This document shows, piece by piece, positions 1 to 64,000 of a DNA stretch of 64,000 nt. The notes under the pieces are model-generated. The model did no database searches. It saw nothing but the letters and a program-made list of their open reading frames with translations, and was not told where the DNA came from. This stretch comes from Liolophura sinensis (lineage: Eukaryota > Mollusca > Polyplacophora > Chitonida > Chitonidae). Each line of letters begins with the position of its first letter. The first letter of the stretch is position 1. The translations under genes were made by a program, and so were the position numbers. The DNA lies in assembly GCF_032854445.1 (NCBI RefSeq), contig NC_088298.1, positions 23,273,295 through 23,337,294 on the forward strand. The letters are read 5' to 3'.

Positions 1-264
1 TCAGTCTAAAATTCAGTTCAAATGTTTGACGTTGCTCTCTTGATCATCGGCTTCCATCGACAATTGCACCTTTTTTGTCTACCCAAAATTATATTTTGAC
101 GTCCCCCAGTAGAGTCAAGCAGCGAAATCAATATAACAGGCAAAAAAATATATGTTATATGTTTTTTTCCTTCCGTCTGTCATGAGGCTTTCAAGATCGC
201 CGGTTACCATGGCAACAGGCAATGTACCAGTTTATATTTCCCCTGACCGGAAGTAGTTACTCAC

Positions 265-467
265 TGGCATATAGTTGCCTTCTTCGTCGGTACATCCGCA
301 GTCCTGTTTCTTGGTGCACTTCTTGTCGTTGAGGACGAATCCCTCTTTGCACTGGCAACCTTCCCTGGCGGGCTTCTCGCAGAACTTTTCCGGGGCAGGC
401 TCTCCGCATGTGGGAGGGCAAGCACTCACGCTAGTACTGTACACCTGGCCCTTAGGACATTCCAAGG
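265..467 (-). CDS. Copy L exon 17: TIL domain 3 (last exon in window)
   Basis: Encodes PLECPKGQVYSTSVSACP, then EGCQCKEGFV, DCGCTDEEGN and YMP, ending at donor GTGAGTAAC. No further exon is visible in 1-264, so the E module and VWA exons expected from copy R must lie outside the window. Confidence 0.92.
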
Positions 468-3400
468 CTGAGCAAAGAAGAGAAGTGGGCCCCGTTTCAT
501 AAAGCGAACGAAGAGCTACGTTTACGTAACTACCATGCCGACGTAATACCTACAATACTGGTTGCCATGGAAGATACGTGCACGTAACATTACGTGCGTT
601 TTGTGAAACGGGTCCCAGGTCAGTGTTTGTCTATTTTGTCCAATGGTGCCCTAAATTTATGTTTGTTCCATTTCTGTTTAACGACATAATCAGGCATTGT
701 TACCTTATATCAGTGTGATAGGGATTAAGATTAACGGAGAGACCTGAGTCCCGGAAGTAAACCATTGTCCTTCGCGGGCTACCTGACACCCAGGCCGGAC
801 TCATACCAGTCAGAACTGGATTCGAGCATGTAACCAAACCAATGGAACATTTAGAAACATTAAGGGGAGGCACCTTTCGCCATTTGCGATTATAAAAAAA
901 TATTAAAGTAAACATTAAAGTAAAAAAATAAATTAAAGTAAAGTAAAGTAAATATTACACTTTTACGACGGCGGCCAGCATTATAGTGGGAAAAAACCGG
1001 GCAGACCCGGTGGGAAATCCACGACCTCCCCATGTGCCACCGGAGAGGAAGCCAACAACCGCATTGATGGGAGGCTCCTGGGTCATTGCGCCGCGCTGGC
1101 GCGCTAATCCCCTCGGCCACGGAGGCCCCCTAAATAGCGATTTAAGAAGCCTTGGTAAACTTTTTGTTTTCTCACTTAACTAGGTTTTGTTATAGTTGAA
1201 CAGTTTTTGTTTAAAAAGGTATTAAATCTTTATACTTCTTTCACAAGTTTTCACCAATCAGAAACGCTCACGACAGAATTCTTCAGTTCTCCAGATGCTG
1301 ACGAAGCCTTCGGCGTTGCAAGCTGCGGCGAATGACGTCATAGCTTTGCAGACAACCTTCTTTTTGTTCAGGTGACCTTGTTTCTTGTAGGCGCACAGGT
1401 CTTTGCGACAACTCTCGAAGTAACCTTCAGTTTCGATCATTCCGCTCTGGATGCACTCTTTAAAGGGACCAGTGATGTCAATAATGTACCCGCAGTAATC
1501 GGTACCGGCAAACTTCCTGTAAGTTACCTTGCCACACCCTGGTAGTGGTTTAACTATACTGCACCTGTAAAGACAGAAGAGAATTCAATAGGGAAGTAAC
1601 GAGTTCGAACTCTTTTACCAATGAAGGTCAAAAATGTCCCACTGCATCATGTGACCTGTCAAAAGGCGCCTGAAAAAGTGCCATCAAAAGTCATTTAGAG
1701 GAGACGATTGGCGGAGAAAATTGAGAATTTGAACGTATGTGAACTTGAGAAGTTCCTAAAGGAAAGAGGTCTGATTTGTGCCCAACAAAGTTTGCCTTAC
1801 ATTTTTTAACAATCACATGACACAGTAGGACTGCTTTTACGTTTGATGACAGAAAAGTTCTGACTCGAAATTCCCCTATTATAGAAGTTTTGGGGGTTCC
1901 ATGGATTTCCAACTGAACATTTCTATCATCTCATTTTAAAACTTAAGAGATTACTTCATGGAATTCTTGTCCGAAATTCGTTGTGGTTCTGCTGATTTAC
2001 ATGTATTTCTCTCTTTTTGTATTTCATAGATGTATTGTTGATATTCGGTACTGTAATTGTTTTTCTTTTTAAATTTCAGAAATTCCTCTGTTGCTATAAT
2101 TGATTTCCTGTACAAAATCTTTCTGTTTTTATTAATACATTTTGTTTGAGCATGCAAGTTTTCGCCAAACAATATGGAATACTGCAATGAAGATCCAGAA
2201 AACAGTAGAAGCAAGGTAATGTCCACTTTTACCTTTAAATATACGTAGCATATACATACATATTACAAGTCATACCTACAAATCACGGTTTTAAAGACGT
2301 TCCCAGGGAAAATACTCACTTTTCATCGGACGGATAATAATCCTCCTCCACAATGTAGCTGTTGCCGATGTCAGTGTCTCTCTCGTTTGCCTCATACTCA
2401 GACAAATCATCTCCTTCTTTTGTCTTCCAGTCGTTCTTTTCCCCATCGCAGTCGCCGCAGATTCCAGTCATCTTGTTGGCGTACTCTTTGGGAACCTCAA
2501 CAATGACGTCTTGGACACCGTCGAAGCTGAGGCTGATGCCACATTCGGTATCGACTTGTACCTTGCCGGCTACGAGGGACACTCGTAGCTTTCCGCCCTT
2601 CATGGAGAACGGCAGGAATTTCTCTTCACGGTCGATCTGAAGAAGTTGAAAAAAGAGGGTTTTTTGTTGGACTCGCATTTTCTGTTCCAGCATTTAATTT
2701 TTATCCCAGTTTTGTCCGGTTTCCACCCACAATACTGCTGGCCAAATAAAATAAATCACAGACATTTTTGTTGAAACTGCGTGAAATGCTTTCTTCCAAC
2801 AATTCCCAGTTCTGCACCGCGAGGAGTGCTCTTTGTCATAGTGACAATTTATTTTAAAGGCAAGACGAAATTGCAAATAAATTGAAATGTTTCCCAATGA
2901 TAATTATTTTGTTGGAATAAAACATTGTGAAACTGTTTTCACATTAACTACAAAGACTAATTGTTTAACTTTTGCAACTGATGCTGTAATGTGATGCTAT
3001 TTGGCTGCAAAACTCACTAAAACTTTGTTTTCGCCGAGCAGCAGAATTTCCAATCCGTACATCTCTAAGGCGACCATTTTTGTCCAGGAGACTTTGCTGT
3101 TGCCGTGTCGGTTCTCGTTCTTCACCTCCACGTTGAAGGCACATTCGTCGTTGGTGGTGGTAGACTGGGTCAAGGTGTAGCGACATGTCCCCTGGAAATG
3201 GATCATCTGTCCATCATATGTCTTGTAGTGAGGATCTCCGGTAGCGGAGCATCGGCATTTTGCTGGAAGGAAACGAAAGAGGAGAGAGACACAAGGGTTA
3301 TGGTCAGGTGTAGCACAGTCTTTAATGCAGAGATTTGTTTCTAGAGCGACAATTCTCGAGTACGGCGTAAAACACTAATCTACTAAATAAATAAATATAT

Positions 3401-6400
3401 CTAGATAGACTGTGATAGACTGTATGTTGGAGAAATTGCGTTCAACATTCTTTTTGTCATCTAGCGACAATGTCTTTTTGTAAGTGGTATTCCGGTCCCC
3501 ATTGCGAAAGCTAGCCCTACAGAGCACTATTCGACATAGTCGTGTATGGTGCTGTCTCACTGAAACGCCATGTCGAAAACACCAGATATCACCTACCAAT
3601 AGTCATAGTTAGCAAGTACTATCGCCTATGCTAAGCGTCGAGACATGGAATAATAATAATAATAACAGTAATAGTTCATTTTGTGAGGGAGATTAATCCT
3701 GGAAGAACCAAGATTAAAAATCATGGAGGATTGTCATGAGTGGTTACGTTTATCGGTAAATTGAAAACTGAGAAGTGTCTGGATGATAAGATTTACGTGA
3801 CATCATTATGCGTGTTAATGACCTCCGTGACCAGAGCTTGCGTGAAAACAGTCTCATGCTTCAAGATCATGTATGTCAGCAGCCTGCATGTCATCAACAT
3901 GTATGTCAGCAACATGCATGCCAGCAGCCTGCAAGGCGACAGCATGCACGGCAATAACCTGCATGACAGCATCCTTCATGTCAACAACCTGAATGTCAGA
4001 AGCCTGCACGTCAGTAACCTGTACGGAAACAACCTGCATGTCAACAACCTGTATGTCAGCAACCTGCATGTCAACAACATGCATGTCAGTGACCTGTATG
4101 TCAGCAACCTCCTTGTCAGCAACCTGCATGTCAGCAGCCTGCACGTCAGCAGCTTGCACGGCAACAACTTGCACGGCAACCACCTGCTTGTCAACAGCCT
4201 GCATGTCAGCAACCTGCATGTCAACAACATGCATGTCAGCGACCTGTATGTCAGCAACCTGCTTGTCAGCAGCCTGCATGTCAGCAGCCTGCACGTCAGA
4301 AACCTGCACGGCAACAACTTGTATGGCAACATCCTGCATGTTAGCAGCCTGCACGTCAGCAACTTGCGTTGCAGCAACTTACACGGCAACAGCTTGCACG
4401 GCAACAACTTGCATGACAACAATCTGCACGGCAACAACCTGCATGCCAGCAACTTGCATGCTAGCAGCGTGCATGTCAACACCTGCACGGCAACAACTTG
4501 CACGGCAACAACCTGCACGGCAACAACCTGCACGGCAACAACCTGCATGTCAACAACCTGCATGTCAGCAGCCTGCACGTCAGCAACCTGCACGGCAACA
4601 ACCTGTACGGTAACAACCTGGATGTCAGCAGCCTGCATGTCAACAATCTGCACGTCAGCAACCTGCACGGCAACAACCTGTACGGTAGCAACCTGCATGT
4701 CAGCAGCCTGCATGTCAACAATCTGCACGTCAGCAACCTGCATGTCAACAACCTGCGTGTCAGCTACCTACACGGCAATAACCTGCTTGCCAGGGATGTA
4801 CGTAACAAGATCTTAGCGCTTACGTGATAACCTGTTTCCAAACTGCACGAAAACATTGTATACGAGAAGATCACGTAAGAGCTGAAAAGACCTCACGTGA
4901 CAATATTCTGCATGGAAAGAGCTTTCGTTACAAAATCCTACAAGCAAAGGGTATACACCGCAAGGTACAGCATGAAAGAGGTTAGGTATCAAAAGCTTAA
5001 ATGTCAAGAGCCTATGTGTCAAGCCCACATGTCAAAGGCGTGCATGACACAAACCTGCAGTTCTGTCCATTTATTTACAATCGACACGAAAATTGAAGAC
5101 TTAACTTGACTCACGTGTTGTGTCGATACAGGAGTAGACACCGTCGCCGGCATAGCCTTCCTTACACACACATCTCATCTCACCGTCCTTAACCCCACAG
5201 GTAGCGTATTTGTGGCACTTCTGACCGCTGACCTCCGACACAAGCTTGCCCTTACCCTTGAACTTTTTACAGGAAAATACTGTGGAACAGTCCTTGCTGC
5301 GGAACCCAGCACCGATCTGAAGAAGGTCGCAGTCAATTGTTTCTTTATTTGATAATAATCGAACGTCTAGGTGCAGTTGCTGCGTCGTATGTATTCACTC
5401 ATGCAGCACTGTGAAACCCGGCAAAAACACATGACAATATTATAATGACAGACAGACAATTTGAATACTAAATCTTAAAACCTTAATGAAAAGGTGTACA
5501 CTTATAACAGTTACTATAAAACTGAAAAAAATCCATCTACTTGGCACTTCTTTCAGCAGCCTTTAAAACTAAACACCTCGGGATCTGATCTTTCTGATAT
5601 TTCACAATTCATCTACATTTGTGCCATGTTCTAAATATGACCAGTTACTTGTTTATCGGTTTATTTAACTTTTATTATACGCCGTATTGGGGAATATTTC
5701 GCTCACATGACAGCAGACTGGTTTATGGGAGGAGTGTGGAGGAAACTACCGCGCGTTTCCAGGTATCCTGACTGAAGGAAACAGCCCTACCACCGCATCT
5801 TCCCGGGTATGCTGACTGAAAGAAACAGCCCCACCATCGTATCTTCCCGGGTATCCTGACTGAAAGAAACAGTCCCACCATTGCACCTTGCAAGGTATCC
5901 TGACTAAAAGAGACAGCCCCACCGCCGCACTTTGCCAAGTATCCTGACTGAAGAAAAAAGCCCCACCACCGCACCTTGTCAGCTATCCTGAGTGAAGAAA
6001 ACTGCCTCACCACTGCACCTTCCCAGGTATCCTCACTGAAGGAAATAGCCCCACCACTGCACCTTGCCAGGTATCCTGACTAAAGAAAACTGCCTCACCA
6101 CCGCATCTTGCCAGGTATCCTGATTGAAGAAAACAGCCTCAGCACCGCACCTTGCCAGGTATCCTGACTAAAGAAAACTGCCTCACCACCGCATCTTGCC
6201 AGGTATCCTGATTGAAGAAAACAGCCTCAGCACCGCACCTTGCCAGGTATCCTGACTAAAGAAAACTGCCTCACCACCGCACATTGCCAGGTATCCTGCC
6301 TGAGGAAACAGTCCAACCACCGCACACTGCCAGGTATCCTGACTGAAGGAAACACCCCCACCACCGCACTTTGCCAGGTATCCTGACAGAAGGAAACAGC

Positions 6401-9400
6401 TCAACCACCGCACCTTGCCAGGTATCCTGACTGAAGGAAACAGCCCCACCACCGCACCTTGCCAGGTATCCTGACTGAAAAAATCTGCCTCACCACCGCA
6501 CCTTGCCAAGTATCCTGACTGAAGAAAACAGCCCCACCACCGTACCTTGCCAAGTATCCTGACTGAAGAAAACTGCCTCACCACTGCATCTTGCCAAGTA
6601 TCCTGACTGAAGGAAACAGCCCCACCACCGCACCTTGCCAAGTATCCTGACTGAAGGACACAGCCCCACCACCGCACCCTGCCAGGTATCCTGCTTGAAG
6701 GAAACAGCCCCTCCACCCCATCTTGAAAGGTATCCTGGTTGAAGGAAACATCGTACCTTGCCAGGCACAAAATATAGCACCATGCCAGGTATCCTGACTG
6801 AAGGAAACAGCCCAACCACCGCACCTTGCCAAATATCGTGACTGAAGGGAAGAATTCCACCACAGCAGCTTGCCAGGTGACCTTGTTGAAGGCACATTTG
6901 TCCTGACTGAAGGAAACAGCCCCATCTCCGCACTTTGCCAAGTATCCTTACTTAAGGAAACAGTTCCACCACTGCACCTTGTCAGGTATCCTGACTGAAG
7001 AAAACAACCTAACCACCGCACCTTGCCAGGTATCCTGACTGAAAGAAACAGCCCCACCACTGCAGCTTCAGAGCTATCCTGACTGAGGGAAACATCCTCA
7101 CCATCGCAGCTTTCCAGTTATCCTGACTGAAGGAAACTACCCACCCATTCGCAGACAAACCATCCAGGCTATCCAGGTATTTTCACAAGGGACCAAGCTT
7201 TCTTGCAAAAAAAAAACCCTTACCACAAAGGCACGAATGAACAAAAGACTACATAGCTAAGACCCGATTTTCTTTAAAGCGGTAAAAGTTTTCTTTTGTA
7301 TAGACAGCATAAGGCACCTAAATATAGTTACAAATACTGACCCCAGGCTTATACTTACAGGGTAGTAGTTGCCCTGGTTGTCCTTACACCCACACTTGGC
7401 CTTGGGCACACACATGTCACTGCTCATTACGAATCCTGGTTTACACTGACAGCCTTCTACACGTGGCCCGTTGCAAGCGGCTCCCGTTATACGACCGTTA
7501 CAGGTCTCTGGACACGGGTTGGCGGCTGTGGTGTAGACTTCGTTAGGACCGCAAGGTAAGGCTGTAATCAATGCAAGTTAGGTTTGGTAAGCTTTAATTT
7601 ACTCAAGGGTGGTAAAGAAATACAGGTATGGTTAGCTTTAACTTATACAGAATTGTTACGGGAAGGTGCATTTAATACTAGTGTGGTAAAGTAATCCGCA
7701 ATAAATACAGAAGTGGTAAAGTGCGATTCATTTAAATGTGGTAACGGTTTACACCGTACTGAAGAATATTTCCCTTATTCCACGGCAGGTAGCATTATGG
7801 TGGGAGGAAACCGGGCAGAGCCCAGACAAAACCTATGACCACCCACTGGTTATGACAGACCTTCCCGCCTATGGCCGGAGAGGCTGTCAAGTCAGCATAA
7901 GCTTGACTTTAAATCACAATGGTGAGAGGCAATTAATACAGATGTGATAAGATAATGTGCAATCCATACAGATGTGGTAAAATAATGTGTAATGCATACG
8001 GATGTGGTTAGATGATTTGCAATTCATACAAATGTGGTAAAATAATGAGCAATTCGTACACATGCGGTAATATAGTGTGCAATTAATACGCGGCCCCCGT
8101 GGCTCAGTCGGTTAGCGCGCTAGCGCAGCGTAATGACCCAGAAGCCTCTCACCAATGCGGTCGCTGTGAGTTCAAGTCCAGCTCATGCTGGCTTACTCTC
8201 CGGCCGTAAGTGGGAAGGTCGGCCAGCAACCTGCGGATGGTCGTGGGTTTCCCCCGGGCTGTGCCCGGTTTCCACCCACCATAATGCTGGCCGCCGTCGT
8301 ATAAGTGAAATATTCTTGAGTACGGCGTAAAACACCAATCAAAATCAAATCAAATCAAAAAGCAATTAATACAGATTAAATTTGATATGGACTTAAATGA
8401 AAAAGCGCGAGATTAAACCCTGAAAACTGTGTGGGAACTCACGGCACATATCAGCTGTCCTCCAGAAGATTTCGTAGCCGTAGTTATTGCAGACGGCGGC
8501 AAAAGCGGATAGAGAGTCGCAGACGAGTTCCTCGGTGGTGAAGCCTTTGCCTCCATCATACTGACAGATATCAGAACGGCAACTGTCGAAGTACTGCTCC
8601 ACGTCAACCACACCTGCCAGGATGCACTCTCTGAAGGGGCCGGCCGTGTCTTTGATCATACCGCACATGTCGTCACCCGTGATGGCCTGTGCTAAGGCGG
8701 CTGGGCATTCTTTGGGTGGGTCGATCGGAGGGGTACATCTGTGGAGAAAGTGAAATATGTGCGTGATCAAACCTTCCGCAAAATCAACAGTTTATGAATT
8801 ATCCATTATTATCAATTATCAAGACTATGAAGTGACACACTAAGAGAATACCCAAATTTCGGACTCATCATTTGCTTATGCAGGGAAATAGGTTCTGTAT
8901 AATGTAGAATCTAAAAGGCGAGTCTCTTTCTGAATCATACTAAGTACAAAGCGAATAAAATGTGAAACACTTTTGACTGAAACAGCTACATCTAGGCCCT
9001 TTATCTTGAAAATTTAAAGGAATTAAAGAAATATTTGCTTAATTTGATGACACTTCAATGACACTTGTCTTAACAACTTTGTCAAGACCCACACTCAATC
9101 CTCTATTGTAAGCTGATTGCTTGTAAGTTGCGTTCTTGTGAAAGAAAAGTAATATGCTTTCTTGTAAAAGAGAAGTAAGTTTCTTTCTTGTAAGTTGCTT
9201 TTTTGTAAGTTGCTTTCTTGTGAAAGAGAAGTAAATTGCTTTCTCGTGAAAAAGAAGTAAGTTGCTTTCTTGTAAGCTGTTTTCTTGTAAGTTCCTTTCT
9301 TGTGAAAGAGAAGTAAATTGCTTTCTTGTGAAAAAGAAGTAAGTTGCTTTCTTGTAAGTTGTTTTCTTGTAAGTTCTTTTCTTGTGAAAGGAAAGTAAGC

Positions 9401-12400
9401 TGCTTTCCAAATGTTAAATAGGCCTACTACCAAAACATGGTTTTCCTGACTTCACTTAAAAGATTATTATCCGCAAAGATTCAGACTGTTTTTGTTTTCC
9501 TTTATTCTTGTTCTGTTTATGCAACTACTAAGATGAAGTAATCTGTGACAGAGGAAATCGAACAACAGTTTGACCATACCCCTTGGTGATGGCGTCGGAA
9601 TCGTCGACGACGGAGTAGCTCATGCCAATTAGATTGAATCGGTTTCTGTCATTTGACACATCAGCGCCATCTTTAGTTCTGAAATCATCCTGACGACCAT
9701 TGCAGTTACCACAGATACCTTGGAGAAGGTTGCCAAGGTGACTTGGCACGTTGACAACAACCTTTCCGTAACCGTCAAACATGACGGTGATACCACAGTC
9801 GGTGTCGACTTGAACGTTGTTACCATTGAAGAAGACTCGCATCTTGCCACCGGCCAGCTCGATAGGAAGGTATTTTGTGCGGCCGTTGATCTGTCAGGTT
9901 AACAGAATGGCTTAATTAATCCAAAATAATATCAAGTAATCAATGTGATTTTTTACGAGCTATGTGATTTTGCCATAATCAAAATCTGGTGTATATTTCC
10001 TTTGCTAATGTTTGTGTTTCGAGGGATTTTATATTTTTCTGTTTTCATAATCTAAGATTTTAAACTGAAAATGGTATAACACCATAGACCCACAAGTTTG
10101 AATGTTGATTCGTTTTTGTGGTTCACCTAAAATTGCCAGAAAGATGTACTACATCTTCACTGTAAATTTCCATGACATGATGGTGCTTACCAAAATAGCA
10201 TCTAATAATCGATGATCGTGCGATTTGTTTTGGTTTACAGGCTGTGTGCCTTTACCATTATAACCGAAACTCCGCGTATATTTTCTGTATTTATGATTTT
10301 TTGTGTCATGCTTTTTTGGATTTATTCTGAAGCAAAACTAAATCTTATTGTCCACATTCTTTGTGTTTAGATAGAACTGAATAACGACATAAAACTTGAA
10401 AACTAACAAAACAGCATTAACCAATCACAATGGTCCTCTTATCAACCTTACCTGAACACGGCGTCCACTAAGGATTCTGACTTTCTGTCCGTAGATGGCA
10501 AAGTCCACCATTCTTGTCCAGGCTACGTTCCAGTTCCAACCACGACGTTCGTTCTTGACCTCAACGCTGAACCAGCACTCATTGGCCCTCTGGGTCAACT
10601 CACTCAGGGTGTACATGCAGACGCCCATGAAGTCAATTCTCTGTCCATCAAACAGGTAGTAATGGGGGTCCCCACTTCCGGTACAGGTACAGCGATCTGG
10701 AAAGGGGCAAAAGTTCTTATTGGTTGAAATAAAGACCATTATCATTACAGTGTAATTTAACTTATCGTAACGATATTTGAATCTAACCTGATGTAGTTTA
10801 GATTGCATTGATAAACATTGATATCTTTTAGCTGTATTCCACTTAGGAACCATTACTGAATTTAAATTGGTTTATTTTTCAGAGTTTTAATTATATTTGT
10901 CGTACGAAGTTAACCATTTCATTTATCCATTTAGCGATTTGTCGCCACCTTTGATTTTAAAATATTTTAAGAACTGACTTGGCACCACACAAAGAGGTAA
11001 ATACCCCTGTGAGGAGCGCCTATGCATGCATTCCAGAAGAGACCTTTCCTAACGACACCCTATCATTTCAATTGTTTAAGGTGACTGTTATGTTCGCGTA
11101 AAAAATGAAATGGAGTTCATTCATAGCGTACGAGACTGGAAAACGCCCTCTTGAAAGCTGATGTTTTTTCTGTCATAGCGATTGGATTACTCATTGGTTT
11201 ATCGATCAGTTCACCTTTCAGATTGATACAGGATTTGATGCCATCCCCAGCGTATCCCTGTTTACACACACACGTGTGTTCTCCATTTTGAACTCCGCAC
11301 GTGGCGTCTTTGTGACACGTGATGCCACTCTGGATCTTCTTCAGAACACTTTTGCCGCCGACGAACTTGCACTGGAACACCTCGCCACAGTTTTCTGTCC
11401 TCTTCTCGGATCCCATCTGAGAAAGTAATGAAATATTGACATTAAATAACACGAAGCAAAGTTACTCAGCACTGGTGACAATGCATGACTTGTAAAAAAT
11501 ATATGGGGGCCTCCGTGGCTCAGTTGTTTAGCGCGTTACTGCAGCGTAATGACCTAGGAATCTCTCACTAATGCGGTCGCTTTGAGTTCAAGTCCAGCTC
11601 ATGCTGGCTTAATCTCCGGCTATATGTGGGAAAGCCTGCAGCAACCTGCGGATGGTCGTGGGTTGTGCCCGGTTTCCACCCACCATAGTGAAATATTCTT
11701 GAGTACGACGTAAAACACCAATCAAATAAATAAATAAAGAATATCACAATTACTGTAACTTACACCAAAGACTTTAAATTTTTTACTTGCTAATGCCTTG
11801 CTCAGCAATGAAAGGTTACTGCAAAGGGAATAGGACTGGTTGGCCCGGTGTCAGTATAATGTGTCTGGGTGGGGTATCATGTCTGATGTCTTTGACTTGA
11901 TACTTCAATGGCGGCAGTACTTTGGGGGCATGGACAGGCCCTGCTACAAGAAGACACAATATATGTGCACACAATGACTCCTCCATGTCGTATGACTAAA
12001 AAAATGTTAAGTACGACGTTAAACCCCAAGCATACATACACACTCTTACACATATTGAATATTTTGATATTGAACTTTTGTGGGTGCTTCAAAATGACTT
12101 TCAACACTTTCACTTTACCTCTGCCAATACCATTAACTTAGCTGAAGAACATAGAAGCAACCTTTTTCAACTAGGCCTTCAAAACGGTTTATTTAATTAT
12201 TAGACTGAGATTTTCATGCCGCGTGCCACGCAGGACAATAGTCAGGGTTTATAGTTTGAGGGAATATTGAATAGATGGGCGGAAACCACCGCCTCTGGCC
12301 AGGTACCTGACAAACCCCTTGACGTAGGGCTGTTGCTAACCTGCCTGGTGTGGACACCATGATCTTATAGAGAAGACCCTCGTATCAGCAAAGAAAGCAA

Positions 12401-15400
12401 CACATAATGTTCTGTACTTTGTTGACCGTGGGAATATGGTGAAGACTAGGAACTGGGGGTGAACACTTACTTGTGATAATTTTAGACAGTTTCGTGTTTA
12501 GTTGCTAAAGCCGGTAGTCCCACTTGAGGCTTAGCATCTTACAAAAATACACGGTTTGCTTTCTCCAACCCGAAATAATATACAGCAGTTTCGTTGAAGC
12601 CAATACAGTTGTGTTGTATATCAGACCGATCGGTGGATTAGTACACGCCTAATATCCCAAACACCAACCAACACCAACCAAGAATTCGTGTCAACGCAGA
12701 CTACTATGGGAATACATAGAATCCTGTGGTAACTTACGGGATAGTAATCGCCATTGTTGTCCACACATCCACATTCAGACTTCTTTACGCATGCGTTTCC
12801 ACTCCTCACAAATCCGCTTTTGCACACACATCCCTCTGATGGGGGATCGACACAGTTGCTGACGTCGTCATTCACACACGTGGCTTCACACCCGGGCGCT
12901 TGGAATTTGTACTCTTCGTTAGCACCACATGTCATGGCTGAAAAGGGAAAGATATTTTATATTCTAACACTATCTGCAATTCGTTATTGTCCAAGGCCTC
13001 CCTAGGCTCGCTTACTAAAATGTGTAAACTACGTAACTTTGAACTCTTTGCGTTTAAGTAGCATTACCACTGATGTAAACTAGTTTAACTAAAGTCTAAA
13101 TATTGCTTGTTCTTCAGCGCCGTTTTATTAGCTTACACAAGGTTTACCACAGTTTTTCCTTTGCAAAACACACCTAAGTTTGAGGGCCTCTAAATAAAGT
13201 TGGGGGGTCTCTGTGGCTTAGTTGATTAGCGCGCTAGCGCAGCGTAATGATCCAGAAGCCTCTCACCAATGCGGTCTCCGGCCGTACGTGGGAAAGTTTG
13301 CCTTCAACCTGCGCATGGACGTGAGTTACCCACGGGCTGAGCCCGGTTTCCTCCCGCCATAAGTGAAATATTCTTGAGTACCGCGTAAAACACCAATCAA
13401 ATAAATAAATAAATAAAATTTGTATCCAGTTTACTGAGTTTTTTTCCGTGAAGTGCGGAGTCTGTTTTACAATGTTATCTCAGTCCGGTTTCCTCCCACC
13501 ATAATACTGGAGGCCGTTGTATAAGTGAAATATTCTTGAGTTCGGCGTAAAACATCAGTTCATCAAATAAATAAATCAACTATGTTTCATTCAGTATACA
13601 ATGGCTGTCAGAATGTCATAACCCTTGTTGTTATTGTCATAATTAAGAATTGTCCATCAACTCTGGTTAGATTGTTAAAAGCGACAAATGGTTCCCTTAC
13701 GGCAGAAAGTTGGCTGTCTCCAGTCGATCAGAATGCCCTTATTGGCGCAGTCCTTAGCGGCGGACTCCAGGGATTCACAGATAGTCTTCTCCTCCAAGGC
13801 TGACTGGTAGTTGGCACAAAGGTCCATCTTACAGCTCTGCATATAACCGTCCATGTCGACCAGATTGCTCTTGATACAGTCCGCGAAGGATCCACCCTGG
13901 TTCTTGAGGAGGCCGCAGTACTGAGGAGAGTCCTGGAACAGAGTCATCTGCTGGGCGGTGCACACTGGGAACGGTGGAACCCTTTTGCATCTAAAACAGA
14001 AAACCGTATGTCATTGGTTTTGTGTGACATTGTATGATTAACTGCTTGGTTTGAGATTGGAACTGGCTTATTTCAGATAAAAATTGGCAAAATTGTGATT
14101 TGGACTGGGGGATTTTGAACTTGGGACTGGATCTGTCTACATTGAGAATGGGTCTGACTGATTAGAGATTAGGCTAAAGTGGGATTAGATCAGTCTGATT
14201 TGAGATAGAAACTGGTTAAAGTCAGATTAGATCTGCTTGGTTGAGATTGGATCAGGCTGGGTTGAGATTGGATCAGGCTTAGTTGAGATTGGATCAGGCT
14301 TAGTTGAGATTGGATCAGGCTTGGTTAAGATTGGATTTGGCTGTGTTGAGATTGGATATGGCTGTGTTGAGATTGGATTTGGCTGAGTTGAGATTGATAT
14401 GGCTGGGTTGAGATTGATATGGCTGGGTTGAGATTGGATTTGGCTGGGTTGAGAATGGATCAGGCTTGGTTGAGATTGGATTTGGCTGGGTTGAGATTGG
14501 ATATGGCTGGGTTGAGAATGGATCAGGCTTGGTTGAGATTGGATCAGGTTTGGTTGAGATTGGATATGGCTGGGTTGAGATTGGATCAGGCTTGGTTGAG
14601 ATTGGATTTGGCTGGGTTGAGAATGGATATGGCTGGGTTGATATTGGATAAGGCTGGGTTGAGATTGGATTTGGCTGGGTTGAGATTGGATCAGGATTGG
14701 TTGAGATTGGATTTGGCTGGGTTGAGATTGGATATGGCTGGGTTGAGAATGGATCAGGCTTGGTTGAAATTGGATCAGGTTTGGTTGAGATTGGATATGG
14801 CTGGGTTGAGATTGGATCAGGCTTGGTTGAGATTGGATTTGGCTGGGTTGAGATTGGATTTGGCTGGGTTGAGAATGGATATGGCTGGGTTGATATTGGA
14901 TAAGGCTGGGTTGAGATTGGATTTGGCTGGGTTGAGATTGGATCAGGATTGGTTGAGATTGGATTTGGCTGGGTTGAGATTGGATTTGGCTGGGTTGAGA
15001 ATGGATATGGCTGGGTTGAGATTGGATTTGGCTGGGTTGAGATTGGATTTGGCTGGGTTGAGATTGGATCAGGCTTGATTGAGATTGGACTTGGCTGGGT
15101 TGAGATTGGATTTGGCTGGGTTGAGAATGGATATGGCTGGGTTGAGATTGGATCAGGCTTGGTTGAGATTAAATTTGGCTTGGTTGAGATTGGATCAGGC
15201 TGGGTTGAGATTGGATTTGGCTGTGTTGAGATTGGATCTAGCTGGATTGATATTGGATATGGCTTGGTTGAGATTGGATGTGGTTGGATTAAGATTGGAT
15301 CTAGCTGAATTCAGATTGAATTTAGTTGAATTGAGACCGGATCTGACTGGATTGAGATTAAGATTGAGATTGGAGCTTGCTAAAGCGGGATTAGATGAGT

Positions 15401-18400
15401 CTGATTTGAGATAGAAACTGGTTAAAGTCAGATTGGACCTTCCTGGATTGAAATTGGATCAGGTTGGGTTGAGATTGGATACGACTGGGTTAAGATTGTA
15501 TGTGGCTGGATTAAGATTGGATCTAGATGAATTGAAATTGGATATGGCTGAGCTGAGATTGGATCTGGATGGATTAGTGTTGAAACAAGTGAAATTTGGA
15601 TTGATCTGGTTAAATTGGAACACTTCGTAAGCCAAATGTTTGTCACTTTATTCTGGTATTAGTATGTCCGTGGTATTGCTATATCTACCTAGAACAAAGC
15701 TGTTACCTTATCAGTTGAGCAGAAGTGTGCCTTAAAATACTGATCAATTTATACTGGGAAGTAGCCACTGGTATTACATTAACATCCGCAGAAACGACGG
15801 CCTTTGCTATATCTTTATGAGATTACTAAAGATTTTTCAGTGTGTTGGATAATTAACATTATCCATCCATAAAAAAAATGTCATTTCATCAAAAAAGATT
15901 CTTATACGACTTTTTTTACTCCACAAATATATCCATAGAATCATTGTATCAACTTACTGGAAAAGTGTCCTCAAAATGATTGCATAAACCTAATAGAAAA
16001 ATATCCTAATGGAAAAATATTCTCAGAATGATGGAATCAACCTAATGGAAAAGTATCCTCACAATTATTGTATCATCCTAATGGATGAATATCCTCATAA
16101 TTATTGTATCAGCCTAATAGAAAAATATCCTCAGAATTATTGCACCATCCTAATGGAAAAACAATATCTCAGAATTATTGTACCATCCTAATGGAAAAAC
16201 AATATCTCAGAAACATTGTATCAGCCTAATGGAAAAACAATATCTCAGAATTATTGTACCATCCTAATGGAAAAACAATATCTCAGAAACATTGTATCAG
16301 CCTAATGGAAATACAATATCTCAGAAATATTGTACCATCCTAATGGAAAAACAATATCTCAGAATTATTGTATCAGCCTAATAGAAAAATATCTTCAGAA
16401 TTATTGTACCATCCTAGTGGAAAAACAATATCTCAGAAACATTGTATCAGCCTAGTGCAAAAGTGTCCTCAGAATTATTGTATCAGCCTCATGAAAAAAT
16501 ATCCTCAGAATTATTGTACCATCTTCATGGAAAAACAATATCTCAGAATTATTGTACCATCCTAATGGAAAAACAATATCTCAGAATTATTATACCATCC
16601 TAATGGAAAAACAATATCTCAGAATTATTGTACCATCCTAATGGAAAAACAATATCTCAGAATTATTGTATCAGCCTAGTACAAAAGTCTCCTCAGAGCC
16701 CCTGTATAACCCTAATGGAAAAATATACTACAAAACTAGTACATAATGTAAAAGTATCCTCAGAATGATTGCACAAAAGTGCCCTCAGACGGATTATATC
16801 GACTTGATGGAAAAGTAGCCTTAGAATTATTTATTTATTTATTTGATTGCTATTCAAATAAGAATATTTCAAGAATATTTATCTTATATGACGGGGCCAG
16901 CACTTATGGTGGGTGGAAACCGGGCAGAGCCCGGTGGAAACCCACGAATCCGCAATTTCATTAGAATTATTGTATCAACCATGCCAAAAAGTTGCCTCAG
17001 AATGATTGCAACAACCTAATAGAAAAGTAGCCTCAGAATTATTGTATCAATGTACTGCAAAAGTAGCCTTAGAATGATTGTATCAATTTACTGCAAAAAT
17101 AGTCTCAGATTGATTGCATCGACTTAATGGTAAAGTAGCCTCAGAGTGATTGTATCAAATTTACTGGAAAAGTAGCCTCAAAGTGATTGTATCAACTTAC
17201 TGGAAAAGTAGCCTCAGAATGATTGTGTCAACTTACTGGAAATGTGGCTGATCCGAGTCATCGGGTACTCTGTAGCTGTTTCCAATCAGGTTATACTTGT
17301 TGCCATTGCGGGCGACGTTGACGCCCTCTAGGGTCATGAAGTCGTCTTTAGAGTTGCCGTTACAGGAACCACATATTCCGTTCATTTTGTTGGCGCCCCA
17401 TTGCTTTGGTATTTTGACGGTAACCACGTGGTTTCCGTCGAACATGATTTCGGCTCCACAGACTGTTTTAACCACAACGTTGTTTCCGCTGCGAGTGATG
17501 GCGACGCCATTAGTCAAGGTGACCGGTAAGAATTTCTCCATCTTGTTTATCTGAAGGTTGAGGGAAAACTCTTAACGTTAAACTGATAAAAAAATTTAAA
17601 ACTACCGTTGGTCAGTACAATTACAAGTTTAGAGTTAAGGGTTTTTGTCCCTTATTTATCAAAGCATTCCACGATGGGTGGTCCAGAGAAGCGACAACAG
17701 TGTGATAGACGTGCAGCATGGAGTGTAAAACCAGAGAAGCGACGACAGTGTGATAGAAGTACAGTATACAGAGTAAAACCAGAGAAGCGACAACAGTGTG
17801 ATAGAAGTACAGTATACAGAGTAAAACCAGAGAAGCGACAACAGTGTGATAGAAGTACAGTATACAGAGTAAAACCAGAGAAGCGACAACAGTGTGATAG
17901 AAGTACAGTATACAGAGTAAAACCAGAGAAGCGACAACAGTGTGATAGACGTGCAGCATGGAGAGTAAAACCAGAGAAGCGACGACAGTGTGATAGAAGT
18001 ACAGTATACAGAGTAAAACCAGAGAAGCGACAACAGTGTGATAGAAGTACAGTATACAGAGTAAAACCAGAGAAGCGACAACAGTCTGATAGAAAATAAC
18101 ATACAATCACATCAAAACAATTCAAAGTGACCTGACCATGGGGGTGCTTAGCCCACCAGCAGAATGCCGGTTTATGAAAGAATACAATATAAATATAAAA
18201 GACCTAAAACACCTGATTTTGTGTTTGTAAGTTGGACACTACGAACAATCTTTTAGGATTGGTCAAAACAAGTTGTCTTGATTGACAGGTTGGCATTTAT
18301 CAATACTTACGAAGACACGACGTCCTTGGTGAAGACGAATGACGTAATTCTGGATTTTGACGTCAACCAGTCGTGTGTAGGCGACCTTCTTGTTGAAGCC

Positions 18401-21400
18401 ACGGTGCTCGTTCTTAACCTCGACGTTCAAGTAACATTTGTTCGTTTTGTCGAGAAGTTTCGCCAGGGTGTATTTACAGATGCCCATAAAGTGGATGGTG
18501 GCGCCATCAAACGTTTTGTAATGTGGGTCGCCTGATCCCGAGCACACACAATAATCTGAAATCAGACACGGAAACAAAAACTCAGTAGATTCAGGTGCAC
18601 AAATGACTTTTTAGAAAACAGAAAAGCGTAGGTAGGGCGGAAAAATCCACAAAACACATAATAACATTGTGGACATGAAATAGGTAGACAAAAGAGATAA
18701 ACTACCAGGCAAAAGAAAGGTTTCACCGTATTTTTTGTCATAAAAAAAATAAAAGCGCGGTTCCGGATTTGAGTTTAAGCAGGACATGGTGTATGACTGC
18801 ATCGTTTCCTCTACCAGAGCGCATCGTCACGAACGCAGCAATTGGAATTGTGAAATTGCGATAACATGCAAAACGTCCTTTTGAGGCATGGCTCGTGATG
18901 CACGTGCGGTAATGTTGCATAAATACTCTTGCTCGAAAGAGCAGACATTCAGTGACAGAAAAAACACCAACAGTATGCCAAGACTTACGCAAGCGCAACG
19001 ACACCAGGCCATCGGTATGTCCACCATGGGAGTCTCGCAACGTCACATTGCAAGAATGTTCAACTGTAGCCAAACCACCATCAGGAGGTTGTTGATACGC
19101 TATCAGCAGACAGGCCAGACCCAAGACAGACCAAGATCGGGAAGACCGAGGGTAACAACTGCGGCTGAAGATCGCTACATCCGGCAGATCCACCTCCGAA
19201 ACCGATTCGTCACGGCAACGTCAACAGCGGGGACGGCACTAGGCCATGTCATCAGCCCCAGGACAACACTGCGTCGTCTTCGTTCAGCTGGTTTACGACC
19301 TTACCGCCCCTTCCGTAGGATGGCCTTGACCCTTTTACACCGTCAACGCAGATTGCGATGGGCACGTATTGTACGTCGGTGGCAGCGACGTGACTGGGCG
19401 AGAGTGCTGTTTACAGACGAGAGCAGGTTCTGTCTATTCAGGAACGATGGCAGAGTTCGAGTTTTCCGACGAAGAGGCGAGCGTCTCGTGCCAAACTACG
19501 TAAGAGAGGTTTATCCGTTTGGAGGCGGAGGCGTCATAGTTTGGGGAGGGATTTGTGACCAAATGAAGACGCAGCAGGTTATTGTGCGAGGTAATCTGAC
19601 TGGCCAGCGATACCTTGATGAGGTACTGAGACCTGTCGTCGTTCCTTTCCTTTAATGACAGCCAAAAGGATCGATCTTGCAACACGACAACGCAAGACCT
19701 CACACTGCCCGCATTTTTACAGACTACCTCGAGACCGCAAACGTCATCGTGTTGCCCTGGCCAGCCAACTCACCAGACATGAACCCCATTCACCATCTCT
19801 GGGATCACCTTGACCGCCGTTTGAGACAGTTGGTGCCTGCTCCAACTAACCAACAGGAACTTGAGCAAGCTCTGTTAAACCTATGGAACGTTACCCCAGC
19901 TGACGTCATCCGGCGACGGACGACGTCAATACGGAGGCGTGTGCTTGCATGCATTGATGCCCAGGGTGGCCACACTCGCTACTGATGACTGTAGTCCTTC
20001 ATTTCTGTGGATACTGTGACTTTACATGCACTTGCCAGTTAACTTTACATTTGTGTAATTTTTTCTTCTGACCCCTTGTCTCTTTCATTGTGTTTTGTGG
20101 CCAATTGAATGCCAATATTTTAAAGCCTTTTTGAGAGAATATTTCACAATGATTCCTGTTTATAAACCAATCTTCTTAATTCTTATATCTGACTTTGTTT
20201 TTGTTTTATGGGCTCAAGAAGTGGGTGAAACCTTTCTTTTGCCTGGTAGTTTATATTCAACAATATAGGCCCACCGAAAATCCAAAGGAAAAGAAAGAGA
20301 GAATTTAACTTGGTAGATGCGGTGAATTAGATTTAGGGAAACCGCAGAAACAAACTTGCAGACCAAAGGTCGCATGAATGAATTCCGTAAAATGCACAAG
20401 CTACGTTTTGAACTTTGGGGAAGGAAGAAAAAATACAATGTATACATTCAGAATAGGACATTTTGTGGTGAGTGGGGATCTTTTACCTGGACAGTAACAT
20501 CAGCTGTTCTGTTTTATACACTCCATGGAAACGGATGCACTTACCAGAAGATGGGTTGCTGTTGACTTTGTTGTTGTTGTTTCCATTACAGACTTTTCTT
20601 GTGAAAAACAGGAATCGAACTATATTGAGGCGAAACAGAAGAGATTTTTTGATGTTATAAAATTATCTTATTTCTTTCTTAGCGAATTTGTTTGGTGCTT
20701 ATAAACCAGGGGTCATTTTCCCAGATAAAACCAACTCACATTGATGGGTATATAAAAAAACGTTTAACTTACGGACAGCAGTGGACTCGAACCTGAAACA
20801 TCACTGGTCAAGAGATGGTTGACATTAGGCAGAGGGCCAGTTTAATATATTGTGTGTAGTCATTTCATCGCGTGCTTGTACATTACTTGCAGTAATTCTA
20901 TTTTATTTTACTTCTTATTTTTTCTTTTTCTTTCATATATTAGAAGGAAAGTTATTTCAAAACAATAAATAGGTGTGCAGTAACTTACCTGTTCTACATT
21001 TTGGCTGAGGTGTTTTTGTTTTAGATCGTCCAAAATAGAAAAAGAAGGCACCTGGAAGTAAAGAAAAACGAAATGTTTAATTGGACACAAAAAGCAGGAC
21101 ATCAAAATGTCCTGGTGAATATTTAATACTGTATAAGCAAATTTGCAAATCACAGCAAAACGCACAATGCATACTGACACAACACAAAATTCGACAAAGA
21201 TAATGGTGTAAATCTACCTATCTAAAAAAATATATCTGATCAGTGACACATCCAAATTCAGACAATTGCCAAGTAATAACACTATCAAGAAGGAAGCATG
21301 TGTGAGCAATTTCCAATATAACCTGAAGAGAAATGACGTCATCAGTCAGAAAACGTATGACAACTTACGATCCACCGGATCCCGGACCCCGGTTATTACC

Positions 21401-22907
21401 GAAAGTCCACAAAGCAGAAACTTCAAAACAACACGAAACTAAGTGCTTTAGACCAGGTAAACGCCAAATCTTTATCAGACTACCCTATTTAGACCCAGCT
21501 TATGTAAAATTGTCCAGATAATTGAAACCCTTTAATGACCTATACCAGCAGTAGAATTTATCTGTTTTATATACAACATGTGCCATTCGTTCATATTATA
21601 AATTTTAGGACAAGGCGGACGAGGCTCTTCGGAGCAATGTGATCTTCAACGCTGAGTGAGGACAATGCACGGCATCCTCTGCAACACTATGCTTGATACG
21701 TATTCAGTATTACACACGCATTGCTTATTGTCGTATTCAGTATTACACACGTATTGCATATTGTCGTATTCTGTATTACACACGTATTGCATATTGTCGT
21801 ATTCTGTATTACACACTTATTGCATATTGTCGTATTCTGTATTACACACGTATTGCATATTGTCGTATTCTGTATTACACACCTAATACATATTGTCGTA
21901 TTCAGCATTACACACCTATTGCATGTTGTCGTATTCAGTATTACACACGTATTGCATATTGTCGTATTCTGTATTACATACCTACTGTATATTGTCGTAT
22001 TCTGTATTACACACGTATTGCATATTGTCGTATTCTGTATTACACACGTATTGCATATTGTCGTATTCTGTATTACACACGTATTGCATATTGTCGTATT
22101 CTGTATTACACACCTATTGTATATTGTCGTATTCTGTATTACACACCTATTGCATATGGTCGTATTCAGTATTACACACCTATTGCATATTGTCCATGTT
22201 CATTATATGTTATTGTGCATAGCTTTGAACAGAATTCACTTGTGTATACATATGAAGGTCTGTCCATGATAACTCTTGTGTGTGCGGAAAACGCCATTAC
22301 AAATCAACAACCCCCCACCCCCACCGTATAACTCTTGAGTGTATCTTATCTAATAATGGAGCAGTTGAATCACACCATATATAGATTGGTTCAACTCGTC
22401 TTGTGTTTATTGGTTTTAGTAAAACGTCTACAGACCCGAATATATAGCAAAATGGTGTTGTTATAAATGAGTTGATGAAATTGTTTTAAACCGCCGTCGT
22501 ATATACACTCAAGAAATTAATCTGTTAAATTTAACACAAAATATGTTGTCTGAGTGATGATAGAATGTATTCTGTTATTCTAACACAGTATTGTGTCACG
22601 TTCAACATAATATCCAGTTAGTCTAGTAGAATGGTTATGTTGAAATAACAGAATATGTGTGTTATATTTAACAGAATAATCTGCTGTAATAACAGAATAC
22701 ATTCTAGCATCACTCATCACTTTCTGTTAAATTTAACAGACTAATTTTTTTAGTGTAAGTGATATACACTTGTTTAAATCTGAACATTAGCCTTGTAAAA
22801 TATTTTCAGAATTTAGAAATGAAAATGGTCAGACATATAAGATCAAGAAGCTTACCAGAAAACTCGACAAGGCTTAGCAAGCCGAAGAGCACGATTGCAA
22901 TCTTCAT
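265..22907 (-). CDS. Secreted VWD-C8-TIL-EGF multidomain protein, copy L (17 exons, 3' end outside window)
   Basis: A spliced model assembled by eye. Exons in transcription order: 22856-22907, 20989-21051, 20545-20619, 18311-18555, 17237-17550, 13701-13990, 12738-12937, 11215-11416, 10452-10696, 9580-9890, 8443-8738, 7359-7561, 5115-5316, 3018-3262, 2320-2636, 1272-1564, 265-467. All junctions are GT/AG and the phases join without a stop, giving 1252 residues so far. Domain order: signal peptide (1-17), linker (18-63), VWD1 (64-250), C8 (250-347), TIL (347-413), EGF-like E module (414-481), VWD2 (481-666), C8, TIL, E module (833-899), VWD3 (900-1087), C8 (1087-1185), TIL (1185-1252). The family (FCGBP, zonadhesin, tectorin and mucin-like proteins) is extracellular and disulfide-rich. 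By analogy with the right-hand copy, an E module and a VWA domain should follow beyond position 1. The function is inferred only as extracellular matrix, mucus or adhesive. No disabling mutation is visible. Confidence 0.9.
487..616. mobile_element. MITE family C next to a splice acceptor
   Basis: A 130-bp foldback element with ends GGGCCCCGTTTCATAAAGCG and the complement of CGTTTTGTGAAACGGGTCCC. It ends 19 bp before the TIL-3 exon of copy L on the gene strand. Confidence 0.7.
896..1131 (-). mobile_element. tRNA-headed SINE in copy L intron
   Basis: Reverse orientation: the tail side is at 896-960 with an A/T-rich degenerate run, and the head (GGCGCGCTAATCCCCTCGGC) is near 1100-1130. It lies between the C8-3 and TIL-3 exons. 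Confidence 0.8.
1272..1564 (-). CDS. Copy L exon 16: C8 domain 3
   Basis: A 293-nt exon with DYCGYI, FKECIQSGMI, SCRKDLCAYK, VVCKAMTSFA and FCR, in frame from the VWD3 exon. Its polypyrimidine tract (AATTCTCTTCTGTCTTTACAG) is preceded directly by a MITE. Confidence 0.9.
1586..1881. mobile_element. MITE family B copy next to a splice acceptor
   Basis: Left end CAATAGGGAAGTAACGAGTT, right end GACTCGAAATTCCCCTATT. On the gene strand its end lies 21 bp before the C8-3 exon of copy L. Confidence 0.65.
2320..2636 (-). CDS. Copy L exon 15: VWD3, second half
   Basis: Encodes IDREEKFLPFSMKGGKLRV, DTECGISLSFDG and GICGDCDGEKNDW, then an acidic tail with VEEDYYPSDEK. It is 317 nt and ends in phase 2. 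Of the three VWDs this has the most altered calcium-site pattern (CDGEKNDW). Confidence 0.93.
3018..3262 (-). CDS. Copy L exon 14: VWD3, first half
   Basis: Encodes CRCSATGDPHYKTYDG, FQGTCRYTL and VEVKNENRHG. It carries GDPH and is 245 nt long. The donor is GTGAG. Confidence 0.93.
3860..4800. repeat. 15-bp minisatellite in copy L intron 13
   Basis: More than 60 imperfect units such as CACGGCAACAACCTG and CATGTCAGCAGCCTG. The period is a multiple of three and stop codons are rare, so long frames on both strands are artefacts. The same array type occupies the same intron of copy R. Confidence 0.92.
5115..5316 (-). CDS. Copy L exon 13: E module 2 (EGF-like)
   Basis: Too short to stand out as an open frame, but it reads IGAGFRSKDCSTVFSCK then CHKYATCGVKDGEMRCVCKE and GYAGDGVYSCI after splicing. 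Acceptor CTTCTTCAG, donor GTGAGTC, 202 nt, as in E module 1. Confidence 0.88.
5740..7140. repeat. 44-bp minisatellite in copy L intron 12
   Basis: About 32 units with a core CAGGTATCCTGACTGAAGGA and CCCCACCACCGCACCTTGC. Unit boundaries at 6377 and 6421 give the 44-bp period. No counterpart is seen in copy R (44636-45223). Confidence 0.92.
7359..7561 (-). CDS. Copy L exon 12: TIL domain 2
   Basis: Encodes PLPCGPNEVY, ETCNGRITGAACNG, EGCQCKPGFV and KCGCKDNQGNYYP. The acceptor is TGATTACAG|CCTTACC; upstream intron repeats resemble this junction. Confidence 0.92.
7590..8089. repeat. Short AT-rich minisatellite in copy L intron 11
   Basis: Imperfect units of about 30-36 bp with GTGGTAAAATAATGTGCAAT and TTCATACAGAT, interrupted by SINEs. 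In gene orientation they read TTACCACATCTGTATG, like the short array in copy R (44285-44425). Confidence 0.7.
7740..7895 (-). mobile_element. SINE fragment
   Basis: The 3' half of the main SINE family (TTACACCGTACTGAAGAATA, GGGAGGAAACCGGGCAGAGC) in reverse orientation, inserted in a minisatellite in the C8-2/TIL-2 intron of copy L. Confidence 0.75.
8090..8361 (+). mobile_element. tRNA-headed SINE, full length
   Basis: Has a tRNA-like head with A box (GTGGCTCAGTCGGTTAGCGC) and B box (GAGTTCAAGTCCAGC), a conserved body and a tail with GTACGGCGTAAAACACCAATC. It is flanked by GCAATTAATAC at 8079-8089 and 8362-8372. That sequence also belongs to the surrounding minisatellite, so the target duplication is less certain. 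Confidence 0.85.
8443..8738 (-). CDS. Copy L exon 11: C8 domain 2
   Basis: A 296-nt exon that begins GCTPPIDPPKECPAALAQAI and has a C8 pattern with MCGMI, FRECI, SCRSDICQYD and ELVCDSL. It ends DMC in phase 1. Confidence 0.9.
9110..9405. repeat. TTTCTTGTAAGTTGC-type minisatellite in copy L intron 10
   Basis: Tandem variants of GTAAGTTGCTTTCTT and GTGAAAGAGAAGTAA. A short remnant of the same unit lies in the matching intron of copy R at 43489-43530. Confidence 0.85.
9580..9890 (-). CDS. Copy L exon 10: VWD2, second half
   Basis: Starts INGRTKYLPIELAGGKMRV and contains DTDCGITVMFDGYG and GICGNCNGRQDDF. The donor is GTATGG rather than GTAAG or GTGAG, and the paralogous exon also uses GTATG. 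Confidence 0.93.
10452..10696 (-). CDS. Copy L exon 9: VWD2, first half
   Basis: Encodes CTCTGSGDPHYYLFDG and later FMGVCMYTL and VEVKNERRGW. It carries GDPH and the usual 245-nt length. Confidence 0.95.
11215..11416 (-). CDS. Copy L exon 8: E module 1 (EGF-like)
   Basis: Starts MGSEKRTENCGEVFQCK and ends in an EGF-like pattern CHKDATCGVQNGEHTCVCKQ followed by GYAGDG. The donor is GTGAAC, after a phase-1 G. The inverted copy in gene R has the same donor. Confidence 0.88.
11505..11738 (+). mobile_element. tRNA-headed SINE in copy L intron 8
   Basis: Head GGCCTCCGTGGCTCAGTTG, B-box-like GAGTTCAAGTCCAGC and tail ACACCAATCAAATAAATAAA. Antisense to the gene. Confidence 0.83.
11826..12055 (+). 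mobile_element. Dispersed repeat family 2 (SINE-like)
   Basis: Shares GTGTCAGTATAATGTGTCTG, CTGATGTCTTTGACTTGAT and the tail AGTACGACGTTAAACCCCAA with 24325-24535. Fragments recur at 50487-50650 and, in reverse, at 55500-55600. No coding capacity. Confidence 0.65.
12738..12937 (-). CDS. Copy L exon 7: TIL domain 1
   Basis: Starts PMTCGANEEY and contains a trypsin-inhibitor-like cysteine-rich run with EGCVCKSGFV, NACVKKSECGC and NNGDYYP. The exon ends in phase 0. Confidence 0.9.
13200..13577 (+). mobile_element. SINE plus adjacent SINE 3' fragment
   Basis: A nearly full SINE lies at 13200-13418, lacking the B-box segment. A second 3' fragment lies at 13481-13577. Both end in CAAATAAATAAAT-type tails. 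Confidence 0.75.
13701..13990 (-). CDS. Copy L exon 6: C8 domain 1
   Basis: A 290-nt exon with a C8-type cysteine pattern: YCGLL, SFADCI, SCKMDLCANY, TICESL, ANKGI and DWRQPTFC. The exon phases (2 at entry, 1 at exit) are the same in all three C8 exons. Confidence 0.9.
14215..15620. repeat. 21-bp minisatellite in copy L intron 5
   Basis: More than 60 units of GGCTGGGTTGAGATTGGATTT with GATCAGGCTTGG variants. The matching intron of copy R holds about 240 bp of the same repeat (38950-39190). Confidence 0.92.
15950..17236. repeat. 36-38-bp minisatellite adjoining the VWD1 splice donor, copy L
   Basis: Near the donor (17237) the units read, in gene orientation, TTTTCCAGTAAGTTGATACA. Farther away they diverge and then become a homogeneous 38-bp form (CCTAATGGAAAAACAATATC). 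A SINE fragment at 16833-16957 (minus) is inserted within it. Confidence 0.9.
16833..16957 (-). mobile_element. SINE 3' fragment inside the 36-bp array
   Basis: Reverse-oriented SINE tail with an unusual GATTGCTATTCAAATAAGAA stretch. That oddity is shared only with the SINE at 25951-26085, which links the two loci. Confidence 0.8.
17237..17550 (-). CDS. Copy L exon 5: VWD1, second half
   Basis: Encodes the second half of VWD1 with VCGAEIMFDG and GICGSCNGNSKDDF. The latter is the CGxC pair plus the acidic calcium-site pattern of VWD domains. The exon ends CCACATTTCCA|GTAAGTTG in phase 2. A 36-bp minisatellite starts at this donor. Confidence 0.95.
17660..18092. repeat. 48-bp minisatellite in copy L intron 4
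   Basis: Nine units of about 48 bp with GTAAAACCAGAGAAGCGACA and GTGTGATAGAAGTACAGT. The period is a multiple of three and open in several frames, hence spurious peptides. It is absent from copy R intron 4. Confidence 0.92.
18311..18555 (-). CDS. Copy L exon 4: VWD1, first half
   Basis: Begins CVCSGSGDPHYKTFDG, the canonical VWD opening with a GDPH motif. It continues through FMGICKYTL and VEVKNE to GRRVF at a phase-0 donor. The exon is 245 nt, the length shared by every first-half VWD exon in this window. Confidence 0.95.
18700..20251 (+). mobile_element. Tc1-like DNA transposon, inactive
   Basis: Terminal inverted repeats at 18700-18727 and 20224-20251 (AACTACCAGGCAAAAGAAAG and its complement) match over 28 bp. 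TA dinucleotides directly outside (18698-18699, 20252-20253) are the expected target duplication. The element is 1552 bp, lies in copy L intron 3, antisense to the gene, and carries one decayed transposase. Copy R has no counterpart. Confidence 0.93.
18975..19985 (+). pseudogene. Tc1-family transposase, disabled
   Basis: Starts MPRLTQAQRHQAIGMS with a helix-turn-helix (HIARMFNCSQTTIRRLL) and a GRPR motif (RPRSGRPRV). The first catalytic Asp is in LFTDESRF and the second in QHDNARPHT. Two consecutive in-frame stops (TAA TGA, 19653-19658) interrupt the frame just before QPKGSILQHDN. The residue at the DD34E glutamate position, 35 after the second Asp, is His (NPIHHLW where NPIEHLW is usual). 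No indel is seen, so the decay is by substitution. Confidence 0.9.
20545..20619 (-). CDS. Copy L exon 3: Asn-rich linker
   Basis: A 75-nt exon (acceptor AATATAG, donor GTAAG) encoding a VCNGNNNNKVNSNPSSG-type linker ahead of VWD1. It has no domain of its own. The copy R exon has the same length and pattern. Confidence 0.8.
20989..21051 (-). CDS. Copy L exon 2: N-terminal linker
   Basis: A 63-nt exon with acceptor CTTCCAG and donor GTAAG. It encodes AFFFYFGRSKTKTPQPKCRT. Both ends match copy R, but the middle is basic here and proline-rich in copy R, so this is the most diverged coding piece of the pair. Confidence 0.8.
21700..22195. repeat. 33-bp minisatellite in copy L intron 1
   Basis: About 15 units of TATTACACACGTATTGCATA and TTGTCGTATTCTG. 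Very homogeneous in the middle. There is no counterpart in copy R intron 1. Confidence 0.92.
22504..22757. mobile_element. MITE family A, intact copy
   Basis: A 254-bp foldback element. The ends (TACACTCAAGAAATTAATCT and the complement of ACTAATTTTTTTAGTGTA) and inner arms (TGAGTGATGATAGAATGTAT versus ATACATTCTAGCATCACTCA) are inverted repeats. It lies in copy L intron 1. No coding capacity. Confidence 0.8.
22856..22907 (-). CDS. Copy L exon 1: start codon and signal peptide
   Basis: The ATG is at 22905-22907. It encodes MKIAIVLFGLLSLVEFS, a short basic start followed by a hydrophobic core, typical of a secretion signal. The exon is 52 nt long and ends in phase 1 before GTAAG. The same start with near-identical residues occurs in copy R. 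Confidence 0.9.
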
Positions 22908-22942
22908 AATGGCGAATGACAAATTAGACAAATTCGAAGTGA

Positions 22943-22992
22943 TTTATATAGGCCTGCGTTTTAGTCGAAAAGAATTTGTAACAGCTTTGATT
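22943..22992 (-). promoter_or_regulatory. Core promoter of copy L with TATA box
   Basis: On the minus strand TATATAAA lies at 22950-22943, 36-43 nt upstream of the ATG, which implies a very short 5' UTR if it is used. About 85 bp upstream of the ATG, including AATCAAAGCTGTT and TTCGAATTTGTC, align with the same region of copy R. Similarity fades beyond that. Confidence 0.6.
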
Positions 22993-23825
22993 CTTTAATG
23001 TATATTATTGATGCAAAGTTTCACAACGTTGTTCTCTAGGGCCATCGGGTGCCATGTACCATGGTGTGAATTTGCCGTTGTGGAAAATGTAACGGTGAAA
23101 CATGATTATGCCTGCATTTCAACGCATACATGTACCAGCTGTGGCAACAAATACACGGTGATCTATCAAATCCTCTATATACGCTGCATTGTTAAACTCA
23201 CACTCTGTCCGTGTTATATGCTTAAATCAGTAAGCAATATTTAATTATATTTGTCACAGCAAATATTTACTTTTAAATTGTACTTACTTCATTTGAACTA
23301 TCTAATTTTTTTCTAATTTCTCAACGATCAAAGACCATCCTTTCAAGTGTTTCAGTAAGCAGTTAGTTTATTCTTTAGAAAGCGATGTAAATTTATTCAT
23401 TCATAAACTTAGTAGACCTTCTGCTAACTGGTTGTTTTCGGGTTAGGTGACAACAGCGTGATGTCACACTTCACAATAACGTTCTCGCTTTACGGCACAG
23501 GCGGGCTCCTTGCCTGTCAGTGATCGTGTTTAGATGAATTAACCGCTAAAACATCATTATTCTTGCACCAACGCCTACACAAGATCACAGTTTATGAAGA
23601 GTATCAATCTAATCCCGCTCGATTGGTTATCTATACTCTATATATACCACCCGATGTTAAAATTACTAGATTGGCTCCACCGTGCCATAAAGCGACGACG
23701 CCATGTCACAAAGGGACGTCACTCTGTTGTTGTAAAGCCGTATTCCCATTCCCATCAGCAGAAATTTACTGTTCATTTACCTATTTAATTGCTTTTTAAT
23801 TTGCAGCTACTTCACCTCGGGATTG
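22993..23825. other. Spacer upstream of copy L, nothing recognised
   Basis: AT-rich unique-looking sequence beyond the conserved 85-bp promoter block. No gene, repeat family or clear regulatory motif found. Confidence 0.4.
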
Positions 23826-24046
23826 GGGTGGGCTCCGAGGTCTACTGGTTAGCGTGCTAGAGCAGCACAATAACACCGAAGTCTCTCATCAATGCCATCG
23901 GTGTGAGTTCGAATCCAGCTCATGCTGGCTTCCGCTCCGGTTGCAGATGAGAAGGTCTGCCAGAAACCTGCAGATGTCCGGTTTCCTATAAACAATAACG
24001 CTGCCCACCGCCGAGTTTGGCGCAAAGTTCCAATCAAGTAAATTAT
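23826..24046 (+). mobile_element. Diverged tRNA-headed SINE
   Basis: Head GGTCTACTGGTTAGCGTGC and B box GAGTTCGAATCCAGC, closer to a genuine tRNA B box than other copies here. The body is diverged and the tail is CCAATCAAGTAAATT. Confidence 0.75.
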
Positions 24047-24324
24047 TAAATAATTTTAATGACATCGCAGATCGTAAACCTCGGCACTTTGAAAGGCACC
24101 TTAAAGTCGCAGCCGAAGCAGCGACAACTGGATTCTAGCACGTAGCCTCATACGTGAAGGGACTGACAGTAGGAGTTAGTCAATGCTTTGAATATCTGAG
24201 CCATCACCGATTTACACTGACTCAAAATCGGGAAATCTGGAATCAAACCCGGATCGGGTCATACAAAAGGCTTCAATAATGCTACTCGTTGCTGCCTCGT
24301 TAAAACAAAGGTTAAAGCAAGGAA

Positions 24325-24535
24325 CACAGACTGGCTGGCCCTTTTTCAGTATAATGTGACTGAGTGTGAGTGTCATGTCTGGTGTCTTCGGCATGATGTT
24401 TCAGTGGCGGCGGCACTTTGGCGACATGGACTCTGTCGCAAGAAGATACAGCATATGTACACAAACCTAATGACTCCTCGTCGTCAAAAATTGTGAAGTA
24501 CGACGTTAAACCCCAAGGATTCATACATACAACCA
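24325..24535 (+). mobile_element. Dispersed repeat family 2 (SINE-like), second copy
   Basis: Same body and tail as the copy at 11826 (TCATGTCTGGTGTCTTCGGC, AAGTACGACGTTAAACCCCA), ending in CATACATAC. Confidence 0.65.
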
Positions 24536-24828
24536 CAGGAGTCGACCATTTTCTAGCCGTCAAGATGAGTGCCTTATAATGACAAGAGCACACAAGGTGT
24601 CGGTTCAAGTCCAGCCCAGAACAAAATTTAAACTTTCCTATGCCCACACTGTTCGGGGGGGAGGGGCCCTTGATGACCAGAGACACCTTTTAGTTAGAAC
24701 TTATAACTCCAATCTAGAATTAGTCACTTTGTCCTAGTTTAAACTTGTAACTTAATTCTAACTGAAGGTCTCCGACAAATGGTCGACGTCCTCGTGTGGC
24801 CGTCTGCGCAGTATAACCTTCCTTGATT

Positions 24829-24973
24829 AATTTATTTATTTATTTATTTGGTTGGTGTTTTACGCCGTATATAAGAATATTTCACTTATACGACGTCGGC
24901 TAGCATTATTTTGGGAGGAAACCGGGGGGGAAACCCACGACCATCCGCAGGTTGCTAACAGAGCCCGGATGAA
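24829..24973 (-). mobile_element. SINE 3' fragment
   Basis: Reverse-oriented tail and body (TTTATTTATTTATTTGGTTG, TTTTACGCCGTATATAAGAA), truncated before the head. Confidence 0.75.
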
Positions 24974-25535
24974 ACCCAACCTGGGAAAAACTTCGTCAAT
25001 AATATAAAGGTATAAGCCAGAGAGAACACGAGAATGAAGTACATGTATATACCAGTAGCAGATGAAGGGCTTTTTGAAACATCAGGTTCTATGATAGGCT
25101 GTAACCACCCAGTGGGTTTCAGTGACCACCCATCCATATTTTGTGCTTGAAATAGCTCGTTTTTGAGGTCCATTCGGCGAAATCATTCCTCAATCCAGGT
25201 GCACATGCACCCTGAATGCTACAATCTAACTGTATGTGTATGTTAAGTGGCGGAACACAGGATGTGATGTCACGGGGGCCAATATGGTCAGAGTGAGTTA
25301 GTGTTTGGGGGTGAACGCCATTTCATTTATAACTCATATTCTTTTCACTTATATGACGACGAAGTAGTACTCAGAAAAACAAAAAATCGAACTATTTTTT
25401 TGGACAGTGTTTTAATAATCTTTCATCTGACAAATACTTCACTTTAGTGATTTCTTTTGTTCGGTACGTTTACGTGTAGGTCCCAGACAATTACCCATAA
25501 AACGTTATTGATTTCATGTTGCCCTAAAGTACTCT

Positions 25536-25705
25536 AGCTCATGCTGGCTTCCTCGGCGGCCGTATGTCGGAAAGTGTGTCAGAAACGTGCTAATGGTCGT
25601 GGGTTTTCTCCAGGCTCTGCCGGTTTCGTAGTTCCCACCATAATGCTGACCGCCATTGTATAAATGAAATATTCTTGAGTACGGCGTAAAACACCGGTGA
25701 GATAA
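25536..25705 (+). mobile_element. SINE 3' fragment
   Basis: Begins at AGCTCATGCTGGCTTCCTCG and runs to GTACGGCGTAAAACACCGGT. The head is missing. Confidence 0.72.
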
Positions 25706-25950
25706 ATCTGATCAGAATCTTTCATGAGAAAGTTTACCGACCTTTTTACTCCGATGGATTTTTTGTGGTTGACTTTTAATCACAGCGGCACGGACATGAA
25801 ACTTATGAGTCTCACTACCGTTCAGAAAGAAAAACAAGTAAACATGAAAGATAATCCTTTAATTTTAACACCATGTCTGTTGTCAGAATGATGCGAGGAT
25901 GTATTTTGCTATTATGACACAATGTTGTGTCATATTAGTATTCAACATAA

Positions 25951-26961
25951 ACCAGCAACCTGCGGATGGTCGTGGGTTTCCGCCAGGCTCTGCCCGCTTC
26001 CTCCCACCCGTGCTGGCCCCGTCATATAAGTGAAATATTCTTGAAATATTCTTATTTGAATAGCAATCAAATAAATAAATAAATAAATTATTCTAAGGCT
26101 ACTTTTCCATCAAGTCGATATAATCAGTCTGAGGGCACTTTTGTGCAATCATTCTGAGGATACTTTTACATTATGTACTATGATTTGTAGTATATTTTTC
26201 CATTAGGTTTATACAATGGCTCTGAGGAGACTTTTGTACTAGGCTGATACAATAATTCTGAGACATTGTTTTTCCATTAGGATGGTGCAATAATTCTGAG
26301 ATATTGTTTTTCCATTAGGATGGTACAATAATTCTCAGGTATTGTTTTTCCATTAGGATGGTGCAATAATTCTGAGATATTGTTTTTCCATTAGGATGGT
26401 ACAATAATTCTGAGATATTGTTTTTCCATTAGGATGGTACAATAATTCTGAGATATTGTTTTTCCATTAGGATGGTACAATAATTCTGAGATATTGTTTT
26501 TCCATTAGGATGGTACAATAATTCTGAGGATATTTTTTCATGAGGCTGATACAATGACTCTGAGGACACTTTTGCACGAGGCTGATACAATAATTCTGAG
26601 ATATTGTTTTTCCATTAGGATGGTACAATAATTCTGAGGATATTTTTCTATTAGGCTGATACAATATTTCTGAAATATTGTTTTTCCATTAGGATGGTAC
26701 AATAATTCTGAGGATATTTTTCTATTAGGCTGATACAATATTTCTGAAATATTGTTTTTCCATTAGGATGGTACAATAATTCTGAGGATATTTTTCTATT
26801 AGGCTGATACAATGCTTCTGAGATATTGTTTTTCCATTAGGATGGTACAATAATTCTGAGGATATTTTTCCATTAGGATGGTACAATATTTATGAAATAT
26901 TGTTTTTCCATTAGGATGGTACCATAGGCATGAAACACCAATCAAATAAATAAATAAATAA
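25951..26961 (+). mobile_element. Retroposed SINE plus 36-38-bp array unit
   Basis: A 5'-truncated SINE (25951-26085), then about 840 bp of the copy L intron-5 array in inverted orientation, then a SINE-type tail ending AATAAATAAATAAATA. Near-identical 12-bp repeats flank it: TATTCAACATAA (25939-25950) and TATTCAATATAA (26962-26973). The pre-insertion sequence is visible in the intact MITE at 22504. Confidence 0.75.
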
Positions 26962-27088
26962 TATTCAATATAATATTTTTACTGGTCTAAAACAGAGTTT
27001 ATGATGATGTAATAAAATAAGTGTGTTAAATTTAACAGAATAACCTGGTGCCATAACAGACTATAGTCTAGCATCGTTCAGACAACAG

Positions 27089-27313
27089 CGGGCCTCCGTG
27101 GCCGAGATGGTTAGCCTGCTAAAGTGGCACAATGACCCCAGAAGCCTCTCACCAATGCGGTTGCTGTGAGTTCACGTCCAGCTCATGCTGGCTTCCATTC
27201 CGGCCCCACGTGGGAACGTGTGTGGATGGTCGTGATGTCTTGGCTCTCACCGTTCACGTCCAGCCGTTCTTGAGTACGGCGTAAAAACACCAATCAAGTA
27301 TATCAGTCAAATG
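27089..27313 (+). mobile_element. tRNA-headed SINE inserted in a MITE
   Basis: Flanked by CAGACAACAG at 27079-27088 and 27314-27323. The intact MITE copies carry this sequence once at the same place, so the insertion site is resolved to the base. Confidence 0.88.
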
Positions 27314-27350
27314 CAGACAACAGACTGACTTAAATCTAACAGACTATTTT

Positions 27351-28817
27351 TGAGAGCAGGTAATATATTTCCGGGAAAAATGCAGGGAAAATATTGGCAA
27401 TCTAATATATCGAAAACATCATTTGTCTGTATCTATGTGTGGATTTGTACCTCAGACATAGTAGACATATAGAAATTGACAACCTGGTCACCATGGCAAC
27501 CGCGGAAATAGACAAATCAAAGGTGAGGTTCGTCCCGCCGTATCCTCCATATTTATGAATCCACTAAAAATGGAAACTGCATATGCAAAAGAATTGGAGC
27601 TGTGGCCAGATCACAACTCACTATCTGTCTATACAGTAGATATCTCAAATATGGCAATCTGGTTACCATGGCAACCGCGCATCACCTCTTGATCTATGTA
27701 CCCAACAAATGTAACGAACCCTTACATGGTGTTTTCTTGCAGAATTTACACATACCATGACGAGTTATTAATAATAGACGACAACATGTGCTCTCAAGTA
27801 CCCACTAAGTGTTATTAGCATACCTTAACAATTATCGATTTTAACTCATAATAAAACTTATTTAATACAAGTTGACATATATTTACACACACAAAGTATT
27901 TTTCCAAAGAAATGAAAATAACCACCAAAATTCGAAGTGTTTCTCAAAGTGCGACCTGTTTTCCACAGTGTATTTCAAGTGGAACCTCAGTGCTGGACGT
28001 TCCAAACTGCAATTACAGGTTTTTATGCTCCCTGAATCGATTCCAATCGTTTAAAACGTCGAAAACGGAAGAAAAACGGTAGAAGTTTGTGATCAAACAT
28101 AAAAAATCTGCCCCACTACGATCGAGCCACCACTGACCTTGTGACATCACGGCGGTACATTCCCTGCTGGCATCTGAGGGTTCTCTACGTGTACAACACA
28201 GACGGCAGGAGACAATCGCTATACTTTTAAGGCCGCCAGCCTTTGCACAGCAACGGCCATCAGGCTACAGGGCGGCCCACCAGCTCAGTTCACACCTCGA
28301 CGACAGGCCGCTGTGCGCACGTGGTGCACCACAGCATGCCCTGCCTTGAAGCCCGTAAAGGGAACACAGACAAAATTTTAACTGGCATTTCTAAGTGTTA
28401 GCAATCGATGATTTCCATTCAGTATAATTCAAGCTTTATTTAGTTTTTGCCCGTGATACTTTTTTAAAACATAAAAGGTTACCTCGATTGTCACTGTCAC
28501 CGGTGTTGAGCGACAGACTGTTCTCGTCAATGCAACTCACAGTCAGCTGGTCCGACTGCAAGGATCATCGTGTCGCAGCCGGTAGGCCTATCGCTTGTCT
28601 TAATAAAATATTATAACCTGTGGCCTGCAAAACCGCATCATATTCTCTGTGGGGATTACCACAATTTCACTGAATGTCCAATCGGTGTCAGACAAACCAG
28701 ATTAAGAGGTTTACAGGTAGGGGTACTTATAGATTTAGTCCTACGATAGCTTCAGCCAAAGCACACAGTGGGTAGGCCTAAGGCATAGATTCAGTGGTCA
28801 CCAGTTAGAAAGATACT
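27351..28817. other. Spacer without a gene
   Basis: Holds the two X-box-like motifs. A more GC-rich stretch lies at about 28140-28380 with no convincing open frame or RNA structure that I could identify. Confidence 0.35.
27487..27675. promoter_or_regulatory. Two X-box-like motifs in the spacer
   Basis: GTCACCATGGCAAC (27487-27500) and GTTACCATGGCAAC (27662-27675) both fit the RFX X-box pattern GTNRCC-N(0-3)-RGYAAC. They sit in a loosely repeated context about 175 bp apart. A third match lies at 203-216. Function is not shown. Confidence 0.35.
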
Positions 28818-28830
28818 TCATTTCTCACCC

Positions 28831-29079
28831 GTGGCTCAGTCGTTTGGCGCGATAGCGCAGCGTAATGACCCAGGAGCCTCTCACCAATGCGGTCGCTGTG
28901 AGTTCAAGTCCAGCTGGCTTCCTCTCCGGCCGTAAGTGGGAAGGTCTTCCACCAACCTGCGGATGGTCGTGGGTTTCCCCCGGGCTGTGCCCGGTTTCCA
29001 CCCACCATAATGCTGGCCGCCGTCGTATAAGTGAAATATTCTTGAGTACGGCGTAAAACACCAATCAAAAAAAAAAAAA
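28831..29079 (+). mobile_element. tRNA-headed SINE with perfect target-site duplication
   Basis: Same family as the copy at 8090. A 13-bp direct repeat TCATTTCTCACCC flanks it exactly (28818-28830, 29080-29092). It ends in a poly(A)-like run, which suggests a relatively recent insertion. Confidence 0.9.
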
Positions 29080-29092
29080 TCATTTCTCACCC

Positions 29093-32000
29093 CTTTAATT
29101 TGAGAAAATGATTAAAGAAATTTAGAACCTCAAATCATCCCTTTGAGACAGGTAAAGGCAGGAATATTGATAAAACGGGCAGGGTATGTAACTTATGTAA
29201 TGTAAAAATGCTATTTGATGAATTCCATTATTTATTAGTATGTCCATTTTTGTCTGAAAGAAAACTCTATATCCCTTCCTATCACTTACACATGCCAAAT
29301 TTTGAGAATTTTTTTTGATCAAGCTGATAAAAAGATCACATACAGCAGAAAATACTAGAGTGTGCAAGTTTATCAAAACTATCTTGAGCCATTTTACTAC
29401 TCCTGTGTAAATCCTTGTACTGCCATCTTATACATATGTATATTTTGTTCGCCTCATACATCGCTAATTAGCGATCTGAGGGCAATAAAGTTTCAACTTC
29501 AAGCAGGGCTTTTCAATACATAATCCTGGCAGGTCTTCCCAGCATGACGTCACCCGCGACAAGGGCTCGAAGATAGGCAGACGGTCAAAATTTAATGGGG
29601 TTTTAAGTGGAACGAGTTAAAATGATATTCTTTTAAATGCAGTTTACATACTAATATAGCAAAAAGATTGTGTCTAGGGAACATTTAGTATGAAAACAAA
29701 GGCGTTGGGGTTCTCTTCCACTGTACTATGAAGGAGGCCATACAACACAGATTTTAAACTTGCCAAAATACGACAAAGCTGATCACATTATAAAGTTTAT
29801 ATTTTACATATGAAGATGAACGTTAACCAAAGCGAAACTTTAACACAACATAGAAATACATATTTTAAAGTTTCAATACAAAAATATATTTCTGGTTAAT
29901 GTCGATATTCATTGAGTAAATTACAAACACAGGGTGTCGTTTGAACCAGAAACTGGTGTATTTGATCGAGAGTGCATTTTGGGCGGATTATCACTAAGCA
30001 ACCAACCCTTTTATGGCCATGTTTGCAACTTTTATGAGCGCCTCGATCAAGTTTTATACTTCTGACTTGGAAATTTACAGAAATTTGCACTTTCTTATCG
30101 TACATTGTACCTCTGTGGGGCTGATTTTCCGCCTTACCGTACCAGGTCCTGTCAGTCATTCCTTATCTTCCTTACTTGTTACTTGTCACAGGCGTCGTAA
30201 TCATCCTGTCTTTAATGTACATGTTAAAGTCTTCAAAAACCTAGTAAATGCATACACGTTCGGATCCGATTTATTCCTTGACAGAACATTGTGGAATAGC
30301 AAAAAGCAGTGCTATGAACTATGAAGCAGTGCTTTTATTGAAACGAACAAGTAGCGGAAAGTTACTGTGCCATCTGGCAATATCGGTTATTTCTGATAGT
30401 GAAAGAGTCCGAACAGCTGATCGATGTAGCTTACGTTGTTGTTTCGCCACTAATTTCTTTCATGTCTATTTTGCCTCAAAATGACCGTCCCATGATAGCC
30501 CACATCACGTCAATGTCCAGTTAGTTATTTTTTTCTCGTTTGCACTTCTTCGTCTAGTGTGAAATAAATTTATTTCATACATCGCATACCACTGACACGT
30601 CCTGTGTTGTTTTGAACTCCTTTCAGTGTTAATAACTAATGTTGAATCTGATTGGACCACGGACCATCCATATTTATGAAGGAAAGTTCAGGATTTATAT
30701 GTAAGAGTTAGTATAGCTCAGTACTTGAAACTAGATAATGTCGGACATCGCTAGTTTGATTACACGAAGACGGGCATTCTTAGGCCCACGACTTACCTGT
30801 ATGACAGTCGACATACCGTATAACAGTGAAAAGCAAGATTGTCCTGATTAGTCATGTTTTGTGAAGTATAGCTGAAAAGATGAACATAAAACAACAGCTG
30901 ATTGGCTAATTATACCGGAAACCATGATGGCTATGTCGGAGTCGCGTGTTCCGAGATGGCTCCACCAATAGAAAACTCGTGTGTGCCTGTTGATTGAGGC
31001 TGATGATTTGTAGCAATTTACGCGTCAAAACATTTCTATAACAGCCCTCAAACAAAATGAACGTTTCTCGTCAATAATCGGAATTTCTGAAACAAAGTTC
31101 ATCACAAGCCAGCAAATAACTAAAAAAAGTATATATAAAAGTACGAAATTAAGACGGATTCATGCAAAGAGAAGCAGTCAACAGTTTTTAGTGAAATGTT
31201 TTAGATGAATAATTTAAATCAACCACCAAATCCTGTATTTTGCTAGTTTATTTTTGTTGGAGTGAAAAAAAAGCCTGTCTATTTTATAGTATAACTATCA
31301 CGCGGTGCGTGATACATCCCAACTTCATTTTATTATTATCTTTTTTATTTTTTGGGACGACTGAAATTGTTTTTGGTTGGGCCGTTTATATGTTTAGTAT
31401 ACATACAATTAATTTACACTTTTCTCGCTATTAATCTTGGATGTCTTCATAATATATTACAAACACAACTTCTTAGAACATTTGTATGCGTTAAAACAAT
31501 ATAAAACTATCTGTCACTCACTTATTCTATGCAATGCCCCGGTTTGTCTGGCTAATAGACAGGGCGGGTTGGGGTCAGTATTGGGCCGTCTCCATCACCT
31601 CTGGATTAGCTGCTTTGAGGGGGACAGTTGCAGGGACGCGGAATCATAGTTAACTTGGGATTATCGTGTTTTGCTATATCTACTATATAAGAAACTAAAT
31701 ATAATACATAGAGGCCAGCACGGCGCAATGACCCAGGAGCCTCGAACCTAAACGGTCGCTGTAGCTCAAGTTGGCTTCCTCTCCAGCCTTACGTGGGAAG
31801 GTCTGTCAGCAACATGCTGGTGGACCATAAATAAGGTCATATACGTGGACAAGCTATGTTTTGCATAACACAAAATTGATTTGTTTTTTTTTATTATTAT
31901 TATTTGTTTCTTTTTCTTTTTTTTTACCTGCATCCTGCCAGTTGTCGCGTTTGTTCTATTATGAACAATTATCGATGATATAGCCTTCAGTTATATCTAG

Positions 32001-32764
32001 AATTTTGCCGTAACATCCGGCTGAATTCACGATCATAATCCTTTTCATTGATCGGGCAGCATAATGATAATGACAGCTGCTCAGTGGCAGACAATGACCC
32101 ATTGTGCAGATCAATGGACAGAACTTTCTAAATTTGGCTTTTAGAAAAGCAACAAAAACTTTCATATATTTTCGACAAATAATCAGCTTTCAAAGTTCAG
32201 GTTTTATTTCATATAATATATTTTTTGATGTTACTAGTATATATTTGTATATTATATTATTATTACTGGTATTCTATTGCATGATAGAATTAATGCAGCA
32301 ACAGATAAAATGATTATTCAGGAATTTAAATGACGTTACATCATTTTTTTTTTGTTTAGATACCCTCATTTTGCTATTTCAAGGCATCAGGTGTTGGATA
32401 GTTTAAATGGGTGTAAAATGTTTTGGACACGCAGACGCTTATGTTTTTGATCTTATGAAGATGTGTTTTTGATCAAGCAGGAAACCAAAGCAAAGGTAGT
32501 ATAGCACTCTCAGAATTTTATTTCCTTTGATGTTGTATAGTTGTGGTGTAAATCGGGCCCGCACAGGAAAAATCCAAAATTAAATCCTTAAAGCCTCACA
32601 TGTTATTGATGTCAGTACAACATTTCCTCTACCCATAATACCAACTGACAAGGTGTCAGGGGAAATATCTTTAGTATGGCATAAAACAAAATTCAAATAA
32701 ATAAATAAACAAATGATGAAAAAACGTAGACGTACAGTGAACATTTGCATGAAAGATCCTCGCT
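29093..32764. other. Spacer without a gene
   Basis: AT-rich. Apart from the SINE fragment at 31712-31826 and short A/T runs, nothing is recognised. Open frames here are short and without domain features. Confidence 0.35.
31712..31826 (+). mobile_element. SINE fragment (head and body)
   Basis: Matches GCGCAATGACCCAGGAGCCT and CTTACGTGGGAAGGTCTG of the main SINE family. The tail is absent. Confidence 0.65.
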
Positions 32765-33000
32765 GACCGGATTCACAGAAGACGTTACTTTCGCTTCATC
32801 TGATCACACATTGAACAATAAGGTCGTGTGTTCGAATCCAGCTCTCGCTGTTTAGACTGTGGCTTTCAGTCAGAACTTGTTTGGATTTGAGCAGAGAGGT
32901 GATTTACACTGGCCACTCCCACATTCTCCACTCACAAACAAGCCGCACGTGGTGTAAGTGGAAGATTCTTGACTAGAGTGTTAACACTAATAAATAAACC
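32765..33000 (+). mobile_element. Second tRNA-headed SINE type
   Basis: Contains a B box GTGTTCGAATCCAGCTCTCG and a tail ending GTGTTAACACTAATAAATAA. The body differs from the main family. A related head and tail occur at about 43535-43690. Confidence 0.5.
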
Positions 33001-33221
33001 CAAAACACATTTTCCTTCACATGCGCAATAAACACTGCAAGGAGCATCACAAAGTTTAGTGTTAAGGTACGCGACTTCCAACACAAGATTCTGATTAAAT
33101 TTCGACTTCCGTTAGACATTTTTCATCTAGGGCCTTGATGACACTTTCGCTCACCGTTCCGTCCATCTGAGACCACTTGTCTTTCAGCATGGCGTGCAAT
33201 ATTGTACTTAACAAAGATAAC

Positions 33222-33578
33222 GTAATAGGCAAGTTTCGAGTTCGAATTATTTTGCCGCTGAGGTAAAAAAATGTCGTAATGTACCATGTGACTTGTAATG
33301 TAACTGTTTTTGATCACATTTATTATGAAATTATTATAAAAACCTTTCCCAGAACGTTATCTGGGGCAGAGGAACTAAGTAGAATACTGAGGAGCTGAAG
33401 TTTCCGGGTGATGGAAAGGAAAGTGTCATTAGTGCCTGCAGAACACGGCGACACAGGTTATCAGTAAATAATTGTCAACAAAAGTTGCCTAACAAGTCAC
33501 ATGATAGTCACATGATAGAGCAGAACTCTCTTTACCTTCAGCAATAAAAGAGTTCGAGAGCGAAGCTCCCCTATTGCC
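33222..33578. mobile_element. MITE family B copy
   Basis: A foldback element of about 357 bp. The left end (AATAGGCAAGTTTCGAGTTC) and right end (GAGTTCGAGAGCGAAGCTCC) are inverted repeats, with inner CATGTGACTTGT and ACAAGTCACATG. It lies upstream of copy R. Confidence 0.65.
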
Positions 33579-33852
33579 GTTTTCAAAGGCCAGATCTTTT
33601 AATTAAATTATGTCACCAACTGTTTAACGCCAAACTCAAGAATTTATATTTTGTTTAAAAAAAACCTAGAACACGTGGAGTACTAATCGTCACATAGCGC
33701 CACACCTCAGCATGTGTTTGTTGGCACATCTGGTTAACAATGAATGACATTTGTGTTTAGCTGTTACATTATCCACACCCGCATACAAAAAGGCGCGGCA
33801 TGATATCACTGATATCACGTGATCATTATCGCTACCGTCAGCGAAACCGAAC

Positions 33853-33937
33853 ATTACAACATCAAAGCTGTTGCCAGTTCTCTGCCATCAAACGTACATA
33901 AGTCGCTTCGAATTTGTCGAATTTGTCATTCGCCATC
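33853..33937 (+). promoter_or_regulatory. Proximal promoter of copy R
   Basis: Aligns with the 85 bp upstream of copy L (ATCAAAGCTGTT, CGCTTCGAATTTGTC, AATTTGTCATTCGCCAT). At the TATA position the sequence is TACATAAG (33895-33902), with the same spacing to the ATG but a weaker match. This suggests a shared core promoter that has partly diverged in strength. Confidence 0.5.
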
Positions 33938-33989
33938 ATGAAGATCTCAATCGCCCTCTTGGGCTTGCTTAGCCTGGTCGAATTCAGTG
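33938..33989 (+). CDS. Copy R exon 1: start codon and signal peptide
   Basis: Encodes MKISIALLGLLSLVEFS followed by a phase-1 G at GTAAG. The hydrophobic core and the small residues at its end fit signal peptidase cleavage near S17 to A19. Confidence 0.9.
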
Positions 33990-36900
33990 GTAAGTTTTTC
34001 GAATTCATTTGTCTATGCATTTTTACATGTTGATACTGCAAATATTTTTGTTAAAATCAAGTTTGATACGAATTCCACGAAGTCGTTGTTCGGTTTCCTA
34101 ATTTATATATGATTTATTTATTTATTTAATTATTTCATTGGTGTTTTACGCCGTACTCAAGAATATTTCTCTTATACCAAGGCAGCCAGCATTATGGTGG
34201 GAGGAAACCGGGCAGAGCCCGGGGGAAACCCACCACCATCCGCAGATTGCTGCAGACTTTCCGACGTATTTAAAAACACCAATATATGTCTGATGATAGA
34301 CCATTAAACACTGGGGGTCTTTTTTCGAATGTACTTCAAAATTCTATGGTAGCCTTTCCTGACCATATTGGGACTAGCGACGTCACATAACCTTTTTGCC
34401 ACTTAACATACAAACTGCTAAATTTCATAATTCTAAATACATATACATATAGATCCATGGATGCATTATCTGAATGGACCACAATATTAACTATTTCAAG
34501 CAAAACGTATCGATGTGAGTTTACTGATACCTTCTGATTTACAAAAGACCACCACAGAATCTGATTGTTTAAAACCATTTTACCCGGTTGGAGAAATTCT
34601 AAACAAAAAAAAATAAAATAAACCATTTTCATGGACTTTAATGTGACATATATACTTTATTTTTATGTTTCCTGGCCTTTAAAATCGGTTCGATCTTGAT
34701 CTATTTCAAAAGAATCCATTAATTGAATAAATGAACCATACTCATATTTATTTGAGTCAACCAAATTTTACAAAAAAGTTTGCTTGATTTTGCAATACAC
34801 TGCAATAATAGTTTTCTAACTGATGTCTAAATTTGTAAAGACAAATTATACAACTGGATTTTTTTTTTGTAATATTCAAAATTTGCGAATACTGTATTAT
34901 AGCTGATTCGAATTTTTGGCTACGATGTCTAAATTTGTGAATACTGTAGCATAACTGATCCTAAAGTTTTGCTACGATGTCTAAATTTATGAATACTACA
35001 TTATAACTGATGGATAAAAACATAGCTGTGATACTTAAATTCATGAACACTGCATTATAAGTGATCGGGAAATTTTGCTGTGATATTTAATTTTGTGAAT
35101 TCTGCATTTTAGCCTACGCGAAAGTTTTGCCGTGATATCTTATTTTGTGAATTTTACCTTTTAGCGTGTGCGAAAGTTTTGCTGTGTGAATACAGTATCA
35201 AAATTAAAACTGAGTCTACTGCTGCGAGCTCTGAACACAGTACCTTAATTCACCCTAAAATATAAAACTACACAAACTATATACTTCACCACTGTGAATT
35301 CCAAAATGTTTCATACAGAATAATTAATACAGCTTTGTTGTTGTGTGTTTTATGATTCATAATAGGAGATAATTTACAGCTGGGTTTTATCAAACCCAAC
35401 CTGCATGTTAATACAAAATTATTTTTTTGATTTTAAGTCTTTGGATTTCCTTTCTTCCAGGTGCCTTCTTTTTCATTATTAGACCGCCACAACCACCACC
35501 AGATCCCCCCAAATGTAGAACAGGTAAGCCAAGTTACGATGAATTTTTCTCAAACTTTACAATCCCTTTTCCTCCAATATGTCGTCGTGATATAATTGCT
35601 GTCATCAAAAGATAACATTTTGTTGCATGTGGGTGTTTTTTTTATTACCTTGCTAACACAGTAGTATACACAATAGGGGAGGTTTCGAGTTCGAACTCTT
35701 TGTGTAACTAAAGTTAAAAAGCCCTACTGGGTGACGTTACCTGTCAAAAATGTTAGGCTATAGTTGTGATCCCGCTACTATTGCGGGATCACATTTACTA
35801 TAACAAAAAAAAAAGCTTAAAGGGTTATTTGGAGTAGACAAAACGTCTGTTAAGTTGAGAAGTTTCTACAGGAAATAGCTGTCATTTGTGACTCTGGAAC
35901 ACGATAAGAGAAGTGATTGGTAAATTGTTGTCAACAAAGGTAACATTTTTCACAGGTCACATGATATGGAAGGGCTGTTTTTTACCCTCAACGACAAAAA
36001 CACTCAACACCCCACCACCACCCACCCACCAACCCACCCTGTTCAAAATGCTTGATGTAGTGTATTGATATGAAACAGTGGGCTTTTGACTTAACTTTAG
36101 CAGCCCTTAACCAGTGAGGTCACAGGTTCGGATCCACTTACGGCCCTAAGTCACAGGTTTGTCAAATATCTGATTACCCGGGTAGTTTTATCTTCGAAAT
36201 ATTCTTGAGCAAGAGAAAAAAATGACTGAATTAATGATATTAAGAAGTATGTTTTACTTCCTTTTAATACAGTCGGATTCATGTTCTTCGCAAGAAAGGT
36301 CTGTGATGGTGACAACAACAACCAAGTCAACAGCAACCCATCTTCTGGTAAGTGCGTCCATGCCAACCAATTGTAAAGTGACAGAGTTACTGCTCTTGTA
36401 CTTTAATTTTAAAAAATCCCACCGAACCAAAAAAGTAGTGATTTTCATTATTTTATACACTGAATTACCCTGATTGTTTGTTTACCACTGAATCTAAGGA
36501 ATTTCCATTTGCGATTCAGATTATTGTGTGTGCTCGGGATCAGGCGATCCTCATTACAAAACGTTTGATGGCGCCACCATCCACTTCATGGGCATCTGTA
36601 AATACACCCTGGCTAAACTTCTCGACAAGACGAACAAATGTTACTTGAACGTCGAGGTTAAGAACGAGCACCGTGGCTTCAACAAGCAAGTCGCCTACAC
36701 ACGACTGGTTGACGTCAAAATCCAAAATTACGTCATTCGTCTTCACCAAGGACGCCGTGTCTTCGTAAGTAATGATTAAAGCAAACCTGTCAATCAGATC
36801 TTGTGCTGACCAATCAGGTACCAGTTACACCCTATTCAAATTGTGTGTTCTAAATGGTGGCGCTAGAAAATTAAAAAATGTCAGTTAAGACAGGAAACTT

Positions 36901-39900
36901 TGATTTAACAAAAAATTGTAATTAATGTTTGATGACTTCTGCATACTGGGTTGTTTCTGTCGTAGCTCCCAAGCGCTTGGCAATATGAATATAAGCGTCA
37001 TGTCCGACATTCATATACCATTCGTAGTCCGTAAATGGCGTTCCAAGTCGATAATCGCAAGATCCATTTCCAAAACAACGTTTAACACTAGCTCCCAAAG
37101 ACAAAGGTATGTAGGAAATTATACAGATAGGAAATAAAGCCGGTAACACCCAAGAGGGAAGCGGTCGTCAGTTTTCAATGATGCCGGGCAGACAGTTGAT
37201 ATTCCAGGCATGAAGAACCACGAGTCCATCTAACATATAACGTCTTTTGTTTCTTTTTACGTCTAAAAATCAAACTACAAAATTTAAAACTACTACTGTT
37301 TGATTATAGTTAATTTTTTTTTACAGAAACGCAAATAGTTCATCTCATGATAAAATGTGAAGGATTTTACAAAAACAATATATGTTCTTCCAGTTATTAA
37401 ATTTCACAAATTTTACAGAAACAAAAACTGTTCTTTGCCTAATGAAAATTGAAACATATTTTACAGAACCCCCAAAACGTCGTTCCCATTACGAAATTTG
37501 AGAGTCAGATTTTTCAGATACAAAGATGTTCTTCTTAGGCATGACGCATCAAATCGGAATTAAAAACGAGAAAGTCAAATAAATTCAAACTTATAACCGG
37601 GCTTTAACGCATGTACTTGGCATCAGACATCCCCTTGATTTCCCATAACAGACAGTGTTAAGGTTTAATGCTGTAACTCAGCCCCCCACGGCTATATCTT
37701 TTGACACTAGCACTGATAAGTTATGATTTTATTGATATCTGTCGGGTGGTCCGAGGAATTACGTGTATACATGGATATGTGTGGTGGTATTCTTCAGCAT
37801 TTTTCCTTGTCTTGGTCATATACGTGTCTGTGAAATATCCTTAAGCTCGGGATATATGTATGTGCTTATTTGTTGCGTACGCGACAGTTCTCGACATGCG
37901 TTTTGGATATCGTAATGCCCCGAGTGATCCGCCGCCCTTCTCTACGTAGCTACCAAACCTCTTTATGCTAAAGGGTGGATGAAATAGTAACTTCGATTCA
38001 AACAGGCTAACTCGTGGATCAAAGGCATACCACCCCCAGCGATAAGCTAGCGTGAACGCTAATCAAGCATAGCCGAAAAACGGCACTTAAATGAGGAACG
38101 AAAATCCTGGTTATACGATTTTTTCATTTCAACCTTCAGGTAAACAAGATAGAGAAATTTTTACCGGTCACCTTGGCTAATGGCGTCGCCATCACTCGCA
38201 GCGGAAACAACGTTGTGGTTAAAACTGTCTGTGGAGCCGAAATCATGTTCGACGGAAACCACGTGGTTACCGTCAAAATACCAAAACAATGGGGCGCCAA
38301 TAATATGAATGGAATATGTGGATCCTGTAACGGCAACTCCAAAGATGACTTCATGACCCTAGAGGGCGTCAACGTCGCCAACAACGGCAACAAGTATAAC
38401 CTGATTGGGAACAGCTACAGTGTACCCGATGACTCGGATCAGCCACATTTCCAGTAAGTTGACATAATCATTCTCAGGCTACTTTTGCAGTAAATTGATA
38501 CAATCACTAATGCTACTTTTCCAGTAAGTTGATACAATCACTAATGCTACTTTTCCAGTAAATTGATACAATCACCAAGGCTACTTTTCCAGTAAGTTGA
38601 TATAATCATTCTGAGGCTACTTTTCCAGTAAGTTCATACAATCTTTCTGTGGGTACATTTTCCGTAAGTTGATACAATTATTCAAGGAGCATATTGGTAG
38701 AGAGTTATGATGTCGTATCACAGCCTAAATAAACCCCACTAAATCATTTTCAATAAAGTAACACCAGAATTTTATTTCAGACAGATGTTAATGTAATACG
38801 TGGGACTCATTTCCTGTATTAACTAGTCAGTACCTTAAGGGACATTCTGATCTGTTGATAAAGAAATATGCGCAGGGTTTTCAGTTGACAAAGTAATGTC
38901 ACGGACACATTTCGCAGTAGGTGGTAAAGTAATATTCCTTTCACATTAAAAGTGTCCCAATCCAACCAGTTCCAACCCCTGTCTATCCAGTTCCAATCTC
39001 AAATCAGCCGGATTTAATCCTAGATCAGCCAGTTCCTTTCCCAGTTCAGCCATATCGTATCCCTAGTCAGCTAGTTCCTATCTCAAATCAGCCAGTTTCA
39101 TTCTCAATTGAGCCAGATCATATCCCTAGTCAGCCACTTCCTATCCCAATTTAGCTAGTGACAATCTCAATTTAGCTAATTCCATTCTGAAATTTGCAAT
39201 GTCAATTCAACCGCTCAAAACAAAACAAAAAAAAAAATCCCCTAAAACCAACAATGACATCCCTGGTTTTTCCGCCAGCTGCAAACAGGTTCCACCGTTC
39301 CCAGTGTGCACCGCCCAGCAGATGACTCTGTTCCAGGACTCTCCTCAGTACTGCGGCCTCCTCAAGAACCAGGGTGGGTCCTTCGGGGACTGTATCAAGA
39401 GCAATCTGGTCGACATGGACGGTTATATACAGAGCTGTAAGATGGACCTTTGTGCCAACTACCAGTCAGCCTTGGAGGAGAAGACTATCTGTGAATCCCT
39501 GGAGTCCGCTGCTAAAGACTGCGCCAACAAGGGCATTCTGATCGACTGGAGACAGCCAGCTTTCTGCCGTAAGGGAGCCAGTTGCCGTCTAATTGCAGTT
39601 TTTAATTATGATAATAATACGAAATACAAAAGATTCTATCCGACTCTAACCATTTCATAAACGTGGCAGCCATAGTATATTGGTGATATATATACGCTTG
39701 AGTAAGAAGAAAGACACGAACAAATAATTATAATATTAGCATTCTGATCAACTAGAGACAACCAGTTGTCTGTCGCCATTGAACCATTCTCCCTCCATCC
39801 TATATAGTAGCGTTTATGCTAGCGCGCATCACGGTGCCAAACCCACAAACCCTTACCACCTCACCCCACACCTACCTTCCCTCCATCCTATATAATAACA

Positions 39901-42900
39901 TTTATGATAGCGCGCAATACAGTGCCATGTCTGCAAACGCTTGCCACTTCATCCTACCCTCACTCTCCCCCCACGAAAAAAAAAGCCATTATTGGAAATT
40001 TTAAATTTATACCGTGATGGCCGTCGTACAGGTCTAAGGTTGTAATATTCGACCCGATTGTTATTGCTTGTAAAAGGCGGACGAATACCTATGCTTAATA
40101 GTGAAGCGTACAAAGTATATACGTTTTTCACAGCAAGCGGTAAAATACTCACTCAAGAATCATTTATTTCAACGGACTACAAGAAAGTCTTGGAGAATCA
40201 ATGATTGTGGGGAAACTAATATTTGCCTATAAAAAATCTTCCTTATTTCAGCGATGACATGTGGTGCTAACGAAGAGTACAATTTCCAAGCGCCCGGATG
40301 TGAAGCCACGTGTGTGAGTGACGACGTCAGCGACTGTATTGATCCCCCATCAGAGGGGTGCGTGTGCAAAAGCGGATTTGTGAGGAGTGGAAACGCATGC
40401 GTAAAGAAGTCCGAGTGCGGATGTGTGGACAACAATGGCGATTACTATCCCGTAAGTCGTGGAAGGCTATCACAGGGGTGTCTTTGGCACAGAATGCTTA
40501 CTGGGTTGAGTGGTGTTTGGGATATTGACGTGTGTCAGTCCCTCAATGAGACTGATTTATGATTTTATGGGTGTCTGTGAAACTCCTACATATTATTTCG
40601 GGTTATTCCGTAGAAAGAAAATTAAACTCTTCCGGAGGACACAACAAAGCTTTAAGGCCGTATTTCTAATTTTGACTTAAGTCAGAAATGACTTTGTAGA
40701 ATCGTTCCTTGCCCCTGTTCTCTTCTGGAGCAAGCAAGCCAGGTACTGTAAGGGGTTAAACATCAAGTGGGGGCTAACGCTGTGAAAGCTTATATCGGGA
40801 TGGTAGCCTGGAGATGTGGCAAAGAATGCGTCTTGGATCCAGAAGATCGAAGCTTTTATGGCATCCAATTCCCACCCTCCAGTCTTCACCAACAGTCCCA
40901 CCCCAGATCCTGTACTGTCATCAAAATATCTTTGCTTTGTCTGCCGATGAGAGGGTCTTGTCAAGGTAGGGGCCATGCCTTGCCTTCATTGTTGCTGGCG
41001 TGTTCTTTTATTTATTTATTTGGTTGGTGTTTTACGTCATACTCAAGAATATTTCACTTATACGACGGCGGCCAGCGTTATGGTGGGGGGAAACAGGGCA
41101 GGGCCCAGGTGAAACCCACGACCATCCGCAGTTTGATACCAGACCTTCCCACGTACGGCCGGAGAGGATGCTAGCATGAGCTGGACTTGAACTCACAGAA
41201 ACCACGTTGTTGGGAGGCCCCTTTGTCATTGCACCATGATGGCGAGCTAACCCCCTCGGCTCGTGCGTTATTGCCACGTGTTATTTCATGTCATTATTTC
41301 ATTACTTTCTCAGATGGGATCCGAGAAGAGGACAGAAAACTGCGGCGAGGTGTTCCAGTGCAAGTTCGTCGGCGGCAAAAGTGTTTTACAGAAGATCCAG
41401 AGTGGCATCACATGTCACAAAGATGCTACGTGCGCAGTCCAAAACGGCGAACACACCTGTGTGTGCAAACAGGGATACGCTGGGGATGGCATCAACTCTT
41501 GTATCAATCTGAAAGGTGAACTGACCCATAAATCTACCATTTACTCAATCGTTAGAAACATTACTTTCCTCTATCCACTGAAAATAGAAAAGATGGAATT
41601 CTTTCTATATAAAGAAGAACAAGGCACTTCAAAAGATAGCCAATCTCCGCCAAAGCTCAGTGTACAAATCCCCACCACGGACTGGTACAATACAATTGCA
41701 TTTCTGTCCTCTCTGTCAATGGTAAACGAAATGCAATGGATTGACACCCGGATATCCTGGTGCAAGACATATCCTCCAAATCCATATACAACATTTTTTT
41801 ACCTGTGAAAGATAATTCGTAGAGAAGTCGTATTGTAACTCTTCAACCTTTTCGCATGTTTGCAAGGTGCTTATTTTAACATGCACTGAAGGCATTATTC
41901 TGTGTAGACTGATAAAATTATACTTCTGGTGTCTCCAAAATCAAATCTAAAATGTGCACAATTTGCACTTAACGTTGGTATTTTACATGCTAAAAGGTCG
42001 AAGAATAAGGGTAATAGACAATTTTATGGACATCAATACAAAACAACTAAAATCCATCTGTTAGATCCAGCCACCATCATCATAAAGATCAGATCTGACA
42101 GCCCTTTCGTTACCATGACCAATTTCACCAAGAACATATGCCCCTTTCCAGATCGCTGTACCTGTACCGGAAGTGGAGACCCCCATTACTACCTGTTTGA
42201 TGGACAGAGAATTGACTTCATGGGCGTCTGCATGTACACCCTGAGTGAGTTGACCCAGAGGGCCAATGAGTGCTGGTTCAGCGTTGAGGTCAAGAACGAA
42301 CGTCGTGGTTGGAACTGGAACGTAGCCTGGACGAGAATGGTGGACTTTGCCATCTACGGACAGAAAGTCAGGATCCTTAGTGGACGACGTGTTCAGGTAA
42401 GGGTGATAAGAGGACCATTTTCATTGGTTAATGCTGTTTTGTTAGTTTTCAAGTTTTGTGTCGTTATTCAGTTCTACACAAAAACAAAGAATGCGGAAAT
42501 TAAGATTTTTTAAATACTGTATGATAAAATCAGAAGTCCTTTTTCTTAAATCTTAAACCATAAAACAGAAGAAATGAAAAAAATAACACTAGTACAAAGA
42601 AAACACCAGTAAAGGAAGTATACATGGAGTTCTTCCTATAATGGCAAAGGCGCACAGCCTGTAAACAAAACAATCACAGGATTATTGATTGTTAGACGCT
42701 GTTTTGCTAAACTAAACGACTCTGTATTAATTTACCAGATAAACGGTAGCACAGTCAATGAAGATATATGTCATCTTCGTAACAATTTTTGGCCAGCCAC
42801 AAAAACGAACCAACATTCAAACTTGTGGGTCTTTGGTGTGATTCGATTTTCGGTTTTAAAATCTTAAGTCTTGAAAACAGACAAAAAAGAAGGGGAAAAA

Positions 42901-45900
42901 ATACTCGACAAACAACCAAAATCAGAGTTTTGATAATGACGAATTCACACAGCCCGTAAAAACATTCACACTAATTGTTTGGTGCTTTTTTCGGTTAATT
43001 AATGGACTCATTTCATTTGACAGATCAACGGCCGCACAAAATACCTTCCTATCGAGCTGGCCGGTGGCAAGATGCGAGTCTTCTTCAATGGTAACAACGT
43101 TCAAGTCGACACCGACTGTGGCATCACCGTCCTGTTTGACGGATACGGAAAGGTAGTTGTCAACGTGCCAAGTCACCTTGGCAATCTTCTCCAAGGTATC
43201 TGTGGTAACTGCAATGGTCGTCAGGATGATTTCAGAACTAAAGATGGCGCTGATGTGTCAAGTGACAGAAACCGATTCAATCTAATTGGCATGAGCTACA
43301 CTGTCGTCGACGATTCCGACGCCATCACTACAGGGTATGTTCAAATTTGTGTTTCGTTGTCTCCCCACAGTCATACTTCAGCTTTATCTGTAGTATAAAT
43401 AGAAGTAGAAAAAAACAATTTGTATTGGTGTAGATTGTAGTCTTATAAGTCAGGAAACTGTAGTTTGGAAGTAAGCCTATCTAATATTTCGAAAGCAACT
43501 TACAAGAGAACAACTCACAAGAAAGCATTGAGAGCGGATCGTGGCCGAGTTGTTAAGACAAGTGTCTTTCAACTGGTAGAAGACACAATCTGTTGGTGAA
43601 TTGAATCATATGAATAACCGCCATCTTATACCCTGAAAACCTTAATTACGCCGTTAAAGGCCAATAAATCAATTATTCAAATAAAGCAAACATTTGATGA
43701 ATTCCTTCGCATTGTCAAAGTATAGGGCTTAGAGGTAGCTAGTTCAGTCATAACTGTTTCAAAAGCTATTCGCTTTGTGCTTAGTAGAATTCAGATACAA
43801 ACTAGGTTTTCACAGTCTAAATTGTCACAATCTTAACTATTTCCATCAAAAGTTTGTAGAAAGTAGAAGGTCCAATTACACACATATTTCACTTTCTCCA
43901 CAGATGTACACCTCCAATCGACCCACCCAAAGAATGTCCAGCCGCCTTAGCACAGGCCATCACGGGTGACGACATGTGCGGTATGATCAAAGACACGGCC
44001 GGTCCCTTCAGAGAGTGCATCCTGGCAGGTGTGGTTGACGTGGAGCAGTACTTCGACAGTTGCCGTTCTGATATCTGTCAGTATGATGGAGGCAAAGGCT
44101 TCACCACCGAGGAACTCGTCTGCGACTCTCTATCCGCTTTTGCCGCCGTCTGCAATAACTACGGCTACGAAATCTTCTGGAGGACAGCTGATATGTGCCG
44201 TGAGTTCCCACACAGTTTTCACGGTTTGATCCCGCGTTTGATGATTTACGTTTTTCTTTACCTTACCTTGCATCGTCTCTGTGTGTAGCAGAATACCTTG
44301 CCATACCTGTATTAATAACACCTCTCCTTACCACTGAATAAGAACCTTACCTCACCGGTGCAAACAAAAGTTTACCATATCACACCTGAATAAAGTCAAA
44401 TCTTACCATACGTTACCTGCATTTGATTACAGCCTTACCATGCGGTCCTAACGAAGTCTACACCACAGCCGCCAACCCGTGTCCAGAGACCTGTAACGGT
44501 CGTATAACCGGAGCCGCCTGTAACGGGCCACGTGTAGAGGGCTGTCAGTGTAAACCAGGGTTCGTAATGAGCAGTGACATGTGTGTGCCCAAGGCCAAGT
44601 GTGGGTGTAAGGACAACCAGGGCAACTACTACCCTGTAAGTATAAACCTGGAATCAGCATTTGTAACTATGTTTGCGATGGGCCGTCGCTGGGGGAGTCC
44701 CGTGTGCTGTTTATATAACAATATGCTGTGTGCTATATTTTGCCTCTTGTCATCACGTTTTGGACCCTGAACCAAGGCGTGGTGAGATGTATCCCACTGA
44801 ATAGCGTATTAGAAATCACCAGCGGTTGTTTAATCCAAACACTCTTCCCTCAGAAACCTGCTGTCTGTCATGTCTGAAATTTTAGTGCAAAGGCGTAAAA
44901 GACCAATCAAATGAATAAAAAATAACTATTTATATTTGGGTATCTGCCTCACAAATTTAAATAAAATGGCAATTATAAGAAATATCACCGTCTGTCTCAA
45001 AATTTTTTTTTCTCAAAATGCCACCGAAAGAAGGGTCAAATAGATTTCAGCTTCACAGTTTTTCGTTAAGAGTTTTTGGTAACTGTTTTCCAATCGTTGT
45101 AATCATCTACGCCTAGTTTCATGCCGGGATTTACAGTGCTGAATAAGTGGATCATTATCGTTGGATCAAAGCGTTCGATTATTATCAAATAAACTATTAT
45201 TAAATCTTTCTGTCCTTTTTCAGATTGGTGCTGAGTTTCGCAGCACGGACTGTTCCACAGTGTTTACCTGTAAGACGATCAATGGTAAGGGCAAGCTTGT
45301 GTCAGAGGTCAGCGGTCAGAAGTGCCACAAATACGCTACCTGTGGGATTAAGGACGGTGAGATGGGATGTGTATGTAAGGAAGGCTATGCCGGCGATGGT
45401 GTCTACTCCTGTATCGACACAACACGTGAGTCGGATTTAATAGTCGTGCCCATTAACAGTTAAAACGCCAAAATGATAAACGTGCAGAATCTTGTCAGCC
45501 TGGCCAGGGATCTTAGGCTAAAGTCAAAATTTCACTCATCAAATTGGGTATGTTTCTTTCCATTATTTAACTGAAATAGCTGTACAATAACTTAACCAGA
45601 ATTTACGTTGGCAAGCAACATTTTGACCTTTTCACATAAGAACTTTCACATAAGATTTTAAAGAGATTTTGACATAATTCCAAGAACGCTTTGTGTTCCC
45701 GGATCTTGGTCGTACTGTAGTTTCTTGTCACGAACGTGTTTGACACATAGGCTTATCACACCGCTCTGGACATGAAGGGTTGTCACGCAGGCTGCTGACA
45801 TGCAGGCCCTTGTCACACAGGATTTTGTCACGCAGGCTGCTGACATGCACGTCCTTGACACGCAGGCTGCTGACATGCAGGCCCTTGTCACACAGGATTT

Positions 45901-48900
45901 TGTCACGCAGGCTGCTGACATGCACGTCCTTGACACGCAGGCTGCTGATATGCAGGCCCTTGTCACGCAGGCTCTAGAAAGACAGGATCTTATCATACAG
46001 GCCTTTGGTATGCAAGCTATCGACAAACTTGCTTGAGCACACATAATCGTTTAGCGAAGACTTTGACACGTACATGTATACTCTTGTCTCGCACAAGCTT
46101 TTCATGCTGTTTTCAGGACCGTGTCATGGACACCTTAGTGTTGACACACATAGTGTTGTCATGCAGGCTTTTTCCATTGCACAGACTCTTGCGTTGCAGG
46201 ACTTTGTCACGGAGTCCTTTGGCCCACATAACGTTGTCTCGTAGACTCTTTGCAGCTTTCATCTTCCCAATAAATCTAACTGTTCATGCACAATTTCTTA
46301 CAAGATTGCAAATTCAGAAACCTTGGATCTTCCATTCTCCGAGAGTTAAATTCTACCACAAGAGATATTACTGGCTGGCTATGGCCATTGAGGCTTGATA
46401 TCTATGCGTCGAAACAGACATTCGTATACCAGCCGTAAGGACGTTCCAGGTCAATAATTCGCAAAGCAAATTCACAAAACCACGTATAACACAAATTACC
46501 AAAGAGCTAAGGAAGTATATTAAGAGCAAAATTCTACGGAATCATGCACAGAGAAACAGTCAACAGTTTTCAATGATGTTGGAAAGACGTAAGGCATGTT
46601 CTAGGTGACTGAGTGAAATCATTATTCAAAACGTGTTTTCCACATACATTATTATGTCGAATAGTACTCTGACAGCCTACCCCTCGCAATGGTGGGGGGG
46701 AGGGGGGGCACATTATCACTAACAAGGATACACTCTTGCTAGATGACAGAAAGAGTGCTGAAAGAATGTTAAACGCAGTTTCTCTGGCAACCAAAGAGTC
46801 TATCACAGCCGCTATAGGTAGATTTATTTATTTATTTGATTGGTGTTTGACGCCGTACTCAAGAATATTCGTTCTAGATAGAAATCTCTGCATTAAAGAC
46901 AGTGCTACACCTGACCATAACCCATGTGTCTCTCTCCTCTTTTGTTTCCTTCCAGCAAAATGCCGATGCTCCGCTACCGGAGATCCTCACTACAAGACAT
47001 ATGATGGACAGATGATCCATTTCCAGGGGACATGTCGCTACACTCTGACCCAATCCACCACCACCAACGACGAATGTGCCTTCAACGTGGAGGTGAAGAA
47101 CGAGAACCGTTACGGCAACAACAAAGTCTCCTGGACAAAAATGGTCGCCTTTGAGATCTATGGACTGGAAATTCTGCTGCTCGGCGATAATAAAGTTTTG
47201 GTGAGTGTTGTGGCCAAGTGTGATCAGATGAAAAAAGATCAGATGAAAATTAAACAAATAGATGATGTAGTTGCCATGGCTGCAGAAATGACGATATACT
47301 TCTGGGGACAAACAATTTAACACTATTTCTTTTTTCCCCAATGTCTGAGATAAAAAACAAATACTGAAAGACAAAATATAATTCACAACTGTTTCAACTA
47401 CATGTACTTCAGATCGACCGTGAAGAGAAATTCCTGCCGTTCTCCATGAAGGGCGGAAAGCTACGAGTGTCCCTCGTAGCCGGCAAGGTACAAGTCGATA
47501 CTGAATGTGGCATCAGCCTCAGCTTCGATGGTATCCAAGACGTCATTGTTGAGGTTCCCAAAGAGTACGCCAACAAGATGACTGGAATCTGCGGCGACTG
47601 CGATGGGGAACAGAACGACTGGAAGACAAAAGAAGGAGATGATTTGTCTGAGTATGAGGCCAACGAGAGAGATACTGACATCGGCAACAGCTACATTGTG
47701 GAGGAGGATTATTATGAGTCCGATGAAAAGTGAGTATTTTTCCTGAAAACGTTTGTATAACCTTGGCTTGCAGGTTTAATTTGTTACGCAAAGGTCAAAA
47801 TTTATTTATTTGATCGCTCTTTTACTTTGTACACCAGAATATTTCACTTACACGACGGCGACCAGCAGGTGGAAGGAAACCGGGCAGACCCCCGGGGAAA
47901 TCCACGACCATCCGCAGATTACAGGCGGACCTTCCCGCGTACTACCGGAAAGGAACACAGGTCAAAACGATGTATATTTAAAGGCTCACTTGATTCCACA
48001 GTTCCCTGCACGAATCTTTCTGCACATAACTGAGTGGTCAGCAGCGGTCTTATGGCCGTTTCACCGTTCAAATTAACTGGAGATTACCTGTCTTCCACTA
48101 ATGACATACCCATTGAGCTCGCTTTGCTGGAAAAAACGTCACGTGCGGAAAGGTTCATCAGTGGCCATAATCCACCGAATTGCTTCAGACACTCCGGTTT
48201 CGTCCAACCATAACATTTTTCTTTCCCCATAGAGAAATCCATCAAACCTTGCCTAGCTGTCACACAAAAATCCTAACTTAAAGCTACAGTCGATCTAGCA
48301 TGAAGTTTGAAAGCAATGTGCTAACAAATCTTTTATTGTGATTTTCTCAAGAAGAAGAGAGAGATGGTAAACTTGCAAATGTACACAAATGTATTAATGA
48401 AAACGAAAAATATTTTGTAAAAGAAATCCCTGATAGCCCAAATTAACGCGTGGCATTTATATTAGATTTAGGAGAATTTTGGAGATAAATCCAACGAGTA
48501 AACAAACTGAACCAAAGGATTATTATACTTAATATCAACAACAATTCTTAGAATTCATGCAAAACCTCTCTCGAGTTGTAGACTGACTTCACAGAAATGT
48601 TCGGTTAGAAATCCACGGATTCCCAAAACTTCAATATTTAAATTCCCTTCTTTCTTCACAGGTGCAGCACAGTTAAGCCGCCGCCAGGATGTGACAAAGC
48701 AACTTACGACAAGTTTGCCAGTACCGATTACTGTGGCTACATCATTGACGTCGCTGGTCCCTTCAAGGAGTGCATTGAGAGCGGAATGATCGAAAATGAA
48801 GGTTACTTCGAGAGTTGTCGCCAAGACTTGTGCGCGTACAAGAAAAAAGGTCACCTTAAAGATAAAAAGGTCGTCTGCAAAGCTATGACGTCATTCGCCG

Positions 48901-51900
48901 CCGCTTGCAACGCTGAAGGCTTCGTCAGCATCTGGAGAAATAAGCAATTCTGCCGTGAGTGTAACTGATGGGTGAAAACTTTTTGAAGTAATATTTTTAT
49001 TGACATTTAATACCGAAACTGCCAAAGAGACCCCCTCTTACGTGAGAACTTCAAAAGTTTACAAAGGCTTTTAAATTGAACAGGACAAAATTTTTCACAC
49101 AATAAGCGTTCTTTTGGAAATTCCAACCTATTTTAGTAAATCTGACGGCCAAAGTATAAATATTTCTGCATGTATATAGCAGAACGTCATCATTACGTGT
49201 CCTAAACTTTTCTAAATTTTTATAATTAAAAATGAAACACGTCTCAAAGTCGCCGTGATGATATGCTCGCCTGCAGCTCTCGCTGCTTCGCCCCGCCATT
49301 AGGATGCGTCAGGTACACGGCGAAAGACAATGGTTTACTTGCGTCACTCAGGTCTCAAATGGTTTACTCCCGTCACTCAGGTCTCAAATGGTTTACTCCC
49401 GTCACTCAGGTCTCAAATGGTTTACTCCCGTCACTCAGGTCTCAAATGGTTTACTCCCGTCACTCAGGTCTCAAATGGATTACTTCCGTCACTCAGGTCT
49501 CCCCGTTAAGATTACTCCCAATCTCGCATTAATGTTAGTTAACAATGCCTGAGTATGGCGTTAAACATCAATCAAATAAAAATAAATATAGCACACAATG
49601 GATAGTTTCCCAACAGACACTGATCAGTTCTCTCTCTCTCTCTTCAGCAATGAAATGTCCAAAGGGACAGGTGTACAGTACTAGCGTGAGTGCTTGCCCA
49701 GCCACATGCGGAGAGCCTGCCCCAGAAAAGTTCTGCGAGAAGCCCGCCAAGGAAGGTTGCCAGTGCAAAGAGGGATTCGTCCTCAACGACAAGAAGTGCA
49801 CCAAGAAACAGGACTGCGGATGTACCGACGAAGAAGGCAACTATCTGCCAGTGAGTAACTACTTCCGGTCAGGGGAAATATAAACTGATACAATGCCTGT
49901 TGTCATTGTAGCCGACGATTTTGAAAGCCTTTTATCAGAACGGAAAAAAATCAGTAAGATATTTCCAACGTCTGGAAAACAAGCAAAATCTACAGATTCG
50001 ACTTTTATGCAACTGCAAACATAAAAATCTTATTTTAAAAAGGCAGTTTTACCAAATTGCAATGGTCGAGAGGAATGGCTTCATAAGCGGTTGTTTATGA
50101 GTTGAGTTAAGAATTTGAAGATAACTGAAATATGTTTTGGAAAGAGAGCTTCAAGATAGCTTTGTGTAGTGATCCAATGATATAACGAGGTGAAATATCC
50201 ATTTGTTGAGAGGAAGGCCCTCGCGTTCAAGTTTGATTCAATAATACTGGCTTGGCGCTTAGCTTAGGGGTAGAACCAGTACCAGTCGACCTAGTGACAG
50301 TATAGCGCCTTTGAGAGACACAAGTTCACGGGAGTTCCGAGTGGGGGCCCTCGCGCATATAAGTTGTAGTTAAAACCCTCACGGTGCTCGGCCTTCGCGC
50401 ATGAGCGTTGGGCGAATGGAGCGTTTTCTAATCTCAACTTCCTGTATATGTACGAGCGCCCAAACGCAGAACTCCTGTGAACTTGTGTTTCTCATAGGCC
50501 CTGTATCGTGTCTGGGTGGAGCGTAATGTGTGGTCTCATGGACATGGCTTTCCAGTGGGGCAGCACTGTAGATATGTCGACTCTCCGGAATAGCGTTCTG
50601 CCAAGAATCACCATTTTGTCATGACTGAAATAATCTTTAAGTGGACGTGAGGACTCAAGTCAGCAAACAACCAGCAAAAAATTAACAAACTGACAGGTAG
50701 CGTTTTTTTTTGTGCGTCTTGTCATAAAAGTTGTTTTAGAATTCACTAGTTATACTGCACAGAAAACACTAGCACAAACTCATTCACACGCTTGGGTCAT
50801 AAAAAATTTTCCCTGAAATTTGGAACGACGTCGATGTATAACCATGGTAACCGTCATTTTTTTTTTTTACAGATCGGTGAGAAGAGAATCAGTGACGATT
50901 GTTCTGAGATTTTCACCTGTATCTGGGACAAAAAGAACCTGAAAAGTTTGATCCAAACGACGAAAAACGGCCAGCCATGTCACAAGGACGCTGAGTGCAA
51001 GGTGATCGGAGACGACAAGAAGTGTGTGTGTGACGAGGGCTACGAGGGTGACGGGTTCACCTGCACCGAGATCCCACCCACAACAACAACAACAAGTAAG
51101 AAAGTGGATTAATTAATATTTTCTTTTGTGTTTCCCTAAATTAGGTTTGTTCAACCATCGCTGACTGACTGGAAAAAGCATTGTTACCGCCACAGCTGAA
51201 TGTTCTGTAACAACTGAGGTCGAAGTTCGAAAACAGCTCTTTCTGCTTCCGCTGTAGCCTCAGTTAGGAAGTTTTTTCAAGTGCCTAGGGAAGAGGCACC
51301 TGATTTCGTTGACTATGTAACAAATTGTTAGTATTTAAGTACGTGTTTCAAGATAAGTTAAGTGAATAAAAATACTATTTGACTGTTAAAAACAGATTGC
51401 TTAGTCACCTCATTATTCACGTATTCCATCACCATCAGCTCCTGCCCCAACTACAGCGCCACCGTGTGAGATGATCGCTGACATCGGCATCATCATGGAC
51501 TCCTCCAGCAGTATTGGCAAGAAGAGCTACGAGATCATGAAGGATTTCGTTAAGGATGTCGTCACCAACTTCGACGTCAAGCCAGACAAGGTAACACTCA
51601 ATGGCCTCTTAGCATTAATTTCATGTACTTGTAACTCTTTTTAAATATATTGACATCACTGCACTTTTTACCGTAGTCATTTTAGTGATTTCTAATAAAT
51701 TGCACTTAACGCCATGGCATTTTTTTTACCTGATCATGCTGAAGCCGAGGTGGGATGTATGTTACTGCTACTTATGCATTTACATTAAACAGTTCAGACA
51801 TACCTCTGAAGTGAGGCAGATTGACAAGAGAGTGTATCTTACTGGTTACGCATGACTTGCATTTGCTAATTATCACGCTGTTGTCGTTGCTCTAAATTTA

Positions 51901-53855
51901 CTTTTTTGCTGTGGTCTTTCATTTCGATGACGTAAGCAGATTTTGTGATGATCTTTCAGGTGCTAGTAGCTTTCTGCTTTTTTTGTTTTTCTACTACGTT
52001 TCAGAAATCAAATATGGCTGAAATATTGCCGATGTGGCGTTAAGCCATAATCATTCATTCATTCAGAAATCAAAACAAAAATGTCACTGAGCAATCATTT
52101 TGCTCGTCAAATATCTACAAATCCACAAACATTCAAGACGCGCGATAGTTGCTGACGTCAGAGATATACTCCTCAACCAGTAATCATGATACAATCTCTT
52201 GATTAGTCCCCCGCCATATTTTTATTTTAGGTCCGCGTCGCCGTGGAGACGTACAACACAAATGCCAAGATCCAGTTTAACTTCGATACCCACGGAGACG
52301 AGGCCGACATTCCATTCGCCATTGAAAAAATCCACGAAATCAGCAAGGGTACCTATACCAACCGCGCTCTGAAGATGGCCCGGGAAAAGATCTTCACCAC
52401 TGCCAGAGAGGGTGTGCCAAAGATCGCCATAGTCCTCACTGACGGACTTTCCCGACAACCAGCTCAAACTCGCAAAGAGGCCCAGCTTCTCCGCGACTCG
52501 GGAGTTACCGTGTTCTGTATAGGTATAGGTGACGTCTCACCGAAGGAAGTCAATGCCATTTCCTCGGACCCTGATGAAGATTACACCTTTATGGTTGAGA
52601 ACTTCCAAGCCTTGGAGACCATCAAGGAAACCATCAAGCGCGCAGCTTGCGGTGTGTTGTTCAATTTTTTTTTCAAACATTATCTGTGTATATCCCATGT
52701 CATGCAATTTTCTAGGAAGTACTTTTTACTTTGGAGGTGTTAAAGAAAACTAAACATGCTCACTCTAAAGATATTCGTCAGTTACAAAGATATTCGTTTT
52801 TCTGTAGCTACCGGTATCAAGATTTTCTCAAATTGACCCAAAGACTTCATTTTGGTTGAAGGCTGGTATACGAATGTCTGTTTCGAGGCATAGATTTGCA
52901 GCTGGATTTGTCGGTAGAGAAGCAAGCTATTCCTTCAATCGCCGAATGTCTGAATCTAAACATATTGTTGAATCAATTTTTCTTCTGATTTTTACAGAGG
53001 CCTCAGAGCAGTAAAACACCTGAAATGGAAACCATGCACACTATGGTGAGTATATGCCTACTTCCATGAAAGTATACAGGAGAGACTATGGCATGAAGAG
53101 AAAACGACGACTTTTTGGCTGTTGGTAAATGGTCTCAAGTAATCGATGGAACAGCGCCTCTTACTTTATACACTTTCTTGTGGTGGTTTGTGTTAGACGT
53201 CATTTTGGCAATTGTCCTTTGCCATTATTGACCTGGAACGTCCATATTGGTTGACGGCTGGTATCCCACTGCCTGTTTCAACGAATAGATTCTCGTCAAT
53301 TTACCACAGATTTTTGTTTTAACTGTCCACGTAAATGCTTAAACAGTAGCAACTAAAACGCTCTCCAGCACCATTGCGAAAGTATTTTTAAAATGCTGTG
53401 AAGTTAGTTATACTTTATAAGACACAATTTATGTAGAAATTACTCAAAATGGTGCCTTGTCATAACGTTCAATGAGCAGTAACATGAAAACAATACAAGT
53501 GGACGTAATGGCTTTAAACAGAGACCGTTAACAGAGGAACGAATCCACTTCTTCAAAAATGAAAAAAAAAAAGGAACTACAAAATAACGTTCAATACTGA
53601 AATGAAACAGAACCTCTAGAGAAGGCTTAAAACACGGTTTAAAAAGAGATATTTTAGTTTCATTAAGATGGACTTCTCCGGAGTAGACATACAACAGCGT
53701 GTTTCGCTGGGTTTTATGCTGAACAGATCGTTTTCTTTTATTTTGACAGATGGACGAAAACATGGATGTCGACGACCTGACGGTGCATGCTTTATGTTCA
53801 TGTAATTTGTCCGAAACACATTCAGCCTCTGAATAAAGATTTGAGCGAAATGAAA
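33938..53855 (+). CDS. Secreted VWD-C8-TIL-EGF x3 plus VWA protein, copy R (complete)
   Basis: Exons: 33938-33989, 35461-35523, 36273-36347, 36520-36764, 38140-38453, 39279-39568, 40252-40451, 41314-41515, 42152-42396, 43024-43334, 43904-44199, 44433-44635, 45224-45425, 46956-47200, 47413-47729, 48662-48954, 49648-49850, 50873-51095, 51439-51590, 52231-52651, 52998-53045 (stop 53012-53014), then a 3' UTR exon from 53750. Coding length is 4569 nt, or 1522 residues, in one unbroken frame. Domains: signal peptide; Pro/Asn linker; three VWD-C8-TIL-EGF-like units (64-481, 481-899, 900-1326); VWA (1327-1517). Each VWD has GDPH and CGxC, and the VWA has a full MIDAS. By family knowledge it is secreted, disulfide-bonded and possibly multimerising or matrix-binding. 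Mucus, adhesive or shell-matrix roles are all possible, and I cannot choose among them. Confidence 0.92.
34112..34262 (-). mobile_element. SINE 3' fragment in copy R intron 1
   Basis: Reverse-oriented tail (TTTATTTATTTAATTATTTC) and body through CCACCACCATCCGCAG. Confidence 0.75.
35461..35523 (+). CDS. Copy R exon 2: proline-rich linker
   Basis: Acceptor TTCTTCCAG, donor GTAAGCC. Encodes AFFFIIRPPQPPPDPPKCRT. Only the first and last residues resemble copy L. Confidence 0.8.
35667..36005. mobile_element. MITE family B copy in copy R intron 2
   Basis: Starts CAATAGGGGAGGTTTCGAGT and contains CAGGTCACATGAT on the far side. The right end is degraded into a CCACC-rich run. Confidence 0.55.
36273..36347 (+). 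CDS. Copy R exon 3: Asn-rich linker
   Basis: Acceptor TTTTAATACAG, donor GTAAGTG. Encodes FFARKVCDGDNNNQVNSNP and leads into VWD1. Confidence 0.8.
36520..36764 (+). CDS. Copy R exon 4: VWD1, first half
   Basis: Contains SGSGDPHYKTFDG, FMGICKYTL and VEVKNEHRG. In the stretch compared it differs from copy L mainly by NKQ for NKK. Confidence 0.95.
38140..38453 (+). CDS. Copy R exon 5: VWD1, second half
   Basis: Contains VCGAEIMFDG and GICGSCNGNSKDDF. It ends CCACATTTCCA|GTAAGTTGAC, the junction that resembles the unit of the adjoining 36-bp array. A few substitutions separate it from copy L (for example YRVPDD to YSVPDD). Confidence 0.95.
38454..38690. repeat. 36-bp minisatellite adjoining the VWD1 splice donor, copy R
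   Basis: Starts at the authentic donor. About six following units carry TTTTCCAGTAAGTTGATACA or near variants, so the 5' splice-site sequence is repeated every 36 bp. Confidence 0.88.
38950..39190. repeat. 21-bp minisatellite in copy R intron 5
   Basis: Units such as CAGCCAGTTCCTATCTCAAAT, matching the complement of the copy L array. The array is short and degenerate. Confidence 0.75.
39279..39568 (+). CDS. Copy R exon 6: C8 domain 1
   Basis: Reads HCKQVPPFPVCTAQQMTLF through the C8 cysteine pattern to DWRQPAFC. Acceptor TTTCCGCCAG, donor GTAAGGG. Confidence 0.9.
40252..40451 (+). CDS. Copy R exon 7: TIL domain 1
   Basis: Encodes PMTCGANEEYNFQAPGC, EGCVCKSGFV, SECGCVDNNGDYYP. Acceptor CTTATTTCAG, donor GTAAGTC. 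Confidence 0.92.
41005..41268 (-). mobile_element. Full-length SINE in copy R intron 7
   Basis: Reverse orientation from tail (TATTTATTTATTTGGTTGGT) to head (GGCGAGCTAACCCCCTCGGC). It lies just upstream of the E module 1 exon. Confidence 0.82.
41314..41515 (+). CDS. Copy R exon 8: E module 1 (EGF-like)
   Basis: Encodes MGSEKRTENCGEVFQCK, then CHKDATCAVQNGEHTCVCKQ and GYAGDGINSCI. Acceptor CTTTCTCAG, donor GTGAAC. Confidence 0.9.
42152..42396 (+). CDS. Copy R exon 9: VWD2, first half
   Basis: Encodes CTCTGSGDPHYYLFDG through VEVKNERRGW to GRRVQ. Acceptor CCTTTCCAG, donor GTAAGG. Confidence 0.95.
43024..43334 (+). CDS. Copy R exon 10: VWD2, second half
   Basis: Contains DTDCGITVLFDGYG and GICGNCNGRQDDF. 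Donor GTATGT, phase 2. Confidence 0.95.
43904..44199 (+). CDS. Copy R exon 11: C8 domain 2
   Basis: Contains PPIDPPKECPAALAQAI, MCGMI, FRECI, SCRSDICQYD and ADMC. The acceptor is TTCTCCACAG. The domain sequence looks nearly identical to copy L. Confidence 0.92.
44285..44425. repeat. Short repeat run upstream of TIL-2 exon, copy R
   Basis: Repeats of CCTTACCATACCTGTATTAA, CCTTACCACTGAATAAG and TCTTACCATACG lead up to the acceptor TTGATTACAG|CCTTACCATG. The unit therefore resembles the exon start itself. Confidence 0.55.
44433..44635 (+). CDS. Copy R exon 12: TIL domain 2
   Basis: Encodes PLPCGPNEVY, EGCQCKPGFV and CGCKDNQGNYYP. Acceptor TTGATTACAG, donor GTAAGTA. Confidence 0.93.
45224..45425 (+). 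CDS. Copy R exon 13: E module 2 (EGF-like)
   Basis: Encodes IGAEFRSTDCSTVFTCK, then CHKYATCGIKDGEMGCVCKE and GYAGDGVYSCI. Donor GTGAGTC. Confidence 0.9.
45775..46030. repeat. 15-bp minisatellite in copy R intron 13
   Basis: Units such as GACACGCAGGCTGCT and GACATGCAGGCCCTT. In gene orientation they match the copy L array, but the array is roughly a quarter as long. Confidence 0.88.
46956..47200 (+). CDS. Copy R exon 14: VWD3, first half
   Basis: Encodes CRCSATGDPHYKTYDG, FQGTCRYTL and VEVKNENRYG. Acceptor TTTCCTTCCAG, donor GTGAGTG. Confidence 0.94.
47413..47729 (+). CDS. Copy R exon 15: VWD3, second half
   Basis: Contains DTECGISLSFDG, GICGDCDGEQNDW and an acidic end (VEEDYYESDEK). Donor GTGAGTA. 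Confidence 0.94.
47799..47955 (-). mobile_element. SINE fragment in copy R intron 15
   Basis: Reverse-oriented tail and body (ATTTATTTGATCGCTC, GAAACCGGGCAGACC). A shorter reverse tail remnant lies at 46823-46870. Confidence 0.65.
48662..48954 (+). CDS. Copy R exon 16: C8 domain 3
   Basis: Contains DYCGYI, FKECIESGMI, SCRQDLCAYK, VVCKAMTSFA and FC. Acceptor TTCTTCACAG, donor GTGAGTG. Confidence 0.92.
49325..49505. repeat. 29-bp minisatellite in copy R intron 16
   Basis: Six units of CTCAAATGGTTTACTCCC and GTCACTCAGGT. The 29-bp period rotates the reading frame. Not found in copy L intron 16. Confidence 0.9.
49648..49850 (+). CDS. Copy R exon 17: TIL domain 3
   Basis: Encodes PMKCPKGQVYSTSVSACP, EGCQCKEGFV, DCGCTDEEGNYLP. 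The acceptor is TCTCTCTTCAG, in a CT-rich tract. Confidence 0.93.
50307..50509. mobile_element. MITE family D (foldback) in copy R intron 17
   Basis: Inverted ends GAGACACAAGTTCACGGGAG and CTCCTGTGAACTTGTGTTTC are about 200 bp apart. It appears to split a family 2 SINE-like repeat (GTGACAGTATAG before, CGTGTCTGGGTGG after). Confidence 0.6.
50873..51095 (+). CDS. Copy R exon 18: E module 3 and Thr-rich linker
   Basis: Encodes IGEKRISDDCSEIFTC, then CHKDAECKVIGDDKKCVC, DEGYEGDGFTC and a TEIPPTTTTT linker into the VWA domain. The linker could be O-glycosylated (inference). Confidence 0.9.
51439..51590 (+). CDS. Copy R exon 19: VWA domain, first part
   Basis: Encodes TPAPTTAPPCEMIADIGIIM, then DSSSSIG, which is the DxSxS part of the MIDAS. 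Acceptor CACCATCAG, donor GTAACAC. Confidence 0.92.
52231..52651 (+). CDS. Copy R exon 20: VWA domain, main part
   Basis: Encodes VRVAVETYNTNAKIQFNF, GTYTNRALKMA (MIDAS Thr), IAIVLTDGLS (MIDAS Asp) and VFCIGIGDVS. It ends RAAC in phase 1 at donor GTGTGT. All MIDAS positions are present, so divalent-metal-dependent ligand binding is plausible. Confidence 0.93.
52998..53045 (+). CDS. Copy R exon 21: C-terminus, stop and start of 3' UTR
   Basis: Acceptor TTTTTACAG. Reads EASEQ then TAA at 53012-53014. The exon continues 31 nt as UTR to donor ATG|GTGAG. A stop this close to the junction would not be expected to trigger nonsense-mediated decay. Confidence 0.8.
53750..53855 (+). other. Copy R 3' UTR exon with polyadenylation signal
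   Basis: Acceptor TTATTTTGACAG at 53738-53749 and AATAAA at 53832-53837. Cleavage about 15-20 nt downstream would end the transcript near 53855. There is no continuing frame from the previous exon, so this is a spliced 3' UTR. Confidence 0.6.
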
Positions 53856-53967
53856 TCATATGATTGTATATGGTTATTTTTTTTTTGATGATTTATGATT
53901 TTTGTGATATGTTAATGCCTTTGCTTGTAATAGTTTCAATTAATCACTGTTTGTGTCTTGTTTCAAG

Positions 53968-54050
53968 CCATACTCAAGAATATTTCACTTCTACGACGGT
54001 GGCCACTATTATAGTGGGGAAACTCATGACCATCTGCAGCTTGGTTGCAG
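53968..54050 (-). mobile_element. SINE remnant downstream of copy R
   Basis: Matches CATACTCAAGAATATTTCAC and TACGACGGTGGCC of the SINE body in reverse. Confidence 0.55.
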
Positions 54051-54410
54051 TACTTTACACTAACGCCTTTAAAAGGCAGAAAGCTTTCCTTGTGAAGACA
54101 GGAAAATACTATTAGTATTTAGATAGCCATGTGTTGGTAAACATTTTCCGGTTTATAACTGTTTATATTGGATTGTTTCATGTTTAACACAATATTCAAG
54201 AATCTTCCACATACACGATGGCGGTCAGTTTTTTGGGTGGATCGACCCGGAGTACCCGGGGTAAACCATCAACGTTTGGCAAGTTTAATACAGACGTACA
54301 AATAAGCACGCCATGGACATTGGTGGCAGTTGTGTAGTAGTCAAGTTGTAGACCACTTGTTCAAGGAAGCGAAGACTCCGCAAATGACCGTACGATCGTA
54401 GTCGATCGGG

Positions 54411-54663
54411 TACACTAAAAAATTATGTTAACTTTAACAGAAAGTCTGTTGTCTGAGTGATGCTAGAATGTATTCTGTTATTGAAGCAGACAGTTGTGCT
54501 AAGTATAACACATATATTCTGTTCATTCAACATAATCATTCCATTGAACAAATAGAACAGTTCATAATATTCTGTCATATTCAACCGAATATCCTGATAC
54601 ACTCCAGCATCACTCAGACAACAGACTTTCTGTTAGAATTAACACATTCATTTTTTGAGTGTA
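54411..54663. mobile_element. MITE family A copy
   Basis: Ends TACACTAAAAAATTATG and TTCATTTTTTGAGTGTA, with inner GAGTGATGCTAGAATGTATT. It lies downstream of copy R. Confidence 0.78.
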
Positions 54664-54780
54664 TTACACCCTTTATCATTGACGGTCCAGTATGAGCACG
54701 ACGTAGTTTGACTCGCAGAGATACCCGTATCTGGTGAGGTATCACGACGAAGAGCTGTCCGAATACATTGGGTTATAGCT

Positions 54781-55011
54781 TACGCTCAAAAAATTAATGT
54801 TATTTTAACAGAAAGGCTGCTGTCTGAGTGATGCAAAAATGTATCCGGTTATTAAAACATATTGTCATACTCAACGTAATGTTTTGTTAGATTGTGTTGT
54901 GAATCTGTGTGTTGTATTAATAGAATATGTAGTTATATTTAACAGAATAATCTGCTGTAATAGCAGAATACAACCCAGCATCACTCAGACTTTGTTAAAT
55001 TTAATAGTGTA
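54781..55011. mobile_element. MITE family A copy, diverged
   Basis: Starts TACGCTCAAAAAATTAATG and ends TTTAATAGTGTA, with inner GTCTGAGTGATGCAAAAATG and CCCAGCATCACTCAGAC. It is shorter than the copy 118 bp upstream. Confidence 0.72.
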
Positions 55012-55784
55012 AGCTGACGATTGATTGCTGTGCCCTGGTGGCCAGGTAACGCGAGACAGCGCAGAGTTTGCTGAAATTACATTGGTCCCAATTTTAGCAG
55101 CCATAAACGAGCTATATTACAAAAAACAAGCCAGTGTGGTATTTGCAAGTCTAGAAAAATGTTCACTTGTGTGGTTTATGGGTAAAAAAAAAGAAAAAAA
55201 AACACTAAGAAAGCTGAGTAAACGACCTCTCTTCGAGTGCCTGAAAAACCGAACTTCAAGACACCACTGAACCAGGGAGTGCTGGATTCGAACTCGCAAT
55301 CTGTTTGGTCAAGGGTCCGCCAGTTGCAGTGAGCCAGCGCCCTGGCCGTCTGATCTGGCTAGAGCCCAGTCTAATGTTATTAATTCTATCTGATCAGAGA
55401 CGATGCTCTTGAAATTTAATATTAACCCCTAAGTTATGAGTTAAGGCTTTGGTATGTATGCATGCATGGGGTTTTAGGTCATACTTCAGTTATAGGATGA
55501 CGAGGAGTCATCGGGTGTGGCCCAGTGAGTGCTTGCCGCCAAAGAGCAGCCTCAACAGAAATATGCCAGAGACACCAGACATGACACTCCACTCCTTCAC
55601 TATACCAAAGCCTTGCCTAAACTCAGTGCTGGGCACCAAAGCAGGCACCAGTAAGTACCATTTGAAAGCCTTTCCAGGTGTTCCGGTTTCGAGGCGGACG
55701 TTGTCACTACGTGTATTAGGCCACTGACGCGGTCCAAAACCCTTTGGTCAGAAGTCTTATCATAAAGTGTCAAGAAAACAATAC
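55012..55784. other. Intergenic region between convergent genes
   Basis: Contains a reverse tRNA-like B-box remnant near 55285-55300 (GATTCGAACTCGCAA) and a reverse fragment of repeat family 2 (55500-55600). No gene. Confidence 0.4.
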
Positions 55785-57151
55785 GAATTTTTATTATAAA
55801 ACATTTTATTATTAATGACATGATCTACAAAGCCCGTGAATACAGCCTGGGATAAAATTACTATTGCAAAACGAGAGATTAATAAAAAGGCCTATCTAAA
55901 ATGTTTAAAAAGCTCATTCTAGTTTTAACATTTAACACTGTATACGACGTTTAGAAAACACCAAAAAAAGACTGATGAGCTCGACTTTTCTCCCCCCAAC
56001 AAAAAAGTACACAAAATGGGATGAAAGCTTACGTAGTTCGCACTAGGGGATATCAAAAACTCCCCTATATATTCTGGGTACTTGAAAAGTGAACCGTTTT
56101 TTTTTTGTCTTGTTTGTCCATGACATTGTACATATAGCTAAGTGATTTGTATACAATAACAATTATATATATAAAAAAAAATATGACGCTAAAACCAGGC
56201 GCACCTGTATGTTTGTAGAATAAAAACAGACATTTAGTGCACAGCAAGAAAGTGTTAAGTACACAAATATGCTAGTTTTATTTTCTCATATATGTACTTA
56301 TGTAATAGTAAGAATGGTAATGGACATATACATTTTCCGGTCATTTCAGGACATCAATACGCTGACCAACCAAGCAGTATCAAGCCAGGATGGCTTAAAT
56401 TTGATATGTTGCAGACTTCGCCCACGTTACAGATCCCAAATACCACCCTTGGAACACATTAAATTCAGAATTCTTCATAATTTAACAGGCTTTATCCCCC
56501 GTGAACGATAACTAGCCAATCCAACAGGTATTCCCTGGCCATTTTAACATGAAAATATGTACTGTGCTATGATACTGTATCTGACAGTGAAATGGAATGA
56601 GGGCTTTAGGAGTATATACAAATGAAATTGACAAGGTGGTCCTTAAGCTAAACATGTCCGTTTTCATCGAAATCAAGTTTTCACAGCATAAATTGAAACA
56701 ATCAGATATTCTTCATGAATTCCATCTCTAATGTGTTTGTATTTTACTTGAGATTCTTTGGCAGGACAATTAATATGTAACTTTGTAAGGTTTCACGAAC
56801 ATGGTTCGAGACTGGACGACAATTCTGTCATGATTAAATATTCCCCCCCTTGCAGCCAATGAAATTGTACTGTTCCACAACCTTAAAGGATTGATGCTGC
56901 TCCACAAAGCAATTCAGTTTCAGTTAAATATTGAAAAAAGTCTTCCCACAGCATCTGAATCGATCAAAAAAACAGGCCAAAACAGCCCCCAAAACATAAG
57001 TTTAAAAAACACAGCAGCTCTGAATTGTCACTCCGACCTGGATTACCCACCCTTTGCTATAACTGCCGCTCCGCTGCACCCCCCTCCATGTTTATACTGT
57101 TGATGAAAGTGACCTCTGCCACCGTCATCTGCCTTTTCCTGCCGATGTGTC
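55785..57151 (-). other. Candidate 3' UTR of beta-catenin
   Basis: AT-rich sequence downstream of the stop with no other gene visible. On the minus strand two AATAAA hexamers lie at 55805-55810 and 55790-55795, a plausible end for a 1.3-1.4 kb 3' UTR. The extent is inferred. Confidence 0.35.
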
Positions 57152-57342
57152 TCACAAGTCTGTATCAAACCAGGCCATGCCTTGGCTGTCCTGTGGCAGA
57201 GTTGACTCTAGGTTCTCGAAGTTGAGATCGCCGGGGGGTGGGCCCATGTCTGCAAGGTTGTCAACCGGTCCATATGTACTGCCATGTTGCGATCCAATCT
57301 CCAGACCTTGCATGGAGTCAACAGGTACGTTAGTTTCATAAC
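57152..57342 (-). CDS. CTNNB1: Beta-catenin last coding exon and stop
   Basis: Reads [20 protein letters not shown], later [10 protein letters not shown] and AWFDTDL followed by TGA. The WFDTDL terminus is the conserved PDZ-binding end of beta-catenin. Confidence 0.95.
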
Positions 57343-60300
57343 CTGACAATACATGGACAACATCGTGGAAGGACAAATCCTGGGTTTGGGATGAATACTA
57401 GACCCTTTCCTAAACAGCACGCACCAAACTGGACTTAAAATTTCATGCAAGGAATTTCGTCCAGGACCGCGTTACACATTTTGCCCAATTCTGAGTTATA
57501 TGATTTATAAAATTATCCTACTAAAAAACTGTAAAGTTCAGTACCAAAAGTAGTGTTGTTCTACTTTCATTTCTGTCTCAACTGCACCAGGCAGAGTCCC
57601 ACAGAGTCCCCCGTAACTATGCATTTCGAAAATAATGCTGTACAAGAATATTTCACCTAATTCTATTTAATTTTCGAACTGCTGTCCTTAAAAATCTCAC
57701 AGAAAGCAAACAAATATAGCATGTGGGTTCCCCCAGGGGCTTCAGTAATTACCAATATGTGAGAGTAATGTGGGGAAAAAAGAATTATGTCGCCAATCCA
57801 AGCTGATCACTGGCTGAATAATAGCCAAGTATTTTAGGAGATGCTTCACCACCCAATCTTGCCATTTGCAAGTAACGTGGGCGTAACAATGTTTAACCTT
57901 TCCTTAACATCAAAACTAAAACTGTCTTGAAAGTTACTTCAAGACTGATGTGTACTCTTAGTATTTTAGAAGATTTCACCTAAACAGCCAGAGACAATCA
58001 GACAAAAGAATCCATACTTTTGGATTGACACCATTTGGTTCTATGCCACACTCAATATTTTGCTCATGTTTATTGATGGAAGTTATGTATAAAGCCTGCA
58101 GGAAACCACTGACAGCCAGGTGCCTGACAAACCTCCTGGCTTAAAGCCTTAATCATACCAGCAGGAGGCGGATCCTATTACTACTACCTCATTAATCAAG
58201 AGCTTGTCAACCAGAGAGAGAATGATCTTACAATGTACGTTTGTGGTTCAGATCACATTAGACATACCTTGTCTGTTCATATCATGTTGACTGCCGTGCA
58301 TGCTGGGAGGCTGGTGCTGGTACATGGGATCCCTGAAAGCATCATCTGGGGGTAGCATTTCTCCCATGGCATCAAATCCTGGGGGACCCTGTCAGGGTGG
58401 GGAAAGTAACGCATCAGGGAGGTGAAAACGTGGAACAGAAAATTTCACTAGAAAAATTGGTCCAAAATTATATAAGGAACTTAGGGACTTCTACAAAGAA
58501 ATGTAAAACTTTAAAAATGTAGTAAAACTTACTAGTTGTATAACCATTTAAAGATACATGTATGAGCACAGGACCACCAGGGTTCCATACAGTGGGATCT
58601 GAAGCTTCGGGTATTTCAGATCTAAATATTGGGTCACTCAATGGAGCATCTTTTCCCACGCTCTGAGGTCGGGTCAAAGCTGAACAGACCATTATTCTCT
58701 TGCAATACAAGCGTTAATACACAAAGTACTGATCGAACAAAACAACGGTTACGGCTGTAATACTTCGGCCAGGAAAAGTGCTCCGTAAGCCAAATAGTGG
58801 TTTCCAGTTGTGTATAACTGAGCATGAGCAGAATGAGTCATATAAACAATGTACAGGACCTGTCATGTGCATCCATAAAAATTACAGACTTCACTACAGA
58901 GATCAGTTTTTTTCCTTCAGCATTCTGGACCGAGTTTTCCAACCTGAAACAGTGCTTGAGCCCATATATAGTCTCACATATCACATAAAATGCACGAAAT
59001 GTGCTGAACTGTGTGTGGCTGCCAATGGTTACGGTCTTCTATCATTGCCTCGAGGGATTGTATACCAGCGATAAAATTCCGGTCTTGCAGAGTCTAAACT
59101 GCTATCTGGCTTACTGGGATACACCCATATTCTGACAGCAGAGCACTTGAAAACTGAAGCGGTATACGAAGGGAGACTACTTACATCCACCCATCCCATG
59201 TTCTGTCTATCGTTACGTATAAGGGAGGTGGCTATTTCCATGGGCAGGCGTTTCTGATACTCTGGGGGTTTATCTTCTGACATACGGAACAGGACTGCTG
59301 CAGCATACGTGGCTGGACAAACAGAAAAAAGAACACGTTATCAGTACTGCGGGGGCTGAGAACACTGGGTTGGTCGCCTTTTACACCAAGCATGCCTAGA
59401 GGGCTGTCCTATTCTTTCACCACAGAGGCCCCACTGACATATATAATAGATATACATTTATGTACCTTCTGCAGTAGGTCACTTGGCTTATAAGCATAGT
59501 TACAGTATTGGGCTATTGTCAATTTTCTGTATTAAAAGTCATAAATTAAACATTATCAGCATACATATTCTGAGCTATAAAAAACATTTTTGAGAACAGC
59601 AGAAAACCACCACCAAGATTCAAACTGTCAATAAAATGTCTACTCAATTTAATGTAAGCATCAGTCCCAATGGAGGATTCCCCTCTGCAATTCGCATTAA
59701 TTCTATTTCATCACTCTAATCCCCAGCTCTTACCAACGCCTTCGTTCCTGAGTGGAGAAGCTCTGTAAGGGGAGCAGTGGCGGCCCTCCTGCTCAATGAT
59801 CTCAGCGCCCTCTTTATCGGCTGCCAGCTCACACAACACACCTGCAGCAACTCTCTGGATGTTCTCAATAGGCGAGTACAACAACTACAACACAAAATCA
59901 TGATCTTGTTTCATTTAATCTGTGCCCCTTAAACTATCCACACTGCTCCAATTGCTAATGGGGTGTACCAGCCTGATACAAAGGTAAGTAAATGCTGCAA
60001 CCCTAGCTGCTATTGTGTTATTCAAAGGGCCTTCATTTCGGCGCGAATCCGCAAAACGATTTGCCTGAAAGTTAGCCCCACTCCATTAATGAGGATCTAA
60101 CTTGATTTTCACGTGTCGGAATTATGAATCATAAATTCTCAACTCAAAATACTGTTGGAAGGCTCATCATTCGCCACGGGCACATGAAGTTAAGTGACAT
60201 TTTCCCTATAGTACAACATATTGGCTGCCACCGGTGGCTAAACTGTATTTTGATATGTTGTACGACTTCTGGACACTGGTTACAATGCTAAGCTTCCAAC

Positions 60301-61256
60301 CAACAGCTGCTCACCTTTCTTTCAAGTTCTCAGGCATGAGGTATGTTTCTTGTGCAACTTGACCAGACAAAAATCCATTAAGATTCTCTTGACTACTTGC
60401 AAAATTCAGGCCTCGGTTCAGGTAGACAGGGTACTAATGATGAATGTGGTACTAAATTTGCTATCAGCCGACTACATGTACTAATCTACATATACCCGAC
60501 TCTAAATGCACATACACCTGCATGAAGTATTTCATGGCATTATACACAAATCTGGGGTTTGTTGTAATTTCCTTAATTCTGAGAAAAGACAGCCTGAAAC
60601 TAACACATTTTGTTACTCATTGTATAATTTCAAATTTTATTATCGTAATGATCAAACTTGTGCCTTAAAAAAGATTCACAAATCAAAGATTTACCTGCAC
60701 AAACAACGGGATACAGTTCATCTCTCTGATGGCAGCCCTGTTGTGAGCCTCGCGTGCCAGGATATGAAGGGCCCCCACTGTACCCTCAACAATCTCTTCC
60801 ATGCGTACTCCGTCCAGGTAACCAGAGTTCTGACCATTGGAGCTGATGGAACGCTGCGAGCAGATCAAATCGACAACATAAATACAAATAGCATAACTAA
60901 TCTTTCTGATTTCAAACACAAGACATCACTGAATGTAAGGATGGGGGGGTGGGGGGGTGGGTTTTAGATAACCTGTCGTTGCCTAATTACATTTAAGTCT
61001 TAATTTGGTACTTCTAAAATTAGTTCATGACTTTCAGTTGCTAATTTAGGCAGATTCGTGAATTCTACAGGTGTTTTGGGGTTTGATTGATAAGTATCGT
61101 CAAATCTAATTTCAGCGCCTAAATTTGACATTTGTCCCTAAAAAAAATTTTTTGAACAGAAATCACTATCCAGATATTATGGAATATCCCCCAAAAAATA
61201 ATTATGCAAACAAGCTTCGTCCATCTAATATGCTGTAAATACCCAGTATTTTGTTA

Positions 61257-61301
<45 letters not shown>

Positions 61302-63730
61302 GCACACACATTTTATGATAGTTTGGAAAGTATAGAAAATTGTAGCTATCCTTAAATTGAAAGTTTCTGAATGTTGAAAGTCTACCTACCCTTTGTGAAT
61401 CTTGGTGTGCTCTCATCATAAGCTGGACGATACGAGGCAGAGCTCCGTGTTCCCTCAGTGGTGCATGATTGGCTGGGCAGAGAGCCAAGTTACGGATCAG
61501 ACCAACCACAGCCTTGATCAGCGGCCAGCGACTGGGTGGGTGCAGCAGCTTGACTAGGACGGGCAGGCCATAGTGCAGGCGCACTGCGTTCTGGGCCATC
61601 TCTGCCTCCGGGTGACGGCTTGTCAGATGACGCAAGGCACACACCTACAGAAAAAGATCAGGAACAAATTTTAAACGTTTTGACTACAATGTTTTATAAC
61701 ATTTATAACTGACAAATATAACTAAATCTCCTGATCAAATTTCACACATTTTGAAAACAATGTTGAAATGCATTGTAACTAAAAACAAAAAGAAATCAGA
61801 CATAATTGGGATTGGCAAGACTGAATTCACAAATTTTGAATCCAAGGTTGCATTGTTTTATAACAAGTAAAAGTGGAAGAAACGCACAAATACAACTGAA
61901 ATACAAGGCAAAGTTCTATAGTTATCATTTCCATTAGAAAGTGTACCGAGTCTAAAAGACATCCCTTCACATGTTGTCATTTAAATTGCAAAATTAAGAT
62001 GAAACTAAAAGATTCAAATGTGTAAGAAAATAGCGCAAGCCACAAATCACTGGAACAGATCAGAAGACGAGTTATTATGACAAAAGGCTCTACTACACGC
62101 CAGACAAACAGGCAGCAGACTTACCGATGGTTCTGTGATGTCTTCGCGATCGCCGGCCTGCATGATGGTGCGCACCAGAGCCTCGATCCCGCCCACCTGG
62201 CACACAGTGACTTTGTTCCTCATGTTATTACAGGTGAGGTTAGAGAGGATACCTGCAGCACAGGTGACCACATTGATGTCATTGTGGGAGAGAAGCTGAA
62301 CCAACATCTGTAACAGACCCTCCATGTTGTCCTGTAGGAATAGAATGAAATGACATTTTGCCTGTCAGTTACATGAAAAATTTGAATGTTCTGCAATCTT
62401 TTATTTCACCCTCTTAATATGTTTATCCCCCTTCATCACTGGTTAAAACAAGTCCCTAGGGATTTCATTCCCAATGTATCACATAATTTGTTTTCAATTG
62501 TTTATAACACAGTGGCTATCATGAAATGAATCTATTTGATCGTTTTATAGTAAGCCCAAGTATGCATGAACAAAATAATGACTCATTCAATCAGTTGTTT
62601 ACAAAGAATTTCTAATTTATACAGCTTAACCATATTGGCGGCAGACAAGTTTACCATAAATATGGAAATGCGCCATATGAGCGTCGTCTGCTTATCACCA
62701 AGTCCCCAGGAACAGCGAGTGCAGAAGATCCAACAAAATACCTGTCGAAGGTCAGGTGTGAACCAGCACCTCTTTTCACAATGATTGACCGACCATCTTC
62801 CATTACAGCAGACACAGGGTTACTTACACATTTGGTGGCTGCGTCAGACAAGTTCCTCAATGTCCAAAGACAGTTGAGGACGAGTCTCTGGCTCTGGTGT
62901 CCCAGGTGCATGGCCAGGGACTGCATACCCCCAGCCTCCACCACAGCTGGCTTGTTGCTGGAGCACACTGAAAGCACCTTCAACACGCGAGAGGTCGTCC
63001 ACAGCAGCTTCTCGTAGGTGTAGGAGCGCATGATACGCACCAATTCTCCCGGCCCACCACTAGCCAGGATTATCAGCTGGAAGAGTCCAAAGCATGCAAT
63101 AAAATACCGCTATGATTTTCAAAAAAGTTCTTGTGGCAAACAAAAAGTGAAGGATTGTTATAACTAAGCAGTCTGGTGGACATGGATCCTCCCCTTTTCT
63201 GAATTTTCCAAGCCACTTTTTTTTTTTTTTTTTTAAAAACAGACCAATGATCATTGTTCACCTCCCTAGCAGCAAAATATTTCACACACTGTATTAGACC
63301 ATCAAAATGTAACCTAATGCATCATCTGTCTTTTACAAGCAGCTGAAGAATGTGTTGAAATACCATGATACACATTTATTAAATTTTGGCAATGTCCAGA
63401 GCTTCAAGGGAATGTAGTTTTCAACACTTGTGCGAGCCTTGTGTACATAGCGGCTAAAGTTTTACCAAGAGACAGGGTAGCTGGACGTCAAACATTAGCA
63501 CAGGTGCATAACGAAACTCCTGACTCACTTTGCTTTCTTGGTTTCCATAGGCAAGGATCTGCAGACAGTCTGTGGTAATGGCTAAAAATTTGACGTTATT
63601 CCTCTGGAGCAGGGCCACCATCTTCTGCAAACCGCCAGCCAGACGCACAGCCATTTTGGAGCCGTCTTGATGTAACAGCAAGTTGTGAAGTGTGGTGATT
63701 GCATAAAACAGGACAGACTCCAACGGGGAA
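57152..63730 (-). CDS. CTNNB1: Beta-catenin (armadillo), 3' nine exons; 5' part outside window
   Basis: Exons in transcription order: 63539-63730, 62828-63075, 62125-62331, 61390-61644, 60695-60853, 59734-59884, 59185-59312, 58268-58388, 57152-57342 (stop 57152-57154). They encode the Arm repeats from about repeat 3 onward ([86 protein letters not shown]) and a C-terminal tail ending AWFDTDL, the conserved beta-catenin terminus. Beta-catenin links cadherins to alpha-catenin and acts as the Wnt coactivator with TCF. All junctions are GT/AG. Exon 59734-59884 contains two compensating indels (see its entry). The gene is convergent with copy R. Confidence 0.96.
58268..58388 (-). CDS. CTNNB1: Beta-catenin exon: C-terminal tail
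   Basis: Reads [20 protein letters not shown], then [20 protein letters not shown]. This is a low-complexity transactivation-tail sequence, less conserved than the Arm domain. Acceptor CCTGACAG, donor GTATGTC. Confidence 0.88.
59185..59312 (-). CDS. CTNNB1: Beta-catenin exon: end of Arm domain
   Basis: Reads [20 protein letters not shown] and [20 protein letters not shown], then WVD. Acceptor TTTGTCCAG, donor GTAAGTAG. Confidence 0.94.
59734..59884 (-). CDS. CTNNB1: Beta-catenin exon: late Arm repeats, with paired frameshifts
   Basis: Reads [20 protein letters not shown] and [13 protein letters not shown] in frame. One extra base (GGCCGCC where GGCGCC is expected) then shifts the frame, so the conserved [11 protein letters not shown] appears only in the +1 frame. 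About 33 nt later one base is missing (CACTCAGGAAC) and the original frame returns as RNEGV. The exon length (151 nt) still fits the flanking phases. A consensus error in the assembly is the likelier cause, and a real short frameshifted segment is the alternative. Confidence 0.85.
60695..60853 (-). CDS. CTNNB1: Beta-catenin exon: Arm repeat with variable loop
   Basis: Starts [20 protein letters not shown], the exposed insert loop, and continues [19 protein letters not shown] to NCIPLFVQ. Acceptor GCTCGCAG, donor GTAAAT. Confidence 0.93.
60944..60962 (+). repeat. G-run with quadruplex potential
   Basis: Two runs of seven G and one of three, separated by single T residues, in a beta-catenin intron about 90 bp upstream of an acceptor on the gene strand, where it is C-rich. 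A similar G-rich run lies at 46689-46708. Confidence 0.6.
61257..61310. repeat. Palindromic compound microsatellite
   Basis: (TG)n(TA)n(CA)n in a beta-catenin intron. The TG and CA arms are complementary, so the tract can fold into a hairpin. Confidence 0.9.
61390..61644 (-). CDS. CTNNB1: Beta-catenin exon: Arm repeats
   Basis: Reads [40 protein letters not shown] and [18 protein letters not shown], ending AHQDSQR at donor GTAGGT. Confidence 0.95.
62125..62331 (-). CDS. CTNNB1: Beta-catenin exon: Arm repeats
   Basis: Reads [20 protein letters not shown], then [24 protein letters not shown] and [10 protein letters not shown]. Acceptor TTCCTACAG, donor GTAAGTC. Confidence 0.95.
62828..63075 (-). 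CDS. CTNNB1: Beta-catenin exon: Arm repeats
   Basis: Reads [20 protein letters not shown] through [18 protein letters not shown] to [14 protein letters not shown]. The residues forming the groove are well conserved. Donor GTAAGT. Confidence 0.95.
63539..63730 (-). CDS. CTNNB1: Beta-catenin exon: Arm repeats, first exon in window
   Basis: Reads [19 protein letters not shown] to [17 protein letters not shown], matching the central Arm region of animal beta-catenin. Acceptor TTCGTTCAG, donor GTGAGTC. Confidence 0.95.
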
Positions 63731-64000
63731 CTGAACGAATAAAAACAGGTTTTCAAATTTTCATCCACATTTTAACAATAATAATAGTGCTCTTATCAAA
63801 GTTCAGGAACCACTATTACCAGATCCAGTACATCAAACTTTAATTTCTTCAAAATGTTCAAGTTAATGAAAAAAATACAGAGAAGGATATTAAGCCACAC
63901 GTATTTTCCATTTTTCTTGGACACGTTTTAGTGTTGTCAATAAGGCTTTATGGATATCTGTAGGGTTGGAATTCTGAGTTGAAATGACAAGACCTTTGAC

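Follow-up and report, generated by a model that had tools for sequence, protein, structure and literature searches.

Minisatellite-like duplications lying over exon-intron boundaries have been described as 'mirages' in amphioxus, where they occur in Adh3, the globin genes BflGb6 and BflGb9, troponin C and PGBD5 (PMC3087553, PMC3902484). The Adh3 units measure 10-72 bp (PMC3087553), splicing is reported to be undisturbed in the accessible parts of both accounts (PMC3087553, PMC3902484), and the units at the edges of an amphioxus mirage are said to escape homogenisation. In human IFI6, a minisatellite carries several donor sites (Turri et al. 1995, as described in citing papers), and the available portion of a later paper reports that downstream repeat units are used as donors. 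Tandem repeats at exon-intron boundaries have also been described in human segmental duplications, together with novel introns and alternative splicing (PMC2812944, accessible sections), and in the model of intron gain by tandem duplication, as far as its available text goes, splice signals are multiplied (PMC4974935). A search that covered mainly literature outside subscription journals found no mollusc report of boundary repeats; in the accessible text of a paper on cone snail gene structure, minisatellites are mentioned in one reference title only (PMC3862624).

Here we describe a boundary minisatellite in the chiton Liolophura sinensis, located in a 64,000-nt stretch of contig NC_088298.1 (positions 23,273,295 to 23,337,294, forward strand; hereafter the window, in which coordinates are given). 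Like the units of amphioxus mirages, its tandem units span the exon-intron boundary and repeat splice signals, and in one gene copy, copy L, the first and last units keep GTAAGT whereas most inner units do not. The chiton array differs from the mirages in occurring in a mollusc, in being anchored on the 5' splice site and in having been inherited via gene duplication, with donor loss traceable between paralogs. Boundary repeats in recent paralogs are common to the human segmental duplications and the chiton copies, but the accessible sections on the former also report alternative splicing and the appearance of novel introns (PMC2812944). Tandem duplication multiplies splice signals in the chiton array just as in the available description of intron gain (PMC4974935), but the chiton intron appears older than its array.

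Results

The array resides in a gene with repeated VWD-C8-TIL-type modules, of which copies R (forward strand) and L (reverse strand) lie within the window and copy T about 65 kb beyond it. Pfam matches to VWD and C8 flank the array-bearing intron, and the remaining modules are presumably TIL and EGF domains. In copy R, the second exon of the first VWD domain (VWD1; 38140-38453, forward strand, 314 nt, Pfam VWD E 1.2e-10) is conserved in copies L and T and ends in ...CAT TTC CA, in phase 2. The intron that follows (38454-39278, forward strand, 825 nt), delimited from sequence and reading frame, carries the array at its 5' end, is in phase 2 on both sides and has the inferred acceptor ccgccag|CTGC. 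The next exon, with inferred ends at 39279-39568 (forward strand), matches the Pfam C8 domain over most of its length (E 3.3e-14). Near the 3' end of the VWD1 intron, all three copies contain a second array of 21-bp units (39017-39176 and 14224-15576 of the window, and 6319-7441 of L023), which exceeds 1 kb in L and T.

According to the original prediction, this intron begins at the splice junction itself with a 36-bp tandem array, in which about six units repeat GTAAGT with its exonic CCA. TRF detected an array at 38448-38687 (6.9 copies, score 296), and a wrap-around parse resolved the donor-bearing minisatellite (38454-38687, forward strand) into seven units, the last one partial, with donors at +0, +36, +70, +104, +138, +174 and +210 relative to the junction 38453|38454. 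The start at the junction was borne out in copy R and likewise in copies L and T. The tandem array is real as well, but its period is not uniform, the spacings being 36, 34, 34, 34, 36 and 36 nt. Unit 1 holds the inferred true donor GTAAGT (38454-38459), which would place an in-frame TAA at 38455-38457 if retained. GTAAGT is found again in units 3 (+70, 38524-38529), 5 (+138, 38592-38597) and 6 (+174, 38628-38633) and, as CC|GTAAGT, in the partial unit 7 (+210, 38664-38669), whereas units 2 (+36, 38490-38495) and 4 (+104, 38558-38563) carry the weak GTAAAT, all on the forward strand. GTAAGT is therefore present in five of the seven units, namely the true donor and four of the six downstream ones; of the predicted row, the two GTAAAT units drop out, and the last unit has CC without the A.

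We asked how the recurrence of the junction sequence compares with chance. Fourteen donors were picked by eye in copy R and sought in the three copies (39 of 42 located), and the segment from -12 to +24 at each donor was compared with its best ungapped downstream match within 400 nt, using 200 shuffles each. The VWD1 segment recurs downstream at 32/36 positions in copy R and at 31/36 in copy L. For T, where indels interrupt the ungapped match, the value of 22/36 does not exceed the maximum of its own shuffles (22). The remaining 36 donors recur at 19/36 or less, save C8-1 in R at 22/36 (shuffle maximum 21), and the top value across all 39 sets of 200 shuffles was 23. Similarity on the exon side of the splice site, which had also been proposed, is evident from the last 12 exon bases, of which 9 (R), 10 (L) and 9 (T) match the next unit, a level equalled by 3, 2 and 3 of 20,000 random draws, respectively. 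This exon-side match and the 36-nt period together point to duplication of a segment containing about 12 exon bases and about 24 intron bases. Duplication across the junction, the origin originally suggested, is thus the most likely one, the array being anchored there in all three paralogous copies.

Copies R, L and T all start their arrays at the same junction with the first donor GTAAGTTGAC. The lengths range from about 234 nt in R through 0.45 kb in T to 1.3 kb in L, where the array (15919-17236, reverse strand) directly follows the paralogous VWD1 exon (17237-17550, reverse strand). Downstream GTAAGT sites number four in R, two in L and none in T. Among the 38 rows parsed in copy L, some of which represent an insert, GTAAGT occurs in three (+0, +36 and +1279) and GTAAAT at +72 and +145, while 15 rows start with TTAGG; the array is interrupted near 16838-16955 by a SINE-like insert, placed by eye. 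The 13 units parsed in copy T reach +454; the first has GTAAGT, the one at +34 GTAAAT, seven start with TTAGG, and no downstream unit has GTAAGT. Since L and T have the distal flank of the array in common, and 34-nt units occur in both R and T, the array predates the gene copies. As judged from these sequences, its donors were mostly lost or replaced in L and T, as neutral turnover would predict, and the absence of most extra donors from the paralogs argues against selection for a backup role. In our view, this boundary minisatellite probably arose by tandem duplication over an old junction, with the first donor in use and the copies largely neutral by-products.

At up to two mismatches, 13 of 14 genome-wide sites of the unit core lie inside the VWD gene cluster. 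A dispersed repeat family was considered but finds no support, the 45 matches at up to three mismatches being barely more than the 39 in the reversed control. The inner part of the L array has a secondary, inverted counterpart at 25961-26926 (forward strand), located between the two genes and bounded by SINE-like tails, which adjoins no exon identified and shares 88% identity with the copy L intron. It begins at the SINE that also lies inside the L array and therefore reads as a later copy, which may have been transduced by the SINE. An outgroup array away from the junction had been named as evidence against an origin there; this copy does lie apart from a junction, but as an apparent later derivative it cannot stand in for an outgroup sequence.

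Donors were scored with a weight matrix built from 36 other donors of these genes and by pairing to the 5' end of the genome's own U1. U1 snRNA has 41 matches genome-wide, one of them below cut-off, and its genes are clustered in tandem on C10 at about 30.03-30.14 Mb with a spacing of about 2 kb. In copy R, the true donor and the four GTAAGT decoys score alike on both of these crude measures, at 10.2 bits in the matrix and -5.6 to -5.7 kcal/mol for U1, and GTAAAT pairs at -1.9 as compared to -5.6 kcal/mol for GTAAGT. GTAAGT had been predicted to be a strong donor. The small weight matrix agrees, placing the true donor of copy R at or above 24 of the 36 other donors, but U1 pairing does not, as by this measure it equals or beats only 4 of the 36 other family donors. 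Given such low calculated pairing and four decoys with equal scores, use of decoy donors to some degree is plausible. Consensus positions are kept at 40 of 42 sites in the donor hexamers of copy R as compared to 171 of 194 in the rest of the units; by this sequence measure the hexamers are kept no worse than their surroundings, leaving room for a role of the donors specific to copy R. RNA folding of the copy R array (38430-38700) revealed no structure. The RNA is in fact unusually unfolded, with 200 of 200 shuffles folding at least as well (z 3.05), and the predicted openness would leave the decoy donors accessible to U1.

The reading frame determines what a downstream donor would yield. Retention of the first donor gives CAG TAA, a glutamine followed by a stop, and every one of the 19 downstream offsets that were translated (6 in copy R, 7 in copy L and 6 in copy T) runs into a stop at the second codon of the extension; two of the six in copy R, +70 and +104, additionally shift the frame. 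It follows that any phase-2 intron starting with GTAAGT has the same immediate stop on donor retention. With phase 2 and GTAAGT combined, downstream donors therefore add an in-frame TAA and not 12-residue blocks. The idea of backup donors, each adding a multiple of 36 nt, is not supported in that form, because the stop would truncate the protein, and additive 36-nt protein inserts are ruled out by the in-frame stop together with the 34-nt units. In IFI6, the alternative donors reportedly keep the reading frame open, whereas the chiton frame closes at codon 2; downstream donors are reported to be used in the available literature on IFI6, whereas in the chiton their use would truncate the protein.

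A stop so close to the junction could itself be of use. In such unproductive splicing, the share of transcripts spliced at downstream donors would gain the TAA and be degraded, and array length would tune the amount of full-length protein made from copy R. We regard this as unlikely. The four decoys of copy R score like the true donor, the in-frame stop is immediate, the array RNA is unfolded and IFI6 is said, in the accessible text, to use downstream repeat units as donors, all of which would suit such a switch; the donors are, however, mostly not conserved in L and T, and the amphioxus boundary repeats are reported, in the parts available, without disturbance of splicing (PMC3087553, PMC3902484).

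Two further alternatives were considered. In copy R, the introns after VWD2 (GG|GTATGT) and VWD3 (AA|GTGAGT) are also in phase 2 and, by inspection, at an apparently homologous position. Their donors show no recurrence within 400 nt in the three copies (at most 19/36), TRF found no array at the junction in the VWD2 stretch of copy T, and the array in the VWD2 intron of copy L (9106-9407) is unrelated and starts some 170 nt into the intron. No array was seen at the junctions of the VWD2 and VWD3 introns, which suggests, on sequence grounds, that junction and intron are older than the array. Gain of the intron itself through the array's tandem duplication is accordingly very improbable, even though the duplicated exon end with its GT, together with the TTTTCCAG stretch present in most units, resembles what that model requires according to its accessible text (PMC4974935). 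We rejected it in view of the same-phase introns after VWD2 and VWD3, at apparently homologous positions and free of a junction array, and the 3' part of the intron moreover consists of other sequence with a different array. Recursive splicing, in which each unit would act as a ratchet point removing the intron stepwise, is the least probable of all and was rejected too: acceptor-like TTTTCCAG does lie directly over donor-like GTAAGT in the units, but the two parts have a single G in common (CAGTAAGT), whereas a regenerating donor requires AG and then GT, and the intron measures just 825 nt.

We extended the analysis to the whole genome with a pattern of three CAGGTAAGT spaced 8-38 nt. This strict pattern gave 237 matches as compared to 93 in the reversed control, overlapping matches within arrays not being independent; a loose pattern of tandem GTAAGT showed no genome-wide excess (2653 matches vs 5821 in the reversed control). 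Fourteen arrays were taken among the matches listed (C1, C2 and part of C3), with further flanks for 10; picked by donor motif, this sample shows the recurrence of arrays and not their frequency. Six of the 14 begin at an open-frame exon, belonging to SMAD2/3, GH31, diacylglycerol kinase, a DERA-like gene and two unnamed open frames (L030 and L033).

In SMAD2/3 (L038, L045; C2, about 22305825-22306684), identified by a best PDB match of E 8.7e-28, a 31-bp donor-bearing array occupies the intron start, and the true donor is followed by 11 exact CAGGTAAGT. The exon after the array was found, its MH2 match being sub-cut-off (E 0.0019), and the five exon bases contained in the unit are not distinct from chance. 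In GH31 (L031, L041; C1 from 26353437), the exon (Pfam 5e-13) and the next exon (Pfam 1.7e-21) enclose an intron with a 39-bp array whose unit includes 32 exon bases, 27 of them matching, and the true donor (GTATGT) looks inferior to those downstream (GTAAGT). Parts of this array can be read as open frames of 13-residue units. In diacylglycerol kinase (L039, L047; C3, about 23271050-23275728; exon Pfam 3.5e-10), the intron starts with a 44-bp array whose unit combines 37 exon bases, 36 of them matching, with 7 intron bases, and the 3.9 kb of intron read contain 84 exact CAGGTAAGT (CAG|GTAAGT). The array gene at L032 is, judging by its sequence, probably DERA; NCBIfam gave a single match, below cut-off (E 0.002), searching the genome with Pfam DeoC produced no match, and the array unit includes 21 exon bases with 16 matching. 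Of the unnamed open frames, L030 shares 32 bases with its unit (31 matching) and L033 35 (34 matching); neither peptide has a Pfam or NCBIfam match, and L033 has a weak PDB match (E 0.34).

The other eight arrays gave no clear boundary case. By eye, on three-frame translations, no edge exon was seen at L026, L027, L029, L034, L035 or L036, the L027 and L034 peptides have no Pfam match, and the same holds for the exon next to the array of L028, an ambiguous case. L037, which begins close to an open frame, was dropped as a boundary case, because only two exon bases match.

Discussion

The chiton array is a real, inherited boundary minisatellite, and lancelets and one human gene already provide examples of the phenomenon as such. 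We infer the use of the first donor, the neutrality of the others and the order of events. On the preferred reading of tandem duplication over an old junction, a segment of about 36 nt, comprising about 12 exon and about 24 intron bases, would have been duplicated before the gene was copied, and the array would then have grown on the intron side alone, because selection holds the coding exon. The first donor would be the one used, and kept by selection, and the downstream donors would be products of repeat turnover, subject to drift and decay. To judge from the sequence comparison, these spare donors are probably unused; occasional use of one would put TAA after CAG, giving either a protein that ends at the first VWD domain or an mRNA that is degraded.

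Beyond the single locus, it is the recurrence in unrelated chiton genes that makes the finding of interest. We tentatively propose, as a possibility that we would not yet put ahead of its negation, that exon-intron junctions of this chiton repeatedly give rise to minisatellites, so that long rows of near-identical strong donors may stand at the start of dozens of introns, the first donor of each row still being chosen. How one donor is selected from several near-identical ones is an unsolved question in splicing. In SMAD2/3 and diacylglycerol kinase, a real exon end stands beside dozens of identical copies, and the choice of donor should be readable from the public RNA-seq of the species. The VWD paralogs, for their part, illustrate the inheritance of boundary repeats and the loss of their donors. 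If the proposal is true, boundary repeats would be general beyond lancelets, and the chiton genes would provide a natural experiment in 5' splice-site choice where the neighbouring sites are identical.
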